NCBI GenBank assembly: GCA_014138725.1
Contig: JACJID010000002.1
Coordinates: 1,440,001 to 1,504,000 of the forward strand
From: Kutzneria viridogrisea
GTDB taxonomy: Bacteria > Actinomycetota > Actinomycetes > Mycobacteriales > Pseudonocardiaceae
DNA length: 64,000 bases
Reading direction: 5' to 3'
Shown here: in pieces, positions 1 to 64,000 of the stretch
Layout of the letters: each line of letters opens with the position of its first letter
How positions within the stretch are numbered: the first letter of the stretch is position 1
Notes under the pieces: generated by a model
Seen by the model: only the letters and a program-made list of their open reading frames with translations
The model's database searches: none
Told to the model about the DNA's origin: nothing
Program-made: the position numbers and the translations under genes

Positions 1-724
1 GCACCGACAGGCCCCTGCCCGCCAGCCGGTCGGCCAGGTAGTTCGGCCAGCGGCGGTTGGCGTCCACAGTGGACCCGGTGCCGTCGGTGATCGAGTCGCC
101 GAAGGCCACCACCGCCTCGGTGGGCCGCTGGGTGCTCACCTCCACGTCGCTGAGGAAGAACCAGCTGGTGGTGGTGCTCGCGGCGGTCAGGTTCGCCGCC
201 CCGACCTGGTTGCCGGCGGCCACGTACGAGGTCTGGCGCGCGTCGAAGTGCTGGGTGGGCACGCCGGTGTCCTGCGGCAGGTACAGGTCGACGGCCAGGT
301 CGGCGCCGGCGCTCACGCGCAGGTCGACCGGGTCGGAGAGCACCTCGGCGCCGACCGGCACCGTGATGGTCTGCCGCCCGCCGAAGGTCAGCGCCCGCGC
401 CGAGCCGGTGTCCACGGCCGAGCCGCTGGTGCGCTTGGCCAGGCGGGCCGCGCCGATCACCAGCGGGTGCTCGCCGAAGGTGTTGGCCAGCCGCACGCGG
501 GCACGGGTGCCGTCGGTCCCCGGGTGCACGACCTCACGCAGGGTCTGGTCCGCGAACGGCTTGGCGTCCGGGATGAACGGGATCCCGCCGTGCCCGGACT
601 GCGGTGCGGCGGCCCAGGTGTCCACCCAGTGCTCGCGCTGCGGTGCGGCGGTGGCGGTGGCGGGCACGGCGGCCAGCACGGCGACCGCGGCCAGCACGGC
701 GGCGCCGAGACGTGTACTGATCAC
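1..724 (-). CDS. Secreted SGNH/GDSL-family esterase, C-terminus off the left edge
   Basis: A gene running off the left edge, transcribed leftward. A GTG at 722-724 has GGGGGAG just upstream, giving a protein that opens with a signal peptide (MISTRLGAAVLAAVAVLAAV, then PATATAAP). The next ~180 residues form a beta-rich region (WVDTWAAAPQ near the mature start), followed by the block-I nucleophile motif AFGDSITDGTG, with G209-D210-S211. This arrangement is typical of secreted SGNH hydrolases with an N-terminal beta-sandwich, which deacetylate polysaccharides or hydrolyse esters outside the cell. About 241 residues are visible; blocks III and V with the catalytic Asp-His lie beyond the edge. The gene is divergent from the transglutaminase at 1027. 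Substrate unknown; the family call is firm. Confidence 0.85.
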   Translation of the reverse strand, partial: MISTRLGAAVLAAVAVLAAVPATATAAPQREHWVDTWAAAPQSGHGGIPFIPDAKPFADQTLREVVHPGTDGTRARVRLANTFGEHPLVIGAARLAKRTSGSAVDTGSARALTFGGRQTITVPVGAEVLSDPVDLRVSAGADLAVDLYLPQDTGVPTQHFDARQTSYVAAGNQVGAANLTAASTTTSWFFLSDVEVSTQRPTEAVVAFGDSITDGTGSTVDANRRWPNYLADRLAGRGLSV

Positions 725-1026
725 GACAACTCCCCCTCTTCGGTGTTGACCTCCGATGGAACCTCGCGACCCCTCGCGACCCTTCCCGGTCGTGACCCAG
801 GCCACACTTCGATCAGATTGAAATTTCAACGAAAAACTGCGAACCGGACCGCAATTGTCAGAAATGAGCACTGAATACCACGCGCATCCCAACCGGTTAC
901 TCCGTTCAGCCGGACGCGAGAGAGAGGGCGGTCACACCGCCGTTAAATCCTCTTGCTGAGCCTTCTGGTCATTCCTAACGTTTTTCCCGGTTCACAAAAC
1001 CGCCGCTTCGACCGAAAGAGGAAATT
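725..1026. promoter_or_regulatory. Divergent intergenic region with a 12-bp palindrome
   Basis: This 302-bp gap separates the divergent SGNH esterase and transglutaminase genes and is more AT-rich than its surroundings. A perfect palindrome TTGAAATTTCAA lies at 819-830, a plausible operator for either promoter. AAAGAGGAAATT just before the GTG at 1027 supplies the transglutaminase ribosome binding site. No ORF is evident here. The regulatory role is inference from symmetry and position. Confidence 0.4.
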
Positions 1027-1815
1027 GTGCACAAGTGGTTTCTGCGCGCGGCTGTGGTGGCCGCGGTCGGGTTCGGGCTTCCGACCCTCATCGCCACGAC
1101 CGCTCAAGCCGCCGCCGTTGCCGCCCCCTCGCCCCGGGCTCCGCTGGCCCCGCCGCTGGCAGAGGACAGGTCCTACCGGACCTGGCGGGTCGAGGACTAC
1201 GTGGAAGCGTGGGAGAGGTACCACGGACGCGAGATGACCGAGGACGAGCGGGAGAACCTGGCGCGCGGCTGCATCGGGGTGACCGTGGTCAACCTCAACC
1301 GCGAGGACCTGAGCAACCCGCCGCTGAACCTGTCCTTCGGCAGCCTGCGGACCGCAGAGGCGGTGCAGGCCGCGCTGAACAAGATCGTCGACACCCACCC
1401 GAGCCCGGCCCAGTACGAGGCGGCCGTGGCCAAGGACCCGATCCTCAAGCGGCTGAAGAACGTCGTCAAGGCCCTGCCGAGCTGGATCGACTCGGCCAAG
1501 CTCAAGGCCTCGATCTTCTCCAAGCGCTTCTACTCCTGGCAGAACCCCGACTGGTCCGAGGAGCGGGCCCACACCACCTACCGGCCGGACCGCGAGACCG
1601 ACCAGGTGGACATGAGCACCTACCGGTACCGCGCGCGCCCGGGATATGTGAACTTCGACTACGGTTGGTTCGATCAGGACACCAACACCTGGTGGCACGC
1701 CAATCACGAGGAGCCGCGCATGGTGGTCTACCAGAGCACGCTGAGGCACTACTCGCGCCCTTTGCAGGATTTCGACGAGCAGGTCTTCACGGTGGCATTC
1801 GCGAAGAAGGACTGA
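1027..1815 (+). CDS. Secreted microbial-type transglutaminase (compact form)
   Basis: Predicted protein-glutamine gamma-glutamyltransferase of the Streptomyces mobaraensis MTG family: calcium-independent, secreted, forming Gln-Lys isopeptide crosslinks. The GTG start follows AAAGAGGAAATT. Residues 1-29 are a signal peptide (ending TTAQA). A short Pro/Ala-rich segment (30-48) precedes MTG-like sequence: MTEDERENLARGCIGVTVVN holds Cys82, YVNFDYGWF holds Asp211, and TWWHANH holds His224, matching the MTG triad Cys64-Asp255-His274 as I align it. At 262 aa including signal it is much shorter than mature MTG (about 331 aa) and lacks the usual ~45-aa inhibitory propeptide. Its TGA overlaps the ATG of the next gene (TGATG), so the pair is translationally coupled. 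Family assignment rests on motifs remembered, not on a search. Confidence 0.85.
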   Translation: MHKWFLRAAVVAAVGFGLPTLIATTAQAAAVAAPSPRAPLAPPLAEDRSYRTWRVEDYVEAWERYHGREMTEDERENLARGCIGVTVVNLNREDLSNPPLNLSFGSLRTAEAVQAALNKIVDTHPSPAQYEAAVAKDPILKRLKNVVKALPSWIDSAKLKASIFSKRFYSWQNPDWSEERAHTTYRPDRETDQVDMSTYRYRARPGYVNFDYGWFDQDTNTWWHANHEEPRMVVYQSTLRHYSRPLQDFDEQVFTVAFAKKD

Positions 1816-2102
1816 TGAGCGAGCCCGCGAGCGAATCGATGAGCACGGAACGAGTGGTGAGCCTGCGCGGAACTGCCCGCAACGCACACGCGGGCGCCGT
1901 CCTGGTGCGCGGTGAGCAGGAGCCCCCGGTCTACATCGCCGGGCTGGCCGAGTGGGGCGAGCTGGCGGACCGGGAGGTGGAGGTGGTCGGCGTGCTCAGC
2001 GAGGATCGGATCACCCCCGAACCGTCCACCGGGCCCCTACCCAGCCACGGCGTCCCCGGCACGATCCACCTGCTGCTGGACGCCTCCTGGCGCACGCTCT
2101 GA
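1815..2102 (+). CDS. Small cytoplasmic partner of the transglutaminase (unknown family)
   Basis: A 95-aa protein whose ATG overlaps the transglutaminase stop codon, so it is almost certainly co-translated. It has no signal peptide or membrane segment and should remain in the cytoplasm. The sequence alternates short hydrophobic strands with glycines (VVSLRGTARNAHAGAVLV, PVYIAGLAEWG, REVEVVGVLSED), which looks like a small beta-barrel or OB-like fold. I do not recognise the family. Because it is coupled to a secreted crosslinking enzyme that lacks a normal inhibitory propeptide, an inhibitor, immunity or chaperone role is a reasonable guess, but nothing in the sequence proves it. A family-A terminator follows directly. 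Confidence 0.7.
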   Translation: MSEPASESMSTERVVSLRGTARNAHAGAVLVRGEQEPPVYIAGLAEWGELADREVEVVGVLSEDRITPEPSTGPLPSHGVPGTIHLLLDASWRTL

Positions 2103-2105
2103 CGC

Positions 2106-2154
2106 CGTGAAGGTGGCTTTCACTGCGCTGGGCGCAGTGAAAGCCACCTTCACG
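2106..2154. terminator. Bidirectional terminator, repeat family A
   Basis: A perfect 23-bp inverted repeat (2106-2128 and 2132-2154, loop TGG) beginning CGTGAAGGTGGC. It sits between the convergent small-partner gene and ngcG, where it can end both transcripts. There is no T-tract, as is common for actinobacterial hairpin terminators. Near-copies occur at 20091-20139 and 62264-62312. Confidence 0.85.
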
Positions 2155-2157
2155 CCA

Positions 2158-3054
2158 CTACTTGAGCGTGCCCGCGGTCAGTCCCGCCTGGACCTGGCGC
2201 TGGAAGAGCACGTAGACGGCCAGCATCGGCAGCATGGCGATGGTCATGCCGGCGAACAGCCCCGACCAGTCCGACTTGTAGCCCTGGCTGACGGCCAGGT
2301 TGAGCAGGCCCTGCGCCAGCACGGAGTGGTCGGTGTCGGTGCCGGACTGGCGCTGCATGAGCACCAGCGGCAGCAGGTACTGGTTCCACTGGCCGATGAC
2401 GTTGAAGATGCCGATGCTCAGCAGCCCCGGCTTGGCCATCGGCAGCATCACCCGCAGGAATAGCCCCGAGTGCGAGGCCCCGTCGAGTAGACCCGCCTCG
2501 GCAACCTCGGTGGGCAGGGTGCGGAAGAAGGAGTGCAGGAAGAACACGGTGAACGGCAGCGAGTACGCCACGTACACCAGGATCAGTCCGAGGTAGGAGT
2601 TCAGCCCCAGGTACGGCCCGACAACCGGGACGTTGCCCAGGTTGCCGACGATCCGGTACAGCGGCACCAGGGCCAGGAAGATCGGCAGGGTGAGCCCGGC
2701 GACGAAGGCGTAGTAGACGACCCTGTTGCCGGGGAAGGGGTAGCGGGCCAGCACGTAGGCGGCCATCGCACCGAGCAGCATGGTCAGGCTGACCCCGCCG
2801 ATCAGCACGATGATCGTGTTGACGAAGAACTCGCCGATGTGGCCGCCGGTCCAGGCCCGGCCGAAGTTCTCCCAGTGCAGCTCGGTGGGCAGCGCCCAGG
2901 GGCTGGACAGGATCTCCGCGTCGCTCTTGAGCGAGGAGACCAGGGCCCACAGCAAGGGCAGCACCACCATCGCCGCCCACAGCAGCAGGAAGCCCTGCGA
3001 GAACAGGTTGACAACGCCGAAGGAGCCCCGTGCGGGCCGGGCGGTCTCGGTCAT
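2158..3054 (-). CDS. ngcG: ABC transporter permease, NgcG-like (MalG family)
   Basis: Inner-membrane permease of a CUT1 carbohydrate importer, 298 aa. The ATG at 3054 follows GGGGAG. The first membrane segment lies near residues 15-40, with about five more, and the cytoplasmic EAA loop reads EAGLLDGASHSGLFLRVMLP. It ends LTAGTLK. It is the last gene of ngcE-ngcF-ngcG, 11 bp after ngcF, and should pair with NgcF to import N-acetylglucosamine or chitobiose delivered by NgcE. No ATPase gene is present, as usual for these systems, which share MsiK. The ngc assignment derives from the binding protein and the DasR-like site; as a permease alone only CUT1 is certain. Confidence 0.82.
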   Translation of the reverse strand: MTETARPARGSFGVVNLFSQGFLLLWAAMVVLPLLWALVSSLKSDAEILSSPWALPTELHWENFGRAWTGGHIGEFFVNTIIVLIGGVSLTMLLGAMAAYVLARYPFPGNRVVYYAFVAGLTLPIFLALVPLYRIVGNLGNVPVVGPYLGLNSYLGLILVYVAYSLPFTVFFLHSFFRTLPTEVAEAGLLDGASHSGLFLRVMLPMAKPGLLSIGIFNVIGQWNQYLLPLVLMQRQSGTDTDHSVLAQGLLNLAVSQGYKSDWSGLFAGMTIAMLPMLAVYVLFQRQVQAGLTAGTLK

Positions 3055-3065
3055 GGCAGCTCCCC

Positions 3066-3995
3066 TCAGTACTCGATGCGCTCGCGCCGGGTGACCCGCA
3101 GCTGCACGACCGCCAGCAGCAGGGAGAACACCGCGAGCGCGACGCCCATGGCGCAGGCGTAGCCGAACTTGCCCTGGCTGAACGCGGTCCGGTACAGCAC
3201 GTTGGAGATCAGCTCGCTGGCGTGGTTCGGACCACCGCCGCCGGACTCCGGGGTGAGGCCGGTGACCAGCGCGAAACCGTCCAGCGCGATGAAGCCCAGG
3301 TACACCCAGGCCACCGACACGGTGTCGCGCAGCAGCGGCAGGGTGATCCGGAAGAAGGTCGGCGCGCGACCGGCCCCGTCCAGCAGCGCGGCCTCGTAGA
3401 CCTCCCGCGGGATCGAGCGCATGGCCGCGGAGAACAGCACCATGTAGAAGCCGACCCCGCTCCACACCATGACGAACAGCAGGCACCACAGGACCAGGTC
3501 CGGGTTGCTGAACCACTGCACGGGGCGCGCCGCGTCGACCAGCCCGAGCTTGATCAGCGTGGCGTTGAGCAGGCCGAGCCCGTCCGTGCGGAACACCGAC
3601 TGGAACAGCACCACGACGATCGCCACGGACAGCACCTGCGGGAAGAACAGCACCACCTTGTACGTGCCCGAACCGCGCACCCCGCGCACGCCCGCGCTGT
3701 CCGAGCGCCCGCCAACGTTGAGCAGGAACGCCAGGAACAGCGCGATCAGGATCGTGGTCAACGGCATCAGCACGAGCAGGAAGGCGTTGTGCAGCACGGC
3801 CTTCTGGAACACCTCGTCACCGAGCAGCGCGGCGTAGTTGCCCAGCCCGAGGAAGTTCTGCTCGCTGGAGAAGCCGCCCCAGTCGGTGAACGAGTAGAAC
3901 ACCGTCTGCACGAACGGGGACACCACGTACATGGCGTAGAGCACGATCGGGACCAGCAGGAAGCCGGCCACGAACGGCAGTCGGCGGTGGTTCAT
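3066..3995 (-). CDS. ngcF: ABC transporter permease, NgcF-like (MalF family)
   Basis: First permease of the sugar importer, 309 aa, from an ATG at 3995 eight bases after ngcE. It has an N-terminal membrane segment (residues 7-28), a periplasmic stretch naming a typical CUT1 pattern (FTDWGGFSSEQNFLGLGNY), further membrane segments and the EAA loop EAALLDGAGRAPTFFRITLP. The Gly-rich tail ESGGGGPNHASELISNVLY is like that of NgcF/DasB-type permeases. It forms the translocation channel with NgcG. Tight spacing shows a single operon. Confidence 0.82.
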   Translation of the reverse strand: MNHRRLPFVAGFLLVPIVLYAMYVVSPFVQTVFYSFTDWGGFSSEQNFLGLGNYAALLGDEVFQKAVLHNAFLLVLMPLTTILIALFLAFLLNVGGRSDSAGVRGVRGSGTYKVVLFFPQVLSVAIVVVLFQSVFRTDGLGLLNATLIKLGLVDAARPVQWFSNPDLVLWCLLFVMVWSGVGFYMVLFSAAMRSIPREVYEAALLDGAGRAPTFFRITLPLLRDTVSVAWVYLGFIALDGFALVTGLTPESGGGGPNHASELISNVLYRTAFSQGKFGYACAMGVALAVFSLLLAVVQLRVTRRERIEY

Positions 3996-4003
3996 GCGCC
4001 TGC

Positions 4004-5425
4004 CTACTTGTCGCGGTGGTACTTGGCGACCGACTTGTCGGCCGCGATCTTGTCCGAGGCGGCCTGCACCTTGTCGATCCACTGCTTCGCGGTGAAGCGA
4101 CCGGCCATGAGCTCGCCGTTGGCCGCCTCCCACTCGCTGCGCAGCGGCTTGTACCAGTCGATGAACGAGCGGAAGTGGATGATGTTGTCCCCGGCCGCGG
4201 TGGCGATCCTGTTGGCCGAGGTGAGCGCGGTGGAGGTGGTCACGCTGTCCGCCGAGCCCTTGACGATGGACAGCGAGCTGGTCAGCTCGGCGTACTTCTT
4301 CGCGGCGTCCTTGCTCAGCATGATGCGCAGGAACTCCAGGCCCCCGTTGACGTTGTGCGCCTTCGAGGGCACGACGAAGGGCTCGCTGGCCTCGGCGCGC
4401 ACGGCACCGTAGGGCAGCGCGTCGTGGTCGGTCAGCGAGGGCATCGGGATGACGGTCAGCTCGGTGCCCGGCGGGATGGTCTTGCGCATCTCGTTCTCGA
4501 ACCAGCTGCCCACCGGGATGAAGGCCGCCTTGCCGTCCAGGAACGCCTGCTGGGACTCGGTGTGCGACATGCCCTCGGACCCGGCCAGCACCCAGCCGTT
4601 GTGCACCAGCTCCAGGGTGGCCTCCAGGGCGGCGGTCACCGCGTCGTTGCGCCAGGCGCCGGGCACCAGGTTGTCGATGTCCACCGACAGCTTCTGCCCG
4701 CCGAGCTTGGCCACCCAGTCGGTGATCGGCACCCCGATGTAGTACGGGTACTTGCCCGCGTGCACGAACGGGGCGATGCCCGCCGCCTTGATCTTCGGCG
4801 CGAGTTCCTTGAACTCGGCCCAGGTCTTGGGCGGCTGCCAGCCCTTGTCCCGGAACAGCTTCGCGTTGTACCAGAGCCCGTACACGGTGTAGTTGTAGTT
4901 GAGGATGAACACCTTGCCGTTGTAGGTGCCGATGTCCAGCGAGCCGGGCAGCAGGGTGTCGCGCACCTTGGTGTTCGGGTCGTCGATGCTCGGGGCGTCC
5001 AGCAGCGGGGCCAGGTCGGTCAGCGCGTTGTTGTTGACCAGCGTGCCGGGGCTGATCTGGCCATCGCCGGAGTCGTTGACCATGTCCGGCGGGTTGCCGT
5101 TGGCGAACCGGGGCTGCAACAGGTCGGAGATCTTCTGCGTGGCCGTGTGGCTGACCTTGGCGTTGGGAAAGGCCTTGCTGTAGAGCGACTCGTCGTACTT
5201 GGCGTAGTCCTCGCCGAGGCCGCCGTTGAAGATCACCACGTCCAGCGGGGCGTCGGCGGCCACCCCCAGCGGGTTGGTGGCGCTCTTGGCCCCGGTGACC
5301 GGGCCGGTGGCCGGGCCGCCACCGCCGCCCGCACAGGCGCTGAGCAGGCCCGCGGCCGGTCCGGCCAGCACCGCGAGGGCCGCCGCCCTGGACAGCAGGT
5401 GTCGACGTGAGATTTCCGAGGACAT
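4004..5425 (-). CDS. ngcE: N-acetylglucosamine/chitobiose-binding lipoprotein, NgcE-like
   Basis: Solute-binding lipoprotein of 473 aa that captures GlcNAc or chitin disaccharide outside the membrane. The ATG at 5425 follows GGGGGAAC. The N-terminus combines a twin-arginine-like motif (SRRHLLSRA, residues 6-14) with a lipobox GLLSAC, lipidated Cys31. Family-typical stretches include NPLGVAADAPLDVVIFNGG, APSIDDPNTKVRDTLLPG and the TVYGLWYNAKLF segment, which match NgcE proteins as I recall them. It heads the operon ngcE-ngcF-ngcG, with a DasR-like operator about 57 bp upstream. This would tie chitin uptake to GlcN-6-P-responsive DasR control; the regulator is not in the window. Confidence 0.85.
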   Translation of the reverse strand: MSSEISRRHLLSRAAALAVLAGPAAGLLSACAGGGGGPATGPVTGAKSATNPLGVAADAPLDVVIFNGGLGEDYAKYDESLYSKAFPNAKVSHTATQKISDLLQPRFANGNPPDMVNDSGDGQISPGTLVNNNALTDLAPLLDAPSIDDPNTKVRDTLLPGSLDIGTYNGKVFILNYNYTVYGLWYNAKLFRDKGWQPPKTWAEFKELAPKIKAAGIAPFVHAGKYPYYIGVPITDWVAKLGGQKLSVDIDNLVPGAWRNDAVTAALEATLELVHNGWVLAGSEGMSHTESQQAFLDGKAAFIPVGSWFENEMRKTIPPGTELTVIPMPSLTDHDALPYGAVRAEASEPFVVPSKAHNVNGGLEFLRIMLSKDAAKKYAELTSSLSIVKGSADSVTTSTALTSANRIATAAGDNIIHFRSFIDWYKPLRSEWEAANGELMAGRFTAKQWIDKVQAASDKIAADKSVAKYHRDK

Positions 5426-5481
5426 CGTTGTTCCCCCGCATTCGGCTGGCAAGTGGCTCAGGTCACAGAACCGGCCCCTCC

Positions 5482-5493
5482 CGGTCCAGACCA
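5482..5493. promoter_or_regulatory. DasR-like operator (dre) upstream of ngcEFG
   Basis: CGGTCCAGACCA (minus strand TGGTCTGGACCG) matches the DasR palindrome TGGTCTAGACCA at 10 of 12 positions. It lies in the 259-bp divergent gap between ngcE and the gene at 5685, within promoter distance of ngcE. DasR control of GlcNAc import genes is established in Streptomyces; its action here is inferred. Confidence 0.6.
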
Positions 5494-5684
5494 GGGACCG
5501 TAGTCGGCCGCACCGGGTTTGTGGAGCACCCGGCGGAAAAAGTCCTACACATCGTGACGGTCGCAGGGCTGCGAGTACTCCTCTCGCGCGTGCGCACGCG
5601 CCCGGGTGGGTCCACTCGGTTGAGTTTTCCGACAAAACGGGCATTACGCCAGCGGGCCCCGGGCACGGCGTGTTGGATGTGCCC

Positions 5685-6713
5685 ATGGAGTCCGACGAGG
5701 AGTGGATCGCCCGGCTGAGGCGCACCGCACTGGAGGACGCCGAGGACATCACACCCCGCCCCGCCTTCCCGGTGTACGGCCTGGACGCCCCCGACCTGGG
5801 GCTGGGTGTGCTCAGCTCGCTCGGCCACAGTGAGGACACCTCGGATGAGGTGACGCTGGCCTACGGCGACCCGCTGGCCCAGGACGGCCCGCACGTGTCG
5901 ATCAACACCGCGCTGCCCACCGGCGGCCAGGGCGACGCCAGCGGCCCGCTGCGCAGGATGCTGGACGAGGAGCACAACCGGATCGTGGACCACGCCGGGG
6001 TCGAGGACCCCGACGCGGGCGAGCCCGCCGTGCTCTCGTGCACCAACACCGCGGTGGACGGCGAGGTGCTCTCCGGCCCGATCTACCGCGAGGGTCCGGT
6101 GTGGACGGCCCGGTTCGCGGTGGCCGGGGTGGTGGTCACGGTGATCGCCCGCGGGGTGGAGCCCGGCGAACTGCGGCTGACAGCCGTACAGGACCTGCGG
6201 CCGTACCTGGACCGCCGTGCCGAGTGGATCGCCCGGCTGGTGGAGGCGCACAGCAGGCGGCCGGTGCCGGAACTGCCGCCCGCACAGGGCGTCGAGGTGT
6301 ACCGGATCCTGGTCACCGAGCTGATCGACTTCCAGGCGCGCACCCAGCAGGCGGTGCTGGCCGGGCGGCTGCCGAGGCGGCGGGTCGGCGACGGGCGGCT
6401 GTACGGCCCGATGTGGCAGCGGGCGGTGCGGGCGCTGGAGCGTGGCACGGGGGTCACCAAGGAGGCGGCCAACCGCACGGTGACCTCCATGGTCAACCAG
6501 CTGACCAAGCTCGCCGAGCGGGCCGAGTGGTTCGGCCAGGACGAGGCGCTGCGGCAGGCCGCCGTGGACGAGACGATCCGGTACGCCACCGAGGGCGGGC
6601 AGGTGCCCAGCCAGGCGGCGCAGCTGGCCTGGGAGCTGACCTGGCCGCAGGGTGCGGTCGAGCAGACCCAGCGCTGGCTGGACGAGTGGCAGAAGTGGGC
6701 GGCCAACCGCTGA
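5685..6713 (+). CDS. Hypothetical cytoplasmic protein
   Basis: A 342-aa soluble protein of no family I recognise. The ATG at 5685 is chosen; in-frame GTGs at 5670 and 5679 are alternatives because no strong ribosome site discriminates. The N-terminal half is acidic and proline-rich (DAEDITPRPAFPVYGLDAPD), the middle has beta-like hydrophobic segments (FAVAGVVVTVIARG), and the C-terminal 150 residues are helical and rich in Arg, Glu, Gln and Trp (ending WLDEWQKWAANR). There are no membrane segments or evident catalytic motif. It is transcribed toward the histidine kinase 42 bp downstream and could share a transcript with it. Confidence 0.7.
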   Translation: MESDEEWIARLRRTALEDAEDITPRPAFPVYGLDAPDLGLGVLSSLGHSEDTSDEVTLAYGDPLAQDGPHVSINTALPTGGQGDASGPLRRMLDEEHNRIVDHAGVEDPDAGEPAVLSCTNTAVDGEVLSGPIYREGPVWTARFAVAGVVVTVIARGVEPGELRLTAVQDLRPYLDRRAEWIARLVEAHSRRPVPELPPAQGVEVYRILVTELIDFQARTQQAVLAGRLPRRRVGDGRLYGPMWQRAVRALERGTGVTKEAANRTVTSMVNQLTKLAERAEWFGQDEALRQAAVDETIRYATEGGQVPSQAAQLAWELTWPQGAVEQTQRWLDEWQKWAANR

Positions 6714-6755
6714 GTCACGCTCAGCGCTGTATCTCGAGGGCGGCGGCACGTCCTT

Positions 6756-8996
6756 GTGATCGTGTCCGACAGAGCTGAGGGCGGCGCGAGCACACGTTTG
6801 GTGGTACTGCTCGCCCTCCTGCTGGCGGTGCTGTCGGCGGCGGGCGTGTGGGTGCGGGCCACCGGCCCCTCGGACGGCACGGTGATCAACAACGCGGACG
6901 TGCTGCTGTCCAACGGCGCACTGGTGGTCCGCGAGGACCTGCCCGGCCGGGAGCTGCTCGCCGGGGACGTGCTGGTCTCGGTGGACGGTCACGAGCTGGC
7001 CCAGTGGCTGGCGCACGGCATCGGTGGCGAACCGGTCGCGATGGGTCAGCGGGTGGACTACGAGGTGCTGCGCGGCGGGCACACCGTGCACACCAGCGTG
7101 CTGCTGCACCCGTTCGACCTGGGCGGGGCGCTGCTCAAGCACTGGAGCCTGGTGCTGCTGATGGCCATGCTGGTCGGCACCTCGGTGTTCGTCTACCGCC
7201 AGCGCCCGGGCAACCCCGCGGCCGTGGCCGCACTGATCACCAGCATGTTCGCCGCGGCCAGTGGGATCACCAACGGGGTGGTCGACCTACAGGCGATCGA
7301 CCTGGTCGGCGGGGACCAGTTCTGGCGCTGGTGGCTGGCGGAGCTGGCCGCCGGTCCGATCCTCGGCGGCATGCTGCACCTGACGCTGGTGTTCCCCGAG
7401 CCGAACACGATCCGGCGGCTGCGGCGCTGGACCGCGCTGGTCTACGCCGGGCCCACCCTGCTGTACCTGGTGTCGGTCGGCACCCGGCTGCCGCTGGCCA
7501 GGACCCCGCTGGAGCGGCTGGAGGTGCTCGGCCAGCCGCTGTGGCTGGTGCAGTACGTCTACACCCCGCTGATCCTGATCATGCTCGTGCGCACCTACCG
7601 GGTCGCCCCCGACCAGCTGACCCGCCACCGGCTGCGCTGGCTGGCGCTGACCCTGGGCGGCGGGCAGGGCCTGTACCTGCTGCTGTGGATCCTGCCGCAC
7701 CAGCTGACCGGCAGCACCCCGCTGGGCTGGCCGCTGGTGCACCTGGTGTTCATCCCGATCCCGATCGCGCTGGCCGCGGCGATCCTGCGCTACAACGCGC
7801 TGGACATCGACATCGTGCTGGGCCGCTCACTGCTCTACACCGCGCTGAGCGTGGGCGTGATCGGCATCTACCTGGGCGTGGTGGGCCTGCTCAACGCCTT
7901 CGCCCAGCCATTGGACGAGCCGTGGAGGCAGATCGCCGCCGCCACGGTGGTCGTCGTGCTCGGCAACCCGCTGCGCACCCGCCTGCAGAGCGCGATCAAC
8001 CAGTGGCTGTTCGGGGACCGCGACGACCCGTACCGCGTGGTGTCCACGCTCGCCGCCACGCTGGAGTCCAGCCACCTGCCCGCCTCCCTGCTCGGCGCCG
8101 TCGTGGAGACCGTGGGCACCGCGCTGCGCCTGCCCTACGTGGCCATCGAGCACAGCGGGGAGCACGAGCCCGCCGCCGGCTACGGCACGCCCGCCGGGGA
8201 GCTGGCCCGGTTCCCGCTGGTGTACCAGGGCTCACTGGTCGGCACCCTGGTCGCCGCCAGCCGCACACCCCGCGAGCCGCTGCGCCGCAGGGACCGCAGG
8301 GCGCTCACCGAGATCGCCCGGCACGCCGGCGCCGCCGTGTACTCGGCGCGGGTCACCGAGGACCTCCAGCGCAGCCGTGACCGGCTCGTCCGCGCGCGTG
8401 AGGAGGAACGCCGCAGGCTGCTGCACGACCTGCACGACGGGGTGGGCCCCACGCTCGCCGCGGTCGCGCTCGGCCTGTCGCTGGCGGAGAGCGCCGTGGA
8501 CTCCGACGCCGATTCGGCCAAGGCGCTGATGGGCACGCTGGCCGCCGAGTTGCAGGGCGCCATCGGGGAGATCCGCCGCGTGGCCGCCGACCTGCGGCCC
8601 ACCGCGCTGGAACGGCTCGGGCTGGTCAGCGCCCTGCACGAGCACGTCGGCACACTGGTGGAACGGCTCACCGTGGCGATCGAGATCGACGCCCCCGAGC
8701 AGTTGCCGACCCTGCCCGCCGCGGTGGAGGTCGCCGCCTACCGGATCGCCTGCGAGGCGCTGACCAACGTCACCCGGCACGCCCACGCGGACCGCTGCCG
8801 GCTGCGGCTCTGGGTGGACCGGGACCTGCACCTGGAGGTCACCGACGACGGCACCGGCCTGGTGGGCGGGCCGCGCACCGGCGTGGGCCTGAGCTCGATG
8901 GGCGAGCGCGCGGCCGAACTCGGCGGCCAGTTCCACGTGGCCCCACTCACCCCGCACGGCACCCGAGTACTGGCCCGCCTCCCCCTCACGACTTGA
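6756..8996 (+). CDS. Membrane sensor histidine kinase with PDZ-like domain, orphan
   Basis: A 746-aa NarL/DesK-class sensor kinase. A membrane segment at ~15-33 is followed by a PDZ-like extracytoplasmic domain (~45-115: GRELLAGDVLVSVDGHEL), then about seven further membrane segments to ~400, a GAF-like region (~430-535), the HisKA_3 dimerisation box ERRRLLHDLHDGVGPTLAA with phospho-acceptor His560, and a HATPase domain (ACEALTNVTRHAHA; DDGTGL; GVGLSSMGERA). GTG 6756 is taken as the start; GTG 6762 is equally possible. No response regulator follows; the next gene is convergent mnmA. The PDZ domain suggests sensing of peptides, misfolded protein or a membrane partner, but the signal is unknown. 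Confidence 0.85.
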   Translation: MIVSDRAEGGASTRLVVLLALLLAVLSAAGVWVRATGPSDGTVINNADVLLSNGALVVREDLPGRELLAGDVLVSVDGHELAQWLAHGIGGEPVAMGQRVDYEVLRGGHTVHTSVLLHPFDLGGALLKHWSLVLLMAMLVGTSVFVYRQRPGNPAAVAALITSMFAAASGITNGVVDLQAIDLVGGDQFWRWWLAELAAGPILGGMLHLTLVFPEPNTIRRLRRWTALVYAGPTLLYLVSVGTRLPLARTPLERLEVLGQPLWLVQYVYTPLILIMLVRTYRVAPDQLTRHRLRWLALTLGGGQGLYLLLWILPHQLTGSTPLGWPLVHLVFIPIPIALAAAILRYNALDIDIVLGRSLLYTALSVGVIGIYLGVVGLLNAFAQPLDEPWRQIAAATVVVVLGNPLRTRLQSAINQWLFGDRDDPYRVVSTLAATLESSHLPASLLGAVVETVGTALRLPYVAIEHSGEHEPAAGYGTPAGELARFPLVYQGSLVGTLVAASRTPREPLRRRDRRALTEIARHAGAAVYSARVTEDLQRSRDRLVRAREEERRRLLHDLHDGVGPTLAAVALGLSLAESAVDSDADSAKALMGTLAAELQGAIGEIRRVAADLRPTALERLGLVSALHEHVGTLVERLTVAIEIDAPEQLPTLPAAVEVAAYRIACEALTNVTRHAHADRCRLRLWVDRDLHLEVTDDGTGLVGGPRTGVGLSSMGERAAELGGQFHVAPLTPHGTRVLARLPLTT

Positions 8997-9012
8997 CCCG
9001 CGGGGGTTCGGC

Positions 9013-9165
9013 GCGTGTCGGCGCTTCCCGTGGTGCGTGTCGGCGCTCCCGGGACGGTGTGTTGGCACTTCCAGTAGGACTTCTCACAACCTGGGATTCC
9101 GCACCGGAACGTCGAACACACCGCACAGGAACGTACGACGCGCGGCACCGGAAGCGCCGACACGC
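9013..9165. repeat. Repeat family B cluster between convergent genes
   Basis: Three forward copies of a GCGTGTCGGCGCTTCC-type element (9013-9028, 9035-9050 with CTCCC, and a degenerate one at 9056-9072) and one inverted copy (GGAAGCGCCGACACGC, 9150-9165). Forward and inverted copies can fold into a hairpin between the convergent kinase and mnmA genes. The same family recurs at 31018-31102. A terminator role is inferred. Confidence 0.65.
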
Positions 9166-9185
9166 GCCGGTTGCCCCGTGAGGAC

Positions 9186-10268
9186 TCAGCGGGTGGTGGC
9201 GATCGTGGCGCTGCCGAGGACCAGGTCACCGGCCTGGTCGGGGCGGTACAGGACCACGGCCTGGCCGGGGGCCACGCCGCGCAGGGGTTCGCGCAGGCTC
9301 ACCAGCACCTCGTCACCGATCAACTCGGCCACCGCGGGCGCCGTGCCCCCGTGCGCCCGGACCTGGGCCACGCACTCGACCGGACCGTGCCACATGACCG
9401 GTACCACGGGGTGCGTCGCGGTGATGCCGGTGACCGCCAGCTTCTCCGCCGCGCCGACCCGCACGGTGCCGGACACCGGCTCCAGCGCGAGCACGTAGCG
9501 GGGACGGCCGTCCCCGGCGGGCGCGTCGATGCCCAGCCCCTTGCGCTGGCCCACGGTGAACCCGTGCACCCCGGTGTGCCGCCCCAGCACCGCGCCGGTC
9601 TCGTCGTCCACGAGCAGGCCGTCGCGCTCGCCGAGCCGGTCGCTGAGGAAACCTCGCGTGTCCCCGTCGGGGATGAAGCAGATGTCGTGGCTGTCGGGCT
9701 TGTCGGCCACGGACAGGCCGCGCTGCTCGGCCTCGGCCCGCACCTGCTCCTTGACGGTGTCGCCGAGCGGGAACATGGCGTGCCGCAACTGGTCGGAGGT
9801 GAGCGAGGCCAGCACGTAGGACTGGTCCTTGCCCTCGTCCACCGACCGCCGCAGCTCGGGTCGACCGTCCACAACGGACAGTTGCGCGTAGTGGCCGGTG
9901 CAGACCGCGTCGAAGCCCAGCGCCACCGCCTTGTCCAGCAGGGCCTCGAACTTGATCTTCTCGTTGCAGCGCAGGCAGGGGTTGGGCGTGCGCCCCGCCG
10001 CGTACTCGGCGACGAAGTCCTCGATCACCTCTTCGGTGAACCGCTCGGCGAAGTCCCATACGTAGAAGGGAATTCCGAGCACGTCGGCGGCACGGCGGGC
10101 GTCGTGCGCGTCCTCGACGGTGCAGCAGCCGCGGGCCCCCGTGCGCAGGGTGCCCGGTTTGGCCGACAGGGCCAGGTGCACACCGACCACCTCGTGCCCT
10201 GCCGCCACGGCCCGTGCCGCGGCAACGGCGGAGTCGACACCGCCGCTCATCGCCGCCAGTACCCGCAT
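9186..10268 (-). CDS. mnmA: tRNA-specific 2-thiouridylase MnmA
   Basis: Cytoplasmic enzyme that places sulfur on U34 of Glu, Gln and Lys tRNAs, using ATP to adenylate the base. The 360-aa protein carries the PP-loop at its N-terminus ([11 protein letters not shown], residues 7-17), the nucleophile region [14 protein letters not shown] with Cys101, and the second catalytic Cys197 in [11 protein letters not shown], followed by the C-terminal beta-barrel domain (VGQRKGLGI). Length is normal. It begins 1 bp after the cysteine desulfurase stop, so the two are co-transcribed and the desulfurase is the likely sulfur donor. An actinobacterial GCCTVEDA motif follows the PP-loop domain. Confidence 0.96.
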
Positions 10269-10269
10269 C

Positions 10270-11442
10270 TCACACCCTCACTGAACTGCTCGTGCGCCTG
10301 CGCATCCCCGCCAGTCCGGCGTTGCGCGCGCGTTCCACGGCGGGACCGATGGCCGCCGCCAGCTCCGCCACGTCCTGGGCCGTGGAGTTGTGCCCCAGCG
10401 AGAACCGCAGCGAGCCGCGTGCGGTCGCCGCGTCCACGCCCATCGCCAGCAGCACGTGGCTGGGCTGCGCGACCCCGGCGGTGCACGCCGAGCCGGTGGA
10501 GCACTCGATCCCCTTGGCGTCCAACAACATCAGCAGGCTGTCGCCCTCGCAGCCGGGGAAGGTGAAGTGCGCGTTGCCGGGCAGGCGGTGCACCGGGTCG
10601 CCGTTGTAGACCGCGTCGGGCACGGCGTGCCGCACCGCCGCGACCAGGTCCTCGCGCAGCGCGGCGATGTGCGCCTTGTCCTCGCTCACGCTGGCCCGCA
10701 CCGCGGCGGCCATGCCGATCACCGCGGGCACGTTGAGCGTGCCGGAGCGGACGTCGCGCTCCTGGCCGCCGCCGTGCAGCAGCGGGGTGCACTTGACGTC
10801 ACGGCGCAGCAGCAGCGCGCCGACCCCGTACGGGCCACCGAGCTTGTGCGCGCTGAGCGTGAGCGCGGCGGCCCCGGACTCGGCGAAGCTGACCGGCACG
10901 GAGCCCACGGCCTGCACGGCGTCGGTGTGCAGCGGCACGCCGTGCGCGGCGGCGACCTCGGCCAGCTCGCGCACCTCGTTGACCGTGCCGACCTCGTTGT
11001 TGGCCCACATGACCGTGGCCAGCGCCACCTCCTCGGGCGCGGACCCGATCGCCTCGGCAAGGCGCTGCGGGGTGATCCGCCCGGACTCGTCGGCATCCAG
11101 CCAGCCGACCTGCGCCCCGGTGCCGCCCAGCCACTCCACGGCGTCCAGCACGGCGTGGTGCTCCACGGTGCTGGACAGCACGCGGGGCCGCTCACGCGCC
11201 CAGTAGATGCCCTTGACCGCGAGGTTGTCGCTCTCCGTACCGCCCGCGGTGAAGATCACCTCGGAGGGCCGGGCGCCCAGCGCGTCGGCCAGGTCCTCGC
11301 GGGCCTCCTCCACCGCACGCCGGGCCCGGCGGCCCGAGGTGTGCAGGGACGAGGCGTTGCCCAGGGTGGACAAAGCCTCGGTCATCGCGGCTACCGCTAC
11401 AGGGAGCATGGGGGTGGTCGCCGCGTGGTCGAGATATGCCAT
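10270..11442 (-). CDS. Cysteine desulfurase, IscS/NifS type
   Basis: PLP enzyme that removes sulfur from L-cysteine, leaving alanine and an enzyme persulfide. In 390 aa it shows the start [11 protein letters not shown], the GGTESDNLA phosphate-binding motif, the active-site His in VEHHAVLD, the PLP lysine in [11 protein letters not shown], and the persulfide cysteine in the loop [11 protein letters not shown]. Coupling to mnmA indicates supply of sulfur for tRNA thiolation, with a possible wider role in Fe-S or thiamine metabolism. The pair corresponds to Rv3025c-Rv3024c in M. tuberculosis as I remember that order. ATG at 11442. Confidence 0.95.
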
Positions 11443-11475
11443 CGCCCGTCAAGGGTAGCCCGTACCGGGAGCAGT

Positions 11476-12930
11476 TCACGAATTGCGCGCCGACCTGCGC
11501 ACCAGCAGGGCCCCGAGCAGGGCGAGCGCGGCCATGCCCAGGTCCAGCGGGATCACCGCGGCGGTCGGGCTGGTGGCCGAGCCCAGCGCGGCGACCAGCA
11601 CTCCGCCCAGGCCGATGAACACCGACTGGCCGATCATGTCCGACAGCTGGAGCGCGGCGGAGTTGAAGCCCCGGTCACCGGGTTCGGACAGCTCCAGCAC
11701 GAGCACCGCCACGCTGGAGATGCCCAGGCCCATGCCGATGCCCGCGAACACCCAGGCGGGCAGCGCCAGCCAGGGCGAACCCCAGCTCGGTGCGACCAGG
11801 GTCACGAGGGCCAGGCCCGCGGCGAGCAGCACGAAGCCGTGGCGCACCAACGTGGTCCGGGACAACTCGCGGTGCCGGCCCTGCCACATGGCGGCCCCGG
11901 ACCAGCCCAGCGAGCCGATCGTCAGCGGCAGACCGGCCAGCGCGGGGTCGAGGCCGTGCACCTGCGACAGGGTCAGCGGCAGATACGCCTGGACGCCGAA
12001 GAACGTGCCGGCGAGCAGGCTGCGGGACAGGATCACGGTGGGCAGGCCGGGGCGGGCCAGCAGGGTGCCCTTCGGCAGGAGCAGGCGCAGCGACGGGGCC
12101 AGGACCAGCAACCCGAGCACGCCCAGGCCCAGCGCGAGGCCCGAGGGGTGCTCCCCCGCCCAGGTCAACGCCGCCAGGCCCACGGCGGCGGCCAGCGCGG
12201 CCAGCGGCAGCCCGCGCCGCACGGCCGCCTGCGCCGACTCGTGCGCGGACTTCGTGAGCGAGCCTGCGAGCGAACCATCAGGCACAGGCGCAGCGCGCGG
12301 CGCCGCACCGAGCGCCAGCGAGGTGCTGTGCTGCGCGGGCAGCCTGCGCAGCACCGGGAACAGCAGCAGCCAGCCGAGCAGCACCAGCGGCGCGAGCCCG
12401 AGGAAGACCCAGCGCCAGCTGAGGTACTGGGTGAGCAGACCGGCGATGGTGGGGCCGATCAGCGAGGGCACGACCCAGGCCGCGGACAGCGCGGCGAAGG
12501 CCACCGGGCGGTCGGGCTCGGGGAACACCAGGGCGATCAGCACGTACAGGGCGACGACCTGCACCCCGCCGCCGAGGCCCTGCAACACCCGGCCCGCCAG
12601 CAGCAGGCCCATGTCGTGCGCCGAACCGGCGACGAGCAGCCCGACCAGGAACAGCAGCGGGCCGACCAGCAGGGCGGACTTGGGGCCGCGCAGGTCGCAG
12701 GCGCGACCGCCGATCACCGTGCCGACCACCTGCGCCGCCAGGAAGGCCGTGAACGGCCACGAGTAGAGCTCGTGGCCGTTCAGGTCGGCGACCAGCGTGG
12801 GCAGTGCCGTGCTGACGCCCATGTTCTCGAACGCGGCCAAGGTCACCAGCAGCAGCAGGCCGGTGGTGGCCGCTCTGCGGTCAGGCGCCCACAGGGTGCT
12901 GGACTTCGTCGTCTGCCCGGTCAGTGTCAC
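11476..12930 (-). CDS. MFS drug-efflux transporter (DHA2-like)
   Basis: An integral membrane exporter of 484 aa starting from GTG at 12930. It has about fourteen hydrophobic segments; the family signatures are the cytoplasmic loop after helix 2 (GGRACDLRGPKSALLVG) and the helix 4-5 region LAGRVLQGLGGGVQVVALYV with motif-C-like SAAWVVPSLIGPTIAG. A longer cytoplasmic linker (~residues 200-235) lies between the two halves. Proton-driven export of hydrophobic compounds is the expected role; the substrate is not predictable. It starts 18 bp after the plsC stop, with the palindrome CTAGTGCACTAG in between, hinting at its own regulation within the gene row. Confidence 0.88.
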   Translation of the reverse strand: MTLTGQTTKSSTLWAPDRRAATTGLLLLVTLAAFENMGVSTALPTLVADLNGHELYSWPFTAFLAAQVVGTVIGGRACDLRGPKSALLVGPLLFLVGLLVAGSAHDMGLLLAGRVLQGLGGGVQVVALYVLIALVFPEPDRPVAFAALSAAWVVPSLIGPTIAGLLTQYLSWRWVFLGLAPLVLLGWLLLFPVLRRLPAQHSTSLALGAAPRAAPVPDGSLAGSLTKSAHESAQAAVRRGLPLAALAAAVGLAALTWAGEHPSGLALGLGVLGLLVLAPSLRLLLPKGTLLARPGLPTVILSRSLLAGTFFGVQAYLPLTLSQVHGLDPALAGLPLTIGSLGWSGAAMWQGRHRELSRTTLVRHGFVLLAAGLALVTLVAPSWGSPWLALPAWVFAGIGMGLGISSVAVLVLELSEPGDRGFNSAALQLSDMIGQSVFIGLGGVLVAALGSATSPTAAVIPLDLGMAALALLGALLVRRSARNS

Positions 12931-12948
12931 CGGCCCAGCCTGCTACCT

Positions 12949-12960
12949 CTAGTGCACTAG
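12949..12960. promoter_or_regulatory. Palindromic operator candidate before the MFS gene
   Basis: CTAGTGCACTAG is a perfect 12-bp palindrome that includes the plsC stop codon and lies 19 bp upstream of the MFS GTG start. Such sites commonly bind TetR or MarR regulators of efflux genes; no such regulator is adjacent. The role is inferred from symmetry and location only. Confidence 0.4.
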
Positions 12961-13803
12961 ATGTCCAGTCAGTTCCCGCTGGATGGGCACTTCCAGGGCG
13001 GAGGCCACCGCGGACTCGGCCAGCGCGGCCAGCGCCCGCCGGCCCTCGGCGCGGCCCGGGGCGATCTCGGGCAGCACGTGCACCTCCACCACCAGGTGCC
13101 GGATCCGCAGCACGCGGCGGATCGAGGTGACCAGGTCCTCGTCACCGACGAAGGCCGCGGCCGGGGTGTGCGAGCCGTCGGCCAGCCGGTAGCGCAGGGC
13201 CACCGGGCGGACCGGCACACCGGCGTCCAGCGCCGCCTGGAACAGCGCGGGCTTGAAGTGCCCGGAGGCCATGCCGCACCAGGTGGTGCCCTCCGGGTTG
13301 GCGCCGATGGCCACCCCGTCGCGCAGGGCCGCGGTCAGCGCGGCGATCGTCTCCGGCAAGCGGGTCAGCCGCTCGCGGTCGAGGAACACCGAGCCCGCCG
13401 CCGAGACCAGCGGGCCAAGCACCGGCCAGTCGGCGATGTCCCGCTTGGCCACCATGGGCATCGGCTGCACCGCGTCGACCACCAGCGCGTCCAGCCAGGA
13501 CACGTGGTTGGTCACCACCAGCACCCCACGGCCCTCGGTGGACTGGATCCGCCGGTCCCCGTGCACCCGCACGCGCAGGCCGATCGCCCGCAGGAAGGTG
13601 GCGAACCAGAACCGGATGGCACCGCGCAGCCGCCCGCGCAGCACCGGGGCCAGCAGCACCAACGAGATCCCGCACAGCAGCACGGTCAGCGCGGTGCACG
13701 CCCGCCACGCGCCGCGCAGCCAGGACACGCGCGGCACGGGACCGCTCACGCAGCTGGGCCCACAGGGCGACTTGGGCATCCACGCATGGGTACTACCGCT
13801 CAC
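12949..13803 (-). CDS. 1-acylglycerol-3-phosphate acyltransferase-like protein (PlsC/OlsA type)
   Basis: Membrane-associated acyltransferase, 284 aa, with the HX4D catalytic motif NHVSWLD near residue 98 and the substrate motif NPEGTTW near 168. A hydrophobic segment (TALTVLLCGISLVLLAPVL) anchors it. Its GTG start overlaps the TGA of the preceding GNAT-acyltransferase gene, so they are translationally coupled. This pairing is what is seen for ornithine-lipid synthesis, where a GNAT OlsB makes lyso-ornithine lipid and a PlsC-like OlsA adds the second acyl chain; a lysophosphatidate role is the alternative. It matches the Rv3026c position. Confidence 0.85.
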   Translation of the reverse strand: MSGSTHAWMPKSPCGPSCVSGPVPRVSWLRGAWRACTALTVLLCGISLVLLAPVLRGRLRGAIRFWFATFLRAIGLRVRVHGDRRIQSTEGRGVLVVTNHVSWLDALVVDAVQPMPMVAKRDIADWPVLGPLVSAAGSVFLDRERLTRLPETIAALTAALRDGVAIGANPEGTTWCGMASGHFKPALFQAALDAGVPVRPVALRYRLADGSHTPAAAFVGDEDLVTSIRRVLRIRHLVVEVHVLPEIAPGRAEGRRALAALAESAVASALEVPIQRELTGHLVH

Positions 13804-14561
13804 GCCGTCTCCCCGAGGAAGAACTTGAGGTATCGCTGGTCGACCCGGTCGAGCGAGAGCAGCACGAACAGGTCCGCGACGCCGAAGTCTGGATCATGGG
13901 CCGGACGGCCGCACACCCAAGCACCCAATCGGAGGTATCCGCGCAGCAGCGGAGGGATCACCGCGCGCTGCGGGGCCACCGAGTCCACGTCCCAGGGGTT
14001 GAGCGGGCTGACCCGGTACTCCGGCGGGGCCATGTGCTTGGCGCTGACCAGGCTCCACACCCCGGCGGCGTACTGCCCGCCGTCGGCCAGCGGCACCGAG
14101 GCGCAGCCCGCGAGCCACTTGTGCCCGGACAGCAGCATGTAGCGCGCGATGCCCGCCCACACCAGGGAGACCACGCCGCCGGAGCGGTGGTCGGGGTGCA
14201 CGCAGGAGCGGCCGGTCTCCACCAGCGAACCGCGCAGCGGCTCCAGCGCGCTCAGGTCGAACTCGGTCTGCGAGTACAGGCCGCGCGAGGCGTTCTCCGG
14301 GGGCAGCATGCGGTAGGTGCCCACGATCTGCCCGGAGTTGTCCTCGCGGACCACCAGGTGGTCGCACAGCTCGTCGAACTCGTCCACGTCCAGGCCGGGC
14401 ACCGGGGAGTGCAGGGTGGCCCCCATCTCCTCGGCGAAGACCTGGTAGCGCAGTTGTTGGGCCGCCCGAACCTCGGCGTTGTCCCTGGCGACCAGCAGCG
14501 AGTAGCGCGGGGCCCCGGCGTTCGTCTCCGGGGTGCTGACCAGCAGTTGCGACCTCGTCAT
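13800..14561 (-). CDS. GNAT-family N-acyltransferase (OlsB-like)
   Basis: A 253-aa acyltransferase resembling OlsB, which transfers a 3-hydroxyacyl group from ACP to ornithine, or related acyl-homoserine-lactone-synthase-fold enzymes. Seen motifs: YSLLVARDNAEVRAAQQLRY then VFAEEMGA at the N-terminus, DEFDELCDHLVV, IVGTYRMLPP, and ETGRSCVHPDHRSGGVVSLV. The ATG at 14561 is chosen because upstream in-frame codons lack a good start and the family begins here; a TTG at 14669 would add 36 unlikely residues. It is coupled to the downstream PlsC-like gene. Position fits Rv3027c. Substrate not proven. Confidence 0.82.
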   Translation of the reverse strand: MTRSQLLVSTPETNAGAPRYSLLVARDNAEVRAAQQLRYQVFAEEMGATLHSPVPGLDVDEFDELCDHLVVREDNSGQIVGTYRMLPPENASRGLYSQTEFDLSALEPLRGSLVETGRSCVHPDHRSGGVVSLVWAGIARYMLLSGHKWLAGCASVPLADGGQYAAGVWSLVSAKHMAPPEYRVSPLNPWDVDSVAPQRAVIPPLLRGYLRLGAWVCGRPAHDPDFGVADLFVLLSLDRVDQRYLKFFLGETA

Positions 14562-14673
14562 GAAGATGGTGTACCGCCGGTCGGACGACCAGTGCAGTGC
14601 ATTGTCGATTACACGTTCTTGACGCCCAGGTGAATCATCGCCGGAAATGAATCCGACGTGTCCTGACAATGAA

Positions 14674-14722
14674 TCAGGGGCGGGTGGCGCGGAAATTGGA
14701 TCTCCGCGGCACCCGCCCCTGA
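14674..14722. terminator. Terminator after etfA
   Basis: TCAGGGGCGGGTG (14674-14686) pairs with CACCCGCCCCTGA (14710-14722), and the inner bases extend the stem imperfectly. It lies immediately downstream of etfA on the minus strand and separates the etf transcript from the acyltransferase genes. Confidence 0.75.
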
Positions 14723-14738
14723 TCAGCCGATCGTGTGG

Positions 14739-15698
14739 TCAGCCCTTGCGCTTGGCGACCTCGTCGGTGAGCTGCGGGGCCACCTTGAACAGGTCGCCCA
14801 CGACGCCGAAGTCGGCGATCTCGAAGATCGGCGCCTCGGTGTCCTTGTTCACCGCGATGATCGTCTTCGAGGTCTGCATACCGGCCCGGTGCTGGATCGC
14901 CCCGGAGATGCCCAGCGCGATGTACAGCTGCGGGGACACCGTCTTGCCGGTCTGGCCGACCTGGAACTGGTGCGGGTAGTAGCCGGAGTCCACGGCGGCG
15001 CGGGAGGCACCCACGGCGGCACCCAGGGTGTCCGCGAGCTTCTCCACCACCTCGAAGCTCTCCGCGCTGCCCACGCCGCGGCCACCGGAGACCACGATGC
15101 TGGCCTCGGTCAGCTCGGGGCGGTCCCCGCCCTTGAGTGGCTCACGGCTGGTGATCGTGACGACCTTGGCCGCGTCCGTGGCGGGCACCTCGAGGGCCTG
15201 CTCGGTCGCCGCGCCCTCGGCAGCCACGGCCTCCACGCCGCCGGGGCGCACGCTGATCACCGGTACGCCGGTGCCCGCCTTGGCCTTGACGGTGAAGGCG
15301 CCACCGAAGATGGACTGGGTGACCGAGGCGTCGGCCGCCACGTCCACCGCGTCCACCAGCAGGCCGGAGCCGGTGCGGATGGCCAGCCGACCGGCCACCT
15401 CCTTGCCCTTGGGGGTCGCGGCGACCAGCACGGCCGCCGGGGACGCCTGGCCCACCAGCGCGGCGAGCACGTCCACCTCGGGGGTGACCAGCTGGTTGGC
15501 CGCGTTCTCGGACTCGGCCACGTAGACCTTGGCCGCGCCGTACCCGGCCAGCGCCTGGTTGACCTTGGCCGCGGTGCCGGGGGCGCCGACCACGACGGCC
15601 GAGGGCTCACCGATGGCGCGCGCGGCGGTCAGCAGCTCGTAGGTGACCTTCTTGACCTCGCCGTCGACGTGATCGACGAGGACCAGGACCTCTGCCAT
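14739..15698 (-). CDS. etfA: Electron transfer flavoprotein subunit alpha
   Basis: FAD-binding subunit (319 aa) of the EtfAB heterodimer that moves electrons from acyl-CoA dehydrogenases to the respiratory chain. The N-terminal domain starts [17 protein letters not shown]; the C-terminal FAD domain carries [51 protein letters not shown] and the conserved INTDxxAPIF-like [20 protein letters not shown]. It follows etfB with a 28-bp gap, forming one operon ended by the hairpin at 14674. Equivalent to mycobacterial fixB (Rv3028c), which is not a nitrogen-fixation gene in this context. Confidence 0.96.
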
Positions 15699-15726
15699 GA
15701 CTTGTGTCTCCTCCTCGAAGAATCCG

Positions 15727-16509
15727 TCAGATCAGCTTCTGGCCGACCAGGTACTCGGCGACCTTCACGCCGCCGTCGCCCTCGTCCTCGACGCGCTGGC
15801 CCGCCGCGCGCGGGGGCTTCGGCGCCGCCTCGGTGACCTGGGTCCAGGACCCGCCGAGGCCGACCTCACCGGCGTCCACGCCGAGGTCGCCGATGGCCAG
15901 GGTGCTGACCGGCTTCTTCTTGGCCGCCATGATGCCCTTGAAGGACGGGTAGCGCGGCTCGTTGATCTTCTCGTTCACGCTGATCACGGCGGGCAGGCTC
16001 GCCTCGAGGAAGAACACGCCCTCGTCGGTCTCCCGCTCCACCTTGACCGTGCTGCCGTCGACCTCCACCTTGCGCGCGTGGGTCAGCGCGGGCAGGCCCA
16101 GCAGCTCGGCGACCATGGCGGGCAGGGCGCCGACGCGGCCGTCGGTCGCCTCGTTGCCCGCGAGCACCAGGTCCACGCCCTCGACGGTGCCCACGGCCTT
16201 GGCCAGCACCTTGGCGGTGGCGATCGCGTCGGAACCGTGCAGCGCGGCGTCGCTGACGTGCACCGCCTTGTCGGCGCCCATGGACAGCGCCTTGCGGATG
16301 GCGTCGGTGGCCCGGTCGGGGCCCACGCACACGACGGTGACCTCACCACCGTGGGTCGCCTGCAACTGCAGCGCCTCCTCGACGGCGCGCTCGTTGATCT
16401 CGTCGAGCACGGCGTCGGCCGAGTCGCGGTCCAGGGTGTGGTCGGCATCGGCGAGCTTGCGCTCGGAGTAGGTGTCGGGCACCTGCTTGACCAGGACGAC
16501 GATGTTCAT
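15727..16509 (-). CDS. etfB: Electron transfer flavoprotein subunit beta
   Basis: AMP-binding subunit of the electron transfer flavoprotein, 260 aa. It opens [19 protein letters not shown] and shows the ETF-beta signature around [29 protein letters not shown], followed by the conserved VEREtdEG and [23 protein letters not shown] region. The ATG at 16509 leads the etfB-etfA operon. It is divergent from the DegV gene, so promoters for both lie in 16510-16760. Its mycobacterial counterpart is fixA (Rv3029c). Confidence 0.96.
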
Positions 16510-16746
16510 CGGTCTTCTTCGACCTCCTGAGAAGTGGCGCCGACTGGTGGTGCAATCGGCTGAGTGCGGCTCGCTGGCCTGTCGGCCACCCGAATGTTAC
16601 CGGCGAGTAGCACTGACGCAAACGCGCGTGTGCCGCCAGGTGGCGTGACAGTCCTCACGGCATCTTCGCACTGATGCGGGCGCACGACAGCACCGGCAAG
16701 GTGTCCGCAAGAACACGTTGCCGTGCGTGTGGGTGTGACAAACCGT

Positions 16747-16752
16747 TAACCT
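16747..16752 (+). promoter_or_regulatory. Candidate -10 element for a leaderless DegV transcript
   Basis: TAACCT fits the actinobacterial TANNNT -10 consensus and ends 8 bp before the ATG at 16761. That spacing would put the transcript start at or next to the start codon, consistent with the lack of a ribosome binding site there. No convincing -35 is seen at normal spacing. Confidence 0.4.
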
Positions 16753-16760
16753 GGGCTGCC

Positions 16761-17603
<843 letters not shown>

Positions 17604-17608
17604 GTGGT

Positions 17609-17644
17609 GCGGTGGACCGGGCCGCAGGCCGCCCGGTCCACCGC
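17609..17644. terminator. Bidirectional terminator between degV-like and CDPS genes
   Basis: GCGGTGGACCGGGC (17609-17622) and GCCCGGTCCACCGC (17631-17644) form a perfect 14-bp stem with an 8-nt loop, placed between two convergent genes. Confidence 0.85.
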
Positions 17645-17655
17645 GCCGGCACTGG

Positions 17656-18348
17656 TCAGCGCACGGCCAGCGATTCGGCCTCCTCGGCCTCCTCGACCAC
17701 CAGGAAGCCCTGGCCCGGTTCCGGGCGCATGGTCAGTTCACCGCGGTAGAAGCGCTCCAGGAACCACACCCGCTGGTGGTAGACGAACGCGGAGCTGGGC
17801 CGGTCCACGATCAGCGTGGTGCCCGCGAACAGCGGCAACTCGGCGAGGAAGTACCGGACCGCGCACAACAGCTGATCGGGAGTCGGCCTTGCCCCGTCGG
17901 GCAGCTTGCGGTCGAGCACCCAGTTCGTGGCCTCCAGGCAGGCCGCGCGGAACTGGTCGTCATCGTGGAACAGGAACTCGGCGGTGCCGTGCAGGGACTG
18001 GTAAGCCTCGTTGCCGCGCAGCGCCTCGGAATCCAGCACGCGGGAGAGCGGATCGTCCACGCCCGCGTCGGACAATGCGCGGCAGATCTTGTTGCGCATG
18101 TAGTTGGCCTGGCGCCGGGCCTTGTGGCGGGCGCGTTCGATCGGGTAGCCCAACGCTTCCAGGGTGTGCGCGGCGGGCTCGTCGGGCAGGAACACGTGGA
18201 ACTCGCGGAAACATCGGTTCGCCCAGGTGACGAGCTCGAGCAGTCGTTCCGCGGTGAAGTAGCTGTTGAAGGGACTGACGCCGAGGCACACGTGGTCTAC
18301 GGCTGTCGGCAGGGGGCAACTGGGTACCAATGGGCTCGTGGTCAACAC
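17656..18348 (-). CDS. tRNA-dependent cyclodipeptide synthase (CDPS, NYH subfamily)
   Basis: Predicted enzyme that takes two aminoacyl-tRNAs and makes a cyclic dipeptide, by ping-pong transfer through a serine. Against AlbC as I remember it: GVSPFNSYF supplies the acyl-accepting Ser25 (AlbC S37) and Asn28 (N40); YFLAELPLF supplies Tyr166 and Glu170 (Y178, E182); SSAFVYHQ supplies Tyr190-His191 (Y202-H203), so it is of the NYH subfamily. Basic residues HKARRQ with R/K around 75-90 would hold tRNA. Length is 230 aa from GTG 18348, near the usual 220-245; TTG 18363 is an alternative start adding five residues. No cyclodipeptide oxidase, P450 or methyltransferase adjoins it. The divergent neighbours are an NCS1 permease and a rhodanese. 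The product is not predictable by eye. Confidence 0.85.
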   Translation of the reverse strand: MLTTSPLVPSCPLPTAVDHVCLGVSPFNSYFTAERLLELVTWANRCFREFHVFLPDEPAAHTLEALGYPIERARHKARRQANYMRNKICRALSDAGVDDPLSRVLDSEALRGNEAYQSLHGTAEFLFHDDDQFRAACLEATNWVLDRKLPDGARPTPDQLLCAVRYFLAELPLFAGTTLIVDRPSSAFVYHQRVWFLERFYRGELTMRPEPGQGFLVVEEAEEAESLAVR

Positions 18349-18402
18349 GCCCCACGGAACCAAGAACGGCCTTTGGCTCGGGACGGTCGTGGGTACTATT
18401 GG

Positions 18403-18428
18403 TTTTCAGTGGGTAGCTCACTTGAAAA
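18403..18428. promoter_or_regulatory. Operator-like inverted repeat between CDPS and permease genes
   Basis: TTTTCAGTG (18403-18411) and CACTTGAAAA (18419-18428) form an inverted repeat around GGTAGCT, interrupted by one unpaired A. It sits in the ~135-bp AT-richer gap between the divergent CDPS and NCS1 permease genes, where a single regulator could control both. No regulator gene is adjacent. Confidence 0.45.
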
Positions 18429-18483
18429 CTGTTGATACCTAAGGGTGGGGTCCGCGCGGCGACCCGCACCTACCGTCTGCGCA

Positions 18484-19758
18484 ATGGCTGAGCTCGACGA
18501 CTACGCTTTGACGCCGGTACCCACGTCCGCGCGAAGAACCTGGTTCTCCGTTGCCCTGCAACGCTTCGGTCAGGTCTCCTCCTTCCACCAGTTCCTGCTG
18601 GGCTCCGCGCTCGGCTTCTCGATGACCTTCACCGACGCGCTGATCGCCATCACGATCGGCTCGGTGATCCTGGAGGTCGTCACCATCCTGCTCGGCGTGA
18701 TCGGGGTGCGCGAGGGCCTGTCGGTGTCCAGGGTGGCCGCCCGCTGCGGGTTCGGCAGACGCGGCTCGGCACTGGTCGGCCTGCTGATCACGATCAGCCT
18801 GGTCGGCTGGTTCGGGGTGCAGAACGGCGCCTTCGCCGAGGGCCTGCACAACCTGCTCGGCGGGCCGCCGCTGTGGGTGTGGTCCCTGGTCGGCGGCGCG
18901 GTCGTCACCGCCGTGGTGGTCTACGGGTTCCGCGCCATGGCGTGGATCGCCTACGTGATGGTGCCCGCCTTCATGGTGCTGGCCGCGATCAGCATCGCCG
19001 GCGGGCTGTCCACGCACAGCTGGTCGGAACTGCTGTTCGCGCAGCCAGCCGGACCGCACATGTCCCTGGTGGAGGGCACGACCCTGGTCGCGGGCGCGTT
19101 CTTCGTCGGTGCGGTGATGACCCCCGACATGACCCGGTTCAACCGCTCGCCCGCCGACGTGGTGAAGCAGACCGTGCTCGCGGTGACGCTCGGCGAGTAC
19201 GGCATCGGGCTGGTCGGCGTGCTCATGGCGCACGCTGCGGGGACCGCCGACGTGGTCAGCATGATCAGCTCCTCCAGCGGGTTCCTGGGCACGCTGGTGC
19301 TGGTCAGCGCGATCGTCAAGATCAACGACTGGAACCTGTACTCCTCCTCGCTCGGCCTGGTGAACACCATCGACGTGCTGTTCTCGCGGCGGGTCAGCCG
19401 GGCGTGGATCACCGTTCCGCTGGGCGTGCTCGGTTCGGTGCTGTCCGCGGTGGGCATCCTGGACAAGTTCACCTCCTTCCTCACCGCGATGGCGGTACTC
19501 ACCCCGCCGGTGGCCGGGATCATGATCGCCGAGTACTTCCTGGTGCGCCCCAGGCGTTCCGCCGAGCAGTCCGAACCCGAGTGGGTGCCCGCCGCGCTGG
19601 TCTGCTGGGCGCTGGGCTCGGCGGCCGGGTGGCTGCTGCCCTTCGGCATCCCGCCGCTGAACTCCCTGCTCGTGTCCTTCCTCGGCTACCTGGCACTGAC
19701 CGCAGTCCGCACGCAGAAACTGGAGGAACCCCGTGTTGCCACTGATCTCCCGGAGTGA
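18484..19758 (+). CDS. NCS1-family nucleobase/purine-cytosine permease
   Basis: Membrane transporter of 424 aa with about twelve hydrophobic segments, of the cytosine-permease type. Family-like features are the N-terminal QRFGQVSSFHQFLLGSALGF segment, GWFGVQNGAFAEGL in helix 3, the substrate-site loop GAVMTPDMTRFNRSPAD and helix WNLYSSSLGLVNTI. It likely takes up a nucleobase or related heterocycle by cation symport. The ATG at 18484 has no ribosome site; a GTG at 18445 is possible. It is divergent from the CDPS gene and overlaps the rhodanese gene by 26 bp, so it forms an operon with it. Confidence 0.85.
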   Translation: MAELDDYALTPVPTSARRTWFSVALQRFGQVSSFHQFLLGSALGFSMTFTDALIAITIGSVILEVVTILLGVIGVREGLSVSRVAARCGFGRRGSALVGLLITISLVGWFGVQNGAFAEGLHNLLGGPPLWVWSLVGGAVVTAVVVYGFRAMAWIAYVMVPAFMVLAAISIAGGLSTHSWSELLFAQPAGPHMSLVEGTTLVAGAFFVGAVMTPDMTRFNRSPADVVKQTVLAVTLGEYGIGLVGVLMAHAAGTADVVSMISSSSGFLGTLVLVSAIVKINDWNLYSSSLGLVNTIDVLFSRRVSRAWITVPLGVLGSVLSAVGILDKFTSFLTAMAVLTPPVAGIMIAEYFLVRPRRSAEQSEPEWVPAALVCWALGSAAGWLLPFGIPPLNSLLVSFLGYLALTAVRTQKLEEPRVATDLPE

Positions 19759-20080
19759 GCTGGAAGCCGGTGTCGCCGACGGCTCGCTGACCGTCGTGGA
19801 CACCATGCCCGTGTCCTACTACGAGAAGGAGCACCTGCCCGGCGCGCTGAACATCCCCGGCTTCCCGTACGAGCAGGCCGCCGAGTTCACCGACGAGCAC
19901 GCGCCGACCGTGGTGCCCGACAAGTCCGCCGCGATCGTCGTGTACTGCACCAACGTGCCGTGCCGCAACAGCGAGTTCGTCGGCAACCGGCTGATCGAGC
20001 TCGGCTACACCAACGTGCGCAAGTACCGCGAGGGCCTCGAGGACTGGGTCGCCGCGGGCCTGCCCACCGACCGCGCCTGA
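19733..20080 (+). CDS. Single-domain rhodanese
   Basis: A 115-aa rhodanese-like protein, candidate sulfurtransferase. The GTG start overlaps the permease 3' end and has a strong GGAGGA upstream. The fold is recognisable from VVDTMPVSYYEKEHLPGALN (the DVR-type region with H-x-GA) and the active loop VVYCTNVPCRNSE, where the first cysteine of the loop is the expected nucleophile; then ANRLIELGYTNVR-type and YREGLEDWVAAGLP-type ends (here starting GNRLIEL). It is co-expressed with the NCS1 permease, so sulfur chemistry on the imported compound is an idea, not evidence. Confidence 0.88.
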   Translation: MLPLISRSELEAGVADGSLTVVDTMPVSYYEKEHLPGALNIPGFPYEQAAEFTDEHAPTVVPDKSAAIVVYCTNVPCRNSEFVGNRLIELGYTNVRKYREGLEDWVAAGLPTDRA

Positions 20081-20090
20081 CCCCGCACAG

Positions 20091-20139
20091 CGTGAAGGTG
20101 GCTTTCACCGCGTCCAGCGCGGTGAAAGCCACCTTCACG
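20091..20139. terminator. Bidirectional terminator, repeat family A
   Basis: A perfect 22-bp inverted repeat (20091-20112 and 20118-20139, loop TCCAG) beginning CGTGAAGGTGGC. It separates the convergent rhodanese and subtilase genes. Confidence 0.85.
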
Positions 20140-20144
20140 GCGTT

Positions 20145-21311
20145 CTAGCCCACGTACAACAGCTTGTTCGGGCTGTCGGTGCCGGGGTCGCCGACCAGGT
20201 CGGGGGTTGCCGCGTCGGACAACGCCTTCTCCACGTCGAAGGCCGTGGCCTGCGGGTGGGCCGACAGGTACAGGGCGGCGGCGCCAGCGGCCTCGGCGGC
20301 GGCGATGGAGGTGCCGCTGACCGTGGTCCTGCCGTAGTCGCACCCGGCGGAGGCGGTGACGATGTCCTTGCCGGGCGCGAACAGGTGCACGCAGCTGCCC
20401 ACGTTGGACGAGGCGAGGCGCTTGTCCGCCTTGTCGGTGGCGCCCACGGTGACGGCGTGGGTCTGCCTACCGGGGCTGACATCGCAGGCGTCCTGGGCGG
20501 CACCGGTGTCGTCGCCGTTGCCCGCGGCGGCGCTGTAGCCGATGCCCATCTCGTTCAGGTTGTACAGCTGCAGGTCCATGATGGACTGCGAGGCGCCGGA
20601 GAAGCTGAGGTTGGCGAAGGCGGGCTTCTTGGCGTTGCGCGCCAACCAGTCCACGGCGGTCATGACGTTCTCGGCGCTGCCGGTGCCGTCGCAGCCGAGC
20701 ACGCGCACGGACTCCAGCTGCACGCCCTTGGCCACGCCGACCCCGCTGCCGCCGATGGCCCCGGCGACCTCGGTGCCGTGCCCGTTGCAGTCGGTGCCGC
20801 TGTGGTCGGTCGCGTCCACGGCGTCGAACGCGGCGTGCGCCCGGCCACCGAACTCGCTGTGCGAGGTGCGGATGCCGGTGTCGAACACGTACACGTGCAC
20901 GTTCTCGGCCTTGTTCGGGTACGTGTAGCTGTGGTCCAGCGGCTGCGCGTGCTGGTCGATGCGGTCCAGGCCCCACGAGGGTGGGTTGCGCTGCGTGCCG
21001 GCGGCCTTGAACGTCCGGTTGAGCGCTATCGAGGAGATGCCCGGGTCACGCAGCACGGCGGACTTCTGCGCGGGGGTGAGCGAGACGGAGAAGCCCTGGA
21101 TCGCCGAGTAGTACAGCTTGCGCAGGGTGCCGCCGTACTTGTCGACCAGCGCCTTCGCGGCCGTGCTGACGGCCTGCTCGGTGGCGGTGTGGTCCCTGAG
21201 CCGGACCAGGTACACGTCGGTGTCCTCGGCGGTGGTGGCCTGCGCCGAGGGCGCCAGCAGGGCCACCGCGAGCGCGCCGCACACCGCGGCGAGGAGTTTT
21301 CTGCTTGTCAT
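20145..21311 (-). CDS. Secreted subtilisin-like serine protease (S8) with I9 propeptide
   Basis: A 388-aa secreted protease. The signal peptide covers residues 1-25, an inhibitor-I9-type propeptide ~30-105 (DVYLVRLRDHTATEQAV..., FSVSLTPAQKSAVLRDPGI), and the catalytic domain the rest. The triad is Asp144 (VFDTGIR), His178 (NGHGTEVAG) and Ser335 (SGTSIAAAEAAG), with oxyanion Asn265 (AAAGN). It resembles aqualysin/proteinase-K types with paired cysteines (C175, C207, C276, C307, C324). Two signature blocks deviate: GTEVAG replaces the usual GTHVAG, and the serine block lacks the proline of GTSMAxPH. Start ATG 21311. The gene is downstream of the thioredoxin-like gene, separated by a hairpin. 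Confidence 0.9.
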   Translation of the reverse strand: MTSRKLLAAVCGALAVALLAPSAQATTAEDTDVYLVRLRDHTATEQAVSTAAKALVDKYGGTLRKLYYSAIQGFSVSLTPAQKSAVLRDPGISSIALNRTFKAAGTQRNPPSWGLDRIDQHAQPLDHSYTYPNKAENVHVYVFDTGIRTSHSEFGGRAHAAFDAVDATDHSGTDCNGHGTEVAGAIGGSGVGVAKGVQLESVRVLGCDGTGSAENVMTAVDWLARNAKKPAFANLSFSGASQSIMDLQLYNLNEMGIGYSAAAGNGDDTGAAQDACDVSPGRQTHAVTVGATDKADKRLASSNVGSCVHLFAPGKDIVTASAGCDYGRTTVSGTSIAAAEAAGAAALYLSAHPQATAFDVEKALSDAATPDLVGDPGTDSPNKLLYVG

Positions 21312-21340
21312 GGTGGGAACGACTTTCTGGGCGGAGGGGC

Positions 21341-21370
21341 GGGGTGCGGTCCCGTGCGGGACCGCACCCC
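21341..21370. terminator. Terminator between thioredoxin-like and subtilase genes
   Basis: GGGGTGCGGTCCC and GGGACCGCACCCC form a perfect 13-bp stem around GTGC, directly after the thioredoxin-like gene and just before the subtilase start. Confidence 0.8.
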
Positions 21371-21385
21371 GGTTCGACGTGTGGA

Positions 21386-21817
21386 CTACAGGCCGTTGAG
21401 CCAGTCGCGGAGGTTGTCCGCCTGGTCCTTGTCGAAGCCCTGGAACCGGCTGCCGACCTCCTGGCCGCCCTTGAGCTCGATCAGGTCCGGGATGCCGTCC
21501 ACGTTGTACTTGTTGGACAGCTCCTTGTTCTGGTCCACATCGACCTTGGCCCAGACCCACTTGCCCTTGTCGGCGTCGTGGAACTTCTGCAGGTAGGGCT
21601 TCTCCACCTGGCACCAGTGGCACCAGGAGGCGGTGAAGTCCAGCACCACCGGCTTGGACTTGGACAGCTCGACGATCTGCTGGTAGTTCGCGCTGGTGAC
21701 GTCCACGATGGTGTCGTCGGCAGGCGCCGCGGCCGCGGTGCCCACCGAGCCACCGAGCAGGGCTGCGGCAGCGGCGCCGGTGACAACCAGTGCGGCGAAC
21801 TTGCGTCGACCGAACAT
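21386..21817 (-). CDS. Secreted thioredoxin-like protein
   Basis: A 143-aa exported thiol-disulfide protein. AGGAGA lies upstream of the ATG at 21817. The signal peptide spans residues 1-32 (MFGRRKFAALVVTGAAAAAL), and the thioredoxin fold follows with the strand VVLDFTASWCHWCQVEKPYL, whose WCHWC is the redox CxxC, then KVDVDQNKELSNKYNVDGIPDLI containing the cis-proline region (GIPD). It should act outside the membrane on cysteines of secreted proteins; the cysteine-bearing subtilase next door is a possible client. Divergent from the XRE-ATPase gene. Confidence 0.9.
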   Translation of the reverse strand: MFGRRKFAALVVTGAAAAALLGGSVGTAAAAPADDTIVDVTSANYQQIVELSKSKPVVLDFTASWCHWCQVEKPYLQKFHDADKGKWVWAKVDVDQNKELSNKYNVDGIPDLIELKGGQEVGSRFQGFDKDQADNLRDWLNGL

Positions 21818-21996
21818 GAGGTCTCCTCTCGCAGGGAACGTGCAAAGGAGTCCACAGGTTTTCAACACTGTTTTCCAGGCACGATCGCTGGAAAAACGAC
21901 CGGAAGTGAACTTAACTCTGAAAAAGACCCCTACTATCGTAGCTTGACGTATCAGCAATTAGACAGGAACGGGGACTTCACTAAACAATAGCCCCT

Positions 21997-23340
21997 GTGG
22001 GACGAGTCGGGAACAGCGACGATCAGGACTTCGGGTCGGTGCTGGCGCGGTTGCGCGCGGCAGCCGGGCTGACCCAGGAGGAACTCGCCGAGCGCAGCGG
22101 CCTGAGTGCGCGGGGCATCGGCAACCTAGAACGGGGCACCGGTCGCCCGAGAATGCTCACCATGGAGCGGCTCGCCGCCGGGCTGGTGCTCAACGCCGCC
22201 GGTTACGAGGAGCTGTCGGCGGCGGCGCGGCGGTCCTGCCGCACCGGCCCCGGTGAGGGCCCGACCACCGCCGTGGCCCGCCGCGACCTGCTCGTCGGCC
22301 GCGAGGAGGAAGTGGCCCTGCTGCGCAGGCACGTGCTCGGCGCGGAGTCAGCGGGGCTGGCACTGGTCGGCGAGGTGGGGCTGGGCAAGTCCCGGCTGCT
22401 GGCCGAGGCCGCGGCGATCGCCGCCGAGGAGGAGGTCGTGGTGCTCGCGGGCGGCTGCCAGAAGTTCGGCGGCGACCCGTACGCGCCACTGGTCGGCGCG
22501 CTGGCCGACTACGTCCGGCGCACGCCGGCCCAGGTGCTGCGGGGCCAGCTCAACGGCTGCGAGCGGCTGGACCAACTGCTGCCGGAGATCGTCGGGCTGG
22601 CGCCCGCGGGCTGGGGCGAGGTGGGTGAGCAGCGCAGGCGGCTGATGTTCGCCGCGACCCGCCGGTTCCTGCTCAACATCTCCGGGCCGCGCGGGGTGGT
22701 GCTGCTGCTGGACGACCTCCAGTGGGCCGGGGCCGACGGGGTGGTGCTGATCGACTCCGTGCTGCGCGACCTGGCGCCGGGGCACGTGCGCGTGGTGCTG
22801 GCCTACCGGGACACCGAGGCGCCCGACGGCGCTGCGCTGGCGGCGACCGTGGCCGAGCTGCACCGGGCGGGGCTGCTCGCGCGCAGGCAGCTCCGGCCGC
22901 TCGCCGAGCACGAGGCCGAGCAGTTGCTGGAGCAGTGCCAGCCGTTCGCGCGCGAGCGGGCGCTGGCCATGGCCGGTGGTGTGCCGCTGCACCTGGTGCA
23001 GCTCGGCGCCGCGGGCGGTGAGCTGCCGTGGGGCCTGAGCGCGGTCGTGCGCCAGCAGTTGGCCGAGCTGCCCAAGCGGACGATCAGCCTGCTGGAGCTG
23101 CTGGCGCTGGCCGACCGGCCGATGGCCCTGGAACCGCTCAGCGCGGTCAGCGGGCTGCGGGACGAGACGGTCGTGCGACTGCTGACCCCCGCGCTGGCCG
23201 CCCGGGTCGCGCGCGAGACGGCGGCCGGGGTGGAGCTGGCCACCGGGCTGCTGCGCGAGGTGCTGGTGCAGGGGCTGAGCGGGGCGCAGCGCGAGGTGCT
23301 GGGCCGCCGGGTGTTCGAGCAGCTGACCGCCACCTGGTGA
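21997..23340 (+). CDS. XRE-type HTH regulator fused to a STAND-like ATPase
   Basis: A 447-aa regulator beginning at GTG 21997 without a clear ribosome site. Residues ~12-68 are a Cro/C1 helix-turn-helix (VLARLRAAAGLTQEELAERS, GLSARGIGNLERG). From ~98 an AAA/STAND ATPase module follows: VGREEEVALLRRH, Walker A GEVGLGKS (~124-131), Walker B VVLLLDDLQWA. The remainder is helical. It is shorter than full LuxR-type LAL regulators and has no C-terminal second HTH. The divergent 179-bp gap to the thioredoxin gene is AT-rich and carries CTACTATCGTAG at 21931-21942, a candidate site. Target genes unknown. Confidence 0.82.
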   Translation: MGRVGNSDDQDFGSVLARLRAAAGLTQEELAERSGLSARGIGNLERGTGRPRMLTMERLAAGLVLNAAGYEELSAAARRSCRTGPGEGPTTAVARRDLLVGREEEVALLRRHVLGAESAGLALVGEVGLGKSRLLAEAAAIAAEEEVVVLAGGCQKFGGDPYAPLVGALADYVRRTPAQVLRGQLNGCERLDQLLPEIVGLAPAGWGEVGEQRRRLMFAATRRFLLNISGPRGVVLLLDDLQWAGADGVVLIDSVLRDLAPGHVRVVLAYRDTEAPDGAALAATVAELHRAGLLARRQLRPLAEHEAEQLLEQCQPFARERALAMAGGVPLHLVQLGAAGGELPWGLSAVVRQQLAELPKRTISLLELLALADRPMALEPLSAVSGLRDETVVRLLTPALAARVARETAAGVELATGLLREVLVQGLSGAQREVLGRRVFEQLTATW

Positions 23341-23345
23341 GCGGC

Positions 23346-24299
23346 TCAGCCCACCTCCCAGCGGATGCCGTAGCCGCCGGGGGCCAGGTCGAAGTCGATG
23401 AAGTGGGCGATGCCCGAGGCCCGGTCCACCGGCAGGTCGGTGACGTCCACCGGGGAGCCGCCGGGGGCGGACAGCCAGGTCCTGCGCACCACCGCGGGCG
23501 GGGTCTCACCGGTGAACCGCACGGACAGGCAGTACTCGCGGCAGTGCGCCCGCAGCGAGATGCCCCAGCTCGGCTCGGTCGGACCGGTGCTGTCGAAGCC
23601 GACCTCGTAGTCGACCATGCAGGTCTGGCCCCGGCTCAGCGGCCGGTCCAGCAGCAGTTCCACGGCCAGCGCACCGGTCGCGTCGTCGCGCAGCACCCGG
23701 CCGATCCGCTGGGTCGGGCTCGACCAGCGCACCGCGCGCAGCCCGTCGCCCCGCGCCAGCACCACGGCCGTGCGGTCCACCCCGGCCTGCTGTGCCTGGC
23801 ACACCGTGGTCGAGGTCACCGAGCGCACCACACCCGAGGCGTCCACGGTGCACCGCTGGCGCACGCTGATCGGCTGCAACTGGCCCTCCAGCGGGCCGAT
23901 CAGCCGCCGTGCGGCGCGGTCACCGGCCCCGGCCAGCGCGCTCACCTGCTGTGCGGGCGCCGCACCGCTGCGCAGCAGCCCGATCAGCGCGTTCGGCTCC
24001 AGGTCGAGCACCCGTTCCAGGGCCTGCACGGCGCGCATGGACACCCAGCGCTGCGGCCTGCTCAGCCCGCGCCGCCAGTAGCTCAGCGTGGCGATGCTGA
24101 CCGCGACGCCCTGGTCGGAGAGCTTGGCGTGCAGCCGCTCCAGGGTCAGTCCGGAGGCGCGCACGGACAGGTCCAGTGCGCGGTGGAACGGCCCGTAGGC
24201 CAGTGCGACCGCGAGCTCCTCCCGCTCGGCGAGCCGCTGGTCCAGGAAGACCCTGTCGCGGTCGCTGACCGGTAGCGACAGCACAAAGGCGGAGCTCAT
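23346..24299 (-). CDS. HTH protein with C-terminal beta domain (paralog 1)
   Basis: A 317-aa protein of unrecognised family. The N-terminal ~100 residues look like a DNA-binding domain: ALDLSVRASGLTLERLHAKL, then VSIATLSYWRRGLSRPQRW. The central and C-terminal ~200 residues are strand-rich (VVRSVTSTTVCQAQQAGVDR, CMVDYEVGF, EYCLSVRFTG) and end in DFDLAPGGYGIRWEV. It is paralogous to the gene at 25091, which shares the LTLxRL and ATLSYWxRGxSRP signatures and the GYGIRWE/VFRIHWE ending. GGGGGCG precedes ATG 24299. Two such genes flank a PASTA lipoprotein, which suggests a shared signalling role. Function unknown. Confidence 0.75.
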   Translation of the reverse strand: MSSAFVLSLPVSDRDRVFLDQRLAEREELAVALAYGPFHRALDLSVRASGLTLERLHAKLSDQGVAVSIATLSYWRRGLSRPQRWVSMRAVQALERVLDLEPNALIGLLRSGAAPAQQVSALAGAGDRAARRLIGPLEGQLQPISVRQRCTVDASGVVRSVTSTTVCQAQQAGVDRTAVVLARGDGLRAVRWSSPTQRIGRVLRDDATGALAVELLLDRPLSRGQTCMVDYEVGFDSTGPTEPSWGISLRAHCREYCLSVRFTGETPPAVVRRTWLSAPGGSPVDVTDLPVDRASGIAHFIDFDLAPGGYGIRWEVG

Positions 24300-24389
24300 C
24301 GCGCCCCCATTCGGCGATGGTGCGACCCTCGGCGGAGGTTCGCTGTGGGCGACTCTGCGGTGACCGGGAGTACTAAACAATCCGGGTAT

Positions 24390-24401
24390 CACTAGGTAGT
24401 G
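24390..24401. promoter_or_regulatory. Palindrome in the divergent HTH/PASTA intergenic region
   Basis: CACTAGGTAGTG is a CACTA/TAGTG inverted repeat in the 150-bp gap between the divergent HTH gene and the PASTA lipoprotein gene. It is a candidate autoregulatory operator for the HTH protein; no experimental support. Confidence 0.35.
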
Positions 24402-24449
24402 CCCCGCAATTCCTACCCCGTAGCGTGATGAAGCTGTCACACTGGGTTT

Positions 24450-25046
24450 ATGAGCCGCAGCCGATTCATCGCCGCAGCCCTGGTCATCGCACTTCCGCTG
24501 GCCCTGGGGGCGGCCTGCAAGCCACTGGACACGCAGCAGCCCGGGGGGCAGCCCGGAGGCACATCGGCACAACCGGCCGCGAAGGTCGCGGTGCCGGACG
24601 TCAAGGGCAAGAACGCCGACATCGCCCAGACCACCCTGCGCAACCTCGGGCTGAAGAACGTCAAGCTGGAGTCGGTGGACCCCAACGCCAAGGTCGTGAT
24701 CGCCCCGGTCAACTGGACCGTGGCCGGGGTGGAGCCCGCGGTGGGCAGCTCCATCTCGACGGAGGACGCCGTGGTGCTGAAGGTGACCAAGAGCGGGGCC
24801 GTGACCACCCCCGGGCAGGCACCGGCCAAGGTGACGCTGCCGGATGTGAACCGGCAGAACGCCGAGGTCAGCATGGACAAGCTGCACAAGCTCGGGCTGA
24901 AGAACGTGAGCTTCGGGTCGGTGGACCCCAGCGCCAAGGTGGTGCTGGCCCCGGCGAACTGGACCGTGGTGGGCATGGAACCGGCCGCGGGCAGCTCGGT
25001 CGCGGTGAACGACGCGGTGGTGCTGAAGGTCACCAAGCACCCGTGA
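24450..25046 (+). CDS. Lipoprotein with two PASTA-like domains
   Basis: A 198-aa membrane-anchored lipoprotein. Signal peptide residues 1-22 end in the lipobox LGAAC with Cys23, followed by a Gly/Pro/Gln linker. Two PASTA-like repeats follow (about 45-112 and 124-195), each with VPDVKG/LPDVNR, a helix (NADIAQTTLRNLGL or NAEVSMDKLHKLGL), and a closing VVLKVTK strand. PASTA domains bind peptidoglycan fragments or beta-lactams on Ser/Thr kinases and PBPs; here no kinase or catalytic domain is fused. The protein sits between two paralogous HTH genes, so a cell-wall sensing link is possible. Confidence 0.85.
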   Translation: MSRSRFIAAALVIALPLALGAACKPLDTQQPGGQPGGTSAQPAAKVAVPDVKGKNADIAQTTLRNLGLKNVKLESVDPNAKVVIAPVNWTVAGVEPAVGSSISTEDAVVLKVTKSGAVTTPGQAPAKVTLPDVNRQNAEVSMDKLHKLGLKNVSFGSVDPSAKVVLAPANWTVVGMEPAAGSSVAVNDAVVLKVTKHP

Positions 25047-25090
25047 CGCGGAGCAGCGCGGCGGCGCCGTTCGGGCGATAATCCCGGCTG

Positions 25091-25984
25091 ATGACAGCCC
25101 AGGACGCCGACTTCGCCGCCGCGCTGCACGCGGCGATCCTCGCCAGGGGACTCACCCTGGACCGCCTCGCGCACCGGCTGGGCGAGCGCGGGTTCACGCT
25201 GAGCACGGCCACGCTGAGCTACTGGTCGCGCGGCCGCAGCAGGCCCGAGCGGCCCGAGTCGCTCGCCGCGCTCACGGCGCTGGAGCAGATCCTGGAGGTG
25301 CCGCCGGACTCGCTGCGCGCCCAGCTGGTGGAGCGGGTGCGCAAGGGCCGGGGCAAGCCGGAGCGGGACGTGCCGTTCAACGCGCTGTGGGGCGATGTCG
25401 GCGAGGACGTGGACCACGTGATCGCGCAGGTCGGGCAGCCCTCGACCCGGCGAAGGACGCTCGCCTTCCACGAGCGGTTCCGGCTGGACGCCACCGGTGC
25501 CGAGCAGCACTGCCGGGTGATCACCGCGGTGGAGGCGATCACCGACAACGTGGAGCGCACGCTGCTGGTCTACCGGGACGACAGCGGCACCGCGGCGCTG
25601 CCCGAGCTGATCCCGGTGAGCGGGGCGCGGCTGGGCCGGGTGCGCCAGGACGAGGCGACCCGCGTGATGGTCGTCGAGCTGTGGCTGGACAGCGTGCTGG
25701 ACAAGGGCGAGCGCACGATCTTCGAGTACGAGCTGCACTACCAGCCCGGTGGCGCCCCCGCCCGGATGGTCGAGCGGCGCTTCCCCTCGCTGCTGCGCAG
25801 CTACCTGGTGGAGGTCGAGTTCCACCCGGAGGCGCTGCCCGCGCGCTGCGCGGCCGTGTCGGAGACGATCGAGGGCGTGCGGCTGAGCTCGCGGCCGGTG
25901 GCGATCAGCCCGGACGGGGTGGCCCGCGCCGTGCTCACCGACGTGCCCGCCGGGGTCTTCCGCATCCACTGGGAATGGGAATAG
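25091..25984 (+). CDS. HTH protein with C-terminal beta domain (paralog 2)
   Basis: A 297-aa relative of the 23346-24299 gene product. N-terminal HTH-like region LTLDRLAHRL, LSTATLSYWSRGRSRPER; then a central segment with EDVDHVIAQVGQPSTRRRT and a strand-rich half (IFEYELHYQPGG, YLVEVEFHPEALPARC) ending GVFRIHWEWE. The order of elements and the shared signature words show common descent, although overall identity looks moderate. It follows the PASTA lipoprotein by 44 bp on the same strand and may be co-transcribed. No known function. Confidence 0.75.
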   Translation: MTAQDADFAAALHAAILARGLTLDRLAHRLGERGFTLSTATLSYWSRGRSRPERPESLAALTALEQILEVPPDSLRAQLVERVRKGRGKPERDVPFNALWGDVGEDVDHVIAQVGQPSTRRRTLAFHERFRLDATGAEQHCRVITAVEAITDNVERTLLVYRDDSGTAALPELIPVSGARLGRVRQDEATRVMVVELWLDSVLDKGERTIFEYELHYQPGGAPARMVERRFPSLLRSYLVEVEFHPEALPARCAAVSETIEGVRLSSRPVAISPDGVARAVLTDVPAGVFRIHWEWE

Positions 25985-26046
25985 CGCCCTTAAGTGTTAT
26001 GAGGTCCCGTTCAGCCTTAAGTTCCGACTGTTCTTCCCGACTTCCC

Positions 26047-26067
26047 GTGTTGTTATCGTCACAACAC
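26047..26067. promoter_or_regulatory. Inverted repeat upstream of the 21-aa ORF
   Basis: GTGTTG (26047-26052) and CAACAC (26062-26067) face each other across 9 bp, 29 bp before the small ORF start. Further upstream CCTTAAGT occurs twice (near 25988 and 26014). Both are possible operator elements of the peptide-SUKH promoter. Confidence 0.35.
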
Positions 26068-26096
26068 CAGGATTTCCCGGACCGAGGAGAACAGCG

Positions 26097-26162
26097 ATGA
26101 ACCGCTTCGTGTCGAGGATGGGCGGGTACCAGCTGGTAGCGGCGGCCACGAAATTGGTGTGA
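26097..26162 (+). CDS. 21-residue peptide ORF coupled to the SUKH-like gene
   Basis: An ATG with GAGGAG eight bases upstream opens a 21-codon ORF: MNRFVSRMGG, then YQLVAAATKLV and TGA. The peptide is cationic at its start and hydrophobic toward its end. Its stop codon overlaps the GTG start of the next gene, so translation of one should feed the other. The strong ribosome site, absent before the downstream GTG, argues that the small ORF is translated. It may be only a coupling leader, or a bioactive peptide whose neighbour protects or regulates; I cannot tell. Confidence 0.55.
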   Translation: MNRFVSRMGGYQLVAAATKLV

Positions 26163-26692
26163 CCGTGGACGAGAGCATCGACCTGCTGCGCTCGGCCATA
26201 CCGCGCGGAATCACCCGGAATCGCGGCGGCGAGAACTCCGTGGTGCTGGAGGGCGCCCGGGAGGGTATCCGCGAACTGCGGGCGCAGTTCGGCGCGGACC
26301 TGCCCGCCGACGTGGCCGACTTCTTCGCCGCCGTGCACGAGGTGGTGCTGACCGACCTGTGGAACGGCTACTTCCTCGGGCCGGCCAGCTGGATCGCCGA
26401 CGTGCACCGGGTCGGCGACCCGCGCTACGTGCGCTCGCGCGGGGAGACCTTCGAGGTGATGGCCGTGGCGTGCAACGGGGGTGGCGTGCTCTACGTGGTG
26501 CCGCTGCCCAGCGGGGCGCCGGTCCTGGTGCTGCCCTCGGCGCGGATCGACAACGGCGTCTACCTCGCCGACACGGCACCGGCTCGGGGATTCCGCGCCG
26601 TGGCCGACGATCTCGCCGGCTTCGTCGAAGGACTGGTCGACGCCGCGATCTCCGGCGAATCCGATCCGTACGACCCGTACCGGCCCCGGTGA
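26159..26692 (+). CDS. SMI1/KNR4 (SUKH)-like protein
   Basis: A 177-aa cytoplasmic protein. The start GTG at 26159 overlaps the small ORF's TGA; GTG 26165 is a second choice. The pattern FGADLPADVADFFAAVHEVV, then NGYFLGPASWIADVHRVG, VLYVVPLPSG, and a final ADDLAGFVEGLVDAA helix is reminiscent of SUKH proteins, which are often immunity proteins to contact-dependent or polymorphic toxins, and sometimes structural partners. No large toxin is adjacent; only the 21-aa peptide is. An array of family-A hairpins lies downstream. The family call is by eye. Confidence 0.6.
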   Translation: MTVDESIDLLRSAIPRGITRNRGGENSVVLEGAREGIRELRAQFGADLPADVADFFAAVHEVVLTDLWNGYFLGPASWIADVHRVGDPRYVRSRGETFEVMAVACNGGGVLYVVPLPSGAPVLVLPSARIDNGVYLADTAPARGFRAVADDLAGFVEGLVDAAISGESDPYDPYRPR

Positions 26693-26708
26693 GGCCGTGC
26701 CCGGGGTG

Positions 26709-27186
26709 CCATGAAGGTGCCTTTCACTGCACCCAACGCAGCGAATGGTCCTTTCGCAGCGGGTCTCGGCAGTGCCCCGAAGGTGCCTTCTAGGACGTTC
26801 ACCGTCGTGAAGGGCACCTTTGGGGCGTGCTGAGGTGGGGTGGCGGCTCAGCACCAGGTGCCATGAAGGTGCCGTTCGCTGCGTTGAACGCCCCCAAGGC
26901 CACCTTCACGGCGGACGAGCACCCGCCGACGCCCCACCCCAGCCATGTCATGAAGGTGCCGTTGAGGACGTTCAACGTCCCAAAGGGCACCTTCGTGGCG
27001 TTGCCAGCGAGGCCCACGGCGCCACCCTGCCCCGCCGCGATGCCCTGAAGGTGCCCTTCGCGACACCCAACGCCGCGAAAGGCACCTTCGCGGCGGGCGA
27101 GCACCCACCGACGCCCCACCCCACCCCGGCCATGCCCCGAAAGTGCCCTTCGCGACACCCAATGCCGCGAAGGGCACCTTCATGAC
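26709..27186. repeat. Array of six family-A imperfect palindromes
   Basis: The 620-bp gap after the SUKH-like gene holds six ~50-bp imperfect inverted repeats of the TGAAGGTGCC...GGCACCTTCA type, at about 26709-26758, 26777-26827, 26862-26911, 26949-27000, 27045-27095 and 27137-27186. Units differ in their centres but keep the arms. The spacers after units 3 and 5 are near-identical (GCGAGCACCCACCGACGCCC type, 26911-26948 and 27093-27136), showing a tandem duplication. I see no gene here. Confidence 0.85.
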
Positions 27187-27313
27187 GGGTGGCAACCGCG
27201 CGGGGACGCTGGGCTGGGGACTCCCACCCCCTTCCGATACCGTTTCGACTCGTAATACGCACCGGTAGCGTGGCGGGCGTCGTGGTGTCGGCAGCAGCAG
27301 GGAGTGGACCATC

Positions 27314-28075
27314 TTGCAGGTTGACGCAGGTCAGACGGCAGGACTGCCGCTCACCGGGGAGCGCACGGTGCCCGGTATCGAGGTCGAGAACTACTGGTTC
27401 AGGCGACACGAGGCGGCATATCTAGCGCTGGCCGAGCACTGCGCGGGCGCGGTGGTGCTGGAGGCGGGCTGTGGCGAGGGGTACGGCGCGGACCTGCTGG
27501 CGGGGGTGGCGGCGCGGGTCATCGCGCTGGACTACGACGAGCTGACGGCGGCGCACGTGGGCCGCGCCTACCCGCGGCTGGACGTGCTGCGCGGCAACCT
27601 GGCGTGCCTGCCGCTGGCCGACTCCTCGGTGGACGTGGTGGCCAACCTCCAGGTGATCGAGCACCTATGGGACCAGGAGGGCTTCCTGCTGGAGTGCCTG
27701 CGCGTGCTGCGCCCCGGCGGCAGGCTGATCGTGACCACGCCGAACCGGATCACCTTCTCTCCCGGCCGGGACACCCCGCTGAACCCGTTCCACACCAGGG
27801 AGTTGTCCGGGTCCGAATTGGACGGTCTGCTGCGGGACGCGGGATTCACCGTGCAGCTGCTCGCCGGACTCGGACACGGCCCGGCGCTGCGCGAACTGGA
27901 TGCGCGGCTGGGCGGTTCGATCATCGACGCCCAGGTGGAGGTGGCGGTGTCCGGCGCGCCGTGGAGCGCCGAACTGCTGGCGGCGGTGAGCTCGGTGACC
28001 AGCGAGGACTTCGAGATCAGCGAGCAGGACGTGGACGCGAGCCTGGACCTGGTGGCCGTGGCGGTGAAGCCGTGA
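27314..28075 (+). CDS. Class I SAM methyltransferase of the glucan cluster (Rv3030-like)
   Basis: A 253-aa SAM-dependent methyltransferase with motif I VLEAGCGEGYGADLLA (~48-63), acidic motif IALDYDEL, and post-motif II LPLADSSVDVVANLQVIEHL, LRPGGRLIVTTPN. It is the first of three genes (MTase, GH57 branching enzyme, GT4) that correspond to Rv3030-Rv3031-Rv3032, the M. tuberculosis cluster for methylglucose lipopolysaccharide. It could methylate sugar or an intermediate of such a glucan. The TTG start at 27314 is weakly supported by GGGAG upstream. Its TGA overlaps the next gene's GTG, so translation is coupled. Confidence 0.88.
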   Translation: MQVDAGQTAGLPLTGERTVPGIEVENYWFRRHEAAYLALAEHCAGAVVLEAGCGEGYGADLLAGVAARVIALDYDELTAAHVGRAYPRLDVLRGNLACLPLADSSVDVVANLQVIEHLWDQEGFLLECLRVLRPGGRLIVTTPNRITFSPGRDTPLNPFHTRELSGSELDGLLRDAGFTVQLLAGLGHGPALRELDARLGGSIIDAQVEVAVSGAPWSAELLAAVSSVTSEDFEISEQDVDASLDLVAVAVKP

Positions 28076-29580
28076 CCCGGGAGGGCACGTTCTGCCTGGT
28101 GGTGCACAGCCACCTGCCCTGGCTGGCGCACCACGGTTCCTGGCCGGTCGGCGAGGAATGGCTGTACCAGGCATGGGCGCACTCCTACCTGCCGGTGGTC
28201 GACCTGCTGCGCCGCTACGCCGAACAGGGTCGTGAGGACGTGCTGACCCTGGGCGTCACCCCGGTGCTCGCGGCGCAACTGGACGACCCGTACTGCCTGC
28301 GCGGGGTGCACGACTGGATCGGCAACTGGCAGCTGCGCGCCCACTACGCGGCAACCCGTTGGCAGCGCTCGGATCCACGGCTGCGCGAGTTGGCCGCCGC
28401 CGAGCACCGCCAGTCGGCGTGGGCACTGCACGAGTTCGAAACCCGTTGGCGGCACGGCTTCTCCCCGGTACTGCGCCCGCTGGTGGACTCGGGCGTGATC
28501 GAACTGCTCGGCGGCCCGGCGACGCACCCGTTCCAGCCGCTGCTGGACCAGCGGGTCCGCGCCTTCGCCCTGGACACCGGCCTGGCGGACACGGCCTCGC
28601 GGATCGGTCGGCGGCCCGCGGGCATCTGGGCCCCGGAGTGCGGCTATTCCCCTGGCATGGAACGGGATTACGCGGCCGCGGGCGTGCGGCGCTTCCTCGT
28701 GGATGGTCCCGCGCTGCACGGGGACACGGCGGCGGCCCGCCCGGTCGGCGACAGCGAGGTGCTGTGCTTCGGCCGCGATCTCGAAGTGACGTACCGGGTC
28801 TGGTCGCCGAAGGCCGGGTACCCCGGTGACGCCGTGTACCGCGACTTCCACACGTTCGACCACCCGTCCGGGCTCAAGCCCTCCGCGGTGACCGGACGCA
28901 GCGTGCCGCCGGAGCAGAAACGGCCGTACGAACCGGAGTTGGCTGCCGAGGCGGTGCGACGGCACGCCGCCGACTTCGTGGACACGGTGGTGCGGAGGCT
29001 GAGGTCGCTGCGCGAGCGGGACGGCAAGCCGGGTCTGGTCGTCGCGGCCTACGACACCGAGTTGTTCGGGCACTGGTGGCACGAGGGCCCCGCGTGGCTG
29101 GACGCCGTGCTGACCGCCTTGCCCGAGGCCGGGGTGCGGGTCACCACGCTGCGTGGCGCGCTGGAGGCCGGTCACGTGGGCGAGCCGGTCGACCTGCCCG
29201 CCTCCTCCTGGGGTTCCGGCAAGGACTGGCGGGTCTGGGACGGGGAGCAGGTCGCCGACCTGGTGCGGTCCAACACCGAGTTGCAGCGCACCCTGCTGGG
29301 CACGCTGCGGCCCAGCGAGGTGCGCGACCCGGTGGCCGACCAGTTGGTGCGCGAGGCGCTGCTGGCACTGTCCAGCGACTGGGCGTTCATGGTCACCAAG
29401 GACTCGGCCGCCGACTACGCCAGGCACCGGGCGTCGACGCACACCGCGCGCTTCTCCCACCTGGTCGACCTGATCAATTCGGGTGATCGGGCCAAGGCCG
29501 CCGACATCGCCCGCGACCTGCGGTCGGAGGACGGCCTGTTCGGAGGTCTGGACGCTCGACGGGTGCCGCTGACCGGGTGA
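28072..29580 (+). CDS. GH57 1,4-alpha-glucan branching enzyme (Rv3031-like)
   Basis: A 502-aa GH57 enzyme that transfers alpha-1,4-glucan chains to form alpha-1,6 branches. The N-terminus FCLVVHSHLPWLAHHG is family-typical, the nucleophile Glu189 is in GIWAPECGYSPG, and the acid/base Asp328 in AAYDTELFGHWWHEGP. A C-terminal helical domain follows. GTG start overlaps the methyltransferase stop. It is distinct from GlgB at 55737 (GH13), so the organism has two branching enzymes that likely serve different polymers: classical glycogen and a methylated polysaccharide. The following GT4 is 144 bp downstream. Confidence 0.93.
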   Translation: MTREGTFCLVVHSHLPWLAHHGSWPVGEEWLYQAWAHSYLPVVDLLRRYAEQGREDVLTLGVTPVLAAQLDDPYCLRGVHDWIGNWQLRAHYAATRWQRSDPRLRELAAAEHRQSAWALHEFETRWRHGFSPVLRPLVDSGVIELLGGPATHPFQPLLDQRVRAFALDTGLADTASRIGRRPAGIWAPECGYSPGMERDYAAAGVRRFLVDGPALHGDTAAARPVGDSEVLCFGRDLEVTYRVWSPKAGYPGDAVYRDFHTFDHPSGLKPSAVTGRSVPPEQKRPYEPELAAEAVRRHAADFVDTVVRRLRSLRERDGKPGLVVAAYDTELFGHWWHEGPAWLDAVLTALPEAGVRVTTLRGALEAGHVGEPVDLPASSWGSGKDWRVWDGEQVADLVRSNTELQRTLLGTLRPSEVRDPVADQLVREALLALSSDWAFMVTKDSAADYARHRASTHTARFSHLVDLINSGDRAKAADIARDLRSEDGLFGGLDARRVPLTG

Positions 29581-29724
29581 GCTGGCCGCTCGCGTCCTCG
29601 CCGCGGACGATCCGGCACGACCTGGGCCACCGGCGTGGGCGCTCCCCTGCACTGGTCCGGCCGCCCGGCCGAGGAGGCTACCGGTGAGTAGGCGCACGGC
29701 CGGGCGTGCGAGGATCGTCCGGTC

Positions 29725-30975
29725 ATGCGCATCCTGATGCTCTCGTGGGAGTACCCACCGGTCGTGGTCGGCGGGCTTGGCCGACACGTGCACGCGCTCG
29801 CCCGCAAGCTCGCGGAGCAGGGCCACGAGGTCGCCGTGCTGTGCCGCCAGCCCACCGGCAGCGACGCGAGCACGCACCCCACCACCGACGTCCTGTCGGA
29901 GGGAGTGCGGGTGATCCGCGTCGCCGAGGACCCGCCGCACCTGGTGTTCGAGCGCGACCTGGTGGCCTGGACCCTGGCCATGGGCCACGCCATGATCCGC
30001 GCCGGGCGCGAACTGGTGGCGGACTGGCGGCCCGAGGTCGTGCACGCCCACGACTGGCTGGTCACCCATCCCGCCGTAGCGCTGGCCGAGGCGGCGGGCG
30101 TGCCGCTGGTGGCCACCGTGCACGCCACCGAGGCGGGCAGGCACAGCGGCTGGCTGTCCCAGCCGCTCAACCAGCAGGTGCACTCGGTGGAGTGGTGGCT
30201 GGCCAACCGCGCCGACCACCTGATCACCTGCTCCGCGGCGATGCGCGCCGAGGTGGCCCACCTGTTCGACGTGGACCCGGACACCGTCACCGTGCTGCAC
30301 AACGGGATCGAGCCGCGGCGCTGGCGGGTGCGCCCCGCCGAGGTCGCGCAGGCCCGTGAGCGGCACGGCAGCCCCGACGCGCCGCTGTTGCTGTTCTTCG
30401 GGCGCCTGGAGTGGGAGAAGGGCGTCCAGGACCTGATCGGCGCACTGCCCAGGATCCGGCGCAGCCACCCCGGCGCGCGGCTGGTCGTGGCCGGTACCGG
30501 CAGTCACGCCGAGTGGCTGGCCGACCAGGCCCGCAAGCATCGCGTGCTGCGCGCCGTGGAGTTCGCGGGCCACCTGTCCGACCGCGAGCTGGCCGCCACG
30601 CTGGCCGCCGCCGACGCCGTGGTGCTGCCCAGCAGGTACGAGCCGTTCGGCATCGTCGCGCTGGAGGCCGCCGCCGCGGGCACCCCGCTGGTGGCCTCCA
30701 CCGCGGGCGGTCTGGGCGAGGTCGTCGTGGACGGCAGGACGGGGTCCTCGTTCGCGCCCGGGGACGTGGACGGGCTGACCGCCGCCGTGCGCGGGGTGCT
30801 GGCGGACCCGGCCGCCGCGCAGCGCCGGGCCCGCGCCGCGAAGGCCAGGCTGGGCACCGACTTCGACTGGGGCCGCATCGCCGAGGGCACCGCGGCCGTC
30901 TACGCCGCCGCCGAGGTGCGCGAGCACACTCCGCTGGGCCGCCCCAAGATCGCCACCGGCAACGCCTTCCAGTAG
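29725..30975 (+). CDS. GT4 alpha-glucosyltransferase (Rv3032-like)
   Basis: A 416-aa glycosyltransferase of GT4 type with the glycogen-synthase-like start LMLSWEYPPVVVGGLGRHVH, the VVHAHDWL segment, and the C-terminal donor site FFGRLEWEKGVQDLI, then PSRYEPFGIVALEAAAAGTP with the E-x7-E motif. In mycobacteria the homologous Rv3032 elongates the alpha-1,4 chain of methylglucose lipopolysaccharide and contributes to glycogen. The upstream genes support the same role here. ATG at 29725; no strong ribosome site. A family-B hairpin follows. Confidence 0.92.
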   Translation: MRILMLSWEYPPVVVGGLGRHVHALARKLAEQGHEVAVLCRQPTGSDASTHPTTDVLSEGVRVIRVAEDPPHLVFERDLVAWTLAMGHAMIRAGRELVADWRPEVVHAHDWLVTHPAVALAEAAGVPLVATVHATEAGRHSGWLSQPLNQQVHSVEWWLANRADHLITCSAAMRAEVAHLFDVDPDTVTVLHNGIEPRRWRVRPAEVAQARERHGSPDAPLLLFFGRLEWEKGVQDLIGALPRIRRSHPGARLVVAGTGSHAEWLADQARKHRVLRAVEFAGHLSDRELAATLAAADAVVLPSRYEPFGIVALEAAAAGTPLVASTAGGLGEVVVDGRTGSSFAPGDVDGLTAAVRGVLADPAAAQRRARAAKARLGTDFDWGRIAEGTAAVYAAAEVREHTPLGRPKIATGNAFQ

Positions 30976-31017
30976 CGGCGACACGCCGCTGCCGCAACCG
31001 AATTACGCCGTACCGCT

Positions 31018-31102
31018 GGCGCCGACACGCGCTACCGGAAGCGCCGACACGCGCAGGAACCCCGCGTGTCGGCGCTTCGTGAGCGGTGTGTCGGCGCTTC
31101 CC
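31018..31102. terminator. Repeat family B hairpins between convergent genes
   Basis: Copies of the family-B element occur at about 31018-31030, 31036-31053 (inverted) and 31062-31078, 31084-31102 (forward). GAAGCGCCGACACGCG and CGCGTGTCGGCGCTTC form a 16-bp stem with a 10-nt loop. A further related piece is at 30976-30990. Located between the convergent GT4 and LbH acyltransferase genes, so a bidirectional terminator is likely. Confidence 0.75.
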
Positions 31103-31141
31103 GTACGGCGTATTTCCGCTCCGGGTGCGCCGTAGCGCCGT

Positions 31142-31888
31142 TCAGCCCTCGGTCAGGGACTGCTTCAGCGCCTCCTCGGCCTTGCGGGCCATGTCGGCGA
31201 CCGCGGCGCGCCGCTCGGCGTCGGCCTCGTAGTCGGCGCGGCGGTCGCGCACGACGCGGGCCGGGGTGCCGACCGCGATCGAGTAGTCCGGGATCTCGCC
31301 GCGGGCCACCGCGTGCGCACCGAGCACGCAGCCGCGGCCCATGCGCGTACCGCGCAGCACCGTGGTCTTGGCGCCCAGCCAACAGTCCGGCCCGATGCGG
31401 ACCGGGGACTTGACGATGCCCTGGTCCTTGATCGGCAAGGTGATGTCGGACACCACGTGGTCGAAGTCGCAGATGTAGACCCAGTCGGCGACCAGCGTGG
31501 CTGCGCCCAGCTCGATGTCCAGGTAGCAGTTGACGGTGTTGTCCTTGCCGAACACCGCCTTGTCGCCGATGCGCAGCGAGCCCTCGTGGCAGCGGATGGA
31601 GTTGCCGTCCCCGATGTGCACCCAGCGGCCGACCTCCAGCCGCCCGTAGCCGGGACGGCAGTGCAGTTCCACGTTGCGCCCCAGGAAGACCATGCCGCGC
31701 AGCACCACGTGCGGGTTGGCCAGCCGGAAGCGCAGCAGCCGCCAGTACCGGACCAGGTACCAGGGCGTGTAGGCGCGGTGCCGGAGCACCCAGCGCAGCG
31801 AGGCCAGTGTCAGGAACCTGACCTGTTGCGGGTCCCGGCGCCGCGCCCTCCGACGGGAAGCCAGCGAAGCGCCCCACATGCTCGTCAT
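31142..31888 (-). CDS. Left-handed beta-helix acyltransferase (Rv3034c-like)
   Basis: A 248-aa acetyl/acyltransferase of the hexapeptide-repeat type. After a basic N-terminus (SRRRARRRD) and a predicted amphipathic region, hexad repeats appear (LEVGRWVHIGDGNSIRCHEG, LRIGDKAVFGKDNT), followed by ADWVYICDFDHVVSD with catalytic His-like region, GPDCWLGAKTTVLRGTRMG and VAVGTPARVV-type closing (here IAVGTPARVVRD). The M. tuberculosis counterpart lies in the methylglucose lipopolysaccharide region; it may add acyl groups to the polysaccharide. ATG 31888. Divergent from the nucleoside hydrolase, only 11 bp away, so promoters overlap coding ends. Confidence 0.85.
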   Translation of the reverse strand: MTSMWGASLASRRRARRRDPQQVRFLTLASLRWVLRHRAYTPWYLVRYWRLLRFRLANPHVVLRGMVFLGRNVELHCRPGYGRLEVGRWVHIGDGNSIRCHEGSLRIGDKAVFGKDNTVNCYLDIELGAATLVADWVYICDFDHVVSDITLPIKDQGIVKSPVRIGPDCWLGAKTTVLRGTRMGRGCVLGAHAVARGEIPDYSIAVGTPARVVRDRRADYEADAERRAAVADMARKAEEALKQSLTEG

Positions 31889-31899
31889 AGGGTCACCGT

Positions 31900-32838
31900 A
31901 TGGCCCCTCTGATCATCGACACCGATCCGGGTATCGACGACGCCTTCGCGATCGCCCTCGCCGCGGCCAGCCCCGAGGTCGACCTGCTCGCGGTGACCAC
32001 GGTGTTCGGCAACGTCCCGCTGGCCCACACCACCGCCAACGCGCTGCGCCTGCTGGAGTTGTGCGGGCGCGGCGAGGTGCCGGTGGCCGCGGGCGCCGAC
32101 CGGCCGCTGGTGCACCCCCAGCCGTACAGCGCGTTCCGGGTGCACGGCGAGGACGGCCTGTCCGGGCTGGCGCACACCCTGCCCGAACCCAGCCGTGACG
32201 TGCACGAACTCGGCGCCGTCGAACTGATGGCCGACCTGCTGCGGGCAGCCGCCGAGCCGGTGGTCATCGCCCCGATCGGCCCGCTGACCAACATCGCCCT
32301 GCTGCTGGCCACCCACCCCGAGCTCAAGCCCCGCATCGCCCGGCTGGTGATCATGGGCGGCGGGCTGGACGGGGGCAACACCACCTCGGCCGCCGAGTTC
32401 AACATCTGGAGCGACCCCGAGGCCGCCCGCCGCGTGCTCGTCGAGGAGGACGTGCCCGCCACGCTCGTGCCGGTGGACCTGACCCGGCGCTGCGCCGTGG
32501 ACGCGGCCTGGCTGGACCGGCTCGACACCGGCGGGGCCGTCGCCCGCGCGCTGAACGTGCTGACCCCCAGCTATCGCGCGTCCTACCAGCGTTCGCTTGG
32601 CTGGGACGGGCTCGTGCTGCACGACGCCGTGGCCCTGGCCGAGGCCATCCGGCCCGGCATCCTGCACACCCAGGGCTACCCGCTGGACGTGGAGTGCTCG
32701 CTCGGCCCCTCGCGCGGCGCCACCGTGGTCGACCGACGCCTCTCCCGCGATCCCGAGGCGCCCACCGTGGACGTGGCCGTGGACACCGAGCTCGACGCCC
32801 TGCGCACCTTCATCCTGGAGCGGTTGCTGGCCTTCTGA
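31900..32838 (+). CDS. Inosine-uridine preferring nucleoside hydrolase family protein
   Basis: A 312-aa ribonucleoside hydrolase that splits nucleosides into base and ribose for salvage. The Ca2+/ribose-binding motif IDTDPGIDDAFA is at residues 6-17, with the central motif IAPIGPLTNIALLL, FNIWSDPEAA, and the His/Asp region LVLHDAVALA near residue 246. Length is normal for the family. ATG 31900. It is not part of the mycobacterial synteny as I recall it. A GC-rich hairpin follows at 32848-32870. Confidence 0.92.
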   Translation: MAPLIIDTDPGIDDAFAIALAAASPEVDLLAVTTVFGNVPLAHTTANALRLLELCGRGEVPVAAGADRPLVHPQPYSAFRVHGEDGLSGLAHTLPEPSRDVHELGAVELMADLLRAAAEPVVIAPIGPLTNIALLLATHPELKPRIARLVIMGGGLDGGNTTSAAEFNIWSDPEAARRVLVEEDVPATLVPVDLTRRCAVDAAWLDRLDTGGAVARALNVLTPSYRASYQRSLGWDGLVLHDAVALAEAIRPGILHTQGYPLDVECSLGPSRGATVVDRRLSRDPEAPTVDVAVDTELDALRTFILERLLAF

Positions 32839-32847
32839 CCCCAGTCA

Positions 32848-32870
32848 GCCCCCCACCCTCTCCGGGGGGC
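32848..32870 (+). terminator. Terminator after the nucleoside hydrolase
   Basis: GCCCCCC (32848-32854) pairs with GGGGGGC (32864-32870) across a 9-nt loop, 10 bp after the stop codon. Confidence 0.65.
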
Positions 32871-32890
32871 GTCCCCAACTCAAGTCTACC

Positions 32891-32972
32891 GCCTCCCGCC
32901 CCGCGAACTGCCCGGAACGGCACACCTGTGGACAACTGGGGTGCCTGTGGACAACTCGTCGGGGCGGGAGGC
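32891..32972. promoter_or_regulatory. Two DnaA-box-like sites inside a large inverted repeat
   Basis: Two copies of TGTGGACAA (complement TTGTCCACA, the high-GC actinobacterial DnaA-box consensus) occur at 32927-32935 and 32946-32954, 19 bp apart in CTGTGGACAACT repeats. A 13-bp inverted repeat, GCCTCCCGCCCCG (32891-32903) and CGGGGCGGGAGGC (32960-32972), encloses them. Located between the convergent nucleoside hydrolase and acid phosphatase genes. Too few boxes for an origin; DnaA binding or titration is possible. Confidence 0.45.
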
Positions 32973-33006
32973 GTTTGCGCAGGTCAAGACCTGTCAAGGG
33001 CAGATT

Positions 33007-33780
33007 TCAGGGCAGGTAGTACATGGGGTTGGGCAGCTTGACCGGGCGCTCGGCGTGGCCGCCGTCAAGATCGCTGAACTGGTCCCCGAGGTTGAGCACC
33101 ACGGTGTCGCCGAGCGACTCGATGTGCTGCCGGGTCAGCGACTTGTACTGCGTGGTGGTGCAGGTCGGCGCGCAGGTCAGGTACCCGGGCACGGCCCCAC
33201 CGGCCTCGGGCTTGAGGAAGGCACCGGCAGGGGCGGGGTAGCCCTCGTTGGCGAGGTCCTTCAGCGTGGCGGCGCGCTGGTGCTCCGGGCGGCCGGTGAG
33301 GAAGTAGACCTTCACCCCGTGCTGGGCGGCCCAGTTGGCCAGCTTCAGGGTGGGCTGGATCGCGGGGAACTCGCCGTTGTCGATGGCCTGCTCGGCGGCA
33401 GCGGCGTTGTAGCTGAAGTCGTGGTCGGCCTCTCACCCGTAGGTCAGCTCGGAGGTGTCGTCCACGTCGAGCACGATGGCGGGGTTGTGCACCCGCTGGG
33501 ACAGCCGCCTGGCCAGGTAGGACTGCCCCTCGGCGACGGCGCGGGCGGCCTGCCGGGCCCACTCGCTGGAGTCGGCGGCGTGGTGGTGGCCGGAGGCGTC
33601 CACGCTGTCCCCGTAGTAGGCCTTGACGTCGTTCTTGACCTGACCGAGGTTCGCGGGCTGGCGCCCGAAGCCCGGGGTGTCAGGGGTCTGCTGGGACCCG
33701 ACCGCCACGGCCCCGCCGGCGAGCAGGCCGGCGAGGACGGCGATGGCGGTGATCTTCACGGATCTGGCGCGTGTGGTCAT
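33007..33780 (-). pseudogene. Class B/secreted HAD acid phosphatase interrupted by an in-frame TGA
   Basis: Reads as a single 257-codon frame of a secreted HAD-type acid phosphatase, but with a TGA at 33433-33435. The signal peptide (SVKITAIAVLAGLLAGGAVA) and motif I (IVLDVDDTSELTYG) are before the stop; after it come EADHDFSYNAAAAEQA, motif II VYFLTGRPEHQR and motif IV VLNLGDQFSDLDGGH. Everything else is intact and in frame, so it is either a recent nonsense mutation, a sequence error (TGG/TGC to TGA), or, less likely, a recoded codon. I see no convincing SECIS hairpin. ATG 33780. Two separate short genes are not a sensible reading. Confidence 0.75.
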
Positions 33781-33797
33781 CGCCAGACCCTAGACGA

Positions 33798-34415
33798 CTA
33801 CTGGCCCACTGCCTTGATGGTCAACGGGGTCTGGTTCGGGACCGTCTTGGAACAGGCCTGGCCGTCCAGCGGGACAAAAACGGCAGCGGTGTTGTCCGGC
33901 GGGTAGACGCGCAACCCGCGCACCTCGGTCGGAGCGCACTGCGCGGGGTCGTACAGGCCCACGTTGGTGCGGCTCAGGTCGGCGGAGGTCTGCTTGCCGG
34001 GGGCCAGGGTCACGGTGGCGCCACCGGACTGCACGCGGGTGGCCGGGTCGCCGACCTGCGAGCCGTTGTCACCGGTCACGAAGGACACGCCGGGATATCC
34101 CGTGATGGTGCAGTCCTTGCCGCTGGTGTTGGTGAACACGATCGGGGTGAAGGCGTGCCCGGCCCCGGCATCGCCCTGCCCGAGCGTGACCTTCAGGTCG
34201 GCGGTCGTGCACTTGGCTGGACCACTGGACTTGGTGTCACCGCCACCGGAGGCGCTGCTCGCGGGCGAACTCCCACTGGTGGTCGGCGAACTCGTGGAAC
34301 CGCTGGTGGCGGCGGAATCCGCGCTGGTGTTCGTCGTGCGCGCACCGCACGCCGTGGTCAGCACACCCACCGCCAGCACACCCACCGCCAGCGAAGCACC
34401 GATCGACCTGGTCAT
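33798..34415 (-). CDS. DUF4232-type lipoprotein
   Basis: A 205-aa lipoprotein: signal peptide ending in lipobox LTTAC (Cys23), then a ~45-residue Ser/Thr/Gly-rich linker, then a beta-sandwich domain of ~140 residues typical of DUF4232 (CTTADLKVTLGQGD, FTNTSGKDCTITGYPGVSFV, TVTLAPGKQTSADL, LRVYPPDNTAAVFVPLDGQ). Such proteins are abundant, surface-attached and functionally uncharacterised in actinomycetes. ATG 34415. It ends 18 bp before the interrupted phosphatase start, so the two could share a transcript. Confidence 0.85.
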   Translation of the reverse strand: MTRSIGASLAVGVLAVGVLTTACGARTTNTSADSAATSGSTSSPTTSGSSPASSASGGGDTKSSGPAKCTTADLKVTLGQGDAGAGHAFTPIVFTNTSGKDCTITGYPGVSFVTGDNGSQVGDPATRVQSGGATVTLAPGKQTSADLSRTNVGLYDPAQCAPTEVRGLRVYPPDNTAAVFVPLDGQACSKTVPNQTPLTIKAVGQ

Positions 34416-34443
34416 TGGTCATCGCCTCCAGACGTACTCTGCC

Positions 34444-35643
34444 TCAGGAGTACCCGTTCTCAGGACGTTCCACACCCGTCCTGGTTGCGTGGCACAGGAT
34501 CGCGGTCGGCGTGCGGCCGATCCTGGTCAGCACCACGGTGGCCTCGGTGGGACCGGACAGTTTCAGCCTGGGCCGCAGCGTGTTCGGGTCCACGTCCAGC
34601 CCGCGCACCAGGATCTCCAGCCTCCCGACCTCGTGCCTGCGCAGCACCGCCCGCAGCGCCTTCTCCGTGTAGTGCCCGTGCTCCACGACCCGGAATGCCC
34701 TGATGCCCGGCGGCGGCCGGTCGCCGGTGAGGTAGGCGATGTGCGGGTCCAGCTGCCCCAGGCCGTGCCTGGCCGCGTAGTGCCGCACCAGACCGGCCCG
34801 CACGACGGCACCGTCCGGGTCCACCACCCACTCACCGACCGTCCGAACCGGACAGTCGTCGGGTTCCTCCTCGGTAATCGTCCACTGTGGAGATCCGGTC
34901 CGCAACACGGTGGCCCGCCTGCGGGCGGTGGCCAGCGAGCCGGTCCACAGGCAGGCTTCCCGCACCTGGCCGTCCAGGGAGACCAGCTCGATCTCCCGCG
35001 CCCAGTCCACGGCCTCGAAGTCCAGTCCTGGCGCGCACTTCACCGCCAGCTCGCGACCGCGGTGCGCCGCGACCAGCTCGTCCAGCGAGGGCACCAGGTC
35101 GGCGGCCCGCCACTTGCGCCTGCCCGAGGCGTCCCGGCGGGCCGGGTCGGCGACCACGACCCCGGCCGTGGACACGGGGCGCAGCGCGTCGGCGCGGACC
35201 AGCAGCGGGTCGACCCCGGCGCGGGCGCAGTTGTGCCGCGCCATGGCCAACCGGATCGGGTCCAGGTCCGAGCCGATGCAGCGGCGGGCCACCCGGCCGA
35301 GCACGGTCAGGTCCGCACCGATGGAACAGGTCACGTCGTGCACGTCGCGGTCACGCAGCCGCTCGGCCCGATGCAGCGCCACGGGCGTGGGCGTAGCCTG
35401 TTGCAAAGCGGCGTCGGTGAACAGCCAATCGTCCGCAGTGGACAGTTTGGCGAGCGACTTCCGGCGCAGCACAGCGGTTTCCAGCACAGCCGAGGCATGC
35501 TCGGGAACCAGCTTGCGCGCGGCGGCGACATCGGCCAGCCGCGAGGCCGGGCTCAGCTCGAACCCTGCCGCGACGGCCAGCGCCTCGCGCCCCGCCGCCG
35601 AGGTCAGGAACGCGACGTCGGCGGCGGAGAACTCGTAGCCCAC
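34444..35643 (-). CDS. THUMP-like-domain SAM-methyltransferase-fold protein (Rv3037c-like)
   Basis: A 399-aa protein with a central Rossmann methyltransferase-like core (DVHDVTCSIGADLTVLGRVA, CIGSDLDPIRLAMARHNCAR, VVADPARRDASGRRKW with the DPAR motif) and a C-terminal ~100-residue THUMP-like extension. The N-terminal helical domain is rich in Ala/Arg. Such proteins may modify RNA, but no activity is known to me. GTG start (35643) overlaps the TAG of the preceding methyltransferase gene (TAGTG). Member of the echA-MTase-THUMP operon, in the position of Rv3037c. Confidence 0.82.
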   Translation of the reverse strand: MGYEFSAADVAFLTSAAGREALAVAAGFELSPASRLADVAAARKLVPEHASAVLETAVLRRKSLAKLSTADDWLFTDAALQQATPTPVALHRAERLRDRDVHDVTCSIGADLTVLGRVARRCIGSDLDPIRLAMARHNCARAGVDPLLVRADALRPVSTAGVVVADPARRDASGRRKWRAADLVPSLDELVAAHRGRELAVKCAPGLDFEAVDWAREIELVSLDGQVREACLWTGSLATARRRATVLRTGSPQWTITEEEPDDCPVRTVGEWVVDPDGAVVRAGLVRHYAARHGLGQLDPHIAYLTGDRPPPGIRAFRVVEHGHYTEKALRAVLRRHEVGRLEILVRGLDVDPNTLRPRLKLSGPTEATVVLTRIGRTPTAILCHATRTGVERPENGYS

Positions 35644-36602
35644 TACTTGGTACCGGTCACCAGCACGTTGTAGAACAGCTCACGCGGGATGACCCCGGTC
35701 AGCAGCTTCTCGTCCACCCAGGACAGCCGCTGCCAGGTCCGGTACGCGAACATGGCCCAGCCGAAACCGAGCTTCTCCCTCGGCACGGCGGCCTCGAAGG
35801 TGCGCACCGGCCAGCCGAACAGGGCCGCCGACAGCTCCTCGGTCACCGCCCGCACCTGCTGCGCCCCCGCGGCACGGGCCGTGGCCTCCAGCGCCGCGGG
35901 GTCGAAGGTGTGCAGGTCCACCACGGCCTCCAGGGCCGCGGCACGCGAGGACTCGTCCAGCTCCTCCTGCGGGCGCCGCCAGGAGTTCAGCAGCGGCACC
36001 TTGGTCAGGTTGGTGGTCAGCCACCACGTGACCTGCCCGAGCTTGCGCGCGTAGAAGTCGCCGACCTTGGTGGGCTCACCGGCGAACACGAAACGCCCGC
36101 CGGGCTTGAGCACCCGCAGCACCTCGCGCATGGCCGCCTCCACGTCGGGGATGTGGTGCAGCACCGCGTGCCCGACGACCAGGTCGAAGGTGTTGTCCTC
36201 GTACGGGATGCGCTCGGCGTCGGCGACCCGGCCGTCCACGTCCAGGCCGAGGTTCTCGGCGTTGCGCAGGGCCACCTGCACCATGCCGGGCGACAGGTCG
36301 GTGACCGAGCCCTTCTTGATCACGCCGCCCTGCATCAGGTTCAGCAGGAAGAAGCCCGTGCCGCTGCCCAGCTCCAGGGCGTGCTCGTAGGGCCAGTCCC
36401 GGTCACCGGCCACCAGCCGGAACCGGTCGGTGGCGTAGTCGATGCAGCGCTGGTCGTAGGAGATCGACCACTTCTCGTCGTAGGTGCCCGCCTCCCAGTC
36501 GTGGTAGAGCACGTTGGCCAGCTTGGGGTCGTCCCAGGCGGCCTGCACCTGCTCGGCGGTGGCGTGCGGGTTGGGCGCCGGGTCCTGGGTGTCACCTGCC
36601 AC
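35643..36602 (-). CDS. Class I SAM-dependent methyltransferase (Rv3038c-like)
   Basis: A 319-aa methyltransferase with UbiE/methyltransf_11 features: ALELGSGTGFFLLNLM (motif I), GSVTDLSPGMVQVALRNAE, IPYEDNTFDLVVGHAVLHHI and VLKPGGRFVFAGEP. The C-terminal half (TTNLTKVPLLNSWRRPQEEL...) is helical and may be the acceptor-binding part. Its GTG start overlaps the enoyl-CoA hydratase 3' end by 11 bp, and its TAG overlaps the THUMP gene's start. The position matches Rv3038c. Substrate unknown. Confidence 0.86.
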   Translation of the reverse strand: MAGDTQDPAPNPHATAEQVQAAWDDPKLANVLYHDWEAGTYDEKWSISYDQRCIDYATDRFRLVAGDRDWPYEHALELGSGTGFFLLNLMQGGVIKKGSVTDLSPGMVQVALRNAENLGLDVDGRVADAERIPYEDNTFDLVVGHAVLHHIPDVEAAMREVLRVLKPGGRFVFAGEPTKVGDFYARKLGQVTWWLTTNLTKVPLLNSWRRPQEELDESSRAAALEAVVDLHTFDPAALEATARAAGAQQVRAVTEELSAALFGWPVRTFEAAVPREKLGFGWAMFAYRTWQRLSWVDEKLLTGVIPRELFYNVLVTGTK

Positions 36603-37371
36603 TGAAGTTCGCCTTTCCCGGTCCGTTCTCGATGAACGACCGCATGCCGGTCTTCTGGTCCTCGGTGGCGAACAGCGCGGAGAACAGGTGGCTCTCCAGC
36701 TTGAGGCCGCTGGCCAGGTCCCCGTCCAGCCCGCCGTCGATGGCGGCCTTGGCCGCGGCCAGCGCCCGGCCCGCCGCGCCGACGAACTGCTCGGCCCAGC
36801 GCCGCGCCGCCGCGTACACCTCGTCGGGGGCGACCACCTCGTCGACCATGCCGATGCGCAGCGCCTCCTCGGCGCCCACGAACCGGCCGGTGTAGATCAG
36901 GTCCTTGGCCCGGCTCGGGCCGACCAGCCGGGCCAGCCGCTGGGTGCCGCCCATGCCGGGGATGATGCCGAGCAGGATCTCCGGCTGCCCCACCTTGGCG
37001 TTGTCCCCGGCGATCCGCCGGTCGCAGCACAGGGCGAGCTCGAAACCGCCACCCAGCGCGTAGCCGGTGATCGCGGCCACGGTGGGCTTGGGGATCTCGG
37101 CCACGGCGCCCACCGCGCTGGACAGCTGCTGGGCCCGCGCCGAGATCTCGGTGTAGGACAGCTCGGCCATCTCCTTGATGTCCGCGCCTGCCGCGAACAC
37201 CTTCTGGCCGCCGTAGACGATCACCGCCCGCACGTCCTCCCGGCTGGACGCCTCCGCCGACGCGGCCCGGATCTCCTCCTGGAGCTGCATGTTCAGCGCG
37301 TTCATCGGCGGGCGCTCCAAGCGGATGGTGCCCACTCCGCCCTCAACTTCGAGCCGGACGAACTCTCCCAA
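36592..37371 (-). CDS. Enoyl-CoA hydratase/isomerase family protein (EchA17-like)
   Basis: A 259-aa crotonase-fold enzyme that hydrates trans-2-enoyl-CoA in fatty acid breakdown. Oxyanion-hole region AGADIKEMAEL and the main signature VAAITGYALGGGFELALCCDRRIAG are present, with the catalytic Glu expected in VGQPEILLGIIPGMGGTQRL. The start is a TTG at 37371 with GGGACAGGGCC before it; this is unusual but fits the family N-terminus (MGEFVRLEVEGGVGTIRLERP-like, shortened here). First gene of the overlapping echA-MTase-THUMP operon, in the position of Rv3039c. Confidence 0.92.
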   Translation of the reverse strand: MGEFVRLEVEGGVGTIRLERPPMNALNMQLQEEIRAASAEASSREDVRAVIVYGGQKVFAAGADIKEMAELSYTEISARAQQLSSAVGAVAEIPKPTVAAITGYALGGGFELALCCDRRIAGDNAKVGQPEILLGIIPGMGGTQRLARLVGPSRAKDLIYTGRFVGAEEALRIGMVDEVVAPDEVYAAARRWAEQFVGAAGRALAAAKAAIDGGLDGDLASGLKLESHLFSALFATEDQKTGMRSFIENGPGKANFSGR

Positions 37372-37405
37372 GGCCCTGTCCCTTCACTGGTCAGGAGGAC
37401 GAACG

Positions 37406-38245
37406 TTACCCCTCAGTAGCAACCGCGCCAGTGCGGCGCCTGGCGAAGAACCGGTCACCGAACCGGTCCAGCTCCAGGTCCTGGCCGAAGGTGGCGGACA
37501 GGTTCTCCGCCGTGATCACGTCGCTGATCAGGCCCTGGGCCACGACCCCGCCCTCGCGCAGCAGCAGGGCGTGGGTGAAGCCCGGCGGGATCTCCTCCAC
37601 GTGGTGGGTGACAAGCACCATCGCCGGGGCGTCCGGGTCCAGCGCGAACTCCGAGAGCCGGGCCACCAGGTCCTCGCGTCCGCCCAGGTCCAGCCCGGCC
37701 GCGGGCTCGTCCAGCAGCAGCATCTCGGGATCGGTCATCAGCGCCCTGGCGATCAGCGTTCGCTTGCGCTCGCCCTCACTGAGCGTGCCGAACAGCCGGT
37801 CGGCCAGGTGCTTGATGCCCAGCGCGGCGAGCAGCTCCTCGGCCCGGCCGATGTCCATCGAGTCGTACTGCTCGCGCCAGCGGCCGATCACCCCGTAGCC
37901 CGCGCTGACCACGACGTCGCTGACCTTCTCCTCCGGCGGCACGCGGGCGGCCAGCGCCGCGGAGCACAGGCCGATCCTGGGCCTGAGCTCGAACACGTCG
38001 GTGCGCCCCAGCTTCTCCCCCAGCACGTGCACCGTGCCGGTGGTGGGGTGCAGCTCGGCCCCGGCCAGCCGCAGCAGGGTGGTCTTGCCGGCGCCGTTGG
38101 GACCGAGCACCACCCAACGTTCGTCCAGCTCCACGCTCCAGTCGATGCCCCGCACCAGCGAGGTGCGCCCACGACGGACGGTGACACCAGCCATCCGCAC
38201 GACAAGATCGCTGTCTTCACTGATCTGCTCGGTCACGCGCCCCAT
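37406..38245 (-). CDS. ABC transporter ATP-binding protein (Rv3041c-like)
   Basis: A 279-aa ATPase with Walker A GPNGAGKTTLL (near residue 48), signature LSEGERKRTLIARAL, Walker B EMLLLDEPAAGLDL, and H-loop VLVTHHVEEIPPGF. It resembles ModF/YbbL-type stand-alone ATPases rather than a typical importer because no permease or binding-protein gene adjoins. ATG 38245. The next gene on the opposite strand, glgX, starts 61 bp away, so promoters are divergent. It corresponds to Rv3041c and ends the syntenic region. Confidence 0.9.
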   Translation of the reverse strand: MGRVTEQISEDSDLVVRMAGVTVRRGRTSLVRGIDWSVELDERWVVLGPNGAGKTTLLRLAGAELHPTTGTVHVLGEKLGRTDVFELRPRIGLCSAALAARVPPEEKVSDVVVSAGYGVIGRWREQYDSMDIGRAEELLAALGIKHLADRLFGTLSEGERKRTLIARALMTDPEMLLLDEPAAGLDLGGREDLVARLSEFALDPDAPAMVLVTHHVEEIPPGFTHALLLREGGVVAQGLISDVITAENLSATFGQDLELDRFGDRFFARRRTGAVATEG

Positions 38246-38306
38246 TGTTCACAACACGCCTGGGTGAGCCTGGCACCGGGGCCACGGCTCCTGGAAGATC
38301 ACGGGG

Positions 38307-40433
<2,127 letters not shown>

Positions 40434-40485
40434 CCGGGCACCTGCCCAGGTGGCACGGCGTGCCCCGCTCCGCGCACGGCTGGGG

Positions 40486-40624
40486 CGGGACTCGCGCGCG
40501 GCTGGACGGGACACGCCGGTTCGCTGAACGGGACACGCCGGGTCGTCGGCGTGTCCCGCTCTCCGGAGCGCGAGTCCCGCCCACAGGTGCGCGAGTCCCG
40601 CGCTGCCGAACGCGAGTCCCGCGC
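40486..40624. repeat. Repeat family C hairpin cluster (possible terminator)
   Basis: Three forward elements (GCGGGACTCGCGCG at 40486-40499, ACGGGACACGCCGG at 40506-40519 and 40528-40541) face four inverted ones (starts at 40547, 40568, 40590, 40610; GCGCGAGTCCCGC type). The central pair, 40529-40540 and 40547-40558, forms a 12-bp perfect stem with a 6-nt loop. Sits between convergent glgX and the VOC gene. The same motif is expanded into the tandem array at 45193. Confidence 0.75.
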
Positions 40625-40629
40625 TGGCC

Positions 40630-41430
40630 TCAGAACTGGCCGAGGTAGAACGGGGTGCCCTGGTCGTCGGCGCACAGCGCGCTGAGCCCGTACGGCTGCC
40701 GGGACACCTCGCCCGCGGTCCCGCCCGCCCGGTCCACCGCCGCGACGGCCTCGGCGATGTCGGCCACGTGGTACATCGGCACCACGCGGGGCTGGTCGTG
40801 GCCGCCGTGCATGCCGGTCATCGGCCGCACCTGGTCCACGCCCCAGCCGTCCTCGTGCCGCCCCGGGCTGAACGTCCAGCCGAACACCGCCGAGTAGAAG
40901 GCCCGCGCCCGCACCGAGTCGACCACCTCGTAGGTCAGGTACGCGATCTCCCCCGGCTGGGAGTCGGCGGCTGGCCTGGGGCCGATCTCGTGCAGCGCGA
41001 AGGGCAGGCCCTCGCTGTCGGCGCACAGCGCGCTGAGCCCGTACGACTGGCGGGTGGGCTCCTCGGCGGTGCCGCCAGCCTCACGGATCCGGCGCACGGT
41101 GTCGGCGAGATCGGTGACGCCGTGGCTCAGGAACGTGCCGTGGTAGCTCTGGCCGTCGGCGAGGCCGAGGTGCTGGCGCAGGCCGAGCACCTGGTGGTGT
41201 CCGGACTGCACGCGCCAGCCGAGCACGGCGCCGTAGAACGCCTCGGCGCGTTCGACCTCGGGGGTCCAGACCGAGGCGTAACCGACCTCGCCCTGCACGG
41301 AATCGGTCGTTGTGGACATGGCTCCTCCTAGTAGGGCCTGTTCGAGCAGGGCACGCAGGCGCGCGGCGAAGCGCGGGTCCGGGTCGACCGGCACGAGCGG
41401 TTCGCGCAGCGCGTCGAGCGGATCGGTCAT
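40630..41430 (-). CDS. Two-domain VOC (glyoxalase-fold) protein coupled to an ECF sigma factor
   Basis: A 266-aa protein: a short N-terminal segment (MTDPLDALREPLVPVDPDPR...) of about 37 residues, then two tandem VOC domains (GEVGYASVWTPEVERAEAFY and GEIAYLTYEVVDSVRARAFY), each ending in the same YGLSALCAD-type motif. The metal and substrate residues are not obviously those of a known dioxygenase or glyoxalase, and the function is unknown. Start ATG 41430 overlaps the sigma factor's TGA (ATGA), so they form a coupled operon. The repeat of similar halves suggests internal duplication. The N-terminal segment resembles sigma-linked leader regions of similar proteins, which could bind the sigma factor. 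Confidence 0.8.
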   Translation of the reverse strand: MTDPLDALREPLVPVDPDPRFAARLRALLEQALLGGAMSTTTDSVQGEVGYASVWTPEVERAEAFYGAVLGWRVQSGHHQVLGLRQHLGLADGQSYHGTFLSHGVTDLADTVRRIREAGGTAEEPTRQSYGLSALCADSEGLPFALHEIGPRPAADSQPGEIAYLTYEVVDSVRARAFYSAVFGWTFSPGRHEDGWGVDQVRPMTGMHGGHDQPRVVPMYHVADIAEAVAAVDRAGGTAGEVSRQPYGLSALCADDQGTPFYLGQF

Positions 41431-41954
41431 CGGGTGCCCTCCTCTCGGTTCTGGTACGCGGCGCGGAAAGCCGTCCGCGCGCGGACGAGCAGGGCCTCGG
41501 TGGCGTGCACGGTGCGGCCGAGGTTGTGGGCGACCTCGGGCACGGGCAGGCCGTCGAGGTAGCGCAGGGTCAGTGCGGCGCGGTGGTGCGCCCCGAGCTC
41601 GTCGAGCACCTCGCGGGCCAGCATCGCGTCCAGCCGCCGGTCCCACGGGTCCTCCGGCTCGGCGGGCTCCGCGCTGATCACCCGCAGCCCGCGCGCCTCC
41701 CGCTCCAGCCGCCGCCAGTGGTCCACCAGCTTGTTGCGGGCCACCGTCACCAGCCAGCCGGTGGTCAGCTCCGGTGGCCGCTCGCGGCGGCAGGCGTCCA
41801 CCGCCGCGAGGAAGACCTCAGCGGTCAGGTCCTCGGCCAGCGCCTGCTCCCGGCAGCGGGCGAGCAGGTAGCCGTAGACCTGGGGCAGCGCCTGCTCGTA
41901 CAGATCGAGCAGCGCGAAACCCGGGTCCGGGCGCACCCTCGGCCGTTGCTCCAT
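41427..41954 (-). CDS. ECF-type RNA polymerase sigma factor
   Basis: A 175-aa sigma-70-family factor of the ECF group. Region 2 is LDLYEQALPQVYGYLLARCR ... DLTAEVFLAAVDACR ... TTGWLVTVARNKLVDHWRR, and region 4 ELGAHHRAALTLRYLDGLPVPEVAHNLGRT with HATEALLVRARTAFR. It transcribes a target regulon under unknown conditions. No anti-sigma factor with a membrane segment is adjacent; the coupled downstream VOC protein is the likely partner or target. ATG at 41954. Confidence 0.9.
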   Translation of the reverse strand: MEQRPRVRPDPGFALLDLYEQALPQVYGYLLARCREQALAEDLTAEVFLAAVDACRRERPPELTTGWLVTVARNKLVDHWRRLEREARGLRVISAEPAEPEDPWDRRLDAMLAREVLDELGAHHRAALTLRYLDGLPVPEVAHNLGRTVHATEALLVRARTAFRAAYQNREEGTR

Positions 41955-42112
41955 GTCCCTTCATCGTCCCGGGGGCCGGTACTCCGACGCCTGACAACCC
42001 CACAACCTTCACGCGATGGGGGAATTCCGCGAAGAAGGCTGAGATGCTACAGCGAGCGACCAGGCGAGCACGCGCGGCGAACTTTGTCGGAGGTCTGTGA
42101 CACCCTGACGCC

Positions 42113-43777
42113 ATGCAGCAGCAGCTGGGTCCGGACGACGAGCGGTCCTACCTCGACCTGCGCGACCAGCTCGTCGAACGGTTCACCGCGTGGGCCGCCG
42201 AACAGGGCCTGCCGGTGAAGCACGCCGGTGACGCCGTCGAGCTGCTGGAGTGGAAGCGGCGCAGGGACACCAACCTGTTCCTGTGGACGGTCGAGGACCT
42301 GGACGAGTACCTGCGCGTGCGGCTGCCGGTGGCGCTGTCCCTGCCGCTGCTGCTGTGCAGCGACGCCATCGCGGTGGCCGGGGCGATGATGGCCTTCCTC
42401 GGGGCGCACCGGCTGCTGGCCGAGGACAGCGCCACGGTCACCGAGCTGACCGACCGGGTGAGCGTGATCGCCGAGGAGGCCCTGGCCACCTCCCGTGACG
42501 ACCCGAGGGTGCGTGCCCTGCTGGCGCACGTGCGTGGCCCCGGCTCGACCGCGGGCCCCGACGAGCTGCTGGACCGCGTGCGGCTGCTGCCGATCGAGGT
42601 GGTGCGGCGCATCGTGGCCGAGGCCACCGCGCGCACGATCGGGCCGATCCGGATGCCCGGGGAGCGGGCCCAGCACGAGTCGGCGGGCCGCTCGCTCGCC
42701 CTGCGGCGGTTCACCGCGCTGCGCGAGTTCTGCGGGGCTGGGGGCCGGGAGCTGACCACGCGGGGCTGGCTGCCCGCCGGTGACGCCGAGCCGCTGGGCA
42801 CCGACCCGGAGGGGCTGCGCTGGCTGGTGGAGTGGGCGCTGGCCGCGGGGGCCGTGCGCCGGTTCAAGGGCAGGCTGGTGCCGGTGGCGGCGTGGACCAG
42901 GACCACGCGTGACCCCGTGGTGGCCGTGGGCAGGGCGCTGGACGCCTACGTGGGGCTGACCGGGCCGGCCGCCGCCGGGCTGGGCGAGCTGCTGATCACG
43001 CTGGTCACCGCGTACCTGCACGGCCAGCAGGTGGACCTGGACCTGTTCCCGGACGGCGGCGGGGAGCACGCCGAGCTGGCGGGTGGGCTGGCCGACTGCG
43101 GGCTGGTGGTGGCCAACGGCTCGCTGCTGCGGCTGAGCGACTGCGGGGTGCCGATCGCGGTGCAGCTGGCCGAGGCCACCGGCGTGTTCGTGGTGCGGCT
43201 GCCCGCCCCGGAGCAGGCCACCGCCGACGAGTTGATCGACGGCCTGGTGTCGGCCACTCCCGAGGAGTGGGGCGAGGACGTGCGCCGCTGGGCCGCCGAC
43301 CGCGAGCCGCGGCTGGTGGCCAGGGAGCTGGTCGGCAGGCTGGGCCAGCCCGCCCGGCCCTCCGGCATGGTGATCGTGGGCCTGGACGTGGCCGGTGGCG
43401 TGCTGGGCGCGCCCGCGGTGGTCGCGCCGGTGCGGCTGCTGCTGGGCGGGCCGCACGACGGGCCGGCGGTGCTGTGGCTGATCAAGCACAACGCGCTGGA
43501 CACCTCCGACGTGCCCAGGGACCGGTTGGCCCGCGCGTACGTGGACGTGCTGGCGGCCCTGCTGGACTCGGTGGGCCCGGCCGGGGTGCTGTCCAGCGTC
43601 ACCCAGAAGCGGTCGCGGGCCGAGCAGCTGTCCTTCCTGGAGAGCCTGTGGCGCAGCGACCACCCGAGGACCGGGGAGGTGCTGGAGGCGGTCAGCTCGC
43701 ACCACCGGGACCGGGTGGTGGCCAAGGCGGCGCGCGAGCTCGGGGCGCGGCACCGCAGCTGGCAGGCAAGGGGCTGA
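42113..43777 (+). CDS. Hypothetical large cytoplasmic protein
   Basis: A 554-aa protein of no recognised family. It is Leu/Ala/Arg-rich, mostly helical, without signal peptide, membrane segment or nucleotide-binding motif. The middle contains GLRWLVEWALAAGAVRRFKG, and the C-terminal third reads like a mixed alpha/beta domain (VIVGLDVAGGVLGAPAVVAP, LWLIKHNALDTSDVP). ATG at 42113; the upstream region is shared with the divergent sigma gene, about 158 bp. It is transcribed toward the leader-peptide/cysteine dioxygenase operon but separated by 93 bp. Function unknown. Confidence 0.75.
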   Translation: MQQQLGPDDERSYLDLRDQLVERFTAWAAEQGLPVKHAGDAVELLEWKRRRDTNLFLWTVEDLDEYLRVRLPVALSLPLLLCSDAIAVAGAMMAFLGAHRLLAEDSATVTELTDRVSVIAEEALATSRDDPRVRALLAHVRGPGSTAGPDELLDRVRLLPIEVVRRIVAEATARTIGPIRMPGERAQHESAGRSLALRRFTALREFCGAGGRELTTRGWLPAGDAEPLGTDPEGLRWLVEWALAAGAVRRFKGRLVPVAAWTRTTRDPVVAVGRALDAYVGLTGPAAAGLGELLITLVTAYLHGQQVDLDLFPDGGGEHAELAGGLADCGLVVANGSLLRLSDCGVPIAVQLAEATGVFVVRLPAPEQATADELIDGLVSATPEEWGEDVRRWAADREPRLVARELVGRLGQPARPSGMVIVGLDVAGGVLGAPAVVAPVRLLLGGPHDGPAVLWLIKHNALDTSDVPRDRLARAYVDVLAALLDSVGPAGVLSSVTQKRSRAEQLSFLESLWRSDHPRTGEVLEAVSSHHRDRVVAKAARELGARHRSWQARG

Positions 43778-43870
43778 ACCGCGAAAACCTCGGTCACCGA
43801 GGCGAACTCACCCTGTGAGAGGCCCGAGCGGATCCTGCTGCGCGGGCCCGCGCTGTGGCACGATCAAGAT

Positions 43871-43963
43871 GTGCTCCGACCGCTGCTCACCTGGCGGGAC
43901 CGGGTGATCGACCTGGCCCTGGTGTCCTCGTGCGCCTGTACCCGGTCGCGACGCGGCGGCTGA
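43871..43963 (+). CDS. Cys-containing leader peptide of the cysteine dioxygenase operon
   Basis: A 30-codon ORF from GTG 43871 to TGA 43963: MLRPLLTWRDRVIDLALV, then SSCACTRSRRGG. The pattern, a short Arg-rich start, a VDL-like word and SSCxC, matches actinobacterial putative leader peptides that precede sulfur/cysteine genes. Cys codons are 21 (TGC, 43931) and 23 (TGT, 43937). It lies 90 bp upstream of the cysteine dioxygenase gene. Its 43918-43928 segment is complementary to the region overlapping the dioxygenase ribosome binding site, which supports an attenuator role. Confidence 0.75.
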   Translation: MLRPLLTWRDRVIDLALVSSCACTRSRRGG

Positions 43964-44043
43964 GCACCCCCGGCACCACTGGTGGCCGGTCCCTGGCCCT
44001 GTGTCGCGCCCGAAACGGCTGACTTCCGGCACAGGACACCAGG
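43918..44043 (+). promoter_or_regulatory. Translation attenuator: Cys-codon leader pairing with the CDO ribosome site
   Basis: CCTGGTGTCCT (43918-43928), just before the leader's Cys codons, is an exact complement of AGGACACCAGG (44033-44043), which runs into the AGGAGG Shine-Dalgarno (44041-44046) of the TTG-started cysteine dioxygenase gene. When Cys-tRNA is scarce, a ribosome paused at codon 21-23 would cover the 43918 arm and free the ribosome site; when Cys is plentiful the arms could pair. A second stem, CCTGTG/CACAGG, also exists in the loop. The direction of the effect, given that CDO consumes cysteine, needs a test. Confidence 0.55.
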
Positions 44044-44053
44044 AGGCGACACC

Positions 44054-44554
44054 TTGACCACGGCCATCCAACTCGACGTCCACCCCGAACTCGACCAACC
44101 CCTGCTGCGCGACCTGATCTTCCCCGAACGTCCACTGTGGACTCCACGACAGCTGCGTGACCTCACCAGGACCGTGGCCAGTGAGCTGACCACCTCCCTG
44201 CTGGGCGTGCTCGACTACACCGAGCCCCAACGCTGGTGGGCGCGGCTCGCGCTGACCGGCGGGGTGGAGCTGTGGCTGCTGTCCTGGCTGCCCGGCCAGG
44301 GCACGCCGCCGCACGACCACGGCGGGGCCGCGGGCTCGTTCACCGTGCTGCGCGGGATTGTCAGCGAGGACTACCGCTACCCCGGCGGCCCGATCCGCTC
44401 CAACCGCCTGCCGGTGGGTCACAGCGTGGCCTTCGGTGGCGGGCGCGCGCACCAGGTGCGCAACCTGGACCAGGCACCTGCGGCCACCGTGCACGCCTAC
44501 TCGCCGCCGCTGCTGCCCACCCGCGAGTACCGCAGCCTGGAGGACGTGCGATGA
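44054..44554 (+). CDS. Cysteine dioxygenase family protein
   Basis: A 166-aa cupin that would oxidise L-cysteine to cysteine sulfinate with Fe(II) and O2. TTG start at 44054, seven bases after the perfect AGGAGG. The iron-binding residues are in the cupin segments LPGQGTPPHDHGGAAGSF (His, His) and GGRAHQVRNLDQ (His). The N-terminal PLWTPRQLRDLTRTVAS and C-terminal HAYSPPLLPTREY fit bacterial CDO families. Its ATGA overlap with the rhodanese indicates an operon, and an upstream Cys leader likely controls it. It may act in cysteine catabolism or detoxification. Confidence 0.87.
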   Translation: MTTAIQLDVHPELDQPLLRDLIFPERPLWTPRQLRDLTRTVASELTTSLLGVLDYTEPQRWWARLALTGGVELWLLSWLPGQGTPPHDHGGAAGSFTVLRGIVSEDYRYPGGPIRSNRLPVGHSVAFGGGRAHQVRNLDQAPAATVHAYSPPLLPTREYRSLEDVR

Positions 44555-44946
44555 GCGGCGTCGAGGAATTTCTCGCCGAGGCAAGGACTTCACTGAACCG
44601 CGTCACTCCGCACGAGGCCGACGAACTGCGCCGCTCCGGCGGACTCGTGATCGACATCAGGCCGCACGCCAACCGCGCCGCCGAGGGCGAGATCCCCGGC
44701 TCCGTGCCCGTGGAGCGGATCCACCTGGAGTGGCGCCTGGATCCGAACGGCGAGCACCGGCTGCCCGGGTTCACCGCACGGAGCCGGGTCGTGGTGGTCT
44801 GCAACGAGGGCTACGCCTCCAGCCTCGCCGCGCGCGACCTCCAGCGCGTGGGCCTGCCGCTGGCCACCGACCTGATCGGCGGCTTCCGCGCCTGGGCCGC
44901 CGCCGGCCTGCCCGTCCACCCCGGCGGCCGCCCCGCGGTGCCCTAA
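44551..44946 (+). CDS. Rhodanese-like sulfurtransferase
   Basis: A 131-aa single-domain rhodanese. The ATG overlaps the dioxygenase stop. The features are VTPHEADELRRSGGLVIDIR (the conserved D-I/V-R), GEIPGSVPVERIHLEW, and the active loop VVVCNEGYASSLAARDL, in which the expected Cys is C88 in VCNEGYAS; then GGFRAWAAAGLP. It should transfer or detoxify sulfur next to cysteine dioxygenation, such as handling sulfane sulfur. Family-A hairpins follow in the 3' region. Confidence 0.9.
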   Translation: MSGVEEFLAEARTSLNRVTPHEADELRRSGGLVIDIRPHANRAAEGEIPGSVPVERIHLEWRLDPNGEHRLPGFTARSRVVVVCNEGYASSLAARDLQRVGLPLATDLIGGFRAWAAAGLPVHPGGRPAVP

Positions 44947-45021
44947 CGGTGCGTCCGGAGCGCCGCCCCATCGCGTCACCAAGGTGCCCTTCGCGAGGTT
45001 GCGAGCCCGCCCCGACCGCCG

Positions 45022-45138
45022 CGAAGGTGGCGTTCACTGCGCTCAACGCAGCGAACGGCACTTTCGCAACACGGCCCGGCAACGTCATGAAGGTGCCCTT
45101 CACGACGCCCAACGCCCTGAACGGCACCTTCATGACAC
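45022..45138. repeat. Two family-A palindromes after the rhodanese
   Basis: Two imperfect inverted repeats of family A: CGAAGGTGGCGTTC... (45022-45070) and TCATGAAGGTGCCCTTC...GGCACCTTCATGA (45088-45138). A fragment AAGGTGCCCTTCGCGA precedes at 44981-44996. They lie at the end of the cysteine operon, just before the 21-bp array, and are likely terminator-type elements. Confidence 0.7.
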
Positions 45139-45192
45139 GACGCGGCGGGCGAGGTCGAGCCCCGGGCGACCGGAACTCGCAGACCAGTGGCC

Positions 45193-45654
45193 GGGACTAG
45201 GCCGCTCGAGACCGGGACTCGCCCGCCGCAGGCCGGGACTCACGCGCCAGTCGCCGGGACCCGCGCGCCCCAGACCGGGACTCACGCGCCAGTCACCGGG
45301 GCTCACACGCCGGTGACCGGGACTCACCCACCCCAGAACGGGACTCGCCAACCTGTCGCCGGGACTCGCCCACCCCAGGCCGGGACTCGCCAACCTGTCG
45401 CCGGGACTCGTCCACCCCAGGCCGGGACTCGTCCACCCCAGGCCGGGACTCGTCCACCCCAGACCGGGACTCGCGCGCCCCAGACCGGGACTCGCCCGTC
45501 AGTCGCCGGGACTCACGCGCCAGTCGCCGGGACCCGCGCGCCCCAGACCGGGACTCGCCCGCCAGTCACCGGGACTCGCAAGCCGGTGACCGGGACTCAC
45601 CCACCCCAGAACGGGACTCGCCAACCTGTCGCCGGGACTCGCCCACCCCAGAAC
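45193..45654. repeat. Tandem array of 22 copies of a 21-bp repeat (family C)
   Basis: Twenty-two contiguous units of 21 bp, each beginning GGGACTCGC or GGGACTCAC followed by variable NACCCCAG or NGCCAGTCGCCG-type ends. Because 21 is a multiple of 3, the array lacks stops on both strands and gives illusory repetitive ORFs. The GGGACTCGCGC core equals family C at 40486. Not a CRISPR: no separate spacers. I see no gene in 44947-45734. Confidence 0.85.
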
Positions 45655-45734
45655 GGGACTCGCCGGGGGTGGGCGGCGCGATGTGGGCACTCGCCCGGTT
45701 GGAACCGGGGCGGCGCCGCTAGCGTCTGCAGATC

Positions 45735-46859
45735 GTGCGTCCCTCCGTGCTGCTGCCCCTTGCCGTGCTGCTCGCCGTGGTGCTGGTCGAGCGCGATCCG
45801 GTCGGCGCGCTGGTCGGGGCCGGTGGGGCCGTGGCGGGCGCGTTGATCGGCTTCGCGGTGCTGCAACTGGGTGTGCTGGCGGGCGGCCTGCTCCTGGGCG
45901 CGCGGGTGTCGCGCGTGGTGGTCGGGGTCGGCGGCCGAGTCCGCGACTGGAAGCTGGGCGCGCGCACGGTCACGCTGCGCCGCCTGCCGGTGATGCTGTC
46001 GGTGACGGTCGGCCCGGGCCGCGCCCCGGTGCGGCCCCGGCTGTGGGCGACCTCGCTGGTGTCGGCGCTGTGTGGGCTGGCCGCCTGCGTGCTGCTGGCG
46101 GTGCTGGGCGACGGCCCGTTCTGGCACGGCGCGGCGCTCGGCGCCACGGCGGCGGTGGGCATGTCCCTGTGGCCCAGGCGGACCGTGTCGATGACCTCGA
46201 CGGGCTGGATCCTGGCCAACTACCTCCGGCTGGCGGGCAGGGAGGCGGCGGAGCTGGACGCGGCCCCGCTGGTGTCCGAGGCCAGCGCGGCGGTGCGGGC
46301 CGGTGACATGGCGGCGGCCGAACAGGTCGCGCGGGAGTTGGGCGAGCGGTACCCGGCTCTGCAGTCGGCGGTCTTCGCCCGGGTGATCATCATGGAGGCG
46401 CGCGGGGAGTACGGCCCGGCCATGCAACTGGTGCTGGGCATGATGCGCGCGGAAGGCGTGGAGCAGCGCGACTTCACGTTGATGATGGCGGGGCTGGCGG
46501 GGCTGGCGGCGGCAGCGGTGGAGGCCGGGCAGCTGGACCGCGAACTGGGCCTGCACACCACGCGGCAGTCGATGGCCGACGCGGAGCAGCTGGGGTACCC
46601 GGCCCACAAGTTGAACGGCACCAAGGCCTTGCTCGCGTTGCTGGAGCAGGACACCGAGTCGGCGATCACCCTGGCCACGAAGGCGGCCTACCTGGGCGAG
46701 GACGTGGTGGGCCGGGCCGATGACCTGGCCACGCTGGCGCGGGCGCACATGGTGGCCGGGGACAACGCCAAGGCGCGCAGCGTGCTCGCGGAGGCGGAGC
46801 GGTTGGCGCCGTGGTGGCCGAGGGTCGTGGGCACCCGGGAGCGCCTGGACGTGTGCTGA
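45735..46859 (+). CDS. Membrane protein with TPR-like C-terminal domain
   Basis: A 374-aa protein of unknown function. Residues ~5-60 and ~105-145 are hydrophobic (membrane pairs MRPSVLLPLAVLLAVVLVER, VLQLGVLAGGLLLGARV, LVSALCGLAACVLLAVLG); the remaining ~200 residues are helical and have TPR-like spacing (AGDMAAAEQVARELGERYP, DTESAITLATKAAYL, ADDLATLARAHMVAGDNAKA). The GTG 45735 start is right after the repeat array, with no strong ribosome site. A scaffold at the membrane is plausible. No recognisable catalytic motif. Confidence 0.75.
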   Translation: MRPSVLLPLAVLLAVVLVERDPVGALVGAGGAVAGALIGFAVLQLGVLAGGLLLGARVSRVVVGVGGRVRDWKLGARTVTLRRLPVMLSVTVGPGRAPVRPRLWATSLVSALCGLAACVLLAVLGDGPFWHGAALGATAAVGMSLWPRRTVSMTSTGWILANYLRLAGREAAELDAAPLVSEASAAVRAGDMAAAEQVARELGERYPALQSAVFARVIIMEARGEYGPAMQLVLGMMRAEGVEQRDFTLMMAGLAGLAAAAVEAGQLDRELGLHTTRQSMADAEQLGYPAHKLNGTKALLALLEQDTESAITLATKAAYLGEDVVGRADDLATLARAHMVAGDNAKARSVLAEAERLAPWWPRVVGTRERLDVC

Positions 46860-46865
46860 CTTGAG

Positions 46866-47048
46866 GCGGGACAGCAAGGCTGCTGGACACGCACCGGCGG
46901 GCAGCCAGGCACCGGCGAACACGGACACGCGCAGACCCGAGACGAGACAGCGAAACGCCCGGACACACACCGGAAGCCAACCAAGCACCAGCAAACACGA
47001 ACGCGCGCTAACCCGAGACGAGCCAACAAAGCGCCCCGACACGCCCCA
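46866..47048. repeat. Degenerate direct repeats (about 74 bp, two to three copies)
   Basis: The 260-bp gap holds imperfect direct repeats, clearest between about 46909-46972 and 46983-47046 (shared words such as ACCCGAGACGAG, GCACCRGCRAACACG, CGGACAC/CGACACGC), with a weaker third copy from 46866. They are rich in GACACGC and AC-rich in general, and code for nothing convincing on either strand. Confidence 0.6.
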
Positions 47049-47066
47049 ACAAACCCCGAACACACG

Positions 47067-47101
47067 CTGACGCCGCGCGGTCTGTGGCCGCGCGGCGTCA
47101 G
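47067..47101 (-). terminator. Terminator for the secreted protein gene
   Basis: CTGACGCCGCGCGG (47067-47080) and CCGCGCGGCGTCAG (47088-47101) form a perfect 14-bp stem with a 7-nt loop, just downstream of the minus-strand secreted-protein gene. Confidence 0.8.
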
Positions 47102-47119
47102 CGAGTCGAGTGGGCGGGA

Positions 47120-47665
47120 TCAGGTGCCGGGGATCGGCGGCAGGCCGCCGGGCGGGGCCGGGATCGGCGGGGTGCCGCCACCGGGGACCGGCAGGTCGAA
47201 CGGCAGGCACTTGGCGGTGTTGATCGCGGTGATGGCCTTGCCCAGCGCGGCCATGGCGGTGGTGATGGCGGCCGGGTCCGGCGGGGTCTTGATCGCGGCG
47301 GCCAGCACGCCGAACAGGCTGGACATGGCGTTCACCACGGCGTTGAGGCAGGCGCTCGGGTCGGCCTTGACCGCCGTGCCGGGCAGCGGGGGCAGGCAGC
47401 CCGCCTTCTGCAGGGCCATGACCTTCATGATGACGTCACCCGTCGCGTCGCGGACCTTGTCCGCGTTCGGTTCGGGCAGCAGCGCGGCCTTGAGCCCGTC
47501 CAGCGAGGTGAGCAGGGCCTTGACCTCGGGCGTGTCCTTGGTGCAGTCCGCCTTGGCGGTCGCTGCCACGGCTGCGGGCGCGGGGGTCGCCGAGGCCGAG
47601 GCGGACAGCCCGGTCGCCGCGAGCACCGCGACTATCGGCACGCAGACCAGCAGTTTCTTGAGCAT
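47120..47665 (-). CDS. Small secreted protein, Pro-rich C-terminus
   Basis: A 181-aa exported protein. GAGAGGA precedes the ATG at 47665. Residues 1-26 form a signal peptide (MLKKLLVCVPIVAVLAATGL, then SASASA). The mature part has four cysteines (CTKDTPE, AGCLPPLP, SACLNAVV, AKCLPFDL) and helical stretches, and ends with a Pro/Gly-rich tail (PVPGGGTPPIPAPPGGLPPIPGT-like). I do not recognise the family; cell-surface or spore-associated roles are possible. It is convergent with the TPR gene. Confidence 0.78.
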   Translation of the reverse strand: MLKKLLVCVPIVAVLAATGLSASASATPAPAAVAATAKADCTKDTPEVKALLTSLDGLKAALLPEPNADKVRDATGDVIMKVMALQKAGCLPPLPGTAVKADPSACLNAVVNAMSSLFGVLAAAIKTPPDPAAITTAMAALGKAITAINTAKCLPFDLPVPGGGTPPIPAPPGGLPPIPGT

Positions 47666-47820
47666 GAATCGTGTCCTCTCGTCAGTGCTACAACCAGGAC
47701 ACTCGTGAGGAGAAGTGAGAAGCCGGGTTGTACGAGAACGCTTCTGTGCTGGGCCCGGACGGATGGTAAGCACGTACGGAACGGCACCGCGCGACGAGAT
47801 CTACGATTCACCTGTTAGAA

Positions 47821-47854
47821 CGCGAGGAGCCCTCGGGAATGAGGGCCCCTCGCG
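47821..47854 (-). terminator. Terminator after glgP
   Basis: CGCGAGG/CCTCGCG outer and GCCCTC/GAGGGC inner stems with one mismatch and a GGGAAT loop, immediately downstream of the minus-strand glgP stop. Confidence 0.8.
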
Positions 47855-47859
47855 CCTGA

Positions 47860-50409
47860 TCAGCCAGCCAGGATCACGCGTCCGAGCTCGGCGGCGGTGG
47901 CCAGGAGCTCGTGCTTGGGCAGCACGCGAACCGTGTAGCCGACCGAGCCGACGTGCGGCAGCGGCACTTCCGCCACATACGAACCGTCACCGTCCACCCG
48001 CATGGATTCGGTGACCACCTCGGACAGTTCACCGGAATCAGCGACACGACCGATCACTGCCTGCACATCGACATCGGCCGGGGTCAACCCGTTCAGGTCC
48101 ACCCGCGCCCGCACGGTCACCGGGTGGCCGACCACCGGGGCCTGTGCCCCGTTGACCGACATGTCGGTGTCCACCACGTGCACCCGGTTCCAGGCGGCGC
48201 GGATCCGCGCGCGGTACACCGCCAGCTCCTTGGCGCCCTGGAAGGAGTTCTCCCGCACCGAACCGGCCGAGCGGCCCGCGGGCGCGTAGTAGTTCTCCAC
48301 GTACTCGCGGACCATGCGGGATGCCTGGAGGTTCGGGCCCATCGAGGCCAGGGTGTGCCGCACCATGGCCATCCAGCGGGTCGGCACCCCGTCCGCGCCC
48401 CGGTCGTAGAACAGCGGGGCCACCTGCTGGTTGAGCAACTCGTACAGGGCGGCGGCCTCCAGGTCGTCCCGGCGGTTGGGGTCGGCGACCCCGTCCGCGG
48501 TCGGGATGGCCCAGCCGTTGCTGCCGTCGTAGAACTCGTCCCACCAACCGTCCCGGATGGACAGGTTCAGGCCGCCGTTGAGCGCGGCCTTCATGCCCGA
48601 GGTGCCGCAGGCCTCCAGCGGGCGCATCGGGTTGTTCAGCCACACGTCGCAGCCCCAGTACAGGTACCGGGCCATGGACATGTCGTAGTCCGGCAGGAAC
48701 ACGATGCGGTGGCGCACGCCCGCGTCGTCGGCGAAGCGCACGATCTGCTGGATCAGCGCCTTGCCGCCGTCGTCGGCCGGGTGCGACTTGCCCGCGACCA
48801 CCAGCTGCACCGGGCGCTCCGGGTGCAGCAGCAGCGCGCGCAGCCGCTCCGGGTCGCGCAGCATCAGCGTGAGCCGCTTGTAGGTGGGCACCCTGCGGGC
48901 GAAGCCCACGGTGAGCACGTCCGGGTCGAACACCGAGTCGGTCCAGCCCAGCTCCAGCGCCGAGGCACCGCGCTGCAACCAGGCCACCCGCACGCGGCGG
49001 CGCACCTCGTCCACCAGCTTGCCGCGCAGCCCGCAGCGCAGCTCCCACAGCAGGGAGTCGGTCACCGGCTCGAAGGTCAGCGGCCCGGTGCCCGTGTCGG
49101 CCTCGCTGCCGCCGAGCAGCTTGCTCATCTCGCCAGCGGCCCAGGTCGGGCCGTGCACCCCGTTGGTGACCGAGCCGATCGGCACCTCGCGTGCGTCGAA
49201 GCCCTGCCACAGCCCGCCGAACATGCCACGACTGACCTCGCCGTGCAGCCGGGACACCCCGTTGGCGCGCTGGGCGAGGCGCAATCCCATGTGCGCCATG
49301 TTGAACAGGCCCGGGTTCTCCTCGGCCCCCAGGGCCAGCACGCGCTGGATCGGCACGCCGGGCAGCAGCTGCTCCCCGCCGAAGTAGTGCTGCACCAGGT
49401 CCACCGGGAACCGGTCGATACCGGCGGGCACGGGGGTGTGCGTGGTGAACACGGTGCCCGCGCGGACCGCCGCCAGCGCCTCGTCGAAGTCCAGGCCGTC
49501 GCCGGTGATCAGCTCGCGGATCCGCTCCAGGCCGAGGAAACCCGCGTGGCCCTCGTTGGTGTGGAACACCCCGGGCTGGGCGGTGCCGGTCAGCTCGCAG
49601 TACACCCGAACCGCGCGCACCCCGCCGATCCCGGCCAGGATCTCCTGCTGGATGCGGTGGTCCTGGTCCCCGCCGTAGAGCCGGTCGGTGACCCCGCGCA
49701 GGTCCGGGTCGTTGTCCTCCACGTTGGAGTCCAGCAGCAGCAGGGGCACCCGGCCGACCTGCGCCTTCCAGATCCGCGCGCGCAGCACCCGCCCGCCGGG
49801 CAGCGCCACGTGCACCAGGATCGGCGCACCACTGGGCTCGGTCAGCAGCTCCAGCGGCAGCCCACGCGGGTCCAGCACCGGGTAGTGCTCCACCTGCCAG
49901 CCGTCCAGGGACAGCGACTGGCGGAAGTAGCCGGAGCGGTAGAGCAGGCCGACACCGATCAGCGGCACGCCCAGGTCGGAGGCGGCCTTGAGGTGGTCAC
50001 CGGCCAGCACGCCCAGGCCGCCGGAGTAGTTCGGCAGGGCCTCGGTGACGCCGAACTCCATGGAGAAGTAGCCGATGGAGGCGGGCAGTCTGGTCTGGTC
50101 GGCGTCCTGCTGGCGGCGCTGGTACCAGCGCGGCTCGGTCAGGTAGCGGTTCAGGTCCTCGGCGACGGCTCTGGTCCTGGTGAGGAAGGACTCGTCGGCG
50201 GCGAGGCGCTCCAGGTGGGCGGCGGGCACGTCGCGCAGCAGGCGCAGCGGGTCGTTGCCGGCCTGCTCCCACGCCTGGGCGTCGACCGCCGCGAACAGCT
50301 CCTGCGTGGGTGGGTGCCAGGTCCAACGCAGGTTCGTGGCGAGCTGGCCGAGGGCGGACAGCGGCTCGGGCAGGCTGGCTCGGACGGTGAAGCGGCGTAG
50401 AGCTCTCAC
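47860..50409 (-). CDS. glgP: Alpha-glucan phosphorylase
   Basis: A 849-aa GT35 enzyme that phosphorolyses glycogen chain ends to glucose-1-phosphate, PLP-dependent. The GTG at 50409 is chosen because the family starts MRALRRFTVRASLPEPL; longer ORF residues are not conserved-looking. Markers: the N-terminal ATNLRWTWHPPTQELFAAVD, IGYFSMEFGVTEALPNYSGG, FHTNEGHAGFLGLERIREL, and the PLP lysine in GTSGMKAALNGGLNLSIRDG with DGWWDE after. It belongs to the archaeal/actinobacterial-type short GlgP subgroup rather than the E. coli type. It is divergent from glgE, so the trehalose-to-glucan operon and the degradation gene share a 183-bp control region. Confidence 0.95.
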   Translation of the reverse strand: MRALRRFTVRASLPEPLSALGQLATNLRWTWHPPTQELFAAVDAQAWEQAGNDPLRLLRDVPAAHLERLAADESFLTRTRAVAEDLNRYLTEPRWYQRRQQDADQTRLPASIGYFSMEFGVTEALPNYSGGLGVLAGDHLKAASDLGVPLIGVGLLYRSGYFRQSLSLDGWQVEHYPVLDPRGLPLELLTEPSGAPILVHVALPGGRVLRARIWKAQVGRVPLLLLDSNVEDNDPDLRGVTDRLYGGDQDHRIQQEILAGIGGVRAVRVYCELTGTAQPGVFHTNEGHAGFLGLERIRELITGDGLDFDEALAAVRAGTVFTTHTPVPAGIDRFPVDLVQHYFGGEQLLPGVPIQRVLALGAEENPGLFNMAHMGLRLAQRANGVSRLHGEVSRGMFGGLWQGFDAREVPIGSVTNGVHGPTWAAGEMSKLLGGSEADTGTGPLTFEPVTDSLLWELRCGLRGKLVDEVRRRVRVAWLQRGASALELGWTDSVFDPDVLTVGFARRVPTYKRLTLMLRDPERLRALLLHPERPVQLVVAGKSHPADDGGKALIQQIVRFADDAGVRHRIVFLPDYDMSMARYLYWGCDVWLNNPMRPLEACGTSGMKAALNGGLNLSIRDGWWDEFYDGSNGWAIPTADGVADPNRRDDLEAAALYELLNQQVAPLFYDRGADGVPTRWMAMVRHTLASMGPNLQASRMVREYVENYYAPAGRSAGSVRENSFQGAKELAVYRARIRAAWNRVHVVDTDMSVNGAQAPVVGHPVTVRARVDLNGLTPADVDVQAVIGRVADSGELSEVVTESMRVDGDGSYVAEVPLPHVGSVGYTVRVLPKHELLATAAELGRVILAG

Positions 50410-50592
50410 GGCCGGTGACACTAGCCGCCGCCCCCGCACCCCCTGCAATGTTGTCAGGGAATTCCGCAAAAGTTTGCAAGGTCACGGTAGTCAACGGAGA
50501 GTCACGAAACAACCGCAACCCGGTGGTTTAGAGCTGGATCGAGCAAGGCACACTATTGAGCGGGTGGCGGCGACCTAGGGGCGTGGGGCGGC

Positions 50593-52563
50593 ATGAGTGG
50601 ACGGTTGGGCATCGACGATGTAACGCCTACTGTGAGTTGCGGGCGTTACCCGAGCAAAGCAGTCGTCGGTGAACACGTCCCGGTGCACGCGACCGTGTGG
50701 CGCGAGGGCCACGACGCCGTCGCCGCGACCGTGTCCTGGAAGGGCCCGTACGACCGGACCGCGCGGCAGACCCGCATGGTGCCGCAGGACGGCGGCCTGG
50801 ACGGGTTCGCGGCCACCCTGGTGCCCGACGCCGAGGGCATGTGGACCTTCCGGGTGGACGCCTGGAGCGACCCGTGGGCCACCTGGCTGCACGCGGTCGA
50901 GGCCAAGCTGGGCGCCGGTCAGGGCGCCGCGGAGCTGGCCAACGACCTGGAGCTGGGCGCGCGTCTGGTGGAGCGGGTCGGCAAGCGGCCGGACCGGCGC
51001 TCCGCGCGTGGGCAGCTGGTGGAGGCCGCGGCGGCGCTGCGCGACACCGGGCGGCCCCTGCCGGAGCGGGTGGCCGCCGCGCTGAGCGAGGACGTGCGGC
51101 GGATCATGCACGAGTTCCCGGTGCGGGAGCTGGTGACCAAGGGCAAGGCGCACAAGGTGTGGGTGGACCGCCCGCGCGCGGCCTACGGTTCCTGGTACGA
51201 GTTCTTCCCGCGGTCCACCGGTGGCTGGGACGAGTCGGGCAAGGCGGTGCACGGCACCTTCGTGACGGCCGCGCGCGAGCTGGACCGGGTCGCGGCGATG
51301 GGCTTCGACGTGGCCTACCTGCCGCCGATCCACCCCATTGGGCGGGTGAACCGCAAGGGCCCCAACAACACCCTGGTCGCCGGGCCGGAGGACACCGGGT
51401 CCCCGTGGGCGATCGGCGCCGCCGAGGGCGGGCACGACGCGATCGCCCCGGAGCTGGGGTCCATGGAGGACTTCAAGGCCTTCGTGGACCGGGCGCAGCA
51501 GCTCAACATCGAGATCGCGTTGGACCTGGCACTACAGTGCGCGCCGGACCACCCGTGGGTGGCCGAGCACCCGGAGTGGTTCACCACCCTGCCCGACGGC
51601 ACGATCGCGTACGCGGAGAACCCGCCCAAGAAGTACCAGGACATCTACCCGCTGAACTTCGACAACGCCCCGCAGTCGCTGTACGCGGAGGTGCTGCGGG
51701 TGGTGCTGTTCTGGGTGGAGCGCGGGGTGCGGATCTTCCGGGTGGACAACCCGCACACCAAGCCGCCGGACTTCTGGCACTGGCTGATCTGGGAGGTCAA
51801 GCGGACCCACCCGGACGTGCTGTTCCTTGCCGAGGCCTTCACCCGGCCCGCGCGCATGTACGGCCTGGCCAAGCTGGGCTTCACCCAGTCCTACACCTAC
51901 TTCACCTGGCGCACCGGCAAGCAGGAACTGATCGACTTCATGGTCGACCACCTGGCGCACGTGGACGAGGCGCGGCCGAACCTGTTCGTGAACACCCCGG
52001 ACATCCTGCACGAATCCCTGCAACACGGCGGGCCCGCGATGTTCTCGGTGCGCGCGGCCCTGGCCGCGACCCTGGCGCCGACCTGGGGCGTGTACTCGGG
52101 TTTCGAGCTGTTCGAGCACGAGGCCGTGCGCGAGGGCAGCGAGGAGTACCTGGACTCGGAGAAGTACCAGCTGCGTCCCCGCGACTGGTCCACCGCGATG
52201 GCGGACGGCCGTTCGCTGGAACCGTGGCTGCGCAAGCTGAACCACGTGCGTCGCGCGCACCCTGCGCTGCAACAGCTGCGGACGCTGTACTTCCACCACG
52301 TGGACAACGACGCGTTGATCGCGTACTCCAAGACCGACCCCGCCTCCGGCGACACCGTGGTATGCGTGGTCAACCTCGATCCGCACAACGCCCAACAGGG
52401 CACGCTGTGGTTGAAGATGCCCGAGTTGGGCATGGACTGGCACGAGCGCTGCGTGGCGCACGACGAGGTCACCGGCGACACCTGGGACTGGGGCCAGGCC
52501 AACTTCGTGCGCCTGGAACCGTGGCGTGCCGTCGCGCACGTCATCAGCATCCTTCGCAAGTAA
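50593..52563 (+). CDS. glgE: Alpha-1,4-glucan:maltose-1-phosphate maltosyltransferase GlgE
   Basis: A 656-aa GH13_3 enzyme that adds maltosyl units from maltose-1-phosphate to a growing alpha-1,4-glucan. Family features: N-terminal domain ([20 protein letters not shown]), [25 protein letters not shown], nucleophile Asp385 in [14 protein letters not shown] and acid Glu414 in [12 protein letters not shown], spaced by 29 as in S. coelicolor GlgE as I recall it. ATG 50593 is the first gene of glgE-treS-mak-glgB. The genes encode the trehalose-to-glucan GlgE pathway in order except trehalose entry. Confidence 0.97.
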
Positions 52564-52588
52564 GCAGCAATCCGGATAACCAACGGCA

Positions 52589-52606
52589 GCCCTGGGTACC
52601 CAGGGC
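52589..52606. promoter_or_regulatory. Perfect palindrome between glgE and treS
   Basis: GCCCTGGGTACCCAGGGC is an 18-bp perfect palindrome in the only untranslated gap of the operon (52564-52642). It may be a regulator site, RNA processing point, or internal promoter operator for treS-mak-glgB. Confidence 0.4.
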
Positions 52607-52642
52607 CTACTTGCCGACCGATCACGAAGGGTGGTGGCGTGG

Positions 52643-54396
<1,754 letters not shown>

Positions 54397-54400
<4 letters not shown>

Positions 54401-55736
54401 CCGACCTGAGCCAGTTGCACGAGCGGCTGCGCGAGTGGCTGCCCGGCCAGCGCTGGTTCGGCGCCAAGAACCGGGCCGTCGGCGCGGTCACCACCAAGCA
54501 GGTGGTGACCCTGGTCGAGGGCGAGCCTGGATTAGTACACGTCGTGGTGTCCGTGGCCGACGGCGAGGACTACCAGCTGCTGATCGGCCTGCGCACCGAA
54601 CTGCCCGAGCACCTGGAGCACGCACGGATCGGCGTGCTGAACGGGCAGGTCTGCTACGAGGCGGCCTTCGACTCCGAGCTGACCTCCCACCTGCTGGGGC
54701 TGATCGCCGAGGACAGCTGGGTGGGCGGCATCCACTTCGCGCCGGAGGGCGACGCGGGGCTCGACCCCGAACTGCGCGGGCGGCCGGTGGGCGTGGAGCA
54801 GTCCAACACCTCGCTGGTGTTCGGCAACCGGTACATCCTCAAGCTGTTCCGCAGGGTGGTCGCCGGGCCCAACCCCGACCTGCAACTGCACCGGGCCCTG
54901 TACTCGGTGGGCTCCAAGCACATCGCGCGCCCGCTGGGCGTGGTCACCGACGGCTTCGTGGTGCTGGGCATCATGCAGGAGTTCCTGCCCGCGGCGGCCG
55001 AGGGCTGGGCCATGGCCACCGCGAGCGTGCGGGACCTGATGGCCGAGGGCGACCTGCACGCCGAGGAGGTCGGCGGGGACTTCGCCGGCGAGGCGTACCG
55101 GCTCGGGCAGGCGGTCGGCGAGGTGCACGCGGACCTGCGGCGTGCACTGGGCGAGGACCGCGAGGACGAGCGGCGGCTGCACGAGGCGGTGGACGCCATG
55201 CACCGCAGGCTGGACGGGGTGCTGGCCGAGGTGCCCGAACTGGACAAGCACGAGCAGGCCCTGCGCGCGGCCTTCGAGCAGGCCCGCGCCGAGGGCACCC
55301 GCGTGCAGGTGCAGTACATCCACGGGGACCTGCACCTGGGCCAGGTGCTGCGCTCGCCAACCGGCTGGGTGCTGATCGACTTCGAGGGCGAGCCCGCGGC
55401 CCCGCTGGCCGAGCGCAACGCCCTGCGCTCGCCGCTGCGCGACGTGGCGGGCATGCTGCGCTCGTTCGACTACGCTGCGCACCAGATGCTGGTCGGTCAG
55501 GAGGACGACCACCAGCTCACGGTGCGCGCGCTGGAGTGGAGCGACCGCAACCGGGAGGCGTTCTGCGACGGGTACGCGGGCGTGGCGCCCGATCCCCGCG
55601 AACAGGCTCCCCTGTTGCGGGCGCTGGAGTTGGACAAGGCCGTGTACGAGGTGGCGTACGAGCACGGGAACCGACCCGAGTGGCTGGCCGTGCCGCTCGC
55701 GTCCATCGCCAGGATGACCGGAGGAGAGGACCAGCC

Positions 55737-55740
<4 letters not shown>
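54397..55740 (+). CDS. mak: Maltokinase
   Basis: A 447-aa ATP-dependent kinase that makes maltose-1-phosphate, the GlgE donor. GTG 54397 overlaps the treS TGA. The N-terminal [13 protein letters not shown] region and the phosphotransferase active site [16 protein letters not shown] with the metal-binding [17 protein letters not shown] are the family hallmarks; the [11 protein letters not shown] and [13 protein letters not shown] segments precede. Separate from TreS (no TreS-Mak fusion). It overlaps the glgB start (GTGA), so treS-mak-glgB is tightly coupled. Confidence 0.95.
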
Positions 55741-57905
<2,165 letters not shown>

Positions 57906-58034
57906 CCAGCGGCTAGGTCGAGCGGGCGCGCCGTGGGAGAATGGCAGCGGTCGCTCGACCAGTCTGCCGGGGAAATTCGCCTCGTTGCCGAAGTGTGACG
58001 CAACGACGTGCGTGGGAAGGACGTCTGAACAGTC

Positions 58035-59234
58035 ATGCGGAGGGTGCGAATCGTCGGTCTGGCTGCCATGGCCCTGTGCCTGGTGGCGTGCAGCGGGGGT
58101 GGCAACACGGTTGCCGGTGTCGGCAGTGCCAGCCCGACAACGGTGCCTGCCGCCAAGGTCAGCATCACCGCCGCGGGCGGGGACCAGGTCAACCCGAAGA
58201 CCCCGATCGTCATCAAGGCCACCGACGGCACGCTCAGCGCGGTCACGGTGACCAACCCGCAGTCGGGCAACAAGGTGGTCGGCGACTTCTCCGCCGACAA
58301 GACCACCTGGACCAGCAACGACACGCTGCGCTTCAGCGCTGTCTACCAGGTCGTGGCCACCGCGGTGAACAAGGAGGGCAAGTCGGTCGAGCAGAAGGGT
58401 GAGGTGCACACCCTCACCGCGACCGCCGTGGCCGCCCCCAGCCTGTTTCAGGCCCCGGACGTGGCCAACGACTTCGGGGTCGGGCTGATCATCGGCGTGA
58501 AGTTCGACCACGACGTGAACGACAAGGCCGCCGCCGAGAAGGCGCTCAAGGTGACCTCCACCCCGGCGCAGGGCGGCAGCTGGTACTGGGTGAGCAAGCG
58601 CGAGGCGCACTTCCGGCCCAAGCAGTACTGGCAGGCGGGCAGCACCGTGAAGCTGGAGACCGGGGTCTACGGGCAGGCCCTCGGTGACGGCACGTACGGC
58701 GGCCCGGACGTCTCGGCCACCTACAAGATCCACGACGCCTGGGTGGGCAAGGCCGACGGCAACACCCACCAGTTGCAGGCCTTCCACAACGGCGAGCTGG
58801 TGCGCACCGCGCCGACCAGCATGGGCAAGACGGCGAACACCCCGCCGCGCGGCCCGACCCCCACCTTCAACGGCACGCACGTGGTGCTGGGCAAGACCGC
58901 GCACATCATCATGGACTCCTGCACCTACGGCATCTGCGAGGGCCAGCCGGGCTACTACAAGGCCCCGGAGAACTGGGACGTGCAGATCTCCGGTGACGGC
59001 GAGTTCCTGCACGAGAACCTGGCCACCGTGAGCGTGCAGGGCAGCCAGAACGTGTCCAACGGCTGCCTGAACCTCAACACGGACAACGCCAAGTGGTTCT
59101 TCGACAACTTCAACATCGGCGACCCGATCGAGGTCACCAACTCCGGCGGCCCGCAGCTGGCCATCAACAACGGCCACGGGGACTGGGCCATCGACTGGGC
59201 CACCTGGCAGTCCGGCAGCGCCCTGCACGGTTGA
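58035..59234 (+). CDS. L,D-transpeptidase (YkuD domain), lipoprotein
   Basis: A 399-aa cell-wall enzyme expected to form 3-3 peptidoglycan crosslinks. Lipobox LVACS (lipidated Cys19) follows a signal peptide; two Ig-like domains (about 40-130 and 140-240) lead to the YkuD catalytic domain (~250-370), as in LdtMt2. The nucleophile is Cys344 in SNGCLNLN with His326 in FLHENLATV, spaced 18 as in LdtMt2. The conserved second His of SHGC is Asn342 here, an unusual change. ATG 58035. A terminator follows. Downstream of glgB by 129 bp but likely its own unit. Confidence 0.9.
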   Translation: MRRVRIVGLAAMALCLVACSGGGNTVAGVGSASPTTVPAAKVSITAAGGDQVNPKTPIVIKATDGTLSAVTVTNPQSGNKVVGDFSADKTTWTSNDTLRFSAVYQVVATAVNKEGKSVEQKGEVHTLTATAVAAPSLFQAPDVANDFGVGLIIGVKFDHDVNDKAAAEKALKVTSTPAQGGSWYWVSKREAHFRPKQYWQAGSTVKLETGVYGQALGDGTYGGPDVSATYKIHDAWVGKADGNTHQLQAFHNGELVRTAPTSMGKTANTPPRGPTPTFNGTHVVLGKTAHIIMDSCTYGICEGQPGYYKAPENWDVQISGDGEFLHENLATVSVQGSQNVSNGCLNLNTDNAKWFFDNFNIGDPIEVTNSGGPQLAINNGHGDWAIDWATWQSGSALHG

Positions 59235-59245
59235 TCCCGCGCACG

Positions 59246-59296
59246 TCATGAAAGTGCCGTATGAGACATCTGATGTCTCATACGGCACTTTCATGA
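59246..59296. terminator. Bidirectional terminator with 25-bp perfect palindrome
   Basis: TCATGAAAGTGCCGTATGAG... pairs with its exact reverse complement: arms 59246-59270 and 59272-59296 around a single T. The ends (ATGAAAGTGCC / GGCACTTTCAT) are of repeat family A, but the centre is unique. Separates convergent L,D-transpeptidase and DPBB genes. Confidence 0.85.
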
Positions 59297-59308
59297 CATG
59301 GGGCCGGG

Positions 59309-60148
59309 TCAGCCGACCTTTTCGATCACGGCGCGGCGGATCAGGAACTTGCCCTGCTCGCGGACCTGTTCGAAGGCCGCGGTGTTCAACAGCACGCAAC
59401 TGCCGGACACCGAGGTGACGGTGACGGTCGTGGACTTGTTGTTGTCCAGGTTGGTGACCTTCAGCTTGGTGCCCTGCGGGAACTGGTTGCTGGCGGCGGC
59501 CGGTGCGCCGCCCTCACCGGACAGGGTCACCGTGGATCCCTTGCACACCACGCCGTTGCCCGCGGGCGCGTTCGTCGCGGGCGGCGCGGCGGTGGGCTTC
59601 GCGGGCGGGTCGGCCGGAGCCGGTGCGCCACCGCCGTCACCCGCCGGGTCCTCGCTCAACCCGCAGCCCGCCGCGTCCAGCCGCTGCTGGATCAGCGACA
59701 CCACCTGACGCCGGTTGGCGATACGGGCCGCCGACTGCGAATCGGGGTGGGCCAGTTGGTCGGCGATGAACTTCTCGTTGTTGTCCAGCGCGGTCCGCAG
59801 GCCCTGGCAGTTCTCGGTCGCCTGACCGGTCTCCGAATTCGGCCCCGCCGTCACGTCCCTGGTACAGCCCGCGGCCTTGCGCCGCTGGTCGATCTGGTCG
59901 ATCACGGCCTGCCGGTTGGCGATGCGGGCCTTGGACTGGGCGTCGGGGTGCGCCTGCTGGTCGGCGATGAAGTTGAGGTTGTTCTGCAGGGCCGTGTCCA
60001 GGCCCTGGCAGTTCTCGGTCGCGGCCTGGCTGGTGCCGGACACCACGGCGAACCCGCCGCCGACCACCGCGGCCACCCCGAGCACGGCGGCGCTGCCGAG
60101 CACCGCGGCGCGCTTGCGGCTGGCGCTCACTCTGGTCAACAAGGACAT
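59309..60148 (-). CDS. Secreted protein with two ~60-residue repeats and a DPBB-like domain
   Basis: A 279-aa exported protein. GAGGAG precedes ATG 60148. After a signal peptide (~1-42), two repeats follow: each begins ATENCQGL, has helices with FIADQxAHPDxQS and ARIANR, and ends AAGC, so each carries a CxxxC-like cysteine pair. A linker rich in Pro/Ala leads to a C-terminal ~80-residue domain resembling a RlpA-like double-psi beta-barrel (GTKLKVTNLDNNKSTTVTV, SVSGSCVLLN). Cell-wall interaction is a reasonable guess; the catalytic Asp of RlpA is not clear. Convergent with the L,D-transpeptidase gene. Confidence 0.75.
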   Translation of the reverse strand: MSLLTRVSASRKRAAVLGSAAVLGVAAVVGGGFAVVSGTSQAATENCQGLDTALQNNLNFIADQQAHPDAQSKARIANRQAVIDQIDQRRKAAGCTRDVTAGPNSETGQATENCQGLRTALDNNEKFIADQLAHPDSQSAARIANRRQVVSLIQQRLDAAGCGLSEDPAGDGGGAPAPADPPAKPTAAPPATNAPAGNGVVCKGSTVTLSGEGGAPAAASNQFPQGTKLKVTNLDNNKSTTVTVTSVSGSCVLLNTAAFEQVREQGKFLIRRAVIEKVG

Positions 60149-60287
60149 GCACCGCTCCTCAGCACTGAAGGGTCGTGTTCGTCCGCTACCTACCGCTGCC
60201 GAGCTGGATTGGTTCAACCAAAGTTGGACCGGTTCGGGGGTTAACCGGGTGGGCGGGCCGCCCGGCACCTCCGTAAGGTGCGAAAAC

Positions 60288-61622
60288 GTGGGCGACGGGT
60301 GGTTCAACCGAGTGGTGCTCCGCCCGTTGGTCGCGGCGAGCACCTGGCGAGCGATGCTGCACCTGCTGGGTGCCTCGCTGTGGTCCACCGCGACAGTCGC
60401 GGTCCTGCTGACCGGCCTGCTGCTCTCAGTCGCCTCCGTGCCGCTGCTGTTCTACTTCATCTACGCGATCTTCTCGGTGTCCACCGTGTACAGCGGTATC
60501 GCCACGGCGCTGCTCGCGGCGTTGGTGCTGCTGATCGTGCCCGCGTTCGTGGCCACCGGCTACGTGGTGGACGGCTGCACCCGGTTGGAGTCCACCTGGT
60601 ACCGCAACGTGCTGGGGGTGGACCTGCCGGTGGCGCTGCGGCTGCCCACCGAGGACATGGGCCTGTGGCGCCGGTTCCGGACGATGATCACCGATGCCCT
60701 GCTGTGGCGGCTCGTGCTGTACACGGTCATCCGCTGGCCGCTGGCCCTGCTGACCGCCACCGCCGCGCTGGCCGCGTGGGTGGTGCCGCTGAGCATGGTG
60801 ATCGCGGGGGTCGGCTACTTCATCGCCTACTCGGTGAACACCCAGCGCGCCCCTGCCGAAGGCCTGCTGTCCTGGGTGCTGATGATCGTGGTTGTGCCGC
60901 TGGCCCCGTACGCCACGCGCCTGCTGACCCGGGTGCACGTCTGGCTGGCCAGGCGCTTCGTGAGCCGGATGTCGGCGGGCCAGCTGGAGGCGCGGGTCGG
61001 TGAGGTCGAGCAGCGCAGGCTGGACGCCATGGACGCGGCCGAGGCCGAGCGCCGCCGCATCGAGCGCAACCTGCACGACGGGGCGCAGCAGCAGCTGGTC
61101 GCGCTGGCGATGATGCTGGGCAGGGCGCGGCGCAAGTTCGACACCGACCCCGAGGGCACCAGGGCGCTGCTGGACGAGGCGCACCGCAACGCCAAGGAGG
61201 CCATCGTCGAACTGCGCGAACTGACCCGTGGCCTGGTGCCCCCGGTGCTGACCGACCGCGGGCTGGACGCCGCGCTGTCCGCGCTGGCCGCCCGCTCGCA
61301 GATCCCGGTCGCCGTGGAGTACGACGTGCCCGCGCGGGCGGGCCGCACCGTGGAGTCCATCGCCTACTTCATGATCTCCGAGTCGCTGGCCAACACCGCC
61401 AAGCACGCGCACGCCAGCCGGGCCTGCGTACTGGTCCGGCGCACCGGCGGGGTGCTGCGCGTGGAGGTCCGCGACGACGGGGTCGGCGGCGCCACCGCCA
61501 CCCCGGGGTCCGGGTTGGCCGGGCTGGCCGACCGGGCCGCCGGGGTGGACGGCACGCTGGCCGTCTACAGCCCCGAGGGCGGGCCGACCACCATCATCAT
61601 GGAGCTGCCGTGCGAATCGTGA
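60288..61622 (+). CDS. Sensor histidine kinase of a two-component system
   Basis: A 444-aa NarL/DesK-class kinase. GTG 60288 with AAGGTGC upstream. N-terminal membrane sensor of about six segments (~20-215, 'sensor' PF13796-like), then HisKA_3 dimerisation region RRRIERNLHDGAQQQLVALA with phospho-His263, and HATPase motifs ISESLANTAKHAHA and VRDDGVGGA, GSGLAGLADRA. Its end overlaps the response-regulator start by 13 bp. Divergent from the DPBB gene. Signal unknown. Confidence 0.92.
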   Translation: MGDGWFNRVVLRPLVAASTWRAMLHLLGASLWSTATVAVLLTGLLLSVASVPLLFYFIYAIFSVSTVYSGIATALLAALVLLIVPAFVATGYVVDGCTRLESTWYRNVLGVDLPVALRLPTEDMGLWRRFRTMITDALLWRLVLYTVIRWPLALLTATAALAAWVVPLSMVIAGVGYFIAYSVNTQRAPAEGLLSWVLMIVVVPLAPYATRLLTRVHVWLARRFVSRMSAGQLEARVGEVEQRRLDAMDAAEAERRRIERNLHDGAQQQLVALAMMLGRARRKFDTDPEGTRALLDEAHRNAKEAIVELRELTRGLVPPVLTDRGLDAALSALAARSQIPVAVEYDVPARAGRTVESIAYFMISESLANTAKHAHASRACVLVRRTGGVLRVEVRDDGVGGATATPGSGLAGLADRAAGVDGTLAVYSPEGGPTTIIMELPCES

Positions 61623-62254
61623 TCGCCGAGGACGCCGTGCTGCTGCGGCACGGGCTGAGCCTGCTGCTGACCGAGAACGACCACGAGGTGGTCGAGGCCG
61701 TGGACGACGCCGAGAAGCTGCTGCGCGCGGTCGGCGAGCACGCGCCCGACGTGGCCGTGGTCGACGTGCGCATGCCGCCCACGCACAGTGACGAGGGCCT
61801 GCGCGCCGCGCTGGTGATCCGCCAGCGGTGGCCGAGGACCGCCGTGCTCGTGCTGTCCCAGTACGTGGAGGAGCGCTACGCCTCCGACCTGATCACCGGC
61901 GAGCTGAACGGGATCGGCTACCTGCTCAAGGACCGGGTCGCCGACATCGACGAGTTCCTGTCCGCCCTGGAGCGGGTCGGCACGGGCGGCACCGTGTTCG
62001 ACCCCGAGGTCGTCGCCCAGATCCTCGCCCGCAGCCGCAAACAGGACCCGCTCAGCTCGCTCACCCCGCGCGAGCGCCAGGCCCTGGAGCTGATGGCGCA
62101 GGGCAGGTCCAACGCCGGTATCGCCGAGGGCCTGGTCATCACCGAGGGCGCCGTGGAGAAGTACGTGGCCAACATCTTCACCAAGCTCGGACTGCCCAAG
62201 GCGGGCACCGAACACCGCCGGGTGCTCGCCGTGCTGCGCTACCTGGAGAGCTGA
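61610..62254 (+). CDS. LuxR/NarL-type response regulator
   Basis: A 214-aa regulator starting at GTG 61610 within the kinase gene. Receiver domain: acidic pair IAEDAVLLR, phospho-acceptor Asp52 in VAVVDVRMPP, and the Lys in YLLKDRV. C-terminal HTH LuxR domain (~148-205): LTPRERQALELMAQGRSNAGIAE and VEKYVANIFTKLGLP. Pairs with the upstream kinase. A family-A hairpin terminator follows at 62264. Confidence 0.94.
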   Translation: MRIVIAEDAVLLRHGLSLLLTENDHEVVEAVDDAEKLLRAVGEHAPDVAVVDVRMPPTHSDEGLRAALVIRQRWPRTAVLVLSQYVEERYASDLITGELNGIGYLLKDRVADIDEFLSALERVGTGGTVFDPEVVAQILARSRKQDPLSSLTPRERQALELMAQGRSNAGIAEGLVITEGAVEKYVANIFTKLGLPKAGTEHRRVLAVLRYLES

Positions 62255-62263
62255 CGAGATTCG

Positions 62264-62312
62264 CGTGAAGGTGGCTTTCGCTGCGCTGAGCGCAGCGAAA
62301 GCCACCTTCACG
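62264..62312 (+). terminator. Terminator, repeat family A
   Basis: Perfect 23-bp inverted repeat (62264-62286 and 62290-62312, loop TGA) beginning CGTGAAGGTGGC, nearly identical to 2106-2154. Here it lies between two genes in the same direction, ending the two-component operon. Confidence 0.85.
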
Positions 62313-62334
62313 GCGCCTGTGCGAGGCTTGCGGG

Positions 62335-62970
62335 GTGGCGAGCGTGCAACGGCCGGACCTGGACCTGGAGCTGCTGACCGAGGCGGGCGGCGAGCTGAGC
62401 GGCGAGCTGGACCTGGACGAGCAGCGGGTGGTCGGCGGCGGCCAGCGGGGTGGGCACGGGCGGGGCAGGATCGTGTCCTCGCTGGTGGCGCGCACGGATC
62501 TGAGCGGGGCGCGGTTCGGCCCGCTGGAGCTGGTCGACTCGGTGCTGGAGGACGTGGACCTGTCGAACGCGGTGCTACAGGGCGTGCAGGTGCGCACGGT
62601 GGAGCTGCGCAACTGCCGGGCCATCGGCCTGACCCTGTCGGCGGACCGCAGCTCGGCGCTGTCGGTGCGGGACTGCCAGCTGGATTTCGCCTCGATCCAC
62701 CTGGAGCAGTCACGGGGCGGCGCGGCCTTCGTGGGCTGCTCGCTGCGGGAGGCGAGGCTGAGCGGGGACCTGGCCAAGGCGGTGTTCGAGGACTGCGACC
62801 TGACCGGCGCGGAGTTCCGGGCGACCGGCGCGAAGGGCTGTGACCTGCGCGGGTCCACGCTGACCGGGGCGCAGGGGCTGGGCGCGATGCGGGGCGCGGT
62901 GATCTCGCTGGAGCAGGCGGTGTCGATCGCGGCGGAGCTGGCGGCGGAGCTGGGCCTGGCGGTGCGCTGA
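62335..62970 (+). CDS. Pentapeptide-repeat protein
   Basis: A 211-aa right-handed quadrilateral beta-helix protein; residues ~50-180 show pentapeptide-like spacing of Leu/Phe every five residues (ARTDLSGARFGPLELVDSVL, ALSVRDCQLDFASIHLEQS, AVFEDCDLTGAEFR). Proteins of this kind can mimic DNA and bind gyrase, or serve other roles. GTG 62335. No neighbour explains its task. The repeat region is short and irregular. Confidence 0.8.
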   Translation: MASVQRPDLDLELLTEAGGELSGELDLDEQRVVGGGQRGGHGRGRIVSSLVARTDLSGARFGPLELVDSVLEDVDLSNAVLQGVQVRTVELRNCRAIGLTLSADRSSALSVRDCQLDFASIHLEQSRGGAAFVGCSLREARLSGDLAKAVFEDCDLTGAEFRATGAKGCDLRGSTLTGAQGLGAMRGAVISLEQAVSIAAELAAELGLAVR

Positions 62971-63093
62971 TCGGGGCGGGGCGGGAGCCAACGCCCACCA
63001 CCGCGCCGATCGGCGGCTGAGCCCGTTGCGCCGATCGTGACAGGGCCGTTCAGCCCGGGCCTCACCGCCGGCGGATCGGGCACACTGTGGGGC

Positions 63094-64000
63094 ATGCGAT
63101 CGTGGGGCCGTCTCAGCGCGGTGCTGGCCGGGCTGCTGCTGGTGACGGCCTGCGCCACGGCGATCCCGGGTGAGCCGATGAGCGCCTCGGGAGCGCTGGT
63201 GGGCTCGGTGGACCCGATCTTCGTGCAGGGCACGGACGGCAAGGACACCGACCAGTTGGCGGCCACGGCAGTGACCGACGTGCAGGAGTTCTGGCGGCAG
63301 ACCTTCCCCGCGGTGTTCGGCAAGCCCTGGAAGGACCTGTCGGGCGGCGTGTTCTCGGTGGACACCAGCGACCAGAAGGCCAAGGCCCCGCCCTGCACCC
63401 AGCAGGCGGCGGACGTGGAGGGCAACGCGTTCTACTGCCCGCAGAGCGACTCGGTGGCCTGGGACAGGGCGGCGCTGCTGCCGGTGCTGAGGGACCGGTT
63501 CGGGGACGCCTCGGTGGTGCTGGTGCTGGCGCACGAGCTGGGCCACGCGGTGCAGAGCCGCTCGGGGCTGACCCCGCAGGCGGAGCGGGCCGATCCGGAG
63601 CGGTACCCGACGATCCTGATCGAGACGATGGCCGACTGCTACGCGGGGGCGTTCGTGCGCTCGGTGGCCGAGGGCAAGGCCCAGCACCTGAGGATCAACC
63701 CGAGACAACTGGACCTGGCGCTGGGCGCGCTGGTGAGTTTCCGCGACCCGGTGGGCACGACCCAGTCGGCGGCGGGCGCGCACGGGGACGCGTTCGACCG
63801 GGTGTCGGCCTTCCAGGACGGCTACGGGCAGGGCGCGAAGCTGTGCGCGGGCATGACCGTGCAGAACCGGACCTTCACCCAGCGCGGGTTCACCAGCCAG
63901 CAGGACCTGGCCACCGGCGGCAACCTCAAGCTGGTGCAACTGGTCAGCCTGCTCACCCCGGACCTGAACAACTTCTTCGGCCAACTGGTGGGCACGGCCT
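63094..64000 (+). CDS. Neutral zinc metallopeptidase lipoprotein, C-terminus off the right edge
   Basis: A secreted lipoprotein protease that continues past the window; about 302 residues are visible. Signal peptide with lipobox VTACA (Cys20). The zinc motif HELGHAVQSRSG has HELGH at residues 147-151, and the third ligand is expected in the ETMADCYAGAF segment, as in YpfJ-like (putative neutral zinc metallopeptidase) proteins. ATG 63094. N-terminal half: LAATAVTDVQEFWRQTFPAVFGKPW. Its role may be cell-surface proteolysis. Confidence 0.88.
   Translation, partial: MRSWGRLSAVLAGLLLVTACATAIPGEPMSASGALVGSVDPIFVQGTDGKDTDQLAATAVTDVQEFWRQTFPAVFGKPWKDLSGGVFSVDTSDQKAKAPPCTQQAADVEGNAFYCPQSDSVAWDRAALLPVLRDRFGDASVVLVLAHELGHAVQSRSGLTPQAERADPERYPTILIETMADCYAGAFVRSVAEGKAQHLRINPRQLDLALGALVSFRDPVGTTQSAAGAHGDAFDRVSAFQDGYGQGAKLCAGMTVQNRTFTQRGFTSQQDLATGGNLKLVQLVSLLTPDLNNFFGQLVGTA

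What the first reader, a model, noticed from the sequence alone, without database searches (positions are those of the whole stretch)
1027..2102. Compact transglutaminase translationally coupled to an uncharacterised 95-aa protein
The enzyme keeps the MTG triad (Cys82, Asp211, His224) but is about 70-100 residues shorter than Streptomyces MTG and has a much shorter propeptide. Its stop overlaps the ATG of a cytoplasmic 95-aa beta-type protein. A secreted crosslinker without a full inhibitory propeptide would need other protection, so the partner may be an inhibitor or immunity protein.
Basis: partly seen in the sequence, partly recalled or inferred. Interest (0 to 1): 0.75.

Follow-up and report, generated by a model that had tools for sequence, protein, structure and literature searches.

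The report
KalbTG transglutaminase with dedicated small partner
The enzyme is the already published protein-crosslinking enzyme KalbTG, but wherever we found its compact kind a small, undescribed partner protein is encoded right behind it, which may be the missing safety catch of an enzyme whose built-in one does not seem to work.

Summary
ORF 1027-1815 is a microbial transglutaminase (MTG; triad Cys82/Asp211/His224) whose stop overlaps the ATG of a 95-aa ORF (1815-2102). The enzyme is not new: residues 38-262 are identical to PDB 5M6Q, KalbTG of Kutzneria albida (PMC5612097). The partner is the new part. Among 297 Pseudonocardiaceae genomes the partner was found in 11 and the MTG family in 11: the same 11. 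One has the pair twice. All 12 junctions overlap by 1 or 4 nt. No orphan partner was seen. None of 14 long Streptomyces MTGs has a partner within about 1.5 kb. In 13 of 15 genus comparisons nothing but the pair is shared within about 5 kb. The partner has no evident signal peptide, varies more than the enzyme, and is modelled as a beta barrel weakly matching OB folds. The KalbTG authors found no sign that the predicted propeptide blocks the enzyme and used ammonium against toxic crosslinking in E. coli. Best reading: a dedicated cytosolic inhibitor (barstar-like logic) replacing the pro-domain; inferred, confidence 0.5. Main rival: secretion chaperone.

The parts
1027..1815 (+). Compact microbial transglutaminase gene (KalbTG), GTG start, 262 aa, stop included
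   Evidence: Pfam PF09017 67.4 bits; residues 38-262 identical to PDB 5m6q_A
1027..1137 (+). Signal peptide plus short leader, residues 1-37, before the crystallised mature chain (A38)
   Evidence: hydropathy peak 2.11 at residue 9; crystallised chain starts at residue 38; signal and propeptide prediction as reported in PMC5612097
1270..1272 (+). Catalytic Cys82 codon
   Evidence: invariant in 12 of 12 aligned enzymes; named as catalytic in PMC5612097
1657..1659 (+). Catalytic Asp211 codon
   Evidence: invariant in 12 of 12
1696..1698 (+). Catalytic His224 codon
   Evidence: invariant in 12 of 12
1803..1811 (+). Purine-rich GAAGAAGGA just before the partner's start; possible ribosome-binding sequence inside the enzyme gene
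   Evidence: read and in the junction table; function inferred, spacing to the ATG is short
1813..1817 (+). TGATG stop/start overlap (translational coupling inferred)
1815..2102 (+). Partner gene, 95 aa, no evident signal peptide, predicted OB-like beta barrel; proposed cytosolic inhibitor or immunity protein of the transglutaminase
2106..2154 (.). Perfect 23-bp inverted repeat with a 3-nt loop, 3 bases after the partner's stop; possible transcription terminator between convergent units and a copy of a genome-wide repeat
   Evidence: the terminator scan, which asks for a T run, did not list it

Best explanation
The two genes form a self-contained unit: a secreted, compact, pro-domain-poor transglutaminase and its dedicated cytosolic inhibitor. 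The enzyme is made with a Sec-type leader and exported. The partner has no leader, stays in the cytosol, and is made from the same mRNA by translational coupling, so that it is present whenever the enzyme is. It would bind enzyme molecules that fold before export, or that come back after lysis of neighbours, and block the active-site groove, the job done in Streptomyces by the helical pro-domain; export separates the two and leaves active enzyme outside. Shown: gene structure, co-occurrence, conserved overlap, shorter N-terminal region of the enzyme. Predicted: leader on the enzyme and none on the partner; OB-like fold of the partner. Inferred: one mRNA, coupling, binding, inhibition and protection.
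For: The same 11 of 297 genomes (6 of 46 genera) hold partner and enzyme. 12 of 12 pairs overlap by 1 or 4 nt. The duplicated locus keeps a partner behind each enzyme copy. No partner beside 14 of 14 above-cut-off Streptomyces MTGs, whose start-to-Cys region is some 40-70 aa longer in the 13 measured, nor beside 4 more of that genus. In 13 of 15 genus comparisons nothing but the pair is shared within about 5 kb; the other two share one unrelated gene each. PMC5612097 (passages and sections 5 and 10) reports toxic crosslinking at elevated enzyme concentrations in E. coli ('potentially toxic' in the abstract), suppressed with ammonium, and no blocking by the predicted propeptide. The partner varies more than the enzyme, e.g. 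51% against 81% identity for G127/G022, as is usual for immunity proteins (general knowledge). It is poor in lysine, the acyl acceptor: 7 of 1076 residues, 0.65%, against 2.1% pooled in 119 mechanically chosen ORFs of the same stretches; weak, because the rows are related.
Against: No binding or inhibition result exists. A Sec substrate is unfolded in the cytosol, so little active enzyme should be there. The enzyme could be made in E. coli without the partner (PMC5612097). The partner matches no known inhibitor or immunity family. The OB assignment is weak (best Foldseek E 0.011, TM at most 0.54 in the rows shown). PMC5612097 also says that a zymogen mechanism may be present. Twelve pairs are too few for a co-evolution test of contacts.
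Confidence: 0.5

Rival explanations
1. The partner is a dedicated export or folding chaperone: it holds the unfolded pre-enzyme for Sec, or caps it until export, without being an enzyme inhibitor.
For: Same genomic pattern: overlapping genes, exclusive pairing, leader on the enzyme only. Among the constructs tested KalbTG gave most soluble protein when fused to tandem SlyD chaperones (PMC5612097).
Against: The long Streptomyces MTGs, known to be secreted (PMC9047793 and PMC4757070, abstracts in the listing), have no such neighbour within about 1.5 kb, and KalbTG reaches an active form in E. coli without the partner (PMC5612097). A compact acidic beta barrel is not a typical holdase (general knowledge).
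Confidence: 0.22
2. Secreted toxin/immunity pair: the transglutaminase acts on competing bacteria and the partner protects producer cells.
For: Patchy distribution, different neighbours in each genus, a site without the pair in 5 other Kutzneria, tandem duplication of the pair, more variation in the partner.
Against: No delivery domain: leader plus catalytic domain only; PF09017 is the only Pfam family found in 12 of 12. A cytosolic partner cannot protect the producer's cell surface. No antibacterial activity is mentioned in what I read.
Confidence: 0.13
3. The partner is a substrate, adaptor or regulator of the enzyme other than an inhibitor, for example a protein using the OB fold to sense a ligand.
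For: Two invariant histidines lie in a turn between the first two strands (NAHAG) and just before the last strand (HG), near the loops that flank the usual OB binding face (placing is inference).
Against: No evident signal peptide, so it would not meet the exported enzyme. Only 0-4 Gln and 0-2 Lys per protein make it a poor crosslinking substrate. pI 4.8-6.5 speaks against nucleic-acid binding.
Confidence: 0.1
4. Unrelated small gene that happens to overlap the enzyme gene and is inherited with it.
For: Overlapping genes are common in actinomycetes (general knowledge).
Against: Same 11 of 297 genomes, 6 of 46 genera, different neighbours on both sides, both genes duplicated together, none found apart.
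Confidence: 0.05

Closest known systems
KalbTG of Kutzneria albida (KALB_7456, PDB 5M6Q, PMC5612097)
   Same: Identical over residues 38-262; same triad; same short leader
   Different: A term search of the paper found no mention of an operon or neighbouring gene. Its quoted leader has APTPR where this window reads APSPR
Streptomyces mobaraensis MTG with inhibitory pro-domain (PF09017)
   Same: Family, triad, secreted crosslinking enzyme
   Different: N-terminal region some 40-70 aa longer and Cys-to-end part about 90 aa longer in the 13 loci measured; no partner gene within about 1.5 kb in the loci examined
Barnase/barstar (secreted enzyme with a cytosolic protein inhibitor; recalled)
   Same: Logic: exported harmful enzyme, small acidic cytosolic partner of about 90 aa
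   Different: Different enzyme chemistry; the partner model is nearly all beta, barstar is alpha/beta (recalled); inhibition not shown
OB-fold proteins (SSB, aminoacyl-tRNA synthetase OB domains; engineered OBody bound to lysozyme, 4glv)
   Same: Predicted five-strand barrel; the Foldseek rows shown are dominated by proteins known (recalled) to hold OB folds; 4glv, rank 47, is an OB-fold binder of an enzyme
   Different: No significant sequence similarity; Foldseek E at best 0.011; acidic protein, so nucleic-acid binding is unlikely

Membership tests
Microbial transglutaminase (PF09017) | Profile match above the curated cut-off | tested here: met
   67.4 bits against 25; 12 of 12 aligned enzymes match at E 0.001
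Microbial transglutaminase (PF09017) | Cys-Asp-His triad | tested here: met
   C82, D211, H224 invariant in 12 of 12; activity published for KalbTG (PMC5612097)
Microbial transglutaminase (PF09017) | Long inhibitory pro-domain, as in Streptomyces (not needed for family membership) | tested here: not met
   Start-to-Cys 82-97 aa against 139-151 aa in 13 of 15 Streptomyces loci; PMC5612097 found no blocking by the predicted propeptide but keeps a zymogen mechanism open
KalbTG | Sequence identity of the mature enzyme | tested here: met
   225 of 225 residues identical to 5m6q_A
Secreted enzyme with cytosolic protein inhibitor (barnase/barstar logic) | Enzyme exported, partner not | tested here: inconclusive
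   N-terminal hydropathy peak 1.68-2.47 in 12 of 12 enzymes, 0.27-1.31 in the 12 partners; hydropathy only, no trained predictor and no localisation data
Secreted enzyme with cytosolic protein inhibitor (barnase/barstar logic) | Partner binds and inhibits the enzyme | not testable with these tools
   No complex prediction or assay available
Barstar family | Barstar sequence or alpha/beta fold | tested here: not met
   No barstar match in Pfam; nearly all-beta model
Polymorphic toxin/immunity system | Large toxin with trafficking or repeat domains and a variable C-terminal toxin module | tested here: not met
   262 aa, only PF09017
Polymorphic toxin/immunity system | Partner in a known immunity family | tested here: not met
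   No significant match in Pfam, NCBIfam or PHROGs (weak ones are listed under Tried and rejected); PADLOC was not searched
OB fold | Five-stranded barrel with OB topology | tested here: inconclusive
   Two models, mean pLDDT 79.6 and 88.6, five strands each; Foldseek rows dominated by OB proteins at E 0.01-0.3, none at or below 0.001
DUF5818 (PF19135) | Profile match above cut-off | tested here: inconclusive
   3 of 12 members match, best E 0.0066; the window member does not match at E 5

The most novel reading that the evidence does not exclude
A new family of small OB-fold proteins that are dedicated, co-translated inhibitors of compact transglutaminases, standing in for the lost pro-domain: control by a separate cytosolic protein instead of by a zymogen peptide, and the first genetically encoded protein inhibitor of KalbTG.
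Probability: 0.45. Interest if true: 0.7.

Novelty: new variant of a known kind. Interest (0 to 1): 0.52.

Why it matters
KalbTG is a published, crystallised enzyme developed for site-specific protein labelling, made in E. coli with ammonium because the predicted propeptide showed no blocking. A natural protein partner would explain how the native cell tolerates it, would give a production aid and an off-switch for the enzyme, and would show a second way, besides zymogen peptides, to control secreted crosslinkers. It also makes the question of what the enzyme does in nature testable by deleting one or both genes.

Tried and rejected
Novel enzyme: rejected; it is KalbTG. Partner as a member of a known family: the window protein matched nothing in Pfam, NCBIfam or PHROGs. 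Some of the other 11 gave weak matches that I take for chance: DUF5818 in 3 of 12 (E 0.0066), VWA7_4 in 1 (0.11), an acylphosphatase model in 2 (0.0065), eL8 in 2 (0.15), a peptidase and a GspC model in 1 each (0.042, 0.046), one PHROG in 1 (0.066). Solved structures by sequence: best E 0.094. Plasmid and phage collections: no match. Viral contigs with the enzyme alignment: none of 14 candidates confirmed. Partner in a phylum sample of 346 genomes: this genome only (at most 15 candidates a genome were scored, so misses are possible). Single-sequence scan of GTDB genomes: none; alignment scan: 5 loci, all already in the set. Tree congruence: mirror-tree r 0.81, 0 of 5000 permutations as high, but shared species history alone can give this and the partner tree is poorly resolved (7 of 9 inner branches open), so it is not counted as proof of interaction. 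Promoter scan: nothing; terminator scan: one site, not the repeat at 2106. Inverted repeat after the pair: found within 120 bases in 6 of 12 pairs, so not a constant part. Literature searches for a partner or immunity protein of MTG: and 71 for DUF5818; listings only, apart from PMC5612097 (passages and sections 5 and 10) and PMC3482391 (passages). PMC3482391 does describe transglutaminase-type toxin domains in polymorphic toxins, of a papain-like clade; it does not contain the phrase microbial transglutaminase in the text held. No description of this partner was seen, but patents and most subscription papers are not in the library.

Limits: first-look caps in the genome searches (17 scored candidates a genome, 5); neighbourhoods were compared by six-frame ORFs, not annotation; the output was cut, so the count was made anew; starts of homologues were chosen by hand; of the 6 other Kutzneria genomes 5 could be checked for the site, the sixth breaks there into short contigs; no joint tree of compact and long MTGs was built. 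The complex was not modelled: the structure tool takes single proteins, and the two genes are in different frames.

Full report
What is there. The window carries, at 1027-1815 (+), a 262-aa ORF with a GTG start, and at 1815-2102 (+) a 95-aa ORF whose ATG shares a base with the TGA of the first (TGATG at 1813-1817). The first matches Pfam PF09017, microbial transglutaminase, with 67.4 bits. Three bases after the second ORF lies a perfect 23-bp inverted repeat with a 3-nt loop (2106-2154), followed by ORFs on the other strand that look like a sugar-type ABC transporter (my reading; not searched against families). The pair thus looks like a closed two-gene unit; transcription was not tested.

The enzyme is known. 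Residues 38-262 are identical to the chain of PDB 5M6Q. PMC5612097 (passages and sections 5 and 10 seen; [quoted passage not shown] So the enzyme of the finding is already published with structure, specificity and use. [quoted passage not shown] coli. [quoted passage not shown] A term search of its text gave 0 for operon and for neighboring gene.

The partner is a family of its own and goes with the enzyme. The 95-aa protein was found in 11 of 297 Pseudonocardiaceae genomes and PF09017 in 11 of the same 297; the two lists are the same 11 genomes, from 6 of 46 genera. The chance of two random sets of 11 of 297 agreeing is 3e-20; since genomes of one genus are related, the fairer unit is genera, the same 6 of 46 twice, about 1 in 9 million by my own arithmetic. 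One genome (G012) has two whole pairs in tandem, which makes 12 pairs. All 12 junctions overlap: 10 by one base, 2 by four, with the starts I chose. Of 7 genomes of the window's own genus only this one has it. A scan of GTDB genomes with the partner alignment gave 5 loci, all among these and all beside a transglutaminase. In a phylum sample of 346 genomes only this genome matched. No partner without a transglutaminase, and no compact transglutaminase without a partner, was seen.

The long transglutaminases examined have no such partner. In 246 genomes of one genus, 15 matched PF09017, 14 of them above the cut-off. None of these 15 loci, with about 1.5 kb on each side, holds a partner homologue at E 10. 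The same is true of four more MTGs of that genus (open frames 443-592 aa) and of one 435-aa relative in another family, from a class sample of 394 genomes. In 13 of the 15 loci, those matched by my script, the start-to-catalytic-Cys distance is 139-151 aa, taking the start before the signal peptide, and the Cys-to-end distance 268 aa; in the 12 compact enzymes these are 82-97 and 169-180. So the enzymes that carry a full pro-domain lack the partner, and those with a short leader have it. This is the strongest hint at function, but it may be one split in the tree of MTGs, not many independent events.

Neighbourhood. Comparing 11-kb stretches of the 11 genomes by six-frame ORFs at above 60 bits, 13 of 15 genus-to-genus comparisons share nothing outside the pair; this genome and Crossiella share a LysR-type ORF at 34% identity that lies in different places, and Longimycelium and one Saccharothrix share one further gene, with its shadow frames (first run was cut). 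In this genome the pair lies in about 4.4 kb that five other Kutzneria lack: the conserved flanks, a LysR gene and a PALP enzyme on one side and the ABC transporter on the other, are separated there by 479-2486 bp that hold an ORF of 138-145 aa with a lipoprotein-like start in each, one further 480-aa ORF in one, and no enzyme or partner match. The sixth other genome could not be checked. The stretch here also holds a cytochrome P450 and a GDSL hydrolase and is bracketed by two copies of one palindrome, which occurs genome-wide (36 forward and 37 reverse half sites, 0 in the reversed-pattern control).

What the partner looks like. 80-96 aa, no Cys, pI 4.8-6.5, 0-2 Lys each; N-terminal hydropathy peak 0.27-1.31 against 1.68-2.47 in the enzymes. 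Invariant are M1, G19, A21, A24-H25, G27-A28-V29, P38-V39-Y40, W47-G48, G59, H78-G79 and L87. Models from the 12-row alignment have five strands and a three-residue helical turn (mean pLDDT 79.6 for this protein, 88.6 for the 83-aa homologue). Foldseek's 50 rows shown against the PDB are dominated by OB-fold proteins (recalled), single-stranded-DNA-binding proteins first, at E 0.01-0.3 and TM at most 0.54: an OB-like barrel is likely, not proven. The partner varies more than the enzyme: 51% against 81% identity for one Crossiella pair.

How it most likely works. I think the partner is a dedicated cytosolic inhibitor of a secreted crosslinker that has lost most of its pro-domain, as barstar is for barnase (recalled). 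Shown: the pair, its overlap and its exclusivity in what was searched. Predicted: the leader on one and not on the other. Inferred: binding, inhibition, protection. The main rival, a secretion chaperone, predicts the same genome pattern and differs only in the assay. A toxin/immunity role fits the patchy distribution but lacks any delivery module, and a cytosolic protein could not protect the surface. Lysine poverty (0.65% against 2.1%; 6 of 12 partners without Lys against 1 of 15 short ORFs) would suit a protein that must touch a transglutaminase without being crosslinked, but the rows are related and the control ORFs were chosen mechanically.

Verdict. Observation confirmed; the enzyme is already known; the partner family and its exclusive pairing with compact MTGs were not described in anything seen in the held literature. 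The kind of arrangement (exported enzyme, co-encoded cytosolic partner) is known; the case (a transglutaminase with a separate OB-like protein in place of a pro-domain) would be a new variant.

Noticed in passing
window 2106-2154, 20093-20137, 62266-62310; L025 1783-1827: A palindrome (arms GTGAAGGTGGCTTTCAC...) is repeated across the genome (36 forward and 37 reverse half sites, 0 in the control). Two copies bracket the 4.4-kb stretch with the transglutaminase pair; the matching gaps in five other Kutzneria have no exact half site.
   Followed up: partly
L025 about 1750-6158 (window about -2250 to 2157): Stretch found in this Kutzneria and not at the same site in the five others checked: cytochrome P450, GDSL hydrolase, transglutaminase and partner; the others have a lipoprotein-like ORF of 138-145 aa there.
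   Followed up: partly
L027 (G012:C51:36000-47000): Two complete transglutaminase-partner pairs in tandem; both enzymes keep the triad and each partner overlaps its own enzyme gene.
   Followed up: partly
L042 1486-2793 (-): A 435-aa relative of the transglutaminase in another family of the same order, without an obvious signal peptide (by eye) and without the partner nearby.
   Followed up: no
window 1123-1137: Leader reads APSPR where the KalbTG paper quotes APTPR: another strain, or an error in print.
   Followed up: no
window 1621-1638: The loop YRYRAR, which the KalbTG paper likens to its best Gln substrate YRYRQ, is kept as YRYxxR in all 12 compact enzymes. None has Gln at the fifth place; one (G012a) has it at the fourth (YRYQAR).
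   Followed up: no
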